Shown: positions 1 to 64,000 of the stretch, piece by piece
Layout: every line of letters starts with the position of its first letter
Numbering within the stretch: position 1 is the first letter of the stretch
NCBI RefSeq assembly: GCF_040958095.1
Contig: NC_091160.1
Span: 40,992,972 to 41,056,971 of the forward strand
Source of the DNA: Procambarus clarkii
Lineage: Eukaryota; Arthropoda; Malacostraca; Decapoda; Cambaridae
Direction of reading: 5' to 3'
Length of the DNA stretch: 64,000 nt
The notes under the pieces: model-generated
The model's input: the letters and a program-made list of their open reading frames with translations, nothing else
Databases searched by the model: none
Told to the model about the DNA's origin: nothing
Made by a program: the position numbers and the translations under genes

Positions 1-3000
1 CCACAATACCAGGGGTATCTGACCTAGACGCTCCACAATACAAGGGTACCTGACCTAGACGCACCACAATACCAGGGGTACCTGACCTAGACGCACCACA
101 ATACAAGGGTACCTGACCTAGACGCACCACAATACCAGGGTACCTGACCTAGACGTACCACAATACAAGGGTACCTGACCTAGACGCTCCACAATACCAG
201 GGTACCTGACCTAGACGTACCACAATACCAGGGTACCTGACCTAGACGTACCACAATACCAGGGGTACCTGACCTAGACGCACCACAATACCAGGGGTAC
301 CTGACCTAGACGTACCACAATACCAGGGTACCTGACCTAGACGCTCCACAATACAAGGGTACCTGACCTAGACGCACCACAATACCAGGGGTACCTGACC
401 TAGACGCACCACAATACAAGGGTACCTGACCTAGACGCACCACAATACCAGGGTACCTGACCTAGACGTACCACAATACCAGGGTACCTGACCTAGACGT
501 ACCACAATACCAGGGGTACCTGACCTAGACGCACCACAATACCAGGGGTACCTGACCTAGACGCACCACAATACCAGGGTACCTGACCTAGACGTACCAC
601 AATACCAGGGTACCTGACCTAGACGTACCACAATACAAGGGTACCTGACCTAGACGCACCACAATACCAGGGTACCTGACCTAGACGCACCTCAATACCA
701 GGGTACCTGACCTAGACGCACCACAATACCAGGGTACCTGACCTAGACGCTCCACAATACAAGGGTACCTGACCTAGGACGCTCCACAATACAAGGGTAC
801 CTGACCTAGACGCACCACAATACCAGGGTACCTGACCTAGACGCTCCACAATACCAGGGGTACCTGACCTAGACGCACCACAATACCAGGGGTACCTGAC
901 CTAGACGCTCCACAATACAAGGGTACCTGACCTAGACGCACCACAATACAAGGGTACCTGACCTAGACGCACCACAATACAAGGGTACCTGACCTAGACG
1001 CACCACAATACCAGGGTACCTGACCTAGACGCACCACAATACCAGGGTACCTGACCTAGACGCTCCACAATACAAGGGTACCTGACCTAGACGTACCACA
1101 ATACAAGGGTACCTGACCTAGACGCACCACAATACCAGGGGTACCTGACCTAGACGCACCACAATACAAGGGTACCTGACCTAGACGCACCACAATACAA
1201 GGGTACCTGACCTAGACGCACCACAATACCAGGGTACCTGACCTAGACGTACCACAATACAAGGGTACCTGACCTAGACGTACCACAATACCAGGGTACC
1301 TGACCTAGACGCACCACAATACCAGGGTACCTGACCTAGACGCTCCACAATACAAGGGTACCTGACCTAGACGTACCACAATACAAGGGGTACCTGACCT
1401 AGACGCACCACAATACCAGGGTACCTGACCTAGACGCTCCACAATACAAGGGTACCTGACCTAGACGCACCACAATACCAGGGTACCTGACCTAGACGCA
1501 CCACAATACCAGGGGTACCTGACCTAGACGCATCCACAATACCAGGGTACCTGACCTAGACGCACCACAATACCAGGGGTACCTGACCTAGACGCTCCAC
1601 AATACAAGGGTACCTGACCTAGACGCTCCACAATACAAGGGTACCTGACCTAGACGCACCACAATACCAGGGTACTGACCTAGACGCTACCACAATACCA
1701 GGGGTACCTGACCTAGACGCACCACAATACCAGGGGTACCTGACCTAGACGCACCACAATACCAGGGGTACCTGACCTAGACGCACCACAATACCAGGGT
1801 ACCTGACCTAGACGCACCACAATACCAGGGTACCTGACCTAGACGCTACCACAATACCAAGGGTACCTGACCTAGACGCACCACAATACCAGGGTACCTG
1901 ACCTAGACGCACCACAATACCAGGGGTACCTGACCTAGACGCTCCACAATACCAGGGTACCTGACCTAGACGCTACCACAATACCAGGGGTACCTGACCT
2001 AGACGCACCACAATACCAGGGTACCTGACCTAGACGCACCACAATACCAGGGTACCTGACCTAGACGCACCACAATACCAGGGGTACCTGACCTAGACGC
2101 TCCACAATACCAGGGTACCTGACCTAGACGCTCCACAATACCAGGGTACCTGGACCTAGACGCACCACAATACCAGGGTACCTGACCTAGACGCACCACA
2201 ATACCAGGGGTACCTGACCTAGACGCACCACAATACCAGGGTACCTGACCTAGACGTACCACAAATACAGGGGTACCTGACCTAGACGCACCACAATACC
2301 AGGGTACCTGACCTAGGCCGGCTCCACAATACCATGGGTACCTGACCTAGACGCTCCACAATACCAGGGTACCTGACCTAGGACGCTCCACAATACAGGG
2401 GTACCTGACCTAGACGCTCCACAATAACCAGGGGTACCTGACCTAGACGCTCCACAATACCAGGGGTACCTGACCTAGACGCTCCACAATACCAGGGTAC
2501 CTGACCTAGACGCACACAATACCAGGGTACCTGACCTAGACGTACCACAATACCAGGGGTACCTGACCTAGACGCACCACAATACCAGGGGTACCTGACC
2601 TAGACGCACCACAATACCAGGGTACCTGACCTAGACGCACCACAATACCAGGGGACCTGACCTAGACGCACCACAATACCAGGGGTACCTGACCTAGACG
2701 CACCACAATACCAGGGTACCTGACCTAGACGCACCACAATACCAGGGTACCTGACCTAGACGCACCACAATACCAGGGTACCTGACCTAGACGCTCCACA
2801 ATACCAGGGGTACCTGACCTAGACGCACCACAATACCAGGGTACCTGACCTAGACGTACCACAATACCAGGGTACCTGACCTAGACGCACCAATACCAGG
2901 GGTACCTGACCTAGACGCACCACAATACCAGGGGTACCTGACCTAGACGCACCACAATACCAGGGGTACCTGACCTAGACGCACCACAATACCAGGGTAC

Positions 3001-3607
3001 CTGACCTAGACGCACCACAATACCAGGGGTACCTGACCTAGACGCACCACAATACCAGGGTACCTGACCTAGACGCTCCACAATACCAGGGGTACCTGAC
3101 CTAGACGCACCACAATACCAGGGTACCTGACCTAGACGTACCACAATACCAGGGGTACCTGACCTAGACGCACCACAATACCAGGGGTACCTGACCTAGA
3201 CGCACCACAATACCAGGGGTACCTGACCTAGACGCACCACAATACCAGGGGTACCTGACCTAGACGCACCACAATACCAGGGGTACCTGACCTAGACGCA
3301 CCACAATACCAGGGGTACCTGACCTAGACGCACCACAATACCAGGGTACCTGACCTAGACGCTCCACAATACCAGGTACCTACCTAGACGCACCACAATA
3401 CCAGGGTACCTGACCTAGACGCACCACAATACCAGGGTACCTGACCTAGACGTACACAATACCAGGGTACCTGACCTAGACGTACCACAATACCAGGGTA
3501 CCTGACCTAGACGCTCCACAATCCAGGGTACTGACCTAGACGCACCACAATACAGGGTACCTGACCTACACTACACACAATACCAGGGGTACCTGACCTA
3601 GACGTAC
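1..3607. repeat. 31-32 bp minisatellite array, left end outside window
   Basis: More than 110 tandem copies of a 31-32 bp unit that reads ccacaatacc-aggggtacct-gacctagacg plus one or two bases. Units differ mainly at three places: ccag or caag, ggg or gggg before tacc, and gca, gct or gta at the junction. Each unit carries the GGTACC palindrome and a CCTAG. The array is already running at base 1, so its true left edge is not seen. It decays in its last 250 bp (deleted bases, broken units) and stops near 3607. The stop-free stretches inside it are by-products of the repeat and are not called as genes. Confidence 0.97.
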
Positions 3608-4067
3608 CGCCATACAATACGTCAACAACTTGATGTCATCTGTATACATGTAATATTATGTTAGGATTCAAAGTTTGGCTCAAAATTAATCAATTTAACC
3701 CTTGTTGCCACGTCACAGACGACGCTGTCAAGATTGATTGAAGATATGGCACATGCGCACCAGACTAATGACGTCACAGCTACCGATTACATGAAGCATT
3801 TAGCTGTTAAATAAGGACTAACTTAGCTGGAAACAGCTAAGTTCAGCAAGCTCAGATGTGACAGGAGGCTAAGTTTGTCCTCGCAGATAGGGAATGATGA
3901 CGGGCAAGAATCGCTGCATCAGACTACTGATAACGAAGGAGGCGGGGTCCAGGAGCACGAGCTCAGCCCCCACAACCACAGCTAGGTAAATCACGTACAT
4001 GAACTAGTACGGTGGTGATGGAGAGTGTCTCTAACAACCAATCCTTCCTCTGGCCATTCCCCTTGTC
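3608..4067. other. Unique spacer, no gene recognised
   Basis: Non-repetitive sequence between the first minisatellite and a SINE. It contains a TGACGTCA palindrome near 3768 but no convincing exon. Nothing else could be supported. Confidence 0.6.
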
Positions 4068-4325
4068 CGATTATCTTGAGGTTATCTTGAGATGATTTCG
4101 GGGCTTTAGTGTCCCCGCGGCCCGGTCCTCGACCAGGCCTCCACCCCCAGGAAGCAGCCCGTGACAGCTGACTAACACCCAGGTACCTATTTACTGCTAG
4201 GTAACAGGGGCATTCAGGGTGAAAGAAACTTTGCCCATTTGTTTCTGCCTCGTGCGGGAATCGAACCCGCGCCACAGAATTACGAGTCCTGCGCGCTATC
4301 CACCAGGCTACAAGGCCCCTATGTT
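4068..4325 (-). repeat. tRNA-derived SINE (Thr-CGT-like head), reversed
   Basis: Read on the minus strand it begins with a tRNA-like head (about 4250-4322). The head has a T-arm/B-box gcgggttcgattcccgc and an anticodon loop CTCGTAA, which would be Thr-CGT. A body follows with the phrases taggtacctgggtgttagtc, agctgtcacgggctgcttcc and the GC-rich end cggggacactaaagccccga. The same body recurs at 23893-24137 and 55349-55582 with a different head. The copy is diverged and is a retroposon, not a functional tRNA gene. Confidence 0.8.
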
Positions 4326-4556
4326 CTGGTGTCCCACCTGAAACACACAAGGGTTCGATACCCGCCTTTGGGTTCACTGGAGGGTGTAGAGGAGCCAGGT
4401 ACCCACTCAGTGAAGGTGGCGCAGGTGAGTGTACCCGCTTTGAGTGAATAATTGACACCCATCACCATAGGTCACTACAGCCGGGATGTTCTCTACTTGG
4501 CTCACTCTCCTGTGTGTGTTGGCGTCCTGTGTTAATCCCTCCCCTCTCTCTCTTGT

Positions 4557-7500
4557 CTCCCTGCGTCCACACTCCCCTCCCTGCGTCCACACTCCCCTCC
4601 CTGCGTCCACACTCCCCCTCCCTGCCGTCCACACTCCCCCTCCCTGCCGTCCACACTCCCCCTCCCTGCCGTCCACACTCCCCTCCCTGCCGTCCACACT
4701 CCCCCCCCTGCCGTCCACACTCCCCCTCCCTGCCGTCCACACTCCCCCTCCCTGCCGTCCACACTCCCCCTCCCTGCCGTCCACACTCCCCTCCCTGCGT
4801 CCACACTCCCTCCCTGCGTCCACACTCCCCCTCCCTGCCGTCCACACTCCCCCTCCCTGCCGTCCACACTCCCCTCCCTGCGTCCACACTCCCCTCCCTG
4901 CCGTCCACACTCCCCCTCCCTGCCGTCCACACTCCCCTCCCTGCGTCCACACTCCCCCTCCCTGCCGTCCACACTCCCCCTCCCTGCCGTCCACACTCCC
5001 CTCCCTGCGTCACACTCCCCTCCCTGCCGTCCACACTCCCCTCCCTGCCGTCCACACTCCCCTCCCTGCCGTCTACACTCCCCTCCCTGCCGTCCACACT
5101 CCCCCTCCCTGCCGTCCACACTCCCCTCCCTGCCGTCCACACTCCCCTCCCTGCCGTCTACACTCCCCTCCCTGCCGTCCACACTCCCCTCCCTGCCGTC
5201 CACACTCCCCCTCCCTGCCGTCCACACTCCCCCTCCCTGCCGTCCACACTCCCCTCCCTGCCGTCCACACTCCCCCTCCCTGCCGTCCACACTCCCCCTC
5301 CCAGCGTCCACACTCCCCCTCCCAGCCGTCCACACTCCCCCTCCCTGCCGTCCACACTCCCCCTCCCTGCCGTCCACACTCCCCCTCCCTGCGTCCACAC
5401 TCCCCTCCCCAGCCGTCCACACTCCCCTCCCTGCCGTCCACACTCCCCTCCCTGCCGTCTACACTCCCCCTCCCTGCGTCCACACTCCCCCTCCCTGCCG
5501 TCCACACTCCCCTCCCTGCCGTCCACACTCCCCTCCCTGCCGTCCACACTCCCCTCCCTGCCGTCCACACTCCCCTCCCTGCCGTCCACACTCCCCCTCC
5601 CTGCCGTCCACACTCCCCTCCCTGCCGTCCCACACTCCCCCTCCCAGCGTCCACACTCCCCTCCCTGCCGTCCACACTCCCCTCCCTGCCGTCCACACTC
5701 CCCCTCCCTGCCGTCCACCTCCCCTCCCTGCGTCCACACTCCCCTCCCTGCCGTCCACACTCCCCTCCCTGCCGTCCACACTCCCCCTCCCTGCCGTCCA
5801 CACTCCCCTCCCTCGTCCACACTCCCCTCCCTGCCGTCCACACTCCCCCTCCCTGCCGTCCACACTCCCCCTCCCTGCCGTCCACACTCCCCTCCCTGCC
5901 GTCCACACTCCCCTCCCTGCCGTCCACACTCCCCTCCCTGCCGTCCACACTCCCCTCCCTGCCGTCCACACTCCCCCTCCCTGCCGTCCACACTCCCCTC
6001 CCTGCCGTCCACACTCCCCCCCCTGCCGTCCACACTCCCCCTCCCTGCCGTCACACTCCCCTCCCTGCCGTCCACACTCCCCCCCCTGCCGTCCACACTC
6101 CCCCTCCCTGCCGTCCACACTCCCCCTCCCTGCCGTCCACACTCCCCCTCCCTGCCGTCCACACTCCCCTCCCTGCCGTCCACACTCCCCCTCCCTGCCG
6201 TCCACACTCCCCCCCCTGCCGTCCACACTCCCCCTCCCTGCCGTCCACACTCCCCTCCCTGCCGTCCACACTCCCCTCCCTGCCGTCCACACTCCCCTCC
6301 CTGCCGTCCACACTCCCCCTCCCTGCCGTCCACATCCCCCTCCCTGCCGTCCACACTCCCCTCCCTGCCGTCCACACTCCCCTCCCTGCCGTCCACACTC
6401 CCCCTCCCTGCCGTCCACATCCCCCTCCCTGCCGTCCACACTCCCCTCCCTGCCGTCCACACTCCCCCTCCCTGCCGTCCACACTCCCCCTCCCTGCCCT
6501 GCCGTCCACACTCCCCCTCCCTGCCGTCCACACTCCCCCTCCCTGCCGTCCACACTCCCCCTCCCTGCCGTCCACACTCCCCCTCCCTGCCGTCCACACT
6601 CCCCTCCCTGCCGTCCACACTCCCCCTCCCTGCCGTCTACACTCCCCTCCCTGCCGTCCACACCTCCCTCCCTGCCGTCCACACTCCCCTCCCTGCCGTC
6701 ACACTCCCCCCTCCCTGCGTCCACACTCCCCTCCCTGCCGTCCACACTCCCCCTCCCTGCCGTCCACACTCCCCTCCCTGCGTCCACACTCCCCCTCCCT
6801 GCCGTCCACACTCCCCCTCCCTGCCGTCCACACTCCCCCTCCCTGCCGTCCACACTCCCCCTCCCTGCGTCCACACTCCCCCTCCCTGCCGTCCACACTC
6901 CCCTCCCTGCCGTCCACACTCCCCTCCCTGTCCACACTCCCCTCCCTGCCGTCCACACTCCCCCTCCCTGCCGTCCACACTCCCCCTCCCTGCCGTCCAC
7001 ACTCCCCCCCTGCCGTCCACACTCCCCTCCCTGCGTCCACACTCCCCTCCCTGCCGTCCACACTCCCCTCCCCCGTCCACACTCCCCCTCCCTGCCGTCC
7101 ACTCCCCTCCCTGCCGTCCACACTCCCCCTCCCTGCCGTCCACACTCCCCCTCCCTGCCGTCCACACTCCCCTCCCTGCCGTCCACACTCCCCTCCCTGC
7201 CGTCCACACTCCCCTCCCTGCCGTCCACACCTCCCCCTCCCTGCCGTCCACACTCCCCTCCCTGCCGTCCACACTCCCCTCCCTGCCGTCCACACTCCCC
7301 CCCCTGCCGTCCACACTCCCCCTCCCTGCCGTCCACACTCCCCTCCCACCGTCCACACTCCCCTCCCTGCCGTCCACACTCCCCTCCCTGCCGTCCACAC
7401 TCCCCCTCCCTGCCGTCCACACTCCCCCTCCCTGCCGTCCACACTCCCCTCCCTGCCGTCCACACTCCCCCTCCCTGCCGTCCACACTCCCCCTCCCTGC

Positions 7501-10500
7501 CGTCCACACTCCCCTCCCTGCCGTCCACACTCCCCCTCCTGCCGTCCACACTCCCCCTCCCTGCCGTCCACACTCCCCTCCCTGCCGTCCACACTCCCCC
7601 TCCCTGCCGTCCACACTCCCCCTCCTGCCGTCCACACTCCCCTCCCTGCCGTCCACACTCCCCTCCCTGCCGTCCACACTCCCCCTCCCTGCCGTCCACA
7701 CTCCCCCTCCCTGCCGTCCACACTCCCTCCCTGCCGTCCACACTCCCCCTCCCTGCCGTCCACACTCCCCTCCCTGCCGTCCACACTCCCCTCCCCCGTC
7801 CACACTCCCCTCCCTGCCGTCCACACTCCCCCTCCCTGCCGTCCACACTCCCCCTCCCTGCCGTCCACACTCCCCCTCCCTGCCGTCCACACTCCCCTCC
7901 TGCGTCCACACTCCCCTCCCCCGTCCACACTCCCCCTCCCTGCCGTCCACACTCCCCCTCCCTGCCGTCCCACTCCCCTCCCTGCCGTCCACACTCCCCC
8001 TCCCTGCCGTCCACACTCCCCTCCCTGCCGTCCACACTCCCCCTCCCTGCCGTCCACACTCCCCCCCCTGCCGTCCACACTCCCCTCCCTGCCGTCCACA
8101 CTCCCCCTCCCTGCCGTCCACACTCCCCCTCCCTGCCGTCCACACTCCCCTCCCTGCCGTCCACACTCCCCTCCCTGCCGTCCACACTCCCCTCCCTGCG
8201 TCCACACTCCCCCTCCTGCCGTCCACACTCCCCCTCCCTGCCGTCCACACTCCCCTCCCTGCCGTCCACACTCCCCCTCCCTGCGTCCACACTCCCCCTC
8301 CCTGCCGTCACTCCCCTCCCCCGTCCACACTCCCCTCCCTGCCGTCCACACTCCCTCCCTGCCGTCCACACTCCCCCTCCCTGCCGTCCACACTCCCCCT
8401 CCCTGCCGTCCACACTCCCCCTCCCTGCCGTCCACACTCCCCCTCCCTACGTCCACACTCCCCCCCCTGCCGTCCACACTCCCCCTCCCTGCCGTCCACA
8501 CTCCCCTCCCTGCCGTCCACACTCCCCTCCCTGCCGTCCACACTCCCCCTCCCTGCCGTCCACACTCCCCTCCCTGCCGTCCACACTCCCCCCCTCCGCC
8601 GTCCACACTCCCCCTCCCTGCCGTCCACACTCCCCTCCCTGCCGTCCACACTCCCCTCCCTGCCGTCCACACTCCCCCTCCCACCGTCCACACTCCCCTC
8701 CCTGCCGTCCACACTCCCCCTCCCCCGTCCACACTCCCCTCCCTGCCGTCCACACTCCCCCTCCCTGCCGTCCACACTCCCCTCCCTGCCGTCCACACTC
8801 CCCCTCCCTGCCGTCCACACTCCCCCTCCCTGCGTCCACACTCCCCCTCCCTGCCGTCCACACTCCCCCTCCCTGCCGTCCACACTCCCCCTCCCCGTCC
8901 ACACTCCCCCTCCCTGCCGTCCACACTCCCCCTCCCTGCCGTCCACACTCCCCTCCCCCGTCCACACTCCCCCTCCCTGCCGTCCACACTCCCCCTCCCT
9001 GCCGTCCACACTCCCCCCCTGCCGTCCACACTCCCCCTCCCTGCCGTCCACACTCCCCCTCCCTGCCGTCCACACTCCCCTCCCCCCCCTGCCGTCCACA
9101 CTCCCCTCCCTGCCGTCCACACTCCCCCTCCCTGCCGTCCACACTCCCCCTCCCTGCCGTCCACACTCCCCTCCCTGCCGTCCACACTCCCCCTCCCTGC
9201 CGTCCACACTCCCCCTCCCTGCCGTCCACACTCCCCCTCCCTGCCGTCCACACTCCCCCTCCCTGCCGTCCCACTCCCCCTCCCAGCGTCCACACTCCCT
9301 CCCCCTTGCCGTCCACACTCCCCTCCCTGCCGTCCACACTCCCCCCCCTGCCGTCCACACTCCCCTCCCTGCCGTCCACACTCCCCCTCCCCGCGTCCAC
9401 ACTCCCCCTCCCTGCCGTCCACACTCCCCTCCCTGCCGTCCACACTCCCCCTCCCTGCCGTCCACACTCCCCTCCCTGCCGTCCACACTCCCCCTCCCAG
9501 CGTCCACACTCCCCTCCCTGCCGTCCACACTCCCCTCCCTGCCGTCGACACTCCCTCCCTGCCGTCCACACTCCCCCTCCCTGCCGTCCACACTCCCCTC
9601 CCTGCCGTCCACACTCCCCCTCCCTGCCGTCCACACTCCCCTCCTGCCGTCCACACTCCCCTCTGCCGTCCACACTCCCCTCCCTGCCGTCCACACTCCC
9701 CTCCCTGCCGTCCACACTCCCCCTCCCTGCCGTCCACACTCCCCTCCCTGCCGTCCACACTCCCCTCCCTGCGTCCACACTCCCCTCCCTGCCGTCCACA
9801 CTCCCCTCCCTGCCGTCCACACTCCCCTCCCTGCCGTCCACACTCCCCTCCCTGCCGTCCACACTCCCCTCCCTGCCGTCCACACTCCCCTCCCTGCTGC
9901 GTCCACACTCCCCCTCCCTGCCGTCCACACTCCCCCTCCCTGCCGTCCACACTCCCCCTCCCTGCCGTCCACACTCCCCCTCCCTGCCGTCCACACTCCC
10001 CTCCCTGCCGTCCACACTCCCCCTCCCTGCCGTCCACACTCCCCCTCCCTGCCGTCCACACTCCCCTCCCTGCCGTCCACACTCCCCTCCCTGCCGTCCA
10101 CACTCCCCCTCCCTGCCGTCCACACTCCCCCTCCCTGCCGTCCACACTCCCCTCCCTGCCGTCCACACTCCCCCTCCCTGCCGTCCACACTCCCTCCCTG
10201 CCGTCCACACTCCCCTCCCTGCCGTCCACACTCCCCCTCCCTGCCGTCCACACTCCCCCTCCCTGCCGTCCACACTCCCCCTCCCTGCCGTCCACACTCC
10301 CCCTCCCTGCCGTCCACACTCCCCCTCCCTGCCGTCCACACTCCCCTCCCTGCCGTCCACACTCCCCCTCCCTGCCGTCCACACTCCCCCTCCCTGCCGT
10401 CCACACTCCCCTCCCTGCCGTCCACACTCCCCCTCCCTGCCGTCCACACTCCTCCCTGCCGTCCACACTCCCCTCCCTGCTCCACACTCCCCCTCCCTGC

Positions 10501-13500
10501 CGTCCACACTCCCCCTCCCTGCCGTCCACACTCCCCCTCCCTGCCGTCCACACTCCCCCTCCCTGCCGTCCACACTCCCCCTCCCTGCCGTCCACACTCC
10601 CCCTCCCTGCCGTCCACACTCCCCTCCCTGCCGTCCACACTCCCCTCCCTGCCGTCCACACTCCCCCTCCCAGCGTCCACACTCCCCCTCCTGCCGTCCA
10701 CACTCCCCCCCTGCCGTCCACACTCCCCTCCCTGCCGTCCACACTCCCCTCCCAGCCGTCCACACTCCCCCTCCCTGCCGTCCACACTCCCCTCCATGCC
10801 GTCCACACTCCCCCTCCCTGCCGTCCACACTCCCCCTCCCTGCCGTCCACACTCCCCTCCCTGCCGTCCACACTCCCCCTCCCTGCCGTCCACACTCCCC
10901 CTCCCTGCCGTCCACACTCCCCTCCCTGCCGTCCACACTCCCCCTCCCTGCCGTCCACACTCCCCTCCCTGCCGTCCACACTCCCCTCCCTGCCGTCCAC
11001 ACTCCCCCTCCCTGCCGTCCACACTCCCCTCTCTGCCGTCCACACTCCCCTCCCTGCCGTCCACACTCCCCCTCCTGCCGTCCACACTCCCCCTCCCTGC
11101 CGTCCACACTCCCCCTCCCTGCCGTCCACACTCCCCTCCCTGCGTCCACACTCCCCTCCCTGCCGTCCACACTCCCCTCCCTGCCGTCCACACTCCCCCT
11201 CCCTGCCGTCCACACTCCCCTCCCTGCCGTCCACACTCCCCCTCCCTGCCGTCCACACTCCCCTCCCTGCCGTCCACACTCCCCCCCCTGCCGTCCACAC
11301 TCCCCTCCCTGCCGTCCACACTCCCCTCCTGCCGTCCACACTCCCCCTCCCTGCCGTCCACACTCCCCCTCCCTGCCGTCCACACTCCCCCTCCCTGCCG
11401 TCCACACTCCCCTCCCTGCCGTCCACACTCCCCTCCCTGCGTCCACACTCCCCCTCCCTGCCGTCCACACTCCCCCTCCCTGGCGTCCACACTCCCCCTC
11501 CCTGCCGTCCACACTCCCCTCCCTGCCGTCCACACTCCCCCTCCCTGCCGTCCACACTCCCCTCCCTGCCGTCCACACTCCCCTCCCTGCCGTCCACACT
11601 CCCCCTCCCTGCCGTCCACACTCCCCTCCCTGCCGTCCACACTCCCCCTCCCTGCCGTCCACACTCCCCCTCCCTGCCGTCCACACTCCCCCTCCCTGCC
11701 GTCCACACTCCCCTCCCTGCCGTCCACACTCCCCTCCCTGCCGTCTACACTCCCCTCCCTGCCGTCCACACTCCCCCTCCCTGCCGTCCACACTCCCCCT
11801 CCCAGCGTCCACACTCCCCTCCCTGCCGTCCACACTCCCCCTCCTGCCGTCCACACTCCCCTCCCTGCCGTCCACACTCCCCCTCCCTGCCGTCCACACT
11901 CCCCTCCCTGCCGTCCACACTCCCCCTCCCTGCCGTCCACACTCCCCCTCCCTGCCGTCCACTCCCCCTCCCAGCCGTCCACACTCCCCTCCCTGCCGTC
12001 CACACTCCCCCTCCCTGCCGTCCACACTCCCCTCCCTGCCGTCCACACTCCCCTCCCTGCCGTCCACACTCCCCCTCCCTGCCGTCCACACTCCCCTCCC
12101 TGCCGTCCACACTCCCCTCCCTGCCGTCCACACTCCCCTCCCTGCCGTCCACACTCCCCCTCCCAGCGTCCACACTCCCCCTCCCTGCCGTCCACACTCC
12201 CCTCCCTGCCGTCCACACTCCCCCTCCCTGCCGTCCACACTCCCCTCCCTGCCGTCCACACTCCCCCTCCCTGCCGTCCACACTCCCCTCCCTGCCGTCC
12301 ACACTCCCCCTCCCTGCCGTCCACACTCCCCTCCCTGCCGTCCACACTCCCCCTCCCTGCCGTCCACACTCCCCTCCCTGCCGTCCACACTCCCCCTCCC
12401 TGCCGTCCACACTCCCCCTCCCAGCGTCCACACTCCCCTCCCTGCCGTCCACACTCCCCTCCCTGCCGTCCACACTCCCCTCCCTGCCGTCCACACTCCC
12501 CCTCCCTGCCGTCCACACTCCCCCTCCCTGCCGTCCACACTCCCCCTCCCTGCCGTCCACACTCCCCTCTCTGCCGTCCACACTCCCCTCCCTGCCGTCC
12601 ACACTCCCCCTCCCTGCCGTCCACACTCCCCCTCCCTGCCGTCCACACTCCCCTCCCTGCCGTCCACACTCCCCTCCCTGCCGTCCACACTCCCCTCCCT
12701 GCGTCCACACTCCCCCTCCCTGCCGTCCACACTCCCCCTCCCAGCGTCCACACTCCCCTCCTGCCGTCCACACTCCCCCTCCCTGCCGTCCACACTCCCC
12801 TCCCTGCCGTCCACACTCCCCCTCCCTGCCGTCCACACTCCCTCCCTGCCGTCCACACTCCCCTCCTGCCGTCCACACTCCCCCTCCCTGCCGTCCACAC
12901 TCCCCCTCCTGCCGTCCACACTCCCCTCCCTGCCGTCCACACTCCCCTCCCTGCCGTCCACACTCCCCTCCCTGCCGTCCACACTCCCCCTCCCTGCCGT
13001 CCACACTCCCCTCCCTGCCGTCCACACTCCCCTCCCTGCCGTCCACACTCCCCCTCCCTGCCGTCCACACTCCCCCTCCCTGCCGTCCACACTCCCCCTC
13101 CCAGCGTCCACACTCCCCCTCCCTGCCGTCCACACTCCCCCTCCCTGCCGTCCACACTCCCCCTCCCTGCCGTCCACACTCCCCCTCCCTGCCGTCCACA
13201 CTCCCCCTCCCGCGTCCACACTCCCCTCCCTGCCGTCACACTCCCCCTCCTGCCGTCCACACTCCCCTCCCAGCGTCCACACTCCCCCTCCCTGCCGTCC
13301 ACACTCCCCTCCCTGCCGTCCACACTCCCCTCCCTGCCGTCCACACTCCCCCTCCCTGCCGTCCACACTCCCCCTCCCTGCCGTCCACACTCCCCCCCCT
13401 GCCGTCCACACTCCCCTCCCTGCCGTCCACACTCCCCTCCCTGCCGTCCACACTCCCCCTCCCTGCCGTCCACACTCCCCTCCCTGCCGTCCACACTCCC

Positions 13501-14830
13501 CTCCCTGCCGTCCACACTCCCCCTCCCTGCCGTCCACACTCCCCTCCCTGCCGTCCACACTCCCCTCCCTGCCGTCCACACTCCCCCTCCCTGCCGTCCA
13601 CACTCCCCCTCCCTGCCGTCCACACTCCCCCCTCCCTGCCGTCCACACTCCCCCTCCCTGCGTCCACACTCCCCTCCGCGTCCACACTCCCCCCTCCCGC
13701 CGTCCACACTCCCCCTCCCTGCCGTCCACACTCCCTCCTCCCAGCGTCCACACTCCCCCTCCCTGCCGTCCACACTCCCCTCCCTGCCGTCCACACTCCC
13801 CCTCCCAGCGTCCACACTCCCCCTCCCTGCCGTCCACACTCCCCTCCCTGCCGTCCACACTCCCCCTCCTGCCGTCCACACTCCCCCTCCCTGCCGTCCA
13901 CACTCCCCTCCCTGCCGTCCACACTCCCCTCCCTGCCGTCCACACTCCCCCTCCCTGCCGTCCACACTCCCTCCCTGCCGTCCACACTCCTCCCTGCCGT
14001 CCACACTCCCCCTCCCTGCCGTCCACACTCCCCTCCCTGCCGTCCACACTCCCCCTCCCTGCCGTCCACACTCCCCCTCCCTGCCGTCCACACTCCCCTC
14101 CATGCCGTCCACACTCCCCCTCCCTGCCGTCCACACTCCCCCTCCCTGCCGTCCACACTCCCCTCCCTGCCGTCCACACTCCCCCTCCCTGCGTCCACAC
14201 TCCCCCTCCCTGCCGTCCACACTCCCCTCCCTGCCGTCCACACTCCCCCTCCCTGCCGTCCACACTCCCCTCCCTGCCGTCACACTCCCCTCCCTGCCGT
14301 CCACACTCCCCTCCCTGCCGTCCACACTCCCTCTCTGCCGTCCACACTCCCCTCCCTGCCGTCCACACTCCCCTCCCTGCCGTCCACAATCCCCCTCCCT
14401 GCCGTCCACACTCCCCTCCCTGCCGTCCACACTCCCCTCCCAGCGTCCACACTCCCCCTCCCTGCCGTCCCTCCCCTCCCTGCCGTCCACACTCCCCCTC
14501 CCTGCCGTCCACACTCCCCTCCCTCCGTCCACACTCCCCCTCCCTGCCGTCCACACTCCCTCCCTGCCGTCCACACTCCCCTCCCTGCCGTCCACACTCC
14601 CCTCCCTGCTGTCCACACTCCCCCTCCCTGCCGTCCACACTCCCCTCCCTGCCGTCCACACTCCCCCTCCCTGCCGTCCACACTCCCCTCCCTGCCGTCC
14701 ACACTCCCCTCCCTGCCGTCTACACTCCCCCTCCCTGCGTCCACACTCCCCCTCCCTGCCGTCCACACTCCCCCTCCCAGCGTCCACACTCCCCCTCCCT
14801 GCCGTCCACACTCCCCCCCTGCCGTCCACA
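4557..14830. repeat. 10.3 kb C-rich 21-22 bp minisatellite
   Basis: Several hundred tandem copies of cctccctgccgtccacactcc, mostly 21 or 22 bp (three or four extra C), with 20 bp variants that lack one C in gccgtc. The array runs into the assembly gap at 14831. The unit contains no stop trinucleotide on either strand, so all frames stay open for kilobases whatever the indels. The plus frame from an ATG at 4486 is open past 16 kb. Because 21 and 22 bp units are mixed at random, reading frame is not conserved along the array, which argues against selection for protein. The minus strand is G-rich with paired runs GGGAGGGG every unit. Confidence 0.97.
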
Positions 14831-15330
14831 NNNNNNNNNNNNNNNNNNNNNNNNNNNNNNNNNNNNNNNNNNNNNNNNNNNNNNNNNNNNNNNNNNNNNN
14901 NNNNNNNNNNNNNNNNNNNNNNNNNNNNNNNNNNNNNNNNNNNNNNNNNNNNNNNNNNNNNNNNNNNNNNNNNNNNNNNNNNNNNNNNNNNNNNNNNNNN
15001 NNNNNNNNNNNNNNNNNNNNNNNNNNNNNNNNNNNNNNNNNNNNNNNNNNNNNNNNNNNNNNNNNNNNNNNNNNNNNNNNNNNNNNNNNNNNNNNNNNNN
15101 NNNNNNNNNNNNNNNNNNNNNNNNNNNNNNNNNNNNNNNNNNNNNNNNNNNNNNNNNNNNNNNNNNNNNNNNNNNNNNNNNNNNNNNNNNNNNNNNNNNN
15201 NNNNNNNNNNNNNNNNNNNNNNNNNNNNNNNNNNNNNNNNNNNNNNNNNNNNNNNNNNNNNNNNNNNNNNNNNNNNNNNNNNNNNNNNNNNNNNNNNNNN
15301 NNNNNNNNNNNNNNNNNNNNNNNNNNNNNN
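14831..15330. other. Assembly gap of exactly 500 N
   Basis: A run of 500 Ns separates the 21-22 bp array from the 40 bp array. The round length suggests a placeholder rather than a measured gap, so the length of both arrays and what lies between them are unknown. Confidence 0.99.
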
Positions 15331-16052
15331 ACCCCACAGGTGCCACAACCACCAGGGGGAAGCCAACAACACCCCACAGGTGCCACAACCACCAGGGGGA
15401 AGCCAACAACACCCCACAGGTGCCACAACCACCAGCAGGAAGCCAACAACACCCCACAGGTGCCACAACCACCAGCAGGAAGCCAACAACACCCCACAGG
15501 TGCCACAACCACCAGGGGGAAGCCAACAACACCCCACAGGTGCCACAACCACCAGGGGGAAGCCAACAACACCCCACAGGTGCCACAACCACCAGCAGGA
15601 AGCCAACAACACCCCACAGGTGCCACAACCACCAGCAGGAAGCCAACAACCCCCCACAGGTGCCACAACCACCAGCAGGAAGCCAACAACCCCCCACAGG
15701 TGCCACAACCACCAGCAGGAAGCCAACAACCACCCCACAGGTGCCACAACCACCAGGGGGAAGCCAACAACACCCCACAGGTGCCACAACCACCAGGGGG
15801 AAGCCAACAACCACCCCACAGGTGCCACAACCACCAGGGGGAAGCCAACAACACCCCACAGGTGCCACAACCACCAGCAGGAAGCCAACAACCACCCCAC
15901 AGGTGCCACAACCACCAGCAGGAAGCCAACAACCCCCCACAGGAGCCACAACCACCAGCAGGAAGCCAACAACCCCCCACAGGTGCCACAACCACCAGCA
16001 GGAAGCCAACAACCACCCCACAGGTGCCACAACCACCAGGGGGAAGCCAACA
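15331..16052. repeat. 40 bp minisatellite
   Basis: About 18 copies of a 40-41 bp unit containing accccacaggtgccacaacc followed by accagggggaagccaacaac. Two interchangeable versions exist: caggggga and cagcagga. Since 40 is not a multiple of three, each plus frame reads a 40-residue super-repeat rich in P, T, Q and H, again without stops. The left edge is in the assembly gap. The unit becomes unrecognisable at about 16052. Confidence 0.95.
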
Positions 16053-16170
16053 ACAAAGGCCGCCCCCAGAGTAGCGGCCGCCCCACACAAGCCCCCCAGA
16101 GGGCACCCTCGGGGGGGGGCCACGACCCCTGGGAGGGGGCGACGACCCCCAGGGGGGTGCCAGGATTTAC

Positions 16171-16234
16171 CTGTAATGGAGCAGAACTGGTCTATAAGGG
16201 AGGTGGCGGCCCTGGAGGCCTTAGTGGGAGCCAT
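16171..16234 (-). CDS. Possible first coding exon (minus strand)
   Basis: On the minus strand an ATG at 16234 sits in a strong start context (gtgATGG). It opens a 21-codon reading frame starting MAPTKASRAATSLIDQF, then reaches an excellent splice donor, CAG/GTAAATCC, at 16171/16170. The sequence is unique and not part of the neighbouring 40 bp array. If real, both minisatellites to its left would be intronic. The plus strand over the same bases is also open (EALVGAITTAPPATRQP), so the coding strand is not settled. No family recognised and no downstream exon found in the window. Confidence 0.22.
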
Positions 16235-16298
16235 CACTACTGCTCCACCCGCCACCCGCCAGCCCTCCACACACACTAAATCAATCCTCCTTCACTAG

Positions 16299-16785
16299 CC
16301 CCATATATCCTCTCCTATATCATCTATATCCTCCTCGTTATCTACTCGTATATGATAGAATATATGCTATGGGTACTCGCTGGGGAGTGGTATATTAAGT
16401 GTAGGTAAAGGTATTTCTTGATATTACTCTTGTAGGTGTTGGGTCTTGCCATTTGTTTAAGGGTTTATATTTTGTGTAATGATATATTAGTGTGTGTGGC
16501 TTGTGTTATAGTGTCATTAAGAGCGGCATATGTCATAGTCATTAATGATTTTTTTTATATTTCGCTGGAAGACATTGGAAGAAAGATAAGGCAAATAATA
16601 AGAATTGTCTTGGATGGCAACTACTCTTCCTGTTGTAGTATACAATACAATACATCTCAAGATGTATATACTGTATATCGCGCCAGTATGCCACTATTAA
16701 CATTAATATACATTTTATATTAATAAACTTTTATTTATTATGTCCTTCAAAACTATTGGTATGAGATATTAGGTTACATAGGGGT
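16299..16785. other. AT-rich spacer, no gene recognised
   Basis: AT-rich unique sequence. A 95-codon open frame here (16436-16723) has the composition of AT-rich noncoding DNA and no recognisable domain, so it is not called. Confidence 0.5.
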
Positions 16786-16786
16786 C

Positions 16787-16860
16787 CTGTAGCGCAGTAG
16801 ACTACGTCACAGGCTTGCAACTGTGGATCCCGGATTCGATTCCCGGGCAGAGGATGTCAT
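16787..16860 (+). repeat. tRNA-like (Ala-TGC-like) SINE head
   Basis: Begins ggtcctgtagcgcagtagac and ends with a good T-arm/B-box, cccggattcgattcccggg. The region ggcttgcaact could give anticodon TGC, but the anticodon stem does not pair cleanly. Similar ggtcc(t/c)gtag heads occur reversed near 22240 and 63690. Best read as the tRNA-derived head of a SINE, not as a working tRNA. Confidence 0.5.
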
Positions 16861-17127
16861 AATTTATGCCCACGCTCATGCCCTTCCCGTGCATTAAACC
16901 AAATGAACCAAAACTGTAAATGTACTGTTAAACTACATTATAACATTTGAAACTATAGCTGATCAAAGCTAACTTAATTATAACTGCCATTGAGAATAGG
17001 CGCTGCCCAATAAGCTCGCCCCTCGGGGCAAAATTTAAAAAAACAAAAACAAAAAAAACATTATTAGATTTAGTTCCCATCTGAGCCCATATTCTGTGTG
17101 TCTGTGACGTTTCCACGCCCCTCACAG

Positions 17128-18452
17128 CATGGGTATAGGTACCCACAGGATGGGTATGAGTACACTATCATTCACAGGATGGGTATAGGTACCCACAGGA
17201 TGGGTATGGGTACACTATCATTCACGGGATGGGTATAGGTACCCACAGGATGGGTATGAGTACACTATTATTCACAGGATGGGTATAGGTACCCACAGGA
17301 TGGGTATGGGTACACTATCATTCACAGCATGGGTATAGGTACCCACAGGATGGGTATGGGTACACTATCATTCACAGGATGGGTATAGGTACCCACAGGA
17401 TGGGTATGAGTACACTATCATTCACAGGATGGTTATAGGTACCCACAGGAATGGGTATGGGTACACTATCATTCACAGGATGGGTATAGGTACCCACAGG
17501 ATGGGTATGAGTACACTATCATTCACAGCATGGGTATAGGTACCCACAGGATATGTATGGGTACACTATCATTCACAAGATGGGTTATAGGTACCCACAG
17601 CATGGGTATGAGTACACTATCATTCACAGGATGGGTATAGGTACCCACAGGATGGGTATGGGTACACTATCATTCACAGGATGGGGTATAGGTACCCACA
17701 GGATGGGTATGAGTACACTATCATTCACAGCATGGGTATGGGTACACTATCACTCACAGGATGGGTATATTATCACTCACAGCATGGGTATGGGTACACT
17801 ATCACTCACAGAATGGGTATGGGTACACTATCACTCACAGGATGGGTATATTATCATTCACTAGGATGGGTATGGGTACACTATCACTCACAGAATGGGT
17901 ATGGGTACACTATCACTCACAGGATGGGTATATTATCACTCACAGGATGGGTATGGGTATACTATCACTCACAGGATGGTGTATATTATCACTCACAGGA
18001 TGGGTATGGGTACACAATCATTCATAGGATGGGTATGGGTACACTATCGACTCACAGGATGGGTATGGGTACATTATCACTCACAGGATGGGTATGGGTA
18101 CACAATCATTCATAGGATGGGTATGGGGTACACTATCACTCACAGGTATGGGTATGGGTACATTATCACTCACAGGATGGGTATGGGTACACTATCACTC
18201 ACAGGATGGGTACGGGTACACTATCACTCACAGGATGGGTATGGGTACACTATCACTCACAGGATGGGTATGGGTACACTATCACTCACAGGATGGGTAT
18301 AGGTACATCATCACTCACAGGATGGGTATGGGTACACTATCACTCACAGGATGCGTATGGGTACACTATCACTCACAGGATGGGTATGGGTACACTATCA
18401 CTCACAGGATGGGTATGGGTACACTATCACTCACAGGATGGGTATGGCACTG
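17128..18452. repeat. 29 bp minisatellite with dimeric left part
   Basis: Tandem copies of a unit like acaggatgggtatgggtaca followed by ctatcactc (29 bp). From 17128 to about 17720 the array is built of roughly 50 bp dimers, alternating a short unit (aggatgggtataggtaccc) with a long one. From there on it is monomeric. It stops abruptly at 18452, where a reverse transcriptase relic begins, and resumes at 20055. Confidence 0.95.
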
Positions 18453-18882
18453 AAACTACAGGCCAGTTTCCCTAACTTGTATACCATGAAAGGTGATGGA
18501 GAAGATCGTGAGGAAAAGGCTCGTAGAGCATCTGAAGGGAAACAGCTTTGTAACGCACCACCAACATGGGTTCAGGGATGGTAAAACGTGCGTTACAGGC
18601 TTAATAGAATTCTATGACCAAGCAACACAAATTAAGCAAGAAAGAGAAGGGTGGGCAGACTGCATTTTCTTGGACTGTCAGAAAGCCTTTGACACAGTAC
18701 CCCATAAAAGCCTGTTACAAAAGTTGGAGCAACAGGCGGGAGTGAAAGGAGAGCTGCTCCAGTGGATAAGGGAGTGTCCTAGGAAACAGCGAGTAACTGT
18801 GAGGAGGGACATCAGGGTGTGTGAGATGTCACCAGCCGGAGTCTCACAGGGCTCAGTACGTGGACCCATCCTGTTCTCTAAT
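18449..18882 (+). pseudogene. Non-LTR retrotransposon reverse transcriptase fragment
   Basis: Translation shows the finger-palm part of a LINE-type reverse transcriptase. It contains MEKIVRKRLVEHL, then FLDCQKAFDTVPHKSL (the first catalytic Asp region), then GVSQGSVRGPILF (usually GVPQGSVLGP). The stretch before MEKIV is frameshifted relative to it. The copy ends right after GPILF, so the catalytic YxDD motif and everything downstream are missing. It is a dead fragment that sits between the two halves of the 29 bp array. Clade (CR1/Jockey-like) is a guess. Confidence 0.85.
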
Positions 18883-19242
18883 GTAACGTACGTTTATGTT
18901 ACGTTGTTGGGTTGATTAGATACACAGTGTTTAGTGAGTTTCATATTTATTTAGTAGTCCTGGATACAGCAGTGTCGTAGACGTTGAGACGAAGCCTGGA
19001 GCAGAGCAGAGAGCTGAGTGTGGCCGGAGTCGCGGAGCTCTATGTGGGAGAGCGTGGCGGAGCTCTATGTGGGAGAGCGTGGCGGCTCAATTGGGAATTG
19101 CGAGGTGTCTGAACTCGGGGAGCGAGAGCGTTGTAGCTGGATGCGGTCGTAGTCTGCTGTCTGCTCTGTGTCGAAGCTGTAGCGTCTTAGGTCGATTAGA
19201 ACTGCCCACGCCGAGTACTACATTCTTGACTGGAGATTGTAC
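18883..19242. other. Unidentified segment within the inserted block
   Basis: GC-moderate unique sequence between the RT relic and the dimeric hairpin element. It starts with a near-palindrome (taacgtacgtttatgttacg) and contains a perfect 25 bp direct duplication around 19033-19082 (gagctctatgtgggagagcg). I do not recognise it. It may be part of an LTR or another mobile element. Confidence 0.4.
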
Positions 19243-19253
19243 TGTCCGCTATT

Positions 19254-19569
19254 GATTAATTGATGAAGATTAAGCCACCCAAAAGGGTGGCACGGGCATG
19301 AATAAGCCCGTAAGTGGTGGCCCCTTTTGATCCATTACCAGTATCAAGAGCTGATACTGGAGATCTGTGGAGGTGCGACTGCACCCTGCGTGACGGGAGA
19401 TGTCTCCCGAGTGAATGTGTTAGATGAAGATTAAGCCACCCAAAAGGTGGCACGGGCATGAATAGCCCGTAAGTGGTGGCCCTTTTGAGCCATCACCAGT
19501 ATCAATAGATGATTACTGGAGATCTGTGGAGGTGCGACTGCACCCTGCGTGACGGGAGATGTCTCCGTG
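19254..19569 (+). mobile_element. Family B: dimeric multi-hairpin mobile element
   Basis: Two tandem copies of a unit of about 163 bp (starts near 19261 and 19423), flanked by the perfect 11-bp direct repeat TGTCCGCTATT at 19243-19253 and 19570-19580, as expected for a target site duplication. Each unit is a string of five hairpins. Their stems are GCCACC/GGTGGC, ACGGGC/GCCCGT, CCAGTATCA/TGATACTGG, GGTGC/GCACC and CGGGAGA/TCTCCCG (the last is imperfect in copy 2). There is no open reading frame or poly-A tail. A partial reversed copy lies at about 47690-47755. Confidence 0.7.
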
Positions 19570-19671
19570 TGTCCGCTATTCATCAAATCGCTCGTTTATA
19601 TGGTGACTACACCTCAGCTCCCTCCAACAAGATGAGAAGAGTATTACCTGTAATTGTGAAAGGATTTGTAG

Positions 19672-19740
19672 CTTGGGACCAAAGAGCCAGAGCTCAACCC
19701 CCGCAAGCACGACTAGGCGAGCACAACTAGATGAAGATGA
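19672..19740 (+). repeat. Fragment of dispersed repeat (gggaccaaagagccagagct)
   Basis: Matches the 3' half of a dispersed element also present at 48351-48452, 56153-56266 and 61120-61241. The diagnostic phrase is gggaccaaagagccagagct, followed by caacccccgcaagcac. Here it lies directly before a leftover single unit of the 29 bp array (19741-19762). Confidence 0.75.
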
Positions 19741-20054
19741 TTGGGTACACTATCACTCACCAGGCCGAGACAGGGTAACACACAGATATGACATTAACAT
19801 GATATACAGTATATCAATGAAAATATCCACTGGGACAATGAAGTGGGTGCCAACCTAAGACTCTGGCATTGGCAAGGTGCATACTCTACCACTAGACCAC
19901 CGCTGACTAGTGAAAATCATACAACTGGATTTGTACTGAAATCACAGGAAGTTTGGGGAACTCCATGCTAAGGCCAGTCCAAGTTTTTACGTCTGAACCC
20001 ACAAACACTCCTGTGGAAGGGCAGACTGGTCCTACACTACGCCCCAACTTCAGA

Positions 20055-20445
20055 AGTGGGTACGCTATCACTCACAGAATGGGTATGCTGTCACTCACAG
20101 GATGGATATGGGTACACTATTACTCATAGGATGGGTAAGGGTACACTATCACTCCTAGGATGGGTATGGGTACACTATCACTCACAGGATGGGTATGGGT
20201 ACACTATCACTCCTAGGATGGGTATGGGTACACTATCACTCACAGGATGGGTATGGGTACACTATCACTCCTAGGATGGGTACGGGTACACTATCACTCC
20301 TAGGATGGGTACGGGTATACTATCACTCCTAGGATGGGTATGGGTACACTATCACTGACAGGATGGGTATGGGAGCAATATATGCACTCCTATGATAGGT
20401 ATGGGATCCACCACCGTTTAACATGGGGTATACGGGAGTACTACC
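20055..20445. repeat. 29 bp minisatellite, right-hand part
   Basis: Continuation of the 17128-18452 array after a 1.6 kb interruption. It has the same unit with a local variant, ctcctaggatggg, in place of ctcacaggatggg, spread through consecutive copies. It decays after about 20370. Confidence 0.93.
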
Positions 20446-20689
20446 ACTCAGATAAGTATGGTGTAATGATAAAATAAATAAAGATCTCAAACGTTTACAA
20501 GAGCATGATGAAGGGACAAATTTCCTGAGCGGTGGATGGAGGCAGTAACACCAGGACACAACACTTGTAGAACAACTCTGCTCTCTCCACCACACAACAC
20601 AATGTTGATCCTTAATCAACAACAACAACACAGTCGAGTAGTTTTTTATTAATCCTGACGGCCACTGTATCCTATATAGTGACCTTGGG

Positions 20690-20743
20690 GGGGGGGGGGG
20701 GGGAGGAGGAGCAGGAAGCTTGTCCCTTGTGTATAAGTGCCGC

Positions 20744-20790
<47 letters not shown>
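20690..20790. repeat. Poly-G run and (AAT)n microsatellite
   Basis: About 14 consecutive Gs near 20691-20702, then a run of roughly 13 AAT triplets between 20748 and 20788. These abut a LINE/SINE tail element. Confidence 0.9.
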
Positions 20791-21060
<270 letters not shown>

Positions 21061-21317
21061 CTATTTTGTTTCATGCTTTTGTCTATTTATTCAAGTGCTA
21101 TATATGATTACATACAATTCTATATGTGTATATATATATATATTGATATGTATTATAATATCTTGAATGAGTATTTCCTGTTTAGCACTTTGATACCCCC
21201 TGCAGCTGTGTGATCCCAGGAAAGTTGCTTTTCGTGGCCAAATTAAACAAATGTAAATGGAGATATTAGATGAACTTACAGCTGGCTCTTGAGCTATGGT
21301 CTACTCCCTAATGTAGA

Positions 21318-21393
21318 CACAATCGACTTGAGAATGGTTCAGGACGGACCAAAACGTCGTCGTCCCTTGACCTTGTAGTGTGTGGTCTGGTCA
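21318..21393 (+). mobile_element. Family C hairpin element, copy truncated at the loop
   Basis: Contains atcgacttgagaatgg, ggacggaccaaaacgtcgtc and gtagtgtgtggtctggtca. It is flanked by a perfect 15-bp direct repeat, ACTCCCTAATGTAGA (21303-21317 and 21394-21408), a clear target site duplication. It starts at the loop of the full palindromic form seen at 46420-46601, so only one arm was copied. Confidence 0.8.
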
Positions 21394-21408
21394 ACTCCCT
21401 AATGTAGA

Positions 21409-22065
21409 GTAGGGTAGCAGCTAGCACGCTGCTCTTCCTGTACCCAAGCTTATGTTAATACAAAATAGACCAGTTTACTTGGCAATAAGCAGGAGAGAGG
21501 AGTCGTCATATATGTACTGTGCTATATAAATGTCATTTAACTTTATCATCTTGATTTATAATTGTTGTTATTGCGTATACTGGCCACAGCTAACATTGAA
21601 CAACCAACTATAGTATATATATTACCGCTCATGTGTTCATATATAGGGAGTATGTGGGTGCAACTGTTAATTACACCCTGTGGAGAGTCAGTATAGTTGA
21701 CCCTGGGGGGTGGGGGAACTTCCATAAGTGTAAGTGCAGGCTTCCTGTCCCCGCCAATGCCGTTTAGGAAAATTAAAACCAGCACAATATTGACGCATCA
21801 TAGACCTAATGAGGCTCCGGCAGGTTAGGCAGGAAGCCTAATTTCTGAGGCTTCTGGTTAGGCAAAACCGCTCTAGTTTTGACAGTAGTAATTGTGAGAG
21901 CGTACTTGTGTATTGTCCTTACTATATAATAATTCCCGTTGTTAGAGACATTAAGCTTTTATTTGTATACGCTTATCAAGGCCACGTTATAAGACCTATA
22001 GGCCAATTATACTGACTTTTTCCCAGAAAAGTCACAGGATGCTTCCCAGAAAGCATACCCATTAT
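21409..22065. other. Unique AT-rich spacer
   Basis: No exon, RNA or clear mobile element recognised. Nothing supported beyond base composition. Confidence 0.5.
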
Positions 22066-22069
22066 AGTA

Positions 22070-22245
22070 GCCACACTGCCAGACTACCCATTGTGCCTAG
22101 GTAGTGAATTCCACTCTTCACCCATTGCTAGGTGAACAGAGGCATTAGGTGAAAGGAAACGTGCCCAACCATTTCTATCCCGTCCGGAAATTCATCATGG
22201 GATCCCCAGTTGAGAGCGTAGACTATTGCACTACGGGACCATTAT
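22070..22245 (-). repeat. tRNA-derived SINE, reversed
   Basis: On the minus strand the copy opens with a tRNA-like head (ggtcccgtagtgcaatagtc). A body follows containing aaatggttgggcacgtttcc and acctaatgcctctgttcacc. The same body with a related head is at 63530-63697. The B-box is worn (gatgaatttcc), so the copy is old. Confidence 0.65.
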
Positions 22246-23330
22246 TATATTGTCTCTCTATGTGACCTCGTTCACTATAGCATAATTATTACTGTATATC
22301 AATGACCGATCCGCCAGGCTCTAGCTCCTGGCCTCCCCCAAACTGAGTTTTATAGGCTATGATGTCCTAATGTACTAGACCTTTATGTTTATAATATTAT
22401 ATATTGATATATATGTATATAAATGATTCCGTCAGTACCCGAATTTTGTAGATTTAGTTGTATTGTATGTTCATCAGTGTTCAAATGTATAAGATAGAGC
22501 TACACAGGAGGTATATTTATAAGTATAATTAAGGAGTTACCCTTGATGTGTGGGCAGCTTCCTGGCCTCATTCAGGCACACATTATGAGGTCACTTCCCT
22601 CTCTGGCTCACTTCATGCTCAATAATAATATTAATTATGACCTACCATGTATACACTCTAATCACATCCTATGTAATTGTTAGAAATAATATTATTACTG
22701 CTGTCGTTTAACTATATTTTTTCGAAATTTAATATATATTGCTATCAATCTAATGCGTTTGGTCACCTAGCAGTCAGTAGGTAGTGAGGAGTGACCTTGT
22801 TGTGGGGTCACATCCTGGGCGAGGTCACCAGTTGACCTTGGGGGGGGACCTTAATATAGACCTAATGTGAAAAAACTAGCTATAAGTTTGATGTAATGTC
22901 TCCATGTGAGAGGATGGTTAGTGACACAGGGAACTAGGGGGGGGGGGGAGAGAACACCTCTCTCACTACGAAAAGAAACTAACTGTGAAATTCACATGAA
23001 ACAAGTTTATTGAGGTAAAATACACCACAAAGGGAATGAGGCAGCCCCCAAGCTGTTCTCATCCCGGTTAGTACAACGTGTTCATACATACATATACACA
23101 CACATCACAAACAATAAACATATTGCCCAATATGTGAGTGATAAACATATTATATATTTCCTTTACACAAGTAATATGTACGAGACATACACACACACAC
23201 TTGTATGACTCGGTATACAGACAGTTTGGCAATAGTCATTGAGACAATTTGACAAAATGTTACAATGTTGGTGTCAAATTGTGGCATCTGTGGAGAGTAT
23301 GATCAATGTTGGCCTTGTGGGTGCCGGAGG
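22246..23330. other. Spacer upstream of the RNF145-like gene
   Basis: AT-rich sequence with short G runs at about 22842 and 22937. A diverged dispersed repeat occupies about 23000-23240 (caagtttattgaggtaaaat), and a related fragment is at about 45850-45930. No coding exon recognised. Confidence 0.45.
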
Positions 23331-23339
23331 AGGTGCCGG

Positions 23340-23504
23340 GGCTCGAACCCGGAAGGCTGTGTGACAAGGCGGCGAGTGTGACGTCACGGCAGTCTCCCGC
23401 TGCGGCTGAGGAAGAAGGAGCAGCGCGGCGGCGTGTAGTAGTAGTGGTGATGATGAGTGTGGTGACTCAGTGATGAGTTAGTGCTGGTGCTGCTGCTGCT
23501 CATC
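23340..23504 (+). promoter_or_regulatory. Probable core promoter and 5'UTR with CRE palindrome
   Basis: The 165 bp before the start codon are the most CpG-rich stretch for many kilobases (gcagcgcggcggcgtg). They carry a perfect CRE/ATF palindrome, TGACGTCA, at 23379-23386. There is no TATA box in the usual place. The position just upstream of the inferred exon 1 ATG suggests a CpG-type promoter. The transcription start is not determinable from sequence, and binding by a CREB/ATF factor is only a possibility. Confidence 0.45.
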
Positions 23505-23535
23505 ATGGACTACAGTCTCAGGCGACGTATACGGG
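23505..23535 (+). CDS. RNF145: RNF145-like exon 1 (start codon)
   Basis: ATG at 23505 in context catcATGG encodes MDYSLRRRIR. One base is left over before the donor G/GTGAGACC at 23536. The leftover G joins GG at 26228-26229 to make Gly, so phase matches exon 2 exactly. An upstream ATG at 23473 (tgATGAG) runs straight to a stop and is not used here. The start is inferred from splice phase and from the short N-terminus typical of this family. Confidence 0.75.
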
Positions 23536-26500
23536 GTGAGACCTCCTCCTCCACCACACTCTAATGGCCTTGTTAACTCCTCTCAACCTCTTGAGACGCT
23601 CCACACTCTCACTCCTCACACTTCTCACACACAGGCAATGGTTTTGTGGCTCAAATGATGATGTATGGAAATGCTTATCCTTATTTGAGGAGCTTTTAGT
23701 CCAGGCCGAGGCTCTCATCACCCTTCCATATACTGGCCACACTCACCAGTGGTTAACCTGACTGACCGTGTGTGACCCCCACACCAGGTGCTGACCTGGG
23801 CACCCTGGGCGGGGCACAGGGGCTCACTAGGGGGCACAGGGGCACCGTGGTCACTGGTACACCCTGGGGGGGGGGGGTGTTAAAAGGTACACACCATCTT
23901 GAGGTTATCTTGAGATGATTTCGGGGCTTTAGTGTCCCCGCGGCCCGGTCCTCGACCAGGCTTCCACCCCCAGGAAGCAGCCCGTGACAGCTGACTAACA
24001 CCCAGGTACCTATTTTACTGCTAGGTAACAGGGGCATAGGGTGAAAGAAACTCTGCCCATTGTCTCTCGCCGGCGCCTGGGATCGAACCCAGGATCACAA
24101 GTCCAGCATGCTGTCCGCTCGGCCGACCAGCTCCCCTATATAGTATACACACGGGCTTCCTGTCGTCGTTAACAGGAATTATTAATATAAAAATGTAAGA
24201 ATTCCAGGTGGGTGGTGGAGGCCGAGCACCGTGACGCCGGCAATGCTGTGCTTGACAAAATGCAACGGTTTAACGAAATATTAAAAAATTAATATTTTTT
24301 TAATGATTTTTGGCATCAAGTAATATAGTCATGTAGGCCTAGTGGTCTCTCTTTATCCTTATCTGTTCTGCTGTAATGATGAACTCTGAGAATGTGGAGG
24401 GAGGTGTGGTAGAACGTGAGAGTTTTATAAGGTCAACATTCTGAAACTTAGAGTTTTCCGACATCCTAACCCAGAATTTCTCGACTGGGTTTCGTTGAAC
24501 CCCCAAGGTATCTAGGAGCTTTACATGAAATAATGATAAATAGGCTAATTTTAATAATATGCAAATGTATTTTTGAGTCTTTTTGTTATTTTTTTTTTCA
24601 TTTAACCAGTATCAAGAGCAAAGACAAATTGTCTCCTTTCAGTTGACAATGATATCCATGTGTGTTTATGTAAGGTCTAACCAGGAATTATTCAAGCGTA
24701 CAAAGGTTGAGAAACGCTGTGACCCATGACATTGGTAGGAATGTGCATGGTGTACGATCCACCAAGATTAATCTTAAGTTGGATAACAGCTTCAACATTC
24801 GCCAACAACAATGTAATGTTCTTACTACTGCACCAGTCTCCGTGGTGCAGCGGTAAGACACTCCCCTAGCGTTCCGCGAGCGCTTTGTCATGGGTTCATA
24901 TCCTGGCCGGGGAGGATTTACTGGGCGCAAATCCTTAACTGTAGCCTCTGTTTAACTCAACAGTAAAATGTGTACTTGGTTGTAACAACGATTCTTCGCG
25001 GCGGGGATCGTATTCCAGGGACCTGCCCGAAACGCTACGTGTACTAGTGGCTGTATAAGAATGTAACAACTTTTATATGCATCTCAAAAAAAAAAAGCTA
25101 CTGTACTTGACTTGCTCAGTTCCTACCCCTCACGTATTGGGGTGCTATCCTTAGATAAAAATTTGGTTGTCGCAAAGGAAATGGGAAGCAGATAGTATAG
25201 TATATTATATTTTCACTATACTTTTTTCCAGATTTATCTTAATAATAGTCTAGGATGGACAGAAATGTTATTGCATTTTTACAGTTGTATTGTGTGGATT
25301 TAGTGCACTGTTTAGTTTATATATTAACTAATAAGAACTCATTTATAAATACAGTATAGCTTAACAGTTTAATAAATTATGATACCAATATCATATCATT
25401 TATTAACTTAAATGATACTTGGGGTATTGTGTATTATTGTAATACTGTACTGTACAGTAATGTGCTCTAGCTGTAAAATAATAATTTATAAAATTCTCAG
25501 TGGTAACCACTTGGGCTGGACGGTAGAGCGATGGTCTCGTTTCATGCAGGTCGGCGTTCAGTCCCCGACCGTCCACAGGTGGTTGGGCACCATTCCCCCC
25601 CCAGAACCCTCCCCCCCCCCCGTCCCATCCCTAAACCTTGTCCTGACCCCATTCCAAGTGCTACATACTGTAGTTGTAATGGCTTAGCACTTTCTCCTGA
25701 TAGTTCCCTTGCCTTGAGTGGTAACTAACCATTTGGACTTTGCCATGTGAGTTTTGCAGCAGAATTTAGAAATCCATGTCAGTAAGATTTTGAATTTAAT
25801 GAAGATAGATGCCATCTGTTGTAACTTGTGGTATTAAGGTTTGATAGTACAGTACTGTATGACTCGCTACCAATTTCAGAAATACAGTACTGTACTATTG
25901 CCACTTGTTATTCAGATTGGCTAGACCAGGTAATGTGATGCAACATCTATCATCAAGAACAGTAACAATCTTGTTGATTACCAGATATTCTCTTAATATC
26001 TACAGTATCATACTTGAACATACTAATCTTGGAGGTTTTGCAAAGATTTTGATACTTTAACTTATAAAATTAAGTAAAAACCAGAAAATGGGTGTAATGC
26101 ATATTTAGTAAAATGATTTTACATTTTTTTTCCTACACATTTGTATTAGCTTTAAATTGCAAACTGTGTACAGTATTTTAAGTCGAGATGATACGTATTC
26201 AAATGATATGACGGTGGATTTTTTCAGGGTTCAGAGGATGGAAGTTGAAAGGTGAACAGTTTGAAGCCATAGCAACTGTAATATTAAGAGTACCAGGGTA
26301 TTTAATTCTGGATTACTGGTACCAAAATGATGTCCGCAACTGCATTCCTCGGTCCTTAGCATGGGCAGATGTTGTGTCATCGGGCTTTGCAATATTTGGT
26401 GAGTATTATTGTTCTGCCGTACATTGGATGCCTGGTCAAATGGAGATTGTTTCCCTTGCAAATGGGATATAATGAAGTTGGAGTACAGGAATCATATAGT

Positions 26501-29500
26501 GCAAAACACTATGCTTTCTTGGGTACAACACACCATTATTGTATGTTTGACCAATAGTTACTGTAGGTACAATCATGTTTCGATGATGGGCTGTATCACA
26601 ACTACACCACCACCATATTACTGCCACCACCAAGTACTGTACTACCATCACTGAATGCACAGTTAGCTACATTCTCAGCTTACAATCCTTGTCATTTTCA
26701 CCACCATTACATCCACTCATATTTTCACCATCAGTGTTCAAAGGAAAAGGTTTGCAACCACCTTCATTTGCAGCTGCAAGGGCAAATATTGAAAAATGAA
26801 TAATATTAATTTATATGATATAAATATTTCATAGAATCTGATTTTTTATATTCTTTTTACATTTTGTATAAAGCCACTAATGATACTAAGAAGTAGTGTC
26901 GAAAGAGCTAGTGCTCACTGCCATAGACAGTGAGAGGTAAACATTACAGCACCACTACATTACACCACACTGCCATTGCTCCACCATCATGCTGTAAAAT
27001 TCAGCTCTCTGTAATCATTACAGTTCCCCATGTTCATTGCCTCAACAATACTTATTATGCCACTTTCTTCCAGTCATGACATCTGCCTCCATGGCGATAC
27101 ATCTCTTGATCACCTACAGTCATAGAATATCTAGTCTTAGATTAGATATAATCCTGCCGAAACGCTTTGCGTAATAGTGGCTTTAGGCATTGTATGTACT
27201 AGCTTTATCTATAAATCTATCAAATTGTGGAAAATCTCTTGTATGTATGTACCTTACCTGAATAAACTTTTTTTTTTTTTATAATGTTCAATTTAGTTCA
27301 AACAAATATTTGTAACTTACAAATGTTTTTGTTGGTTGACAGCTGTGATCCAAGGTGTTCTGGTGCTGCTGCTGCCCCTGGAGCAGCTAGTGAGCCTTTA
27401 CATGCACTACCTCACTATTGCTGTGCTGGCTGCTGCAGACACTTTCCCAACTATTATATTGAAGGGGAAAAGCACCTTGTTAATCAGTGGCCAGATTATG
27501 GCACTGTCAGCTTCCAGGTATTGTAGTCTTAATTTATATATGACTTTCTCATGCTTCTCTTAATGATACTTTTAAGAGAATGATTGTATAATCTGAGAAT
27601 ATTTTTAAGAGAATGATTGTATAATCAGAGGATATTTTTAAGAGAATGATTGTATAATCTGAGGAGTTTATTCTCTGAGACTAATGAAGTCTTGGAATTA
27701 AACACTAATCTCAAGATTTTTTCATTTGCTGTAGATGTTAGAGCATGTAAGTTTTAAACATAGCTCAAGTAATGGTTTATCTGTTAGTTCCTTGCACCTG
27801 TGGGATAACTCTATATTTCAGTACACAGCCCGTCTCAAGTTTTCTGCAAGTTCATAGTTATGTCGTTGCTGTATGGCATAGAATTCAAGTAGCAGCAAAA
27901 ATAAAGCTTTATCACCAGAGAATCACCAAGCAAGTTCTGAAGACTATTTGATTACTCAATACACAGACTACCCTTACTGCTAAGAGGCAAGGTTACCACC
28001 CTACCAACTAGAGCAGTGATTTTCAACCTTTTACATCTCGCAGCACAGTGAACCAGGCACTAAAATGGTCAAGGCACTCCATCAGTTGTTTAATAATAAG
28101 CCTAATAAACCCTGAAAAAAAAATGACTGAATATTTAAGAAAAACAAAATAACTAAAACAAGATAAATAAAAAATGCATTATCTTGAGTAACAAATGTTA
28201 ACCAAATCACACACTAGAAAGTGAAGAGACGACGACGTTTCGCAATTGACTTGATAATGGTCTAGGACGGACTGAAACGTCGTCGTCTGTTCATTTTCTA
28301 GTGTGTGGTTTGGTCAACATTTTTCAGCCACGTTATTGTGACTCCTCATCTGCATTGACAAATATTTTATCCATAGTGGGAACACAGTCCCATGGTCATT
28401 GTTTAGGGGAGGATCGACCCTCTTCAAAATTCCCACGGCACATCTACAGATGCTTCACAGTGGTTGATAATTGCTAAACTAGAGGGTCAGAGGAGTAGGT
28501 CACCTCACTTTTGAGTTTGAGTAACTCTACCTTATACAGGGAACACCTGACTCTAGTTTCAGGCTAGTTCCATTAGTGGTTCTCCTTGCTCACCCTATAC
28601 TACAGTGAAGGTATAATAGCATAAGAAATATAAATGGAGTAACTTGTCTGTGAGAGGTGAGGCAGAGAGGGGACCTGGACTGGGCAGAACATCCAGAGAG
28701 AACATAAAGAAAAATGATGGTAGAGCAGTAAACTACTGCATTGTAAGTCATGTGCATGAAGGATAAAATGAAGCTGACATTATTTATCCCCAGTAAAATG
28801 ACTGGGAATGGCATCACACAGAGAGAGAGAGAGAAGAATTATGCGAGGATTAAGAACTATGCATGAAAATGTGAAAAAAGCTATTTATTGAAGAATACGA
28901 TGTCCACTTGTTACACAGATGATGCCTCCAGCAACAAAGGCCCCGACAGAATGTTGAAGACTTGGAAATAGACAGGATGGCCAAGGAAATGTATGACGGA
29001 AGCAATTTCCAAGCCCAAAGCACCCAAAATGAGGAAGGAGAGAATGGTCTAGAGTGAGATAAAGGGAGCAAGGCTTCTCAAGAGGAATACGAGACAAATA
29101 CATATTAAGAGTGCTAGAGCATGTTTACATTAGAGGTGCACACACTAAACCCAAGGAGAGCAGGCTTGGCTAAAGCTGGCAAAAAAAAAAAAAAAATGCA
29201 AAAGATGCAATACAGTTTCAAGATAGCTAAAAACACAAGTCTAACAGAGCAGAAATTACTGGAAAGTTACTGGAAATAAACCACCTGATATTGGTGCCCC
29301 AAAAAGGCTAGTAAGAAGATAAATTAAATTAAGAAATCTGCCTACTATTTTCCATACTGGGGACAGCAAATCCATTCAAGAAAAAACACTAATAGAGATC
29401 AGCAGAGAGCCAAGATCCATCCGTGTATGCCCCAGAAGGAAAAACAAATTTGGGCAGAAAGGCCATGTACCATATCCACCGAACCATTGGTGAAACCACC

Positions 29501-32500
29501 TTCCCCAGGCCTCAACACCAAGTAAGGCTTATGGGAGAGGACCAGAACCACAAGGGAAATACACCACCTGGAAGTTGGCCTTCAGAGAGACCCTTGGGGG
29601 TGAGTTAATAAATGAGGAATATGGTCAGCTGGACCCCTAAAAATGCCTGCCATGAGAAAAAGGGAAAACCTCAGTGCCCCCTCCAACCCAAGAAGCAGAT
29701 CGGGCAAAAGGGTGACTTGTCAAGGGTGGCTTGTCTAGCTTGTCAAGAAAGAAAGATCCCAATATGAAGTCAAGTGGTGACTATAAACAACCTTCATATC
29801 ACACAACCAGCTTGAAACCAAAATGACATTGGAAGGTGAGGAGGACCTACCAAGCCAGGAATGAGATCCCAGTGTGACAGAGTGAACATTGACAAACAAG
29901 ATACCCCCGAGTGCTAATGCCCACCTCTTGGGTACTGCTGAGCACTGAGCAAGAGAAGCAACAGCCACAGAATCTTGGGGAAAATGAAATGTGTTTTGGA
30001 AATCTGTTGTTCCTCGAGTTTATTCATACATGTCCTTCATATACACAAAAGTAATCACACTCTAAAATTACTGTATTCTCAGAAATTCATAATATTTCTC
30101 CAAATGCTTAATTGATTTGTACATATTGGAGATTATGGAAAAATAGTTTGCTACTTGAATAAATATATACTAAATGCTACATTGGACTAGGGATGATTAT
30201 TGATTAAAATATGTACATTAATTCAAATGGTAATAAGTACTTGTTGATTATACTGATGTAGTAATTTTTTAAGTTTAAATCGGCTGTGTAAACAATTTCA
30301 GAGGGTACATAGTACTGTATGGTAGTAATTGGAATGAAAAGAAAATTTGAGCATAGCAAGTACTGTAGTAGGTGGTGTTTCACTTCCTTAATATTGGATC
30401 AAAAGGCAAGATGATAATTTTTGATATTTACAAAATGTTTTGTAGTAAGTACATAGTGTAGAGTTGTTTCCCTTTACAAAGAATAAATGTTTTTTCAGGG
30501 CTTCTCCAATATGCTGATGTTGCAGAAGTCATTGTTTGATCCACATAATGATATGGAAACGTTGTACCTGAGGCAGCAAGTTGCAGCTATTGTGTTTCAC
30601 ACGCTTGTCGCCACATTTGTAACGTTCTTCCTTGACTTAGAGTGCAATAAAGATAAGGTAATGATATTTTTAAAGGTTCCTTTTCTGCTAATAGCTAGCA
30701 TTTCGAGTTTATTGCAAGATCGTACTTTTCTGTGGGGAGTCCCTTCGGCTCCCTGGAGCTATCGGGCTAATGTATGATATATTAGATCAGGGCATTAGTC
30801 TAAGGAGTTCAACCTACCAGGGACCACGAACCAGAACCTGGCCCCATCAGAGAGGTTGCAGGGAGCAGTGGCCGTGGAAAAAATCCTGTGGTTGGGGTTT
30901 TCCTTACGTCATCAACGGGGGTTAGGCACCCAAAAAGGTAGGAATAACAAAACAAATCCCACGTGGTAAGAAAAGTACAACAAAAAAGCAAATAGAAAGG
31001 TAGAACGCCCTCAATCTCAAACAAACAAGCAAATGTCACTCCCCACTGCCGCGCTGCTGGTCCGCGCAGCCCTTCCCTCCCCGCACCGGCTACCCAGCAC
31101 TCCAGTTCGTTAGCTAATGTGGTTCGGGGCGGATGTCTTCTCTGGCCTCGATTTCCATAGGTGGGATTTTGCCATCATGGCGACCTCTGCAGTGTTGTTG
31201 TGTGTGTGGCGGCCAGGTGTCCTTATCAGTGCCGGGCTGCATGTGCTTAGGGGCACCCTTCCCTAGGTGCCCTGTGAGTACTGCCCTTGCTAGTTAGGGT
31301 TCCCTTCCCTGATGCGTTTGGGAAACTATTTCTGTAGGGGTTTTTGCTGCTCGGCATTTATCCCGCACTTGGGGTCAGCTGGGGTTTTGTGGCCCTTGTT
31401 TAGCCTTGGGTAGGGAATGATATTGTGCTGGTTGGGACATCGAGGTGTTGTGCAGCCTGCCTACCTATGTGGTAGCCGGTTGGGGACGTTGCACTTTTTT
31501 TTTTTTTCTTGCCAGAGTCTGCCTGGTGTGGCTATACAGTAGTTCCAATTTTATTATTTTGGTGGCCCTCTACTAGGCCCCCATGCTTGTAAACATCGCA
31601 TGGATTTCAGTGTTTTGATATTCCCCCTTATAAGCTTTGGGTATTAACCAGTTAGAAACAACTTGCCCGAGCTTCCCATCGCAATCGGGTTACAGGCCTG
31701 GTAAACCCTGTTGGGGCTCAGTGGACCTATGGATGCGTCTTCAGAGTTCCAGCCTGCCTCTTGTGCAAGTTCGAAGGTTGCTGTGTGCCCTTGTCTCAGG
31801 GTAACAGTCACTTCTTTTGCCTCGGTCATGCTGCCTGTTGGGTCAACGACACCTTTAACCCAGAGTCTTGCGAGTCATGTTCTCTGCTTGTTCTCCAGTA
31901 TTATTCTGATGACATTGCTGTTAGGGTACAGGCAGCATCCACGTTGCATGCTAGGTTCAGGTTGTTGCAATGCGCTAGGTTGGTTTCCCACCCGGATGCC
32001 CCGCTTTAGTTATAAGGACCCGGACCTGGGGGCGTTAATTGCTTCGACTTTGATTCAGTCTGCGCTCCCTAGTCCTTCCTCTTTTGTTCACCCTGCTTAT
32101 CGGTCCCCCCCCTCCCCTCCTTCCGGCTTCCAAACATCTGAGGGTTTTGGAGTAGAGACAGGGTTTAGTTGGTAATGAGACTCTGGCAGCTTCTGGGGCT
32201 GCCCCATTTGGGTTGGGGACAAAGGCATTAGAGCTGGTTTCCCTTGCCGAGGCTTCTGGGTCCCACCAGTAGGCCCTCTTCTTTTTAGCCTTTTCTTCAT
32301 GGGTAGAGGGTATGGAGAACTGCTCTGCCCCGGGTCCTGTCTTGGGGGATCCCGGGGCTGGGGAGGAGTCGACCTGGGGGCTTTGGGCCCCCCTTCGACA
32401 CTGCTTAGGTGTTAGTGCCCTCTTCGTGGGGCTTGTTGTTGGAGGGGGAGGGTTTTTCTTAACCCCCCCCCCTTCCCTGTATGATTTGGGGTCGGCCCTC

Positions 32501-35500
32501 CCCAGATTTGGTTCCGGGCTCCCTTGGGTTCCTCGACCCCGTCCTTCCAGAGGTTTTCTGCCTCGTATCTCCCCTCGAAGAGGTTCGGGAGGCTCTTGCT
32601 GCATACCTCTGTGAGACCCAGGTTCCACCTCCGTGATGGATCTGTCTTTATTTGTGTTTGGTTCGTCTTCCCCATATTGGGTGCGTTTAGAGGTTCCAGA
32701 GTCTTCCTGGCTGGCAGTCTGTCCATTTTTTTGTTGGGGGCGTGGCATAGGTTTTGTTGGTCCCGCACGCTTGAGTGGCGAGAAACTTCTACAGTTCTGC
32801 AGGTTTACCTGGGGGCAAGTTGGAGCATCTTAATGCTTGCTTGTTCACCCCTGTGCTTTCTCGGGACATTGGCCTTGTGCAGCTGCACGTGCAGGTTCCT
32901 ACCCTTTCGGCATCCTTGGTAGCTGAGGATTTGCGCACCCATGGGCATTTGGCTTTGGTCATGCACTTCTTTTCCCTTATTGAGCTGTCTTCTCCCTGGC
33001 TTGAGGAAGATGTGGAGGCATTGAGAGCCTGGCCTTCATCTGGGGTGCTGTCCTCAGTGGCTCGAGCATCGGCCGCACTGTTGAAGCTGTTTGTGCCTAT
33101 CCTGAAGGAGGCAGTGTCTCTGTTCTTTGCTTCTCGCCTCATGTGCTGACAGGCTGTGCTCGCTCTCTCTTTTTGGAATCCACTTGGGCCCTGGCTCTTA
33201 GGTTTTCATTACAGTTTTGTCTGTTGCTGTTTGCGGAGTCTGCTGTCACACAGTTTCTGCTGGCGGCTTCGTCCAGTTGTCGTCTTATGTCGGACTTGTT
33301 GGTTCTCTGGGGCGACCGGTCTCGGTCTTCTCAGAAGGGTCGTGCCAGGGTTCGTGAGTTCTGCTGGTCAAGGTAGGCTTTGGTGCCAGCTTCTGAGCCA
33401 ACGATGCCTTCGAAGCCAGCGTCGTCTGGCCGGTACAATTATCGCTCTGTTCATTGGCCAGCTTCTCGTAAGGAGTGTTGACCCTTTCGCAATTTGCCCT
33501 GTTAACAGGGCGATGGGGGCGAGGCTCACTCTGTTTGCTCGCACTTGATCCCACGATTTGTGGGTGTTTTCAGTTGTGACATCCGGCCTGTGGTGGCGTT
33601 GGGTGGCGGCTCTTCCTTCGGGGGGTTCGGGGCTGACGGGGCAGGCGTCTTCCCGTGTGCTTCATCAGGTTATCTTGGAGTGGGTGCGCTTGAGCGTGGT
33701 CGAAATGACCCCATCCCCTCAGGTGGGTTTCTCGCCTGTTCCCAGTGCCGAAACGAGACTGTGTGGATCTGCGGTTCATTTTGGACTTGTCCCGTCTGAA
33801 CCCCTGGATTCCTTGCCTCTCCTTTGGATGACCACTCTGTCTCGGGTCCAGCTTCTTTTGGAGCCGGGTGCTTGGATGATGTCTCTGGATCTCAAGGATG
33901 CTTATTGGCACATCCCTATTCATTCGGGGTTCAGGGACTGGCTAGGTTTCGTGGTGGGGTATCAGGCTTACTGTTTTCGTTGCTTCCTTTTAGCTTGCAT
34001 CTGGCACCTTGCGTATTCACATTTCTTAGCCGGGTCGTGGTGACCCGTTTGCGTCTGCTAGGAATTTGGGTCCTGGCCGACCTCAATGACTGGCTGACGT
34101 GGGCTTCCAGCTGGTCCACTTGTCTGCTCACCAGGAGTGTGGTTCTTTCCAAGCTTGTCGGGTTCGGGTTATTGGTGAACTGTGGAAAATCCCATCTGGT
34201 TCCGTTCCAGGTTCAGTCCTGGCTGGGTCTTGTTTGGGACACTTCCATGTCTCTCCCTCTAGAGGCATTGCTGAGGCTGTAGTCTTGCCTTCATCTGTTT
34301 CTGAGGGGGGTGGCTGCTCAAGCAGTTGTGTGGGAGTTTAAACTTTGCCGTGCTGGTCTACCCACTGGGTCGGATTTGGCTTCGCCGTGTGTTCAGGTTC
34401 CTTCGGGGACCTTCCGCTTCTCTCGTGATTGCTAGGTTCGTCCTTCAGGGGCCTTGTGTTGGTTGCTGCGTTGCGAGCTTCCTCTTCAGGGTTTTTGGGG
34501 TTCAGTGCCTTGGCGCCTATCCGAGCCCCTCACTCGATGTGTTCAGGGACATGTCGTCCCTCGGCTGGGCTTTGTGACCAGTGCTCACCAGGCTGGCCAG
34601 GGGCGATGGGGTCTGCTTTTCCGTCGGGCTCACAGCACAGTGCTGGAGTTCGTGGTGGTTTGGCTGTTCGGAAGGTTTAGGTCACTTGGGATTCGACCAT
34701 CCAGTTCCATTCGGACTGTTCTCTGGTGGTTCATTGCCTGAACTGCGGTTCTCTTTGGGGCTGGTCGGCTTGTCTGCTGCCTTCTCGGGATTTGGCTCTG
34801 TGGGGTTCATATCTGAAGAGTGTCCAGCATCCTGGCAGATGGCCTGTCTCTGTTCATTTCCCTGTCCACAGAATGGATGGTCGACGATTGTTTGAGGGCT
34901 TAGCCTCCAAACTTGAGTCTTGGATAGCCGGCAAGGGGAGGGAAGGCCTGCTCGGACAAGCAGCACGGCAGTGGAGTGTGACGTTTGCTTGTTTCCTTGG
35001 GATTGGAGGGAGTTCTACCTCTCTTTGGTTTTTTGTTGTACTTTTCTTACCATGTGGGGTTTGTTTTGTTATGCCTACCTTTCTGGGTGCCTAACCCCGG
35101 TCGATGGCAGATAAGGAAAACCCCCAACCACTGGGAGGTTTTCCAGGGCTATTGCTCCCTGCAACCTCTGAGGGGGCCAGGTTCTGGTTCATGGTCCCCG
35201 GTAGGTCGAACTTGATTGACAAATGCCCCTGTCTAATATATCGCACATTACCCCGATAGCTCCAGGGAGCCTCCGGGGCTCGCCCAGTAAATGGCATTTC
35301 ATTACATTCAACGTTGGTTTCTTTAACGCTGAAAATATTACGTATTGATAAAAACTGGCATTAATGTTATATAGGACTTGAAGAATTTACATAAACTTAT
35401 AAATTAATATTTTTTCATCATTTCAGATTCTGCTATTAGTGTATCTGGTGCCTGTGTTTGCTCGCCTGGCTGGCTTCCCAGTACTGGAGCTTCACCTCAC

Positions 35501-37097
35501 TCATAATTTTGCTTCCTGTTTTGTTATATTCTTGACTGTTCAGTACATATTTCTGTGTGTTCCTCATGTGTTTAAATTTTTGAAGCACATTTACAGCACT
35601 CTTGTAGAAATGGTTGAACTATATGGACCTCTAGGAGTTATAATTACTCTGTGGAGTCGTCTGTTTGTTCCCATACAGTTGCTTATTTTCTGGTTAATTC
35701 TTTTCATTACTCAGCTATATAACCATTATTTACCTTCTCATAATACAGCTGTAGCACCTAAGCCAGGTACAGCTTTAACATCACCTGGTGGTGCTCTGGT
35801 TGGTGTGACTGCAGCAGTAACGGGTGGGGCAACAGCTGGGTCGGCGAGTACGGCATCTATAGCGAGTTCGGCTCCGAGTGAGATGTGGTATTTGGTAATA
35901 GTGCAGAGTGCTGCCGAGGTTTGCTACACGCCTCTCATGTTGGCCGGCACCTGCGTCGCCGTCTCGTACGCTTCTCGGATTATTTTATCCATTACTAGAA
36001 CTTACACGGCTGGTCCTGGAGCAGCACCGCTGCCAGATGATCTTGTTCACTCGGGCTGGACGGAGGGTGTCACAATGGCTCTTCTGGCAGTGCAGACTTC
36101 ACTCTTAAATATGGCAATGCCTGAACGCTTGGCAGTTTTGTCCATAATCTTGCTTATCGTTGTCTCGTCACTGGTTCAAAGTATGTATGAAATTGTTGAG
36201 CCAGTAGTTTTAGCCCTCAGTGCTCAGGGTGTAGCATCTATATCCAGGCATGCTCGTGCTGTGAGTGCGTGCTTACTGTTGCTGTTGCTTCCACTATACA
36301 TGGTTTATATGTTCACACTGATATTTGAGCAAGACTTTTGGCTACTGCTTGTTGTATCCACAAGCATCATGACTTCTGTGCAAGTGTTGGGTTTATTGGC
36401 AACATATGTGCTTCTCACATGGGATGCAGTTTGTGCACAGCCATGGCCAGGATTAGATGATTTGGTTTATTATACTCGAGCTACTACAAGGGTGTTTGAG
36501 TTCATTGTTGCTGTGTTTGTTGTGGGTGCTGGGGTGAAGGAGTCTATAACAGGTCAGTGGTCATGGATCAATGCTGTTGTGTTGCTGATTCACTGTTACT
36601 TTAATGTCTGGCAACGTTTACAGCAAGGCTGGAAGAGTTTCTTGCTAAGATTAGAGGCAGCTAAAAAGATATCTGCCTTACCAGAAGCTTCTCAAGAACA
36701 GCTGCAAGCCCACAATGATGTCTGTGCCATTTGTTACGCAGAAATGACTTCAGCTCGAACTACACACTGCAATCACTTATTCCATGGCCCATGCTTACGC
36801 AAATGGCTGTATGTTCAAGATAAATGTCCCATGTGTCATGCTCCCATCACACTTAAGGATACAGATTATCCTGAAAATGCTGAGCAAGATGCCACTGATG
36901 CCCATCCACCACCACCTGAGTCTATTGAGACAGAACTGGGGGCAAATATTCCCTTGCCCGATGGCGAGAATGAAGATTTAAGTCTTTTGAACACTGACGA
37001 GGAAGATGGTGAAGAGTTACAAGATGGGTATGCATTGCACGAACCAATGATAGGGATTGAGGCGGGGGAAGCACATGTTAGTCATATTCTAGAGTAA
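23505..37097 (+). CDS. RNF145: RNF145-like RING E3 ubiquitin ligase (TRC8 family), 5 exons placed
   Basis: Exons: 23505-23535, 26228-26398, 27343-27517, 30499-30657, 35427-37097 (about 735 codons). The product is a polytopic ER-membrane RING-H2 E3 ligase. Many hydrophobic segments precede a cytosolic RING near the C-terminus (C-x2-C-x11-C-x-H-x2-H-x2-C-x10-C-x2-C) and an acidic tail. Segments such as EGVTMALLAVQT, IVVSSLVQSMYEI, DFWLL and GWKSFLLR match vertebrate RNF145 more closely than RNF139/TRC8. In vertebrates these proteins ubiquitinate sterol-pathway and other ER clients; function here is inferred. All junctions are GT-AG. The junctions 1/2, 2/3 and 4/5 keep phase, but 3/4 does not (phase 2 into phase 0), so a small exon is missing or there is an indel. 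The protein is longer than human RNF145 (663 residues from memory), partly through an Ala/Gly/Ser/Thr-rich luminal or cytosolic loop. Confidence 0.9.
23893..24137 (-). repeat. tRNA-derived SINE (Thr-TGT-like head) in intron 1
   Basis: Reverse complement of the same family as 55349-55582. The head is near 24064-24135 with B-box tgggttcgatccca(g) and loop cttgtga. The body is tacctgggtgttagtcagct, and the GC-rich end is near 23925. It ends by cttgaggttatcttgagatg. Confidence 0.85.
24836..25097 (+). repeat. tRNA-derived SINE with LINE-like tail and poly-A, intron 1
   Basis: The head starts ctccgtggtgcagcggtaag with a T-arm near tcatgggttcatatcctgg. It continues through ggggaggatttactgggcgc to the tail phrase cccgaaacgctacgtgtact agtggct. 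It ends in a run of about 11 As. The shared tail (also 20789-20905, 27153-27280, 48174-48242) suggests mobilisation by a LINE with the same 3' end. A reversed, related head lies at 37395-37552. Confidence 0.8.
25510..25725 (+). repeat. tRNA-derived SINE, intron 1
   Basis: Contains ggtagagcgatggtctcgtt, catgcaggtcggcgttcagt and ccccgaccgtccacaggtgg. The first and last parts act as A- and B-box-like blocks of a tRNA-derived head. The body runs through tcccatccctaaaccttgtc to gtaatggcttagcactttct. Other copies are at 47885-48045 (plus) and 51185-51370 and 55583-55695 (minus). Confidence 0.8.
26228..26398 (+). CDS. RNF145: RNF145-like exon 2
   Basis: Acceptor ttttttcag/GG at 26227/26228 and donor TTTG/GTGAGT at 26398/26399; 171 bp. 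It encodes the cytosolic N-terminus and the first amphipathic or membrane stretch: LKGEQFEAIATVILRVPG, then LILDYWYQNDV. The motif (V/I)xLRVPxxxxxD is shared with vertebrate RNF145 and RNF139 N-termini. It ends in phase 1. Confidence 0.88.
26399..27152. other. Intron 2 body, no other gene seen
   Basis: AT-rich intronic sequence with a CAC/CCA-rich patch around 26600-26740. No conserved element recognised. Confidence 0.5.
27153..27280 (+). repeat. Dispersed 3'-tail element, intron 2
   Basis: Plus-strand copy of the tail element described at 20789-20905. It ends with tgtatgtaccttacctgaat and a T run. No tRNA-like head precedes it, so it may be a 5'-truncated LINE or SINE. Confidence 0.75.
27343..27517 (+). 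CDS. RNF145: RNF145-like exon 3, sterol-sensing-type segment
   Basis: Acceptor ttgacag/CT and donor TCCAG/GTATTG; 175 bp. The frame (AVIQGVLVLLLPLEQLVSLY...) continues exon 2 in phase. It encodes two hydrophobic segments around LPLEQLVSLYMHYLT, aligned with vertebrate LPRQHLVQLYLYFLT. The YLYF motif, reported in vertebrate RNF145 as needed for INSIG-dependent sterol response, is YMHY here (27399-27410, residues 87-90). The exon ends in phase 2, which does not fit the phase-0 start of the next recognised exon. Confidence 0.85.
27562..27668. repeat. Three tandem copies of a 34 bp unit in intron 3
   Basis: The phrase tttttaagagaatgattgta taatc(t/a)gagg recurs three times directly. It is a local duplication close behind exon 3. 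Confidence 0.85.
28014..28476. mobile_element. hAT-type MITE with 8-bp TSD, intron 3
   Basis: Bounded by perfect 8-bp repeats AACTAGAG at 28006-28013 and 28477-28484, the length expected for hAT insertions. Terminal inverted repeats are CAGTGATTTTCAACC at the left and, reversed, TAGCAATTATCAACC at the right (11 of 15 match), of the hAT/Charlie style. It has no transposase reading frame, so it is non-autonomous. A family C palindrome is nested inside at 28194-28355. Confidence 0.75.
28194..28355 (+). mobile_element. Family C palindromic element nested in the hAT MITE
   Basis: Left arm 28194-28242 (cacacactagaaagtgaaga, gacgacgacgtttcg) is inverted relative to right arm 28273-28322 (gaaacgtcgtcgtc, gttcattttctagtgtgtgg). 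The loop contains ttgataatggtctaggacgg. The left arm has lost the inner 20 bp that would pair with the loop. The tail tcagccacgttattgtgact matches the full copy at 46420-46601. Confidence 0.75.
28485..30498. other. Intron 3, right part
   Basis: No exon recognised. An A-run at about 29180 and AG-rich unique sequence (28860-29990) look like old, unidentified repeat. If an extra RNF145-like exon exists, it should lie in 27518-30498 with a length of 3n+1. Confidence 0.45.
30499..30657 (+). CDS. RNF145: RNF145-like exon 4
   Basis: Acceptor ttttttcag/GGC and donor ATAAG/GTAATG; 159 bp, phase 0 at both ends. It encodes GFSNMLMLQKSLFDPHNDME and a membrane segment, AAIVFHTLVATFVTFFLDL. It aligns by position with the vertebrate segment that follows YEGPMYLEPLS. 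It is read in phase 0; the +1 frame that exon 3 would require meets a stop within six codons. Confidence 0.85.
30737..31107. repeat. Left inverted terminal repeat of the DIRS-like element
   Basis: About 370 bp. Read in reverse complement it parallels 34909-35281, including gtagccggtgcggggaggga against atagccggcaaggggaggga, and ccggtgcggg to the outer ggctccctggagctatcggg. Inverted, not direct, terminal repeats are characteristic of DIRS-type elements. Confidence 0.85.
34909..35281. repeat. Right inverted terminal repeat of the DIRS-like element
   Basis: Partner of 30737-31107, diverged by scattered substitutions and small indels. The outer end is ccccgatagctccagggagc followed by ctccggggctc. 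Confidence 0.85.
35427..37097 (+). CDS. RNF145: RNF145-like exon 5 (last coding exon, RING domain)
   Basis: Acceptor catttcag/ATT at 35426/35427, stop TAA at 37095-37097; 1671 bp. It encodes LVYLVPVFARLAGFPVLEL and at least seven further hydrophobic segments, then the RING-H2 domain (36723-36836, CAICYAEM...CNHLFH...CPMC) and an acidic tail with EDLSLLNTDEEDGEEL. An Ala/Gly/Ser/Thr-rich stretch (about 35740-35880) interrupts the region between two membrane segments and is not in the vertebrate protein as I recall it. Intron 4, just upstream, holds a whole DIRS-like element. Confidence 0.95.
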   Translation: MLLLVYLVPVFARLAGFPVLELHLTHNFASCFVIFLTVQYIFLCVPHVFKFLKHIYSTLVEMVELYGPLGVIITLWSRLFVPIQLLIFWLILFITQLYNHYLPSHNTAVAPKPGTALTSPGGALVGVTAAVTGGATAGSASTASIASSAPSEMWYLVIVQSAAEVCYTPLMLAGTCVAVSYASRIILSITRTYTAGPGAAPLPDDLVHSGWTEGVTMALLAVQTSLLNMAMPERLAVLSIILLIVVSSLVQSMYEIVEPVVLALSAQGVASISRHARAVSACLLLLLLPLYMVYMFTLIFEQDFWLLLVVSTSIMTSVQVLGLLATYVLLTWDAVCAQPWPGLDDLVYYTRATTRVFEFIVAVFVVGAGVKESITGQWSWINAVVLLIHCYFNVWQRLQQGWKSFLLRLEAAKKISALPEASQEQLQAHNDVCAICYAEMTSARTTHCNHLFHGPCLRKWLYVQDKCPMCHAPITLKDTDYPENAEQDATDAHPPPPESIETELGANIPLPDGENEDLSLLNTDEEDGEELQDGYALHEPMIGIEAGEAHVSHILE

Positions 37098-37189
37098 GAA
37101 GACAACTCTTGTTATTAGTAAGCTGACAAAGTTTGAGAAGCTGAGCTTAAAGCCGTCATTAAAATTCTATTCCTTACACTTTGTTTTAC

Positions 37190-37391
37190 GAGGTGAGTGC
37201 AGGAGCAGACTACTTCTGACTCCTGTTAGCAGGCTGAGAGCTTTTCCCTACCATAGCTCATGGTAAGCCTTACCCACTAGTTTTACACACAGGTGGGTAC
37301 AGGAGCAGACTACTTCTGACTCCTGTTAGCAGGCTGAGAGCTTTTCCCTACCATAGCTCATGGTGAGCCTTACCCCACTAGTTTTACACTG
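37190..37391. repeat. Direct duplication of about 103 bp
   Basis: Two tandem, nearly identical copies containing gcaggagcagactacttctg, agcaggctgagagcttttcc and catggt(a/g)agccttacc. They differ at a few bases. Located just downstream of the RNF145-like stop codon. Confidence 0.9.
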
Positions 37392-37394
37392 GAA

Positions 37395-37552
37395 CACAAC
37401 CTGCCCACTGGTTAACAGCCAGGTACCCAGTTACTGCTCGGTGAACAGAGAAAGAGTTAAGGATTGATGTCCAGACAGTCCTCCCTGGCCAGGACTTGAA
37501 CCTCGAGAAATCCCTCATCGGGGGGAGTGTGGTAGTACCACTACACCGCTAG
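37395..37552 (-). repeat. tRNA-derived SINE, reversed
   Basis: Minus strand: head ctagcggtgtagtggtac, B-box ggttcaagtcctggcc, then agggaggactgtctggacat. Related to the SINE at 24836-25097. Confidence 0.7.
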
Positions 37553-37851
37553 GGAAGAGTTGTGTAAAATCTTTTGCCTACTGTATTGCAACTATTTGTC
37601 CTTGGATCAGATATCGGCAGAGGTGGGCAGACCCTAGTTCAGCAGGGACTGAATTCCTGGAACTTGATCCATTGTGAGGATTGTGACTGGGAAAGTCAGT
37701 TTTTTCTAGGCATGACTGAAGTATGAACTGATGGTCCATTTTACAGGAATTCTGGACAATGTAACTTTTTTTCAATGTTAAAAACTAGAAGAGAAATGTG
37801 TGTTATGTACCAATACAAAAATGTCTCTTTCAAATTTGATATATGAATAAA

Positions 37852-39375
37852 TTATACATCAAATATATATTTTAAATCAGGGTCAGTTGTGCACAATCTA
37901 TGCAGAAAAATGTCATGTAGAATTGTATGGCAAGTGAGCTCAGCATTGAAGGACTTGGTCAAGTTCAATACAACTCTCCCCCTCAAGTGCCATCGTGGAG
38001 AGGCTCTTCTCTCTGGGGAAATACATCATCGGGGGGTTTCACTGACACCCATTTTGACATGCTAGTCTTGAAGGAAAACTGGAACATTCAAGCTATTATA
38101 TTTTGTGCTAGTTATAAGTACTGTACAGTAGTAATTGACCGTAACCTTCAGTTCCTTTTGAGGAATGGGTGACCATCTTTGGATAGCTGTTACTTCCGAA
38201 TGTACATAGTTACTTGGTGGTCTGTTGACTAAAATGTTTGTTTAAACTGCTTTCTGAAGAACGGCTAAATATCTATATCTATATTTTATCTTAATTACAA
38301 TTTTCCTTTAAAGTTTCCTCTCGTGTGTGTGATACTTCGGTGATGTTTTACCCCATAAATTGTTTCTCAAGTACCGTATTACTATATTCTTGTGAATTGT
38401 GTAATGAAAATGTTCTGATAAGACTACAGAAATTTTCAGCAGACATTCCATTATATCTGACCACCAGTGTGGGTGTTTTTCTTGTGAGAATTACCCAAAA
38501 TTAAGGGTGACAGCTTTTCTAATGTGATAAATGTCACTTTATGATCAGTGTTTATTAATTCATTGTTAATCATAATGTTCAAATGGTGCAAGTTCCATTT
38601 TCATAAAATATTCATTCTTGTTAATTACAAACATACTGTATTTGGCTTCAATCAAAAGTTCCTTGTAAAGCTTGAATGTGAAGCACTTAATAACACTATT
38701 GTTGATATTAACATTGAGTAAAGAAAATATTGAAGAAAGTTTGTATGTCGTGACTTAACACTGCTGCAGTAACCCAATATGGCCCCGCATGTTGCACACT
38801 CTAGGGACTTATATCATTCTTTGACTGTTTGTTTTGACTCATAAATTGGCCATTGTAGATTCACATGGAGCACACTTTCCACCTTATTGTAGCAAATTGT
38901 AGATAATTTATTGAAAATATGATGTATTCATAATGCACACAATTTAAAAAAAAATTGAGAGGTCGTATATGAGGAATCCATAAGAAAGGCACAAGTTCTG
39001 TAAGTTTAAACCTTGAGCTGGGGGATATGGCATGTCTGTTATTGCTAGACATTTGTTTTGAAGAAGGTTTAGATGTAGTTAACATATTCAAAAAAGAATT
39101 TTGTGAAGACAAACAGCTTCATAGACTAAGCTGTCACCAAGGCTGGTTGAGCCCAGGCCAGACTGTGATAGAACAGCTGTCAAAATCGTTTACAGGTAAT
39201 GGCATCATTATATGTACAAGCTGGTACAGTATATTGTATGATGTATTTGAGAGTGAATCTTAAAGTAAACTGAAGCCAGGAGGTGATAGATAAAAGCACC
39301 ATTGTTGTACTGTACGAACCACATGTGAAAATAATGCTACATAGTCTCTCTGGCTTGGCACCTTCATTTGATAAT
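37852..39375. other. Unique AT-rich sequence downstream of the gene
   Basis: No coding exon or repeat recognised. It may include more 3'UTR. Confidence 0.45.
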
Positions 39376-39377
39376 TA

Positions 39378-40895
39378 CAGTGGCACCTCGACTTAAGACT
39401 GCCCCTATTTACGGCTTTTTTGGGTTACGACCCCAATTTCGTCTAAAAATGCGACTCGACTTACAAGCTTTGCCTCGACTTGCGGCTTTGTTGATACATG
39501 TATGGGTCGACTGAGCCCATGGTTCCTGGTAGCACGGTGACCCCACCTCGATTTACCAGAGCTGCCCGCTTAGTGACGATTGCGCCTGTAAAGAATTTCA
39601 TTATTTTTGTGCTTATTTCTTTTTTGAACATAAAAGTAATTATTATATATGATGCCATGGGCCCAAGAAAATCAGTGATAAGGATCAACCCAAGAAAACG
39701 CTTGTGAGGATGACCATAGAGGAAAAACAAGAGATCATTTGTAAACATGAAGATGGTGTGCGGGTTGTTGATCTAGCTAGGTAGTACAACAAATCTATGT
39801 CGACGATATCCACTGTGCTTGCCAAGAAAAATGACATTGAGTGCTAAAGTGGCAAAAGGCATATCAATATTCACGAAACACAGAACACAAGAGCACAATC
39901 GACTTGGGAATTGTCCAGGACGGACCGAAACGTCGTTGTCCCTTCACTTTCTAGTGTGTGGTCTGGTCAACACAGAACGCAAACACTTGAGGATGTTGAG
40001 AAGTTATTATTAATTTGGATACACAAGAAGGAGTTAGCGGGTGATAGTTTCAGAGGCCATCATTTGTGAAAAAGCAAGACTATTGCATGAAGAACCTCTG
40101 GAACGAGTGATGCAGATACAAAAGATTTCAAGACTGGCAGGGGAAAGAAATGGCATTCACAGTGCTGAGAGAGTTGTGTTGTGAGTTGTTGGAGGAACAC
40201 AGCGAAGAACTGACCACCGAAGAACTCCTAGCCCTTCAAGGAGCAGCAACAAGAGACAGTTGAGGAAATTTCTTCAGGGGAGGAGGAGGCAGTACAGAAT
40301 GTCCTTTCCTCAACAGTTAAGAAATGGTGTGCAGTATGGAAAGAAATGCAAAGTTTTGTTGAAATGACTTGCCCAGATCAAGTTGCAGTAGGCCATTACC
40401 TTAACCTTTTCAGTGACACTGTGATGCCTCACTACAGACAAGTGTTCAGACGTATGGAAAAATGAGTCTCTGTGGAAAGATTCTTAGCGAGATAAACAAG
40501 CAGTGAACCACAACCAGGTCCTAGTGGTATGCAGGCAAAACATAGGAGAGAGAGTACCCCAGAGAAGTCATCACTGCCTGATGTTATAATGGAAGGGGAC
40601 TCCCCTTCCAAACACTAACACCTCTCCTCTTTCCCCCCCCCCCCCCCCTCCTCACCATCTTCCATACACCAACAAGAGTCCTTAATAAAGTTAAGATATA
40701 CATACTGTATTGTAGCTAGTATAAAAAGTGCTATTTGGTATAAAATGTATTTTTAAGTTAATCCGTTCCACACCCCCAAAAATATTAAATCAGTTTACGT
40801 TATTACTTATGGGGAAAATCTGTTTTGCTTACAAATTTTTTTACTTAGGACCTGTCTCTATTAACGGATTAAATTCGTAAGTGGAGGTACCACTG
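39378..40895 (+). mobile_element. Tigger/pogo DNA transposon relic with TA TSD
   Basis: Flanked by TA (39376-39377 and 40896-40897). The terminal inverted repeat CAGTGGCACCTCGACTTA at the left matches, reversed, CAGTGGTACCTCCACTTA at the right. Inside are remnants of a CENP-B/jerky-type transposase. The N-terminal helix-turn-helix coding (MTIEEKQEIICKHEDG, VVDLA, NKSMSTIS) is at about 39650-39860. A C-terminal part follows (KKWCAVWKEMQSFVE and YRQVFRRMEK; about 40310-40465). The central DDE catalytic region is deleted, and stops and frameshifts are frequent. A family C copy is nested at 39887-39968. Confidence 0.88.
39887..39968 (+). mobile_element. Family C copy nested in Tigger, truncated near the loop
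   Basis: Flanked by the perfect 10-bp repeat AACACAGAAC (39877-39886 and 39969-39978). The sequence begins a few bases before cacaatcgacttgg, close to the loop of the full palindrome, and ends ctagtgtgtggtctggtc. This insertion splits the Tigger transposase remnant and is therefore younger. Confidence 0.82.
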
Positions 40896-40897
40896 TA

Positions 40898-43800
40898 CAG
40901 TACTTGCTTAAATCAGAAAATAAAGAGATTGAGGACGTTTTGGGCCATCCTGTACTGTAACTTTGTCACTTTATTTTCAGATGTTTGTGTTTGGTGTCTA
41001 AATTTTAGCGACATTATTGTGACTTGTTGTGTTTCACCTTATATGAGAAGGCTCAAATATGGGAATCATATAGTAGTGACAGATGAGAAGTATATTGGGA
41101 GGGAAGTGTGGAACATTATATGAAATAAAGGTTGGGGAGGGGGAAACTTGAAAGGGTGAAATGTTTGTGTGGTGATAACTTCCTGTAGAAGCTTGTACTG
41201 TGCCGTCCACCTCCTAATGGGAAGCTGCTTGGAAGGAGTAAGGCATCAAGGCTGTTCATGGATATGGCAGTAGAAAAAGGAATAGAATGAAGGAGACAGT
41301 AAGTCGAGAGAGAATTGCTTAATGGTAAGAATGCATTTGTATACTAAATGATGCTGCAAACAGGTGAAAATGGAAACAGATTGACATGTTCGCAATGCAA
41401 TTTTTTGCATTTTTCAATATCACACAATACTGCAAAGATTACAAGTATTTAGATCAATATTATTGAATATAAAGAAACTAGTAATTTCAGAATACTGTAT
41501 TTGTGTTTGGAAATATTTATATTTTTGGTTGAAACCAAACATTTCTTGACATTTTAGCTTTAAAGAAAACATTTCTGCATATTTATTTTGTATGGGTGGT
41601 TGTCAATTGAACAGTTCACAGCAGGTTATTTGGTCGAAAACATTTTTGGTGTCTGATGTTGGATTCAAATAAACAAAAAGATGCAAATAGTATTAACCCC
41701 AACTACTACAAGACTGCTTTGGCAGTATGTTTTTTGGGTTTACTCTAGATACGAAGCCTTGAGCATTTGTATGATGTGTGTGCAGACGGTAAGTCACAAT
41801 AATGGGGCTGAAAATTAGACACCCAGCTCACAGATCTGAAAACAACGGAGTTGACTAATAAAGTCAACTCCTTTGTTTTCAGATGTGTGGGTTGGTATCT
41901 AATAGAGTATATTTTTGTCATGAATAATTGACATAGTTTTGATTGGTTTCTGTGCAGCTATTTGAATAATTTTAGGTTTCTGATTCCACCTTATAAACAT
42001 AATTATTGTTGTCTACCAACAAGTATTGTTGGTAGAGAGAGAAATCTCACAACAAACATTCAAAATTACTCTTCAGAATTTTGAGTAAAACTTTAAATGT
42101 GTTGGGCTGTTTGGAAAATAAAAAAAGTTATGAGAAGTTTTTGAATCGACAGAGCACTTGCATCGTGTGTCTTAAATACTCACCACATCACAAACACTGA
42201 AGTCTTCAAATGTTGTGTCACTGGTTTAAACAAATTTTAAAACAGTATATAAATGGTTGTGGAAATCATGTATTACTACATGTTTTCGATATAGTTTTTT
42301 CACCAGAATTGTGATTTTGGGACGGTTGTTACTTGTACATTATGCTTCCGTAACAAATTAGACTTGACCTTGTGTTGGTTCCAAGGCTCAGTGTCCTCTG
42401 GTTGTTTGGTTTAACCAAGCTGTTAGACGCAGCTGTTCTCGGCCCGACATGTGAATTACAGCCCAATAATCAGGTATCCTTTGAAGATGTTTATTAGCTT
42501 CTTATTAGAACACTGTGAGGGGTCAGGGCAAGTGGTCAGCTACTGTGTAGAATAGCCTGCTTTTTGGAAATGCTGAATTTGTTGTTTTATTGCTGGTTTT
42601 ACAGGAAAATATATTTTGTGCCAAAGTGTAAGTCTTGGATATTGCTTTAACTACTGTATATGATGCAGTGTCGTGTACTGTATATCTATAGCCAAAAATA
42701 TAATGTGTATATAATTTCATTCCTTGTGGTTTGTCATGTATGGTAAAATCTTACTCGAATGGAATGACTGGTTCTGCATACTTCCGTTGCATCCATTTGT
42801 TGATGATTTTATTAATGCTAGAGAACTTTTTTTAAATAGTCAAAATGTTTTGTAATTATTTTTCATGTTTATTGACAATGCAAACCTGCATTAGCAGGAT
42901 GATCAAATATTAGCTGGGCTGGAACTTTCCAGACGAGCCTAATTTTCCACTGTCTTCTTTCTGAGTGCGAGATGTTCGTTATTTTTTGTATTCTACTCGG
43001 AATAACAAGGTACAGTAATGTAAGTTGGGTATTTAAGCAATTTATGCTAAGATCTCTGATTTCCATGTACAGTACAGTATTGTAGTTCATCATATTAAAT
43101 TAGTCTAATTTGCTTTGTACTGTACCTTCCATTTTGTGCTGCTACTGCAGTTAAGGCATCAGTATGGCCACTACCCTACTGAAGGCAACCTACCTTGTGG
43201 TGGTTCCTAGGATCAATGTGCCCATGGCCCAGTCTCTGACCAGGCTTCCTGGGCTTCATATGATGGACAGTTTTTCATAGACTAAAACTTTTCCATTGGT
43301 CATAGAATTAATTAAACTTGATGGCTGTGATAAGATGAATGTTATTGATGGCCGTCACTGGGTGGTTGGTAATTGTGTAAATGAGGAGTTCCTTGACTGC
43401 TTCGCATTTATCAGTAATACTATACTGTACTAAACAAAATCCCATTTTGATAAAATAGAATAGTTTCAGTGCCCCCTAGTACACTCCAGTTGAAATTTTA
43501 TATCCTATCATCTTAAATCTGTCTATACTATTTGTAATTAGAATCTTTTAAATGTTCATTTATGTTGTACATTGATACAGGGAGTAATTACTGTGTATCA
43601 ATGCAGAATACAAACGAGGAAAAAATTGCCTTAATAATTTTGCACTAATTTTAGACTTTTCCCACATACCAAGGTTTTCTATAAGACTGATAGTTTGTTG
43701 AGAATGCAGTTTATGAGTCTACATGCAGTATTTTCAGTGTAATTACTAAGGAAGTACTGTAGGATAGCATTGTCATATTACTTGAGAGAAGGAGTATGTT

Positions 43801-44050
43801 GGCTACAATACCTCACCACACTATCAGAGTACAGTATTAACATGGTTTAGTATTTGGGACCGGGGCATACCAAGATGTTATACAGATTTCTTTGTATAAA
43901 TGCTCAAAAAATGTTTTAATATATACATTTAGAGTGAGAAATAAAAAAAGTAAGAAAAATAATGTTTTATTGCAAACCAATTTTTGTATTGAAAGGTACA
44001 GTATGTATACAAATATATGGACATGAGCTAATTAACAAATCTGTGCTGTT
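40898..44050. other. Long AT-rich unique region
   Basis: About 3 kb without recognisable exons. It holds a 30 bp-arm palindrome (41821-41892). Two worn fragments of a dispersed repeat lie at about 42370-42480 and 43190-43265; their accaagctgttagacgcagc and ggcccagtctctgaccaggc resemble the 51634-51780 element. Confidence 0.45.
41821..41892. repeat. Inverted repeat, about 30 bp arms
   Basis: Left arm cagatctgaaaacaacggag ttgac (ends 41855) and right arm gtcaactcctttgttttcag atgtgtgggt (41863-41892) with a 7 bp loop. It would fold into a stable hairpin. Confidence 0.85.
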
Positions 44051-44172
44051 GTTACAAGAGAAGGTCTGGGTCGTATCCCTAAAAATTACCATCCTACCCG
44101 GTTTCGAAACCTGGGAATTAGGATCCCTTATTGAGAGTGGAGAATGTAGTCACTGTGCTATAGGACCCTTCC
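44051..44172 (-). repeat. tRNA-like SINE head, reversed and degraded
   Basis: Minus strand reads gggtcctatagcacagtgac ... ttcccaggtttcgaaacc, a tRNA-like A-box to B-box arrangement similar to the heads near 16787 and 63690. The body is hard to follow. Confidence 0.45.
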
Positions 44173-44810
44173 ATATTATTTGTTCTGGTATTAGCATCCT
44201 TATTAAGTTAAGGATCTTGATTATTGTTCTATGACGGTGCTGAATAGTCTTCCCAGGCTCGGTAATTGAAAGCCGAGAGCTGCGCACTCTAAGGGTTAAT
44301 GAACAGACCGTGCTCTCTTTAGCTACTAAACGAATTTTCCTATTCTACTTATTATTTAACTACTTATTTCCTATTCCTTCCCTCGATCCTCCGCCTCCCT
44401 GTCTGTCTGCTCAACTGCATTATCAACCCACAAATTCAACAGCTTTCAAGTTTTTGTTTATATATAATTCTAACTACTGTCACATTCTGTTAAAAAATCA
44501 TGGCCAGGATTCAACAAGCATTTATGCATCTATTATAAACAGCCTTCGGAGCTCAAACTGTTTAATAAATGTAAACAAAGCTGCCGAAGATTGAGAATTT
44601 TTTTTTTTTTTTTTACCTGAGGTCCACTAACCCGAGTGGCCTCGACGAGGACAAGAAACAGGTGGCTTGTTGAAGGTCCCTCATTGCCTTGATCTTTTCC
44701 AGGTAGATTCTGAAACAACACAGTTTTGACATTTACAGCTTTGGCGGGTAGGCAGTTCCATGGGTTACTCTCGACTCAACCGTACGGTGGGCCCTCAACC
44801 GTTCCAATCG

Positions 44811-45170
44811 GGAACGGTTGAGGGCCACAAGGTTAACACCACAGCAAACCAGACATGACAGGGCGGATCTCATTGAAAATACTGAACAATTTTGGATGAT
44901 GCCAATCCGGACTAATTCTTCAAAAGGTCAGATGTAACAAACAAGGCGCAACAGTTTGAGGTCAACAAGCCTTAATGTAGCATCTCCTGTTCTGTCGTAC
45001 ATTAAGGCTTGTTGACCTCAAACTGTTGCTACTTGTTTGTTACATCTGACCTTTTGAAGAATTAGTCCGGATTGGCATCCTCCAAATTGTTCAGTATTAT
45101 AAAAGTTTCAGTGAGATCAACCCTGTGATGCCTGGTGTGCAGTATCAGCCCTGTGGCCCTCAACCGTTCC
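44811..45170. repeat. Large inverted repeat, about 170 bp arms
   Basis: Left arm 44811-44979 and right arm 44998-45170 are reverse complements with scattered differences, and the loop is 18 bp. Inner arm sequence: tttgaggtcaacaagcctta. The outer edge has a second, smaller perfect hairpin: GCCCTCAACCGTTCC at 44791-44805 against its complement at 44811-44825. It is probably a foldback or head-to-head copy of an unidentified repeat. Confidence 0.88.
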
Positions 45171-45239
45171 TGATACGAGAGTTAACTTAGCTCTGGAATT
45201 ACTTTTGTTGCCCGGTGTTGCACCTTCTCCAGAGCAGCT

Positions 45240-46406
45240 GTGTTGTGAGATATTTCTATTTCTATTGACTAGTTACTGAAGTCAGAAAGAACTGCACAAG
45301 CCAACACGTTACGTGCCAGATGTGAGATTATACTTTAAAACTGAAAATATAAGGCGTGAGCAGCCGTCGGAGTCCAACTCCTTGAACCTCCTATCCACTA
45401 GTAGGTCGTTTAGCTCCTTAATTGCTTAGGGCAATGTTAGGGGTAACTATTGGGATCTCTCGCCAAATTTGTTTTGGTGTGTGTGGCTATGAATCAGGTT
45501 CGAATCCAGAAGCAAGTCACTACACTACACACAGAAATCATAATTGCGTGATGCATCAAATGAACAAATCCACAAGGGCCGTGACGAGGATTCGAACCTG
45601 CGTCCGAGAGCATTCCAGACAATGCCTTATTTGTTCTAATAAGTTGTTCAGAAGCAAGTCTTCATTAAATGCAAGAAATAGTCTAGTTTATAGCAGCATT
45701 AAGTTAGAGCAATAGTATTGCAAGGTGGTAAACAAAGACACTTGGCAACAAATAAACATTAATTAACAAACTTAAATTAAAAGCAAGGCACAACAAATTT
45801 AACGTTACGTTAATTATCCTAAGTGACACTATGATAGCTAATCAACTTGAAGTATGTTTATTGAGACAAGAAAGAAATACATCTCAAAGGGATAGAGTGG
45901 CTTAGGCTATTTCTACCCCGCTAAATAACTAATCAAAGCCAGTATAGTTGAACTCCTGTCCTTACTGCTCTCGGCGGGTCACACTGGTGCTAACTGAACA
46001 ACGGCTGCTCACTTGGCCTCAAGATGAAAATCAGAATAATTTAAGTCAAACAATATAACCAAACCAAACGGCACAAGACTAGTCACTGAGAGAGATGTAT
46101 ACGCCGAGATGTATAAACATCTCAGTAATGTTTATACGCGTCTCTATGGACGACAATCATAACAATAACTACCTTTCATCACAAACAAGAACAATTGATT
46201 ACAAACAATCTAATCAAAATAATAAAATAATTACGCTAATTACTGTCAAGACAGTCAATCAAAGGTAATTTACAATCTGTCACTACAAACAGATTATCAA
46301 CCAAATGATAATTCACACTAATTACTCTGCCACAAAGACGATTAAACAATCAGTGAGTAATTACATTAATTACTGCCACACGGACAACTAATTAATCAAG
46401 ACGAAT
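45240..46406. other. Unique sequence with SINE fragment, no gene recognised
   Basis: Contains a tRNA-like B-box fragment at about 45578-45612 (gaggattcgaacctgcgtcc) next to caaatgaacaaatccacaag. A dispersed repeat fragment lies at about 45850-45930. No exon could be supported. Confidence 0.45.
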
Positions 46407-46419
46407 AACATTAACTAAA

Positions 46420-46601
46420 GTATGTTGACCAGACCACACACTAGAAAGTGAAGGGACGACGACGTTTCGGTCCGTCCTGGACCATTCTCACAATCGACTT
46501 GAGAATGGTCCAGGACGGACCGAAACGTCGTCGTCCCTTCAACTTCTAGTGTGTGGTCTGGTCAACATACTTCAGCCACGTTATTGTGACTCATCGCCTG
46601 C
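46420..46601 (+). mobile_element. Family C: full-length palindromic element with 13-bp TSD
   Basis: Arms of about 72 bp (46419-46490 and 46500-46571) are almost perfect reverse complements around the loop caatcgact. A single-copy tail follows, ttcagccacgttattgtgac and tcatcgcctgc. The whole is flanked by the perfect 13-bp repeat AACATTAACTAAA (46407-46419 and 46602-46614). There is no reading frame and no poly-A. The loop plus right arm can be drawn with stems CGAC/GTCG and GGTCC/GGACC followed by GAAACGTC, a hammerhead-like layout with a degenerate core. Confidence 0.82.
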
Positions 46602-46799
46602 AACATTAACTAAACACTATCACTTAAGACAGCTTGCCAAAAGAGAAATTAGTCACTACGGCACTAATTACGTTAAATATGTAGGGAGTAGATTATGGCA
46701 ATAATATACTCGCTTCAAACTCATTAGCTTCATGAGAGTAGCACAACTCTCATTAGCACTAATAACGAGGCTCTAATCTTTTCCTTAATTACAGTTAAC

Positions 46800-47615
46800 G
46801 TTGTTGTTGTTGTTGTTATAGATTCAGCTACTCGGAACAAGTTCCAAGTAGCACGGGCTATGGTGAGCCCGTAGTGGACTTACCTGGCACAGGAGCGGGG
46901 CAAGTAGTACGGGCTATGGTGAGCCCGTAGTGAACTTACCTGGCACAGGAGCGGGGCAAGTAGCACGGGCTATGGTGAGCCCGTAGTGGACTTACCTGGC
47001 ACAGGAGCGGGGCAAGTAGCACGGGCTATGGTGAGCCCGTAGTGAACTTACCTGGCACAGGAGCGGGGCAAGTAGCACGGGCTATGGTGAGCCCGTAGTG
47101 GACTTACCTGGCACAGGAGCGGGGCAAGTAGCACGGACTATGGTGAGCCCGTAGTGAACTTACCTGGCACAGGAGCGGGGCAAGTAGCACGGGCTATGGT
47201 GAACCCGTAGTGGACTTACCTGGCACAGGAGCGGGACAAGTAGCACGGGCTATGGTGAGCCCGTAGTGGACTTACCTGGCACAGGAGCGGGGCAAGTAGC
47301 ACGGGCTATGGTGAGCCCGTAACTTACCTGGCACAGGAGCGGGGCAAGTAGCACGGGCTATGGTGAGCCCGTAACTTACCTGGCACAGGAGCGGGGCAAG
47401 TAGCACGGGCTATGGTGAGCCCGTAACTTACCTGGCACAGGAGCGGGGCAAGTAGCACGGGCTATGGTGAGCCCGTAACTTACCTGGCACAGGAGCGGGG
47501 CAAGTAGCACGGGCTATGGTGAGCCCGTAGTGGACTTACCTGGCACAGGAGCGGGGCAAGTAGCACGGGCTATGGTGAGCCCGTAGTGGACTTACCTGGC
47601 ACAAGAACGGTGTCG
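46800..47615 (+). mobile_element. Family A: mobile tandem array of 14 units with 10-bp TSD
   Basis: A leader (GTT repeats, tatagattcagctactcgg, aacaagttccaagtag) is followed by 14 tandem units. Ten are 56 bp: cacgggctatggtgagcccg, tagtggacttacctggcaca, ggagcggggcaagtag. Four (units 9-12) are 52 bp, lacking 4 bp. The first units alternate gtggac and gtgaac. The whole block is flanked by the perfect 10-bp repeat TACAGTTAAC (46790-46799 and 47616-47625), so it entered as one unit. Leader and unit each form a hairpin: GCTACT/AGTAGC with inner GGAAC/GTTCC, and ACGGGCT/AGCCCGT. Confidence 0.82.
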
Positions 47616-47689
47616 TACAGTTAACATTCCTTGCAACCTTTAGAGAAGGAGGAGGTAAGGTCTGATTATATTGAGCAATGGAGAAGTGA

Positions 47690-47835
47690 GTAATTATCAT
47701 ACGGGTTATTCATGCCCGTGCCACCTCTTGGGTAGCTTAATCTTCATCAATCAATCAATCGAGTACTGTTTACGGGCTCACCATAGCCCGTGCTACTTGG
47801 AACTTGTTCCGAGTAGCTGAATCTATAACAACAAC
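47690..47835 (-). mobile_element. Adjacent reversed copies of family A (one unit) and family B (partial)
   Basis: On the minus strand the leader and one hairpin unit of family A (47835 down to about 47770) are followed by gattgattgatgaagattaa, the start of family B. The GGTGGC and ACGGGC hairpins come next (to about 47695). B is cut after its second hairpin. The two families thus occur head to tail in one place. Confidence 0.7.
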
Positions 47836-47884
47836 TCTATAAATGGATAGTTCACCCCTTGGAGTTAACTAATGTAATACCAAT

Positions 47885-48045
47885 AGTTTCGCCAGAGCGA
47901 CGGTTTCACGTCATGCAGGTCGGCGTTCAATCCCCGACCGTCCACAAGTGGTTGGGCACCATTCCTTCCCTCCGTCCCATCCCTAATCCTGATCCCTTCC
48001 CAGTGCTATATAGTCGTAATGGCTTGCCACTTTCCCCTGATTATA
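47885..48045 (+). repeat. tRNA-derived SINE
   Basis: Same family as 25510-25725: ggtttcacgtcatgcaggtc, ggcgttcaatccccgaccgt, then gtggttgggcaccattcc and taatggcttgccactttccc. Confidence 0.8.
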
Positions 48046-48173
48046 CTATTAATATTGCATGATAGTATGATGATAGATAAAATTACTGGTGACGATATCA
48101 CTTTACCTCAGATGTACAAGATTGTGTTAAGTGTTGTATCATATAATTTATGTATGTATAATACCACACTTTC

Positions 48174-48242
48174 TTGCCCGAAACGCTATGCGTACTAGTG
48201 GCTTTAGGTATTGTATGTACTAGCTCTATCTATAAATCCAAC
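48174..48242 (+). repeat. Dispersed 3'-tail element
   Basis: Phrase cccgaaacgctatgcgtact followed by agtggctttaggtattgtat and ctctatctataaatc. Same tail as 27153-27280. Confidence 0.75.
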
Positions 48243-48350
48243 ATTATGTTTGTAAATCAACTATGAAACTACTTTCAACTATGAAATCAACCACTTTCCT
48301 GAAAAAAAAGACCTTACAACGTCACACAATGAGGTGACGTAGATATGATA

Positions 48351-48452
48351 GAGCCCAGTAGGCTCAGGAACCTGTACACCTGTTAACTGACGGTTGAGAG
48401 GCGGGACCAAAGAGCCAGAGCTCAACCTCCGTCAGCACAACTAGGTGAGTAC
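48351..48452 (+). repeat. Dispersed repeat (agagcccagtaggctcagga)
   Basis: Starts agagcccagtaggctcagga, continues gttgagaggcgggaccaaag and ends cacaactaggtgagtac. Other copies are at 56153-56266 and 61120-61241. Confidence 0.8.
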
Positions 48453-48712
48453 ACCGCCCCACGCGGTACACCAACTATGAATGTACTTTAGTTTACACTT
48501 GTTACCATGACAACCAGCGGGCTACTGTCCTTCTCAATACTTTGTTCCTATTTAATTACCATATTTAGATATAATTATACGCATCAGTAGCACTTCTATA
48601 TCTTTAATTATTATATAGACTTTATAAGGATACGATTGTTTTTTGGTATATGTATATGTATATATGGATGTGGGGGAAGAATATATAGAGGAGGAAGCAA
48701 CAGTTGGCAAGT

Positions 48713-48766
48713 ATGGAGGGAGGCGGGTCAGTCTGGCCGTGGACGCCGCGCCGTACAGACGGGCAG
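48713..48766 (+). CDS. Possible first coding exon (plus strand)
   Basis: An ATG at 48713 opens 18 codons, MEGGGSVWPWTPRRTDGQ, that end exactly at a consensus donor GGGCAG/GTGAGC. The stretch is locally CpG-rich (gtggacgccgcgccgtac) with TATA-like AT sequence 25-70 bp upstream. No family recognised and no partner exon found to 64 kb, so it is weak. It may be a 5' exon of a gene extending beyond the window. Confidence 0.25.
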
Positions 48767-49155
48767 GTGAGCGCTCCCGCTCTCTCTCTCTCTCTCTCTC
48801 TGGCCACGACTCGCTGCGTAACTTTGGAAAGTTGGCCTCAAGTGTCTGAAAAGTTGCAAGGGGAAAGTTTTCTGGCCCGCGAAGATTTGACTTTTATTAT
48901 AATAGAGAACTTGGGCACTTTAGAGTAACTTTAGTTCATCATGGAACAGTAATTTGTAACATTTATGTTTGGTCACGTGGCGGAGAATGTTGAATGTTGT
49001 TGTTATGTTATAGTGGAGAGATGTTGTTGAAGTGTTGTAGAGCCGTTGTTAATGTTACTAGTTGTGACACGTCTTGTTAGTGAGGAGTGGTAGATGACCC
49101 CCACACCAGGCGACTGGTGACAGGTAATGACAGGCTGCTCCAGCACTTGTAACAT

Positions 49156-49960
49156 GACACACCTGCCTCTAGTACACCTTCCATACCTGGCTGTGACACA
49201 CCTGCCTCTGCTGCACCTTCCATACCTGGCTGTGACACACCTGCCTCTGCTGCACCTCCCATACCTGGCTGTGACACACCTGCCTCTGCTGCACCTTCCA
49301 TACCTGGCTGTGACACACCTGCCTCTGCTGCACCTCCCATACCTGGCTGTGACACACCTGCCTCTGCTGCACCTCCCATACCTGGCTGTGACACACCTGC
49401 CTCTAGTACACCTCCCATACCTAGCTGTGACACACCTGCCTCTGCTGCACCTCCCATACCTGGCTGTGACACACCTGCCTCTGCTGCACCTCTCGTACCT
49501 GGCTGTGACACACCTGCCTCTGCTGCACCTCCCATACCTGGCTGTGACACACCTGCCTCTGCTGCACCTCCCATACCTGGCTGTGACACACCTGCCTCTG
49601 CTGCACCTCCCATACCTGGCTGTGACACACCTGCCTCTACTGCACCTTCCATACCTGGCTGTGATACATCTTCCATACCTGGCTGTGACACACCTGCCTT
49701 CCTGCCTCTACTGCACCTTCCATACCTGGCTGTGATACACCTTCCATACCTGGCTGTGACACACCTGCCTCTGGTACACTTCCCATACCTGGCTGTGACA
49801 CACCTGCCTCTAGTACACCTCCCATACCTGGCTGTGACACACCTGCCTCTAGTACACTTCCCATACTTGGCTGTGACACACCTCCCATACCTGGCTGTGA
49901 CACACCTGACTAGTACACCTGCCATACCTGGCTGTGACACCTGCCTCTACTACACCTGTC
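49156..49960. repeat. 39 bp minisatellite (13-codon period)
   Basis: About 20 copies of a unit containing cacacctgcctctgctgcac and ctcccatacctggctgtga. Because 39 is a multiple of three, the plus strand reads LLHLPYLAVTHLP repeats (49127-49735). The minus strand reads GVSQPGMGGAAEA repeats (49077-49940). Both are open, so neither is special evidence of coding. Variants ctagtaca and ctgctgca alternate in blocks. Confidence 0.93.
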
Positions 49961-50029
49961 CATGAAGCGACTGTCACCACACCTGTGATGTCTCTGCCTG
50001 ACATATCTGAACTCGGTTTTCCACAGGTG

Positions 50030-50092
50030 TTTATCTTGAGATGATTTCGGGGCTTATCGTCCCCGCGGCCCGGTCCTCGACCAGGCCTCCTA
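50030..50092 (-). repeat. SINE end fragment
   Basis: Only the GC-rich terminal part of the 4068-4325 SINE family is present: tatcttgagatgatttcggg to gtcctcgaccaggcctcc. Confidence 0.75.
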
Positions 50093-50225
50093 ATGTACTG
50101 TATATACAATATTTCAGTTGTTGACACATGTTGACACACGTGGCTCGGGTACACAGGTATGACACAGGTATATTACATCTGGTTCTCGGTTCTCATAACG
50201 TCTTGACACTTGTTTGAGCACGAGG

Positions 50226-50736
50226 GGTCAATAATTGGTCTTGGTACTGCTGGGTCAATAATTGGTCTTGGCACTACTGGTCAGTAATTGGTCTTGGCAC
50301 TACTGGTCAATAATTTGTCTTGGCACTACTGGTCAGTAATTGGTCTTGGCACTACTGGTCAATAATTGGTCTTGGCACTACTGGTCAGTAATTGGTCTTG
50401 GCACTACTGGTCAATAATTGGTCTTGGCACTACTGGTCAATAATTGGTCTTGGCACTACTAGTCAGTAATTGGTCTTGGCACTACTGGTCAATAATTGGT
50501 CTTGGCACTACTGGTCAATAATTGGTCTTGGCACTACTGGTCAATAATTGGTCTTGGCACTACTGGTCAATAATGGGTCTTGGCACTACTGGTCAGTAAT
50601 TGGTCTTGGCACTACTGGTCAGTAATTGGTCTTGGTACTGCTGGGTCAATAATTGGTCTTGGTACTGCTGGGTCAATAATTGGTCTTGGTACTGCTGGGT
50701 CAATAATTGGTCTTGGTACTACTGGTCAATAATTGG
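50226..50736. repeat. 26 bp minisatellite
   Basis: About 20 copies of ggtcaataattggtcttggc actact. Left and right edges share a variant (ggtactgctgggtc), suggesting growth from the middle. Confidence 0.95.
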
Positions 50737-51184
50737 GGGCCAGAGGTAGATGTCATTTTCAGAAATATGTTTATGGTGATAAATAGCTACTGACTGGGCA
50801 TGTGTTAGGGGCCTCTCTTAGCCAGTAACATATGTACTTTCACTTACATATGTACAATTTCTCTACACATTCTATAGAGCCTCGGGGCCTCTTACCAGAA
50901 CCAACCCCAAGTGAGGGTTAAGGCCTTGAGGACTGAGCAGTAATAGGCAAGACAGAGGGTAGAGGGGGAGTGTAGTCAACACTAACTCATCACCATGTGT
51001 ACTACAAACTAATGGATAACTATATATACCTACCACATATACAACACACATAACACTGTGTGGGTCACTCTCACACAGGACACTACAAGACACTTTGAGA
51101 GGTATGAAAGCAGGCGGCGGGCTGTCCGCCTTCTGTGAGACTTTCCTCTGAGGTACTCAGGCCGGCGAGTCCACTTTTCTCAGT
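50737..51184. other. Unique spacer, nothing recognised
   Basis: No exon or known repeat recognised. Confidence 0.5.
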
Positions 51185-51370
51185 AATTCACGAAGAAGAA
51201 GAAACTATCAGGGGGAAAGCGCCAAGTCATTACGACTATATATCACTGGGAAGGGGTCAGGATAAGGATTTGGGATGGGACGGGGGGGAAGGAATGGTGC
51301 CCAACCACTTGTGGACGGTCGGGGATTGAACGCCGACCTGCATGAGGCGAGACCGTCCCCCACAGTATGA
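51185..51370 (-). repeat. tRNA-derived SINE, reversed
   Basis: Reverse complement of the 25510-25725 family: agtcattacgactatatatc, ggaatggtgcccaaccactt, gtggacggtcggggattgaa and cgccgacctgcatgaggcga. Confidence 0.82.
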
Positions 51371-51630
51371 TCAGTAAACACTCTGTGAACCCCCAGCAAC
51401 ACGCTGGCCGGCGTCCTCTAAAGCCTTCATCTCTAACAAGTCTTACATTAGAGGACGGATGGATGCTAGTTCCATCTACTACCACAACTGGGCTACCCCG
51501 GGACACGTCGTTCCGGCCATCAATTGCTGGCTGGGTAATTCACAGTCTCCAACGATCATTCCCCCTACTTGTTCCCACGGAAACACGCCATGTGTTCAAG
51601 ATGGCCCTTCCTGGCCACTCCCAACTTCTA
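51371..51630. other. Unique sequence, no gene recognised
   Basis: Two overlapping open frames of 62-89 codons run through this stretch, without recognisable domain or splice logic. Not called. Confidence 0.4.
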
Positions 51631-51633
51631 CCT

Positions 51634-51780
51634 TGAGGTTACCTTGAGATGACTTCGAGGCTTAGCGTCCTCACGGCCCGGTCCTCCATCAGTCCTCCTC
51701 ATTGCTGGACTGGTCAACTAGGCTGTTGGACGCGGCTGCTCGCAGCCTGAAGTATGAGTCACAGCCTGGTTGATCTTGTA
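51634..51780 (+). repeat. Dispersed repeat (ttgaggttaccttgagatga)
   Basis: Begins like the SINE terminal part (ttgaggttaccttgagatga, cggcccggtcctcc). It continues differently: caactaggctgttggacgcg, gctgctcgcagcctgaagta, cagcctggttgatc. Worn copies are at about 42370-42480 and 43190-43265. Confidence 0.7.
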
Positions 51781-51882
51781 AGGAACAACTATGGTACACT
51801 AAGAAGGTAACTACACAAGTGTCAGATCACAGCCGTCCACCCGGGCACGGAAAATGGGGTCAGGTGCAGGCAACAGATGGCG

Positions 51883-51958
<76 letters not shown>
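51883..51958. repeat. (CA)n microsatellite
   Basis: About 37 CA repeats. Followed directly by the dispersed element at 51959-52075. Confidence 0.97.
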
Positions 51959-51959
<1 letters not shown>

Positions 51960-52075
51960 AGCGTGATATAGCAAATGAAGCAATCCACAAGTGTTATATG
52001 ACAAAGAGTGCTGGGAAGACGGGACACCACGAGCGTAGCTCTCATCCTGTAACTACACTTAGGTAATTACAAGCG
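51959..52075 (-). repeat. Dispersed repeat (gacaaagagtgctgggaaga)
   Basis: Contains gacaaagagtgctgggaaga, cgggacaccacgagcgtagc and ctgtaactacacttaggtaa. Plus-strand copies are at about 58668-58905 (split by a family A insertion) and 63160-63222. Confidence 0.8.
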
Positions 52076-52079
52076 TGTG

Positions 52080-52583
52080 GGATCATCCCGGACGTAGGTT
52101 CGAACCGTCATCAGGGCCGCCTTTGTGTATTTGACCATAAGCTGCACATTACCCCTAGAGAGTGTGGCCAGTGAGTACTGGCTGGGTACTGTACACGCCG
52201 CGACCAGCAACAGACCGCACCACACTCCTCTCTTACACTAAGCTGCCAAACCTATTTATCTTTCTTTAATGATGACCAACTTTGCATTTATTAAACAGTT
52301 TATAATCTTGGAGACTTTACAACCCAAGGTTGTTGTTGTTATAAACAACTTCGTTGTGTTTCAATGTACTGTTTAATGAATGTAAACAATGATGCTTGAG
52401 GAAAGATGTACAGGCTTCGTAAGTGGTTGTGTAAATGATAACTATTGGGCCGCCTTGACATGACCAACCTGGCTGTACACACCTGACAACTAAAGTTAAC
52501 ACCTGTCATACCTGGCTTTGTGCTCTAGTGGAACACTATACACCAGACGGTCATCACTACTGGCTTAATACTCCCCACACAAG
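52080..52583. other. Unique spacer
   Basis: No exon or repeat recognised. Confidence 0.5.
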
Positions 52584-54974
52584 GGACTCTACACCCTGGA
52601 CTCTACACCCCGGACTCTACACCCCGGACTCTACACCCTGGACTCTACACCCTGGACTCTACACCCCGGACTCTACACCCTGGACTCTACACCCTGGACT
52701 CTACACCCTGGACTCTACACCCCGGACTCTACACCCTGGACTCTACACCCTGGACTCTACACCCTGGACTCTACACCCTGGACTCTACACCCTGGACTCT
52801 ACACCCCGGACTCTACACCCTGGACTCTACACCCCGGACTCTACACCCCGGACTCTACACCCTGGACTCTACACCGCGGACTCTACACCCTGGACTCTAC
52901 ACCCTGGACTCTACACCCTGGACTCTACACCCCGGACTCTACACCCCGGACTCTACACCCTGGACTCTACACCCCGGACTCTACACCCTGGACTCTACAC
53001 CGCGGACTCTACACCCTGGACTCTACACCCTGGACTCTACACCCTGGACTCTACACCCCGGACTCTACACCCTGGACTCTGCAACCCGGACTCTGCACCC
53101 CGGACTCTACACCCTGGACTCTACACCCTGGACTCTACACCCCGGACTCTGCACCCCGGACTCTGCACCCCGGACTCTACACCGCGGACTCTACACCCTG
53201 GACTCTACACCCCGGACTCTACACCCTGGACTCTACACCCCGGACTCTACACCCTGGACTCTGCACCTCGGACTCTACACCCCGGACTCTACACCCCGGA
53301 CTCTACACCCTGGACTCTACACCCTGGACTCTACACCCTGGACTCTACACCCCGGACTCTGCACCCCGGACTCTGCACCCCGGACTCTACACCGCGGACT
53401 CTACACCCTGGACTCTACACCCCGGACTCTACACCCTGGACTCTACACCCCGGACTCTACACCCTGGACTCTGCACCTCGGACTCTACACCCCGGACTCT
53501 GCAACCCGGACTCTGCACCCCGGACTCTACACCCTGGACGCTACACCCCGGACTCTACACCCCGGACTCTGCAACCCGGACTCTGCACCCCGGACTCTAC
53601 ACCGCGGACTCTACACCCTGGACTCTACACCCCGGACTCTACACCCTGGACTCTACACCCCGGACTCTACACCCTGGACTCTGCACCTCGGACTCTACAC
53701 CCCGGACTCTACACCCCGGACTCTACACCCTGGACTCTACACCCTGGACTCTACACCCTGGACTCTACACCCCGGACTCTGCACCCCGGACTCTGCACCC
53801 CGGACTCTACACCGCGGACTCTACACCCTGGACTCTACACCCCGGACTCTACACCCTGGACTCTACACCCCGGACTCTACACCCTGGACTCTGCACCTCG
53901 GACTCTACACCCCGGACTCTACACCCCGGACTCTACACCCTGGACTCTACACCCCTGACTCTACACCCTGGACTCTACACCCCGGACTCTACACCCTGGA
54001 CTCTACACCCCGGACTCTGCAACCCGGAATCTGCACCCCGGACTCTACACCCCGGACTCTACACCCTGGACTCTACACCCCGGACTCTACACCCTGGACT
54101 CTACACCCCGGACTCTACACCCTGGACTCTGCACCTCGGACTCTACACCCCGGACTCTACACCCCGGACTCTACACCCTGGACTCTACACCCCGGACTCT
54201 ACACCCTGGACTCTACACCCTGGACTCTACACCCCGGACTCTACACCCCGGACTCTGCAACCCGGACTCTACACCCCGGACTCTACACCCCGGACTCTAC
54301 ACCCCGGACTCTACACCCTGGACTCTACACCCCGGACTCTACACCCTGGACTCTACACCCCGGACTCTACACCCCGGACTCTACACCTCGGACTCTACAC
54401 CCTGGACTCTACACCCTGGACTCTACACCCCGGACTCTACACCCTGGACTCTACACCCCGGACTCTACACCCTGGACTCTACACCTCGGACTCTACACCC
54501 TGGACTCTACACCCTGGACTACACCCCGGACTCTACACCCCGGACTCTACACCCTGGACTCTACACCCCGGACTCTACACCCTGGACTCTACACCCTGGA
54601 CTCTACACCCCGGACTCTACACCCTGGACTCTACACCCCGGACTCTACACCCCGGACTCTACACCCTGGACTCTACACCCCGGACTCTACACCCCGGACT
54701 CTACACCCCGGACTCTACACCCTGGACTCTACACCCCGGACTCTACACCCTGGACTCTACACCCTGGACTTCACACCCTGGACTCTACACCCTGGACTCT
54801 ACACCCCGGACTCTACACCCCGGACTCTACACCCCGGACTCTACACCCCGGACTCTACACCCTGGACTCTACACCCCGGACTCTACACCCTGGACTCTAC
54901 ACCCCGGACTCTACACCCCGGACTCTACACCCTGGACTCTACACCCCGGACTCTACACCCCGGACTCTACACCC
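52584..54974. repeat. 14 bp minisatellite, 2.4 kb
   Basis: About 170 copies of ggactctacacccc with point variants (ccct, ccgc, cctc, tgcacc, tgcaac). Three units make 42 bp, so the plus frame from 52528 reads a 14-residue period (STPWTLHPGLYTLD) until a one-base shift near 53955. Longer blocks recur: the tgcacc-tgcacc-taccgcgg pattern returns every 200-240 bp, a higher-order structure. Confidence 0.97.
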
Positions 54975-55047
54975 GACACTAACTCACCAATTCTCAACAA
55001 ATAATTAATTAAGAGATACGGAGAGACGGTGTGGAGCCTAAGGAAAC

Positions 55048-55089
55048 ATGGCCGCCGGGGACAGGGAGCCAGCGGTCTTGGAAGACGAG
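55048..55089 (+). CDS. Possible first coding exon (plus strand)
   Basis: ATG at 55048 in a good context (aaacATGG) encodes MAAGDREPAVLEDE and ends at the donor GACGAG/GTAGGA. Ala/Gly-rich acidic starts like this are common in real first exons. However, no second exon or family could be identified, and the G-rich tract after the donor is low complexity. Confidence 0.25.
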
Positions 55090-55348
55090 GTAGGAGGGGG
55101 GGGGGGGGAGTCTGCAGAGGAGGTAGGAGATAGAGAGTGGAGAGATAAGGAAATATCCACGGGGGAATGTGTGAAACAGGCGCAAGAAAATGAAACTGAT
55201 TTAACAGGTGTGTGAAACAGGTGTGTGTAATTAGGAATATGAGAGGCGTGAGAAGGTGGGAGGGGGTGGGGGGGGGGAGAGGTGTGGAACAGGTGTGGAA
55301 TGGACAGGAGAAACATATTGGAAAAATAGTTACAGATAAAACTTTTAG

Positions 55349-55582
55349 CCGGGGAGCCGGTCGGCCGAGCGGACAGCACGCTGGACTTGTGATCCTGTGG
55401 TCCTGGGTTCGATCCCAGGCGCCGGTGAGAAACAATGGGCAGAGTTTCTTTCACCCTATGCCCCTGTTACCAAGCAGTAAAATAGGTACCTGGGTGTTAG
55501 TCAGCTGTCACGGGCTGCTTCCTGGGGGGTGGAGGCCTGGTCGAGGACCGGGCCGCGGGGACACTAAAGCCCCGAAATCACT
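55349..55582 (+). repeat. tRNA-derived SINE (Thr-TGT-like head), plus strand
   Basis: Best copy of this family. The head gccggtcggccgagcggaca, anticodon loop CTTGTGA (TGT, Thr) and B-box cctgggttcgatcccagg are followed by the body caccctatgcccctgttacc, aaaataggtacctgggtgtt and agtcagctgtcacgggctgc. The GC-rich end cgaggaccgggccgcgggga follows. A different SINE begins immediately after it. Confidence 0.9.
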
Positions 55583-55695
55583 TGATTTTGAAGGATTTGG
55601 GATGGGACGGGGGGAAAGGAATAGTACCCAACCACTTGTGTGGACGGTCGGGGGATTGAACGCCGACCTGCATGAAGCGAGACCGTCCCGAGAAC
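55583..55695 (-). repeat. tRNA-derived SINE fragment, reversed
   Basis: Reverse of the 25510-25725 family: gggatgggacggggggaaag, gtacccaaccacttgtgtgg, gaacgccgacctgcatgaag. It abuts the preceding SINE, giving a compound insertion. Confidence 0.8.
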
Positions 55696-56152
55696 TATAA
55701 TCCGAGTGTTATCTTTGGTGTAAATAACCAAAGGAAAGTAAGAACATAAGAACATAAGAAGGTGGGAGTACATAAGAAAGAAAGACACTGGCGTAAGACA
55801 CTGGCATAAGAAAGTACTGGCGGATGTTATCCTACAGTCCGCGGCCCCAGCGTCTGGTCGGTGAGTGATAGCAGGAAAATTACACCTGAACTCTACTGCC
55901 ATTTTAGTCGGCATAGTCGCCAACAGGAAGCCTGTTAGGCTTCTCGACGGCCAAATACAGTAGTGCCACTTACCCTAACTCTAGGGAACCACCGGTTTAA
56001 CTGCTAGGTGAACAGGGGAATCAGGGGGAACGAAACCTAAACACTTTAACTACCTCGGAAACGGAATTCTGGACATTTTGGTATATGCAGACTGCTCTCC
56101 TAACAAGATTCACGAAACGGTTACGCAAGCACTTACGAACGTGTACAACTGT
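55696..56152. other. Spacer with probable old SINE remnant
   Basis: About 55960-56080 has worn phrases of the SINE body (actgctaggtgaacagggga). Nothing else recognised. Confidence 0.4.
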
Positions 56153-56266
56153 AGATATGATAGAGCCCAGTAGGCTCAGGAACCTGTACACCACTTGATT
56201 GACGGTTGAGAGGCGGGACCAAAGAGCCAGAGCTCAACCCCCGCAAGCACAACTAGATGAGTACAT
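56153..56266 (+). repeat. Dispersed repeat (agagcccagtaggctcagga)
   Basis: Full copy: tagagcccagtaggctcagg, acttgattgacggttgagag, gcgggaccaaagagccagag and cgcaagcacaactagatgag. Confidence 0.82.
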
Positions 56267-56460
56267 CTTACCTCAATCTTTGACTGACGGGTGTGTGATA
56301 ACAAGTTGGCAGCCCTGTCACCAGTAGCCTAGTGCACTAGGCCCAACAATATGATCACAATCTCTTGCTCACAATTAATGCAAGGATGTGTCGTCAGTCA
56401 ATTTACAGTGGAAACTGTCCTTACGTCCTGAGGCTTGGCTAGTCCAGGCTATGGCCGCCT

Positions 56461-57242
56461 GTGTTGATGAGGACGGGTTGGGGTGAGGACGGGCTGGGGT
56501 GAGGACGGGCTGGGGTAAGGAGGGGCTGGGCCTCTCCCCAGCCCCAGTCTCTCCCCAGCCCTAGCCTCTCCCCAGCCCTAGCCTCTCCCCAGCCTTAGCC
56601 TCTCCCCAGCCCTAGCCTCTCCCCAGCCCTAGCCTCTCCCCAGCCCTAGTCTCTCCCCAGCCCTAGCCTCTCCCCAGCCCTAGCCTCTCCCCAGCCCCAG
56701 CCTCTCCCCAGGCCTAGCCTCTCCCCAGCCCTAGCCTCTCCCCAGGCCTAGCCTCTCCCCAGGCCTAGCCTCTCTCCAGCCCTAGCCTCTCCCCAGGCCT
56801 AGCCTCTCCCCAGGCCTAGCCTCTCCCCAGGCCTAGCCTCACCCCAGCCCTAGCCTCTCCCCAGCCCTAGCCTCTCCCCAGGCCTAGCCTCTCCCCAGGC
56901 CTAGCTTCTCCCCAGCCCTAGCCTCTCCCCAGGCCTAGCCTCTCCCCAGGCCAAGCCTCTCCCCAGCCCTAGCCTCACCCCAGCCCTAGCCTCTCCTCAG
57001 CCCTAGCCTCTCCCCAGGCCTAGCCTCTCCCCAGGCCTAGCCTCTCCCCAGCCCTAGCCTCACCCCAACCCTAGCCTCTCCTCAGCCCTAGCCTCTCCCC
57101 AGGCCTAGCCTCTCCCCAGGCCTAGCCTCTCCCCAGGCCTAGCCTCACCCCAGCCCTAGCCTCTCCTCAGCCCTAGCCTCTCCCCAGGCCTAGCCTCTCC
57201 CCAGGCCTAGCCTCTCCCCAAGCCTAGCCTCTCCCCAGCCCA
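56461..57242. repeat. 17 bp minisatellite with a short G-rich opposing array
   Basis: From 56530 about 42 copies of cctctccccagccctag (variants ccaggcctag, cctcacccc). Just before it (56461-56529) lie four copies of a 16-17 bp G-rich unit, gaggacgggctggggt. Its reverse complement resembles the main unit (ctcaccccagcccg). The strand bias of G and C flips at 56530. Confidence 0.93.
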
Positions 57243-57249
57243 GCGCCCT

Positions 57250-57562
57250 CTACCTCTCCGTGTACTGTAGCCTCATATAGAGAACATCGATAGTGACAGT
57301 TTCCAAATTAATTTTGTTTATCTTTCCTATAGCCTAAGAGTGATAAGAATACTATGAGTTGTCTTCATAAATTAATAAACTGTAACTTTTACTTACGATT
57401 GGACATTAGTGATAACATTATCGTTTCTCAAAATACTTATTGTTATTCGGTTGAGAATCGTTTCAAGGATTGCTGTATATTTTGATATTTAGAAGACCTG
57501 TAACTTTATTGGGTTAAAATAATCACCTTTTTCTGTAAGGTGATTCTGAGTTGGTTGCCGTT
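57250..57562. other. AT-rich spacer
   Basis: Nothing recognised. Confidence 0.5.
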
Positions 57563-57564
57563 GT

Positions 57565-58345
<781 letters not shown>

Positions 58346-58347
58346 TC

Positions 58348-58404
58348 AGATTCAGCTACTCAGAACGAAGTGTCCATGTAGCACGGGCTATGGTGAGCCC
58401 GTAA
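58348..58404 (+). mobile_element. Family A copy, single unit, diverged
   Basis: Leader cagattcagctactcagaac then agtgtccatgtagcacgggc and tatggtgagcccgtaatg. The leader hairpin is mutated while the ACGGGCT/AGCCCGT hairpin is intact. No clear target site duplication. Confidence 0.65.
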
Positions 58405-58727
58405 TGAGGTTGATGAGAGCGCTAGGTTTAAAGCTGTGACAAGGTGTAGTGCACAACCGTTATGCCTTGCTGCCGCATGCCCACCTCTGTATCGAGTGTT
58501 CGCCGAGTTTGGCTGGAAATGTCGTCGTTGTGGGGACATTTATTGGCGTAAATGTCATCCGGTGTAGGACGGAACACGTGGGAGAGTACCCCTCCCACAG
58601 TCCCCTCCCATCCTGTGGACGGGTGTTCTGTATACACCCACCCGTCCACCATCCGTGGACGGGTGGGTGTAATTACCTAAGTGTAGTTACAGGATGAGAG
58701 CTACGCTCGTGGTGTCCCGTCTTCCCA

Positions 58728-58871
58728 TGTTGTTGCTGTTATAGATTCAGCTACTCGGAACAAGTTCCAAGTAGCACGGGCTATGGTGAGCCCGTAACTT
58801 ACCTGGCACAGGAACGGGGCAAGCAGCACAGGCTATGGTGAGCCAGTAGTGGACTTACCTAGCACAGGAGC
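58728..58871 (+). mobile_element. Family A copy, two units, 12-bp TSD
   Basis: Begins tgttgttgctgttatagatt, has the leader hairpin and two hairpin units (the second altered to cacaggctatggtgagccag). It ends tagcacaggagc. Flanked by the perfect 12-bp repeat CCCGTCTTCCCA (58716-58727 and 58872-58883). It splits a dispersed repeat that is uninterrupted at this point in the 51959-52075 and 63160-63222 copies, which serve as empty-site references. Confidence 0.88.
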
Positions 58872-58883
58872 CCCGTCTTCCCA

Positions 58884-59726
58884 GCACTCTTTGTCATATA
58901 ACTGTGTACACTTTCCCGCGTCGTACCTGTGAATGTGTACATTCACCCCCACACATCCTGTAGCTTGTGCTATATGAGTGTCCTGTGTACACCGCCCAGC
59001 CCTCACCAGTGGGCGAGTGAACATCCTGTGAACAGTTATACATATCGGGTTAGTTTTGCCTCCTACATGTACTTGCATATCCTTCTTAGCATAAAATGTT
59101 TAATTAAATGTTTATTCACAGGAATAAAATAAAGTGTATGAGCTGAAAATCCTATGAACTCTCGAGTGTATTATTGATCATGAAAACAGTTTTTGAAAAT
59201 AATCCTAAATTTAGGTTTGAGTTATATCTCCGGTGAATTGAAAAAAAAGATTAATTTAACACAAAATATACAAGATAAAATTGTGGTGTTGGATGTGAAT
59301 TCAGTGAATACAGTAGAAGTATAGTACATGAAGTGTTGAAAATCTCCATAGAAAAGTTTCATATATTAGGTGTTGATTGTGGTCGAGGAATGTGTAGTGA
59401 GCGTTGAGACGGTGCAATATGGTGCTTGGATAGTGCACCTCACCATCATCACTACTTGCCTCCTCCCAACCTCTCCAGGCTCCACAACCTCCACTAACAC
59501 AAGGTAAGCCAACGTTATTGTATGTCACAATGCTGTTCTTGCGAGCCGGTGTTCGATCCCCAGTGGCCTTATGTCCCAGCTCTTAGTCTTATCATGTAAT
59601 TAATAAGTAAATTAGGTTATATTGGCACCTTCTCCAGATTACACAAAGCTTATTACCTTACGTTTGAATGCGTCTGATCTGTTTGTTGAACTGTGTGATG
59701 TGGTTTATTCAATACAGTGCATGCAT
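58884..59726. other. Spacer, no gene recognised
   Basis: Rest of the split dispersed repeat (to about 58905), then AT-rich unique sequence. Confidence 0.5.
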
Positions 59727-59736
59727 AGCCGACAAA

Positions 59737-59831
59737 AAAAAAACAAATATAAAGTACCTACGGGCTCGCCATAGCCCGTGCTACTTGGAACTGTTTGTTC
59801 CAAGTAGCGAATCTTTAACAACAACAACAAC
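59737..59831 (-). mobile_element. Family A copy, one unit, 10-bp TSD with one mismatch
   Basis: On the minus strand: GTT repeats, leader hairpin with a longer loop, ACGGGCT/AGCCCGT hairpin (loop atggcg), then a short T-rich end. Flanks are AGCCGACAAA (59727-59736) and AGCTGACAAA (59832-59841). Confidence 0.75.
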
Positions 59832-59841
59832 AGCTGACAAA

Positions 59842-60117
59842 CAAGTCTAATTATAATAAGCGAACTGCTGAAGGCTTATTGAGCCACGTAAACAGCTCTA
59901 TATCAATACTGATGCTACTGGTAACTTGTGCCACACATCTCTAAGCCCTATTGCCTCTTCATATTATAAATCTCGCTATAAAAGTCTGAATTGAATTGTT
60001 TAGTTCTATTTGCTATAAAGATTGAAGCCTAGTTACATCCCCGTATCCATTCTTCATCCATCCATTGGCTTACGCAAGGCTGAGTATTTTTTTTGTTAGA
60101 ATGTTGAAAAATATATA
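59842..60117. other. AT-rich unique spacer
   Basis: Nothing recognised between the family A copy and the family C copy. Confidence 0.5.
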
Positions 60118-60126
60118 TTTTGGTAT

Positions 60127-60222
60127 GCAGACGACGAGTGATAATAATGTGGCAATAACACACACCTCACAAGATTGAGAAACTACGTCGTTTGGGTCCG
60201 TCCTGAACCATTCTCAAGTCGA
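60127..60222 (-). mobile_element. Family C copy, truncated at the loop
   Basis: On the minus strand it starts atcgacttgagaatggttca, at the loop of the full element, and keeps the full tail (ttattgccacattattatca, ctcgtcgtctgc). Possible 9-bp target site duplication with one mismatch: TTTTGGTAT (60118-60126) and TTTTGCTAT (60223-60231). Confidence 0.65.
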
Positions 60223-60231
60223 TTTTGCTAT

Positions 60232-60800
60232 ATTCTGTGCTATATGTAGCATTCCACACAAGGCTACTATGCAACATGCCATCTGTGCTATATATATGCC
60301 TTAAACATCGTCGTTTTTCTACTGTCTACATAACTTTGGCCTACTTTAAATTAGTTCAATATTACCTATACTTAAATTGTGACGTCTCGCCGGTCTAATA
60401 GTACGCTACACTTTTTCCATAATTATCTTTCAAATTGTAAGCTAAATGTTACTTTACGCAAAAAAATGTAAAATTAATTTAGGCTGCTGTGCACCTGTTT
60501 AATCCAACCATTATTGCAATAATTTGTATAAGTTGTTACGAATAGTTTCTAATTCTAAAGTGTAAAAATGACGTTAATGATGATAATCCTTTGTTAACTA
60601 TGATGTTACTCAAACATTTTGTCCTCCACGTATAATGAAAAGTTAGTCATTTGTTATTTCATTTATAATGCAATTCATACCCATCCCGTGGGCGGTGGTG
60701 AACAGGGTTACAGAGGCACATAATGGGTTCAGGAACTGAACCCCATAGTTCGTTTAGATAAGTGACAATCAAGTGTTTCACTATTGTTAATCTTACATAC
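60232..60800. other. AT-rich unique spacer
   Basis: Nothing recognised, apart from a weak tRNA-like patch near 60685-60760. Confidence 0.45.
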
Positions 60801-60802
60801 AT

Positions 60803-60983
60803 AAGAATTGAAACAGGAATTTTCTTAAGTACTTTTGTATATTAATATATCTTCAGAAGGACTGAAGATGTATTCATTGTATTTAAAAACTGTATTATTC
60901 ATGAAGATGTATTAATACATCTTCATTCCTTCTGAAGATGTATTAATATACGAAAGTACTTAAGGAAATTCCTGTTTCAATTT
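60803..60983. repeat. Inverted repeat, about 70 bp arms
   Basis: Left arm 60803-60874 (gaattgaaacaggaattttc, ttaagtacttttgtatatta) and right arm 60914-60983 (its complement with a few changes), with a loop of about 39 bp. A third copy of the inner phrase catgaagatgtattaataca lies in the loop. Confidence 0.85.
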
Positions 60984-61042
60984 TCCTCCGTGGTCTGACA
61001 CTGTCACATTTTTCATCACGTGTTTATTTTCGTGATTTACAC

Positions 61043-61047
<5 letters not shown>

Positions 61048-61119
<72 letters not shown>
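61048..61119. repeat. (CA)n microsatellite
   Basis: About 35 CA repeats directly followed by a dispersed repeat copy. Another short CA run follows that copy at 61243-61260. Confidence 0.96.
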
Positions 61120-61122
<3 letters not shown>

Positions 61123-61241
61123 CCCAGTAGGCTCAGGAATAGAGCCCAGTAGGCTCGGGAATCTGTACACCTGTTGATTGACAGTTGAGAGGCGGGACCA
61201 AAGAGCCAGAGCTCAACCCCCGCAAGCACAATTAGGTGAGT
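61120..61241 (+). repeat. Dispersed repeat (agagcccagtaggctcagga)
   Basis: Starts with its first 20 bp duplicated (gagcccagtaggctcaggaa tagagcccagtaggctcggg). It then follows the 56153-56266 copy to aattaggtgagtac. Confidence 0.82.
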
Positions 61242-61375
61242 ACACACACACACACACACATATATATTCATATCAATAATCTTTTTATATCCCAAATAAT
61301 TTAACAAGAGGCTCACAACAGTTTCTACAAGGCAGTTTAAATCTATGGTGAGTCACACAGTTTCTGCCAAATATC

Positions 61376-62080
61376 CACCCAACTGGGCGGCAGCTTTACA
61401 GTCATGTGCTCCACACCCACCCAACTGGGCGGCAGCTTTACAGTCATGTGCTCCACACCCACCCTACTGGGCGACAGCTTTACAGTCATGTGCTCCACAC
61501 CCACCCTACTGGGCGACAGCTTTACAGTCATGTGCTCCACACCCACCCTACTGGGCGACAGCTTTACAGTCATGTGCTCCTCACCCACCCTACTGGGCGA
61601 CAGCTTTACAGTCATGTGCTCCACACCCACCCAACTGGGCGGCAGCTTTACAGTCATGTGCTCCACACCCACCCAACTGGGCGGCAGCTTTACAGTCATG
61701 TGCTCCACACCCACCCTACTGGGCGACAGCTTTACAGTCATGTGCTCCACACCCACCCTACTGGGCGACAGCTTTACAGTCATGTGCTCCACACCCACCC
61801 TACTGGGCGACAGCTTTACAGTCATGTGCTCCACACCCACCCTACTGGGCGACAGCTTTACAGTCATGTGCTCCACACCCACCCAACTGGGCGGCAGCTT
61901 TACAGTCATGTGCTCCACACCCACCCAACTGGGCGGCAGCTTTACAGTCATGTGCTCCACACCCACCCAACTGGGCGGCAGCTTTACAGTCATGTGCTCC
62001 ACACCCACCCAACTGGGCGGCAGCTTTACAGTCATGTGCTCCACACCCACCCAACTGGGCGGCAGCTTTACAGTCATATG
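61376..62080. repeat. 42 bp minisatellite with two alternating unit types
   Basis: 17 copies of a 42 bp unit (ccacacccacccaactgggc, ggcagctttacagtcatgtg, ct). Two linked sites define type A (ccaact...gcggc) and type B (cctact...gcgac), arranged A2 B4 A2 B4 A5. The A2B4 block has thus been duplicated. Since 42 is a multiple of three, all three plus frames and at least one minus frame (VGVEHMTVKLPPSW period) are open over the array, so openness is not evidence of coding. Confidence 0.96.
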
Positions 62081-62258
62081 CAGCATTACCTTCCGTAAGC
62101 AAATGTTGGATATTTGGCTAAGATTCCTGGCAGTACATCATTGAATGAAAAAGTTGGTCATATTGGAAAACGCGCAGCGCTTTCCTGTCAGGGTGTCGTT
62201 GAACGAGGAATAATAAATCCTAACCTAAGGATTGTGGATATTAATTGTGGATTGTGGA

Positions 62259-62367
62259 ATCGACTTGAGAATGGTCCAGGACGGACCAAAACGTCGTCGT
62301 CCCTTCACCTTCTAGTGTGTGGTCTGGTCAACATACTTCAGCCTCGTTATTGTGACTCATCGCCTGC
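62259..62367 (+). mobile_element. Family C copy, truncated at the loop, with full tail
   Basis: Begins atcgacttgagaatggtcca, ends ttattgtgactcatcgcctg c, the same tail end as 46601. Short direct repeat ATTGTGGA at 62251-62258 and 62368-62375. Flanking sequence is itself repetitive, so the TSD is tentative. Confidence 0.78.
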
Positions 62368-62375
62368 ATTGTGGA

Positions 62376-62576
62376 TATTGGATAAGATAATTATACAGGC
62401 AAAGATACATACATTTAAAATGAGTTACAAACATAATATCGAATTACTAGATGGATATAATTGGATACAATATTAAATTGATTTTTTTATATCTTAAGCC
62501 TACGAGGCACGACAGAAATTGAGGAGATATTGGTGACTAATCTACATTATGGTAATTAGGCATCCTGGAGTCATCC
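62376..62576. other. AT-rich spacer
   Basis: Nothing recognised. Confidence 0.5.
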
Positions 62577-62650
62577 CTCTAAATAGTACACAGCCTATTC
62601 AGTATTCTAAATAGTACACAGCCTATTCAGTATTCTAAATAGTACACACA
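62577..62650. repeat. 28 bp tandem repeat, about 2.5 copies
   Basis: The unit ctaaatagtacacagcctat tcagtatt is repeated directly, and the third copy is partial. Confidence 0.9.
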
Positions 62651-62890
62651 GCCCCATAGGCCTATATCAGACATATCTACACTCTTTACAGTTAATGTAA
62701 TCTAAGTACACAGTACACTTTGTTACCGAGACAATTTAGGAAAACTTTTAAGTACTCCATTTGAATACTATTCGCTGCTACCAAAACTACGTGATACCGA
62801 GTTTCTCTGTTTCTCAGTCTATTTTCTCCTCGTTTTCTCGGTTTACCATCAAACTAATCACTACCGACTTGTGTAAACCACTTAAACTGA

Positions 62891-63040
62891 TACGAAGGTG
62901 GAATCCCTAAATCTTCACTAACACGGGAGCGGCAGGAGCCATTTGTCACCGTGTTCAGTGATGACTATCTGAGTGCCAGGCTGCGGCCCCGTCGCCAGGT
63001 GCCGCCTCAGGCACGCCACAACTTTTCTCACGCCAGACAG
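62891..63040 (+). CDS. Possible internal or first exon, unknown product
   Basis: A 50-codon frame without ATG, opened by a stop just before 62891. It ends at a donor-like GACAG/GTTTGG at 63040/63041 in phase 0. It reads VFSDDYLSARLRPRRQVP and QARHNFSHARQ, is CpG-rich and not repeated elsewhere in the window. No acceptor could be chosen with confidence, and no family recognised. It could equally be chance in GC-richer DNA. Confidence 0.18.
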
Positions 63041-63159
63041 GTTTGGTGGAGGAGTTGCAGGTGTGTGTGTGTGGGGGTGTGGGGATGGGAGCAGGGGTGA
63101 TGTATGTGTGTGTGTGGGGGGGGGGGTATGAGGGGGAGGTCTCTATGTGATCACATAAA

Positions 63160-63222
63160 TGTAGTTACAGGATGAGAGCTACACTACTGGTGTCCCGTCT
63201 TCCCAGTACTCTTTGTCATATG
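63160..63222 (+). repeat. Dispersed repeat (gtagttacaggatgagagct)
   Basis: Copy of the element at 51959-52075: gtagttacaggatgagagct, tggtgtcccgtcttcccagt, actctttgtcatat. It is an uninterrupted counterpart of the site split by the family A insertion at 58728. Confidence 0.8.
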
Positions 63223-63225
63223 TCG

Positions 63226-63529
63226 CTTTGTAGAGTGTGGTGAGGGGGGGGGGAGTCGAAGGTGTTATGAAACAAGCTATAATGAATGAGTTACCGTTTA
63301 GTACAATGAATTTCAGAAATGTATTTAATATTTATCTGTAGCCTCATAATTTCCGAGGTAAAGTGGATGTTTGTGAAGTTGAATGTAGTTAACACTTAGC
63401 CTCTCCCCCCCCTCACTGGGGGGGGGGGGAGTTCCAAAATAATTTATTGTGTCGGGGGACAGGCAGCCAGTTTATATATACAGTAAATGTGAGGTTTACA
63501 TCCACGTCCCCACCGCTACTCCCCAGGAT
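63226..63529. other. Spacer with G runs, nothing recognised
   Basis: Contains poly-G/poly-C patches at about 63244 and 63403-63430. The latter, ccccccc...ggggggg, could form a hairpin. No gene. Confidence 0.5.
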
Positions 63530-63697
63530 GTAACCCCATAACACGCTGACTAACTCCTGGGTACCTATCTACTACTAGGTGAACAGGTGCATTAGGTGAT
63601 AAGAAACGAGCCCAACCATTTCTGTCCAGCCCAGGATTCGAACCTGGAATTCTCGATTATGTAGTAGAGAAGGAACCAGATTACTCACAGGACCCCC
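63530..63697 (-). repeat. tRNA-derived SINE, reversed
   Basis: Minus strand: head ggtcctgtgagtaatctggt, B-box ccaggttcgaatcctgggct, body aaatggttgggctcgtttct, cctaatgcacctgttcacct and taggtacccaggagttagtc. It shares its body with the 22070-22245 copy and, less closely, with the 55349-55582 family, but has a different tRNA-like head. Confidence 0.8.
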
Positions 63698-64000
63698 TTC
63701 TTTTTTAAGCACCCTTTTCTTGCATGATGTGGCAAATCAAGAGAAGAGGTTGTGTATATAGAGAAGCGGCCACACGTGTCGGTGTATATATCTCTAGAAA
63801 ATAGATGTTGACATGGTGTAGAGTTAAGTGGCACTGGTGTACACCAGCCTACACCCGCGCGTCCAAACATGCCGGTGTAGCCTAACCTCGCTAACATGTT
63901 GAAAAACTGGTAATATTATCATGATTTTGTTTGTACCTTGAGGAGATGATGTAAGGGAAGATCAACATAAAATATCACCTTTGATACCGCAATAAAATGA

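What the first reader, a model, noticed from the sequence alone, without database searches (positions are those of the whole stretch)
46800..47615. A tandem array that moved as one unit: family A with 10-bp target site duplication
The perfect repeat TACAGTTAAC lies at both outer edges of an 816 bp block made of one leader and 14 hairpin-forming 52-56 bp units. Minisatellites normally grow in place; here the flanks say the leader-plus-array entered together, or a short element entered and then expanded between its TSDs. Other copies in the window have 1 or 2 units with the same leader and their own TSDs. No coding capacity, poly-A or tRNA promoter is visible. This resembles nothing I can name with confidence.
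Basis: seen in the sequence. Interest (0 to 1): 0.75.

Follow-up and report, generated by a model that had tools for sequence, protein, structure and literature searches.

The report
Tandem retroposon with antisense U1 head
A tiny jumping RNA gene, copied thousands of times in this animal genome, carries an exact mirror of the tip of the splicing RNA U1 and often repeats itself in tandem; the array in this window is one such inserted copy.

Summary
In detail: an 816-bp block (46800-47615) of 14 units of 52/56 bp sits between perfect 10-bp repeats. Read on the minus strand it is a short retroposon. The "leader" is its 3' end (two hairpins, then an (AAC)n tail against the target-site duplication). 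Near-identical 3' ends number 7,240 in this 4.03-Gb genome (reversed control 0). Of 20 copies picked from exact matches, 10 have clear duplications, against 0 of 3,797 shuffled pairs. A two-unit copy in the window has empty sites elsewhere. Units carry an 18-nt exact reverse complement of this genome's own U1 snRNA (nt 3-20), with a perfect splice donor. That inverted, 3'-truncated snRNA ahead of a LINE-like 3' module matches the published twin-priming type of snRNA-LINE chimera; here the chimera itself seems to have become a prolific retroposon. About a quarter of near-identical copies have two or more units, joined at one shared junction. Two arrays entered as multi-unit RNA (duplication at a mid-unit truncation); units also multiply or shrink in place (one insertion in three duplicated segments has 5, 11 and 12). 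Partner LINE, promoter and any U1-related function remain unproven. No ribozyme was found.

The parts
46790..46799 (.). target-site duplication, copy at the element's 3' side
   Evidence: TACAGTTAAC, identical to 47616-47625
46800..46817 (-). (AAC)n 3' tail of the element
   Evidence: directly abuts the duplication; same tail at other copies
46827..46852 (-). hairpin 2 of the 3' module (GCTACTTGGAACTTGTTCCGAGTAGC in sense)
   Evidence: fold of the minus strand, z -4.05
46853..46872 (-). hairpin 1 of the last unit (ACGGGC...GCCCGT)
   Evidence: 14 hairpin cores found in the array
46878..46895 (-). 18-nt exact reverse complement of U1 snRNA nt 3-20, with splice donor CAG|GTAAGT (plus strand equals U1)
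   Evidence: U1 genes of this genome read ATACTTACCTGGCACAGGAG; the exact 18-mer occurs 13 times in the 14-unit block
46845..47610 (-). array of 14 units of 56 or 52 bp, junction CTACTTG|CCCCGCTCC
   Evidence: TRF, unit parse, junction
47590..47615 (-). 5' end of the element: diverged U1 complement plus short head CGACACCG
   Evidence: many heads of other copies end ..ACAGCACCG or ..ACAGCCCCG
47616..47625 (.). target-site duplication, copy at the element's 5' side
47771..47835 (+). headless copy of the same 3' module, beginning at the base of hairpin 1
   Evidence: 65 of 65 identical to the array's 3' end; no duplication found
58338..58406 (-). headless copy, diverged subfamily
   Evidence: 88% over 69; no duplication found
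58716..58883 (-). two-unit copy (58728-58871) with 12-bp duplication CCCGTCTTCCCA
   Evidence: empty sites of the flanking repeat at window 51993-52071, window 63146-63221, L009, L027, L044
59758..59832 (+). headless copy
   Evidence: 91% over 76; only 7-letter chance repeats around it
47691..47765 (+). family B 3' module (parallel hairpins, AATC tail), a likely sister of family A's 3' module

Best explanation
It is a non-autonomous LINE-type (target-primed) retroposon of about 95-110 nt in its one-unit form. Sense strand: short head (6-17 nt before GCTCC in the copies with a duplication, often ending ..ACAGCACC), 18 nt antisense to the 5' end of U1 snRNA, hairpin 1, hairpin 2, (AAC)n tail. 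SHOWN: 3' anchoring at the tail, target-site duplications, thousands of dispersed copies, empty sites for one copy, a shared unit junction, mid-unit truncation at a duplication in two arrays, locus-specific unit variants, different unit counts in duplicated copies of one insertion. INFERRED: a partner LINE recognises the two-hairpin 3' module; the founder arose when U1 RNA was copied by twin priming at a LINE insertion (which explains why the U1 part is inverted, 3'-truncated and ends 2 nt from U1's 5' end); one source later duplicated its U1+hairpin segment once, so RNAs of several units retropose, sometimes cut short at the 5' end; after landing the units expand and contract in the DNA. The window array is one such insertion, lying in a segment duplicated 1.06 Mb away.
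For: Duplications: 10 of 20 picked copies score >=9 against 0 of 3,797 shuffled pairs; among array-rich loci 9 of 40 against 1.3% of 774. Empty sites. Copy numbers 7,240, 5,188 and 1,211 with 0 in reversed controls. U1 complement 18 of 18; 0 of 2,000 dinucleotide shuffles reach 18, maximum 14; duplex -36.4 against -14.3 +/- 2.6 kcal/mol. Junction CTACTTGCCCCGCTCC exact in 39 of 40 multi-unit arrays, near in the other. Multi-unit entry at L015 and L043. In-place expansion: L016/L025/L019 share flanks and one base change in 28 of 28 units (5 of 778 units elsewhere) but have 5, 12 and 11 units; 27 of 32 arrays are closer within than between, 21 of 32 hold a variant seen in >=3 units and <1% elsewhere. 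Precedent for inverted snRNA-LINE chimeras: PMC4476161 (passages).
Against: The partner LINE was not found; the one LINE followed has another 3' end. No promoter identified, no expression data. 10 of 20 picked copies lack a clear duplication (in 4 of these the 5' end lay outside the piece), and 31 of 40 array-rich copies do too. No empty site was found for 11 other duplication-bearing copies in the DNA held. The U1 segment is not clearly more conserved than the rest of the unit (mean mismatch 0.017 against 0.027; exact in 546 of 716 units, other 18-nt stretches 450-552). In predicted folds the U1 complement is about half paired (0.45-0.57), so it is not fully open. The three short copies in the window have no clear duplications.
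Confidence: 0.78

Rival explanations
1. Minisatellite grown in place between a chance 10-bp repeat; nothing was transposed.
For: Units are homogenised within loci and unit number changes in place.
Against: Same 3' end and tail at thousands of sites, duplications far above shuffled pairs, empty sites for a sister copy, shared junction at unlinked loci.
Confidence: 0.02
2. Retrozyme-like element: the 52-56-nt units are circular or multimeric self-cleaving RNAs that are copied back as arrays.
For: Tandem units with duplications; multi-unit entry.
Against: No hammerhead or other ribozyme family matched at E<=10; 15 of 20 picked copies show one full unit with a linear 3' tail.
Confidence: 0.05
3. 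The U1 complement was not captured from U1 but selected: the RNA uses it as a strong splice donor or U1-binding site, for nuclear or chromatin retention or protection from early polyadenylation.
For: Perfect CAG|GTAAGT and 18-bp duplex, in most units.
Against: The match runs past the splice-site region into U1 stem sequence (U1 structure recalled) and stops 2 nt from the U1 5' end, as a copied fragment would; no excess conservation.
Confidence: 0.2
4. A LINE 3' fragment landed by ordinary insertion at the start of a U1 gene or pseudogene and antisense read-through made the chimera.
For: Also gives the inverted orientation and boundary at the U1 start; many U1 copies exist (34 of the 42 scored over cut-off).
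Against: Needs a hit within 2 bp of the U1 start; the head beyond U1 nt 20 is not U1.
Confidence: 0.2

Closest known systems
Inverted snRNA-LINE1 chimeras made by twin priming in mammals (PMC4476161, passages read)
   Same: 3'-truncated snRNA in inverse orientation, followed by a 5'-truncated LINE end, flanked by target-site duplications
   Different: [quoted passage not shown] here the chimera is a family of thousands, and the LINE origin of its 3' part is inferred
SVA/LAVA VNTR composite retrotransposons (PMC4432496, abstract and outline read)
   Same: Non-autonomous, LINE-mobilised, internal tandem repeats that remodel at the DNA level
   Different: Hominoid and L1-driven, with an Alu-like 5' region; here the repeat unit is U1 complement plus hairpin 1 and the one-unit form is ~100 nt with an (AAC)n tail
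Retrozymes (PMC7229834, PMC4918200; search listing with abstract starts only)
   Same: Small non-autonomous elements; tandem units with duplications (recalled)
   Different: They carry hammerhead ribozymes; none found here
snRNA-derived SINEs (SINEU of crocodilians; recalled)
   Same: snRNA sequence in a SINE
   Different: There, as recalled, the snRNA is in sense and supplies the 5' part; here it is antisense and 18 nt

Membership tests
SINE | short, non-coding, dispersed, target-site duplications | tested here: met
SINE | 3' end shared with a partner LINE | tested here: inconclusive
SINE | RNA polymerase III promoter from tRNA, 7SL or 5S | tested here: inconclusive
   ARAGORN 0 genes; no tRNA, 5S or 7SL match at E<=10; A and B boxes not scanned, transcription not assayed
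Twin-primed snRNA-LINE chimera | inverted, 3'-truncated snRNA joined to a 5'-truncated LINE end, with duplication | tested here: inconclusive
   inverted U1 nt 3-20 and duplications met; the LINE origin of the 3' part not shown
SVA-type VNTR composite | internal tandem repeats of variable number in a retroposon | tested here: met
   1 to 90 units in the loci read
SVA-type VNTR composite | poly-A 3' tail (recalled) | tested here: not met
   the tail is (AAC)n
SVA-type VNTR composite | Alu-like 5' region | not tested
   no comparison with Alu was run
Retrozyme | self-cleaving ribozyme in each unit | tested here: not met
   no ribozyme family at E<=10
Helitron/Helentron non-autonomous element | no target-site duplication (recalled) | tested here: not met
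   duplications and empty sites

The most novel reading that the evidence does not exclude
The element parasitises the splicing machinery: each intact unit of its RNA can pair with the U1 5' end over 18 bp, so U1 snRNP coats the transcript, holds it on chromatin and shields it from early cleavage, which favours target-primed insertion; tandem growth multiplies U1 sites (up to 90 units read at one locus), making long arrays U1 decoys and reservoirs of strong splice donors.
Probability: 0.15. Interest if true: 0.85.

Novelty: new variant of a known kind. Interest (0 to 1): 0.62.

Why it matters
It is a case where an inverted snRNA-LINE type chimera appears not to be a dead end but the founder of a prolific retroposon, and where a retroposon and a tandem array are visibly the same thing at different stages. 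If the U1 pairing works, it would be a retroposon that recruits U1 snRNP by direct base pairing, testable with ordinary RNA-seq and pull-downs. It also scatters thousands of splice-donor-like sequences through the genome.

Tried and rejected
Ribozyme or other Rfam family: only a weak U1 match (7.3 bits, E 9.5), a chance CrcZ match and two sub-threshold miRNA matches to a foldback at 46442-46548. tRNA origin: none. Selection on the U1 segment: not supported. Partner LINE: 87 of the 175 low-repeat open frames of 95 codons or more listed from loci and window were scanned against Pfam; 5 match RVT_1. The one followed (L027) belongs to a LINE whose copies end in an (ACCTCAAGGTA)-type tail, so it is not the partner. 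L038 first looked like a third array cut mid-unit at a duplication; reading it showed a separate headless copy next to an array with a full head, so it was dropped. Empty sites for 11 other duplication-bearing copies: none found among the DNA held; in that call the window two-unit copy was paired with a wrong third occurrence, corrected. Family B head: one chance Rfam match only (14.9 bits, cut-off 44, E 2). The last unit plus 3' end in the phage collection: no match. Literature: no paper in the library held the four strings of 18-21 letters; the listings (12 to 20 titles each, of 25 to 583 papers) show no antisense-U1 retroposon family. Passages of a decapod repeat survey (PMC10454600) say nothing of snRNA (0 occurrences).

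Full report
What is there. The block at 46800-47615 is 816 bp between perfect copies of TACAGTTAAC (46790-46799, 47616-47625). TRF finds 14.0 copies of a 56-bp unit; four of the 13 spacings are 52 bp. The minus strand folds into two clean hairpins followed by an unpaired AAC run (z -4.05, 0 of 200 shuffles as good); the plus strand does not stand out (z -1.21).

The genome. The window lies on contig C11 of a 4.03-Gb genome. I take it for a decapod crustacean from recalled repeats; no call shows the species. The window's array has a copy 1.06 Mb away on the same contig inside a duplicated segment (99.9% over 8,246 bp).

Copy number. With up to 2 mismatches: the 49-nt 3' end occurs 3,656 + 3,584 times, the last unit with its U1 complement and the start of hairpin 2 (59 nt) 2,660 + 2,528 times, and the junction plus last unit (70 nt), which marks two or more units, 628 + 583 times. 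Reversed controls gave 0 each time. So about 23% of near-identical 56-type copies have at least two units (1,211 of 5,188, a lower bound since the pattern is longer at the same number of mismatches). The 52-type was not counted, nor were diverged copies.

Duplications. First set: 54 arrays or copies in the loci read. Dropped before the test: 2 in L044 (duplicate of the window) and 12 without a recognisable tail, leaving 40; 9 of 40 score >=9, against 1.3% of 774 shuffled pairs. These loci were found with a multi-unit query and are biased to arrays. Second set: 20 places that I picked by hand, spread over contigs C1-C10, from the exact matches listed, so young copies are favoured: 15 show one full unit (one of these, L061, starts inside the unit before), 1 shows two, 4 show at least five with the 5' end outside the piece. 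10 of 20 score >=9, against 0 of 3,797 shuffled pairs; >=8 is 10 of 20 against 1.8%; >=7 is 11 of 20 against 4.9%. Further imperfect ones seem visible by eye (L066, L068, L069). The two-unit copy at 58728-58871 sits in a dispersed repeat; joined flanks match uninterrupted copies at window 51993-52071 (79 of 79), L009, L027, L044 and window 63146-63221: a direct empty site. The same test for 11 other copies found none in the DNA held.

The U1 head. One-unit copies read: a head of 6-17 nt before GCTCC, often ending ..ACAGCACC or ..ACAGCCCC, then CTCCTGTGCCAGGTAAGT, hairpin 1, hairpin 2, tail. I noticed the splice donor and a 16-of-18 likeness to the complement of human U1 (recalled). The test was this genome's own U1: 42 places scored for RF00003, 34 over the cut-off; the five genes printed all begin ATACTTACCTGGCACAGGAG, so the element is 18 of 18 complementary to nt 3-20. 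None of 2,000 dinucleotide shuffles of the element reaches 18 (maximum 14), and the predicted duplex is -36.4 against -14.3 +/- 2.6 kcal/mol. The likeness was noticed before it was tested, so these figures do not allow for other RNAs I might have tried. In the window array the exact 18-mer occurs 13 times in 14 units; over internal 56-bp units 546 of 716 have it. The segment is not clearly more conserved than its surroundings and is about half paired in predicted folds, so sequence alone does not show that it works.

Origin. Mammalian U1, U2, U5 and U6 chimeras with L1 exist in which a 3'-truncated snRNA lies inverted ahead of a 5'-truncated L1 between duplications, explained by twin priming (7 of 30 copies; PMC4476161, passages). 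Family A has that layout: inverted U1 lacking its 3' part, its boundary 2 nt from the U1 5' end where reverse transcription would stop, then a LINE-like 3' module. This is inference; the founder was not found. A second family (B) shares the plan of the 3' module (hairpin ACGGGC..GCCCGT, second hairpin, (AATC)n tail) with another head. Many copies without a head start at the base of hairpin 1: by eye 9 of the 14 B matches printed, for instance the one in L015 with a 14-bp duplication GGTTCCCTGCTACG next to its first bases. There are exceptions, such as the copy in L039 with 33 nt between duplication and hairpin.

Entry and growth. Of 40 arrays with two or more units read (L044 dropped), 39 hold the exact junction CTACTTGCCCCGCTCC and one a near variant; most were found with a query that holds it. 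Arrays in L015 (17 units) and L043 (19 units) begin in mid-unit directly at a duplication (12 of 12 and 9 of 10) yet hold complete units behind it: they entered as RNA of more than one unit. After entry numbers change: L016, L025 and L019 share flanks and one base change in 28 of 28 units (5 of 778 units elsewhere) but have 5, 12 and 11 units; mean within-array unit distance is 1.55 against 2.58 between, 27 of 32 arrays are closer within, 21 of 32 hold a locus-specific repeated variant. For the window locus alone they cannot be separated.

What is not known. The partner LINE (the one followed, with an RLRAAASN-type C-terminus, ends differently), the promoter, expression, and whether U1 binding matters. 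Closest in working are SVA-type VNTR composites (PMC4432496, abstract and outline); it is not one of them. Retrozymes were considered and fail the ribozyme test. No paper in the library held the tested strings, and the listings show no antisense-U1 retroposon; repeat databases outside the library were not searched, so the repeat itself may already lie unnamed in one.

Noticed in passing
window 46442-46548: A long near-perfect foldback (GGTCCAGGACGGACCGAAACGTCGTCG...) just beside the array; Rfam gives a sub-threshold MIR842 match (63.3 bits, cut-off 85), perhaps by shape alone.
   Followed up: no
window 19262-19566: Family B is also tandem here: 1.9 copies of a 159-bp unit with a longer head (..CAGTCGCACCTCCACAGATCTCCAGTATC..); another retroposon of the same plan that duplicates.
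   Followed up: partly
window 4557-14830: A 10.3-kb array of a 21/22-bp unit lies in open frames of up to 3,943 codons on the plus strand; likely an effect of the repeat.
   Followed up: no
window 35403-37097: Open frame of 564 codons matching TRC8_N plus a RING finger (RNF139/TRC8-like ubiquitin ligase), about 10 kb from the array.
   Followed up: no
L023 (nine-unit array): The last three units in sense seem to carry an 18-nt inversion of the U1-complement part (CCTGGCACAGGAGCGGGG, decoded by hand), so tandem growth there copied a local inversion.
   Followed up: no
G000:C50:16237187-16276524: Nine U1 matches on one strand spaced about 4.9 kb apart.
   Followed up: no
window 51993-52071 and 63146-63221, L009, L027, L044: A dispersed repeat (..TGGGAAGACGGGACACCACGAGC..CTCATCCTGTAACTACACTTAGGTAATTACA) that serves as the empty site of the two-unit copy.
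   Followed up: partly
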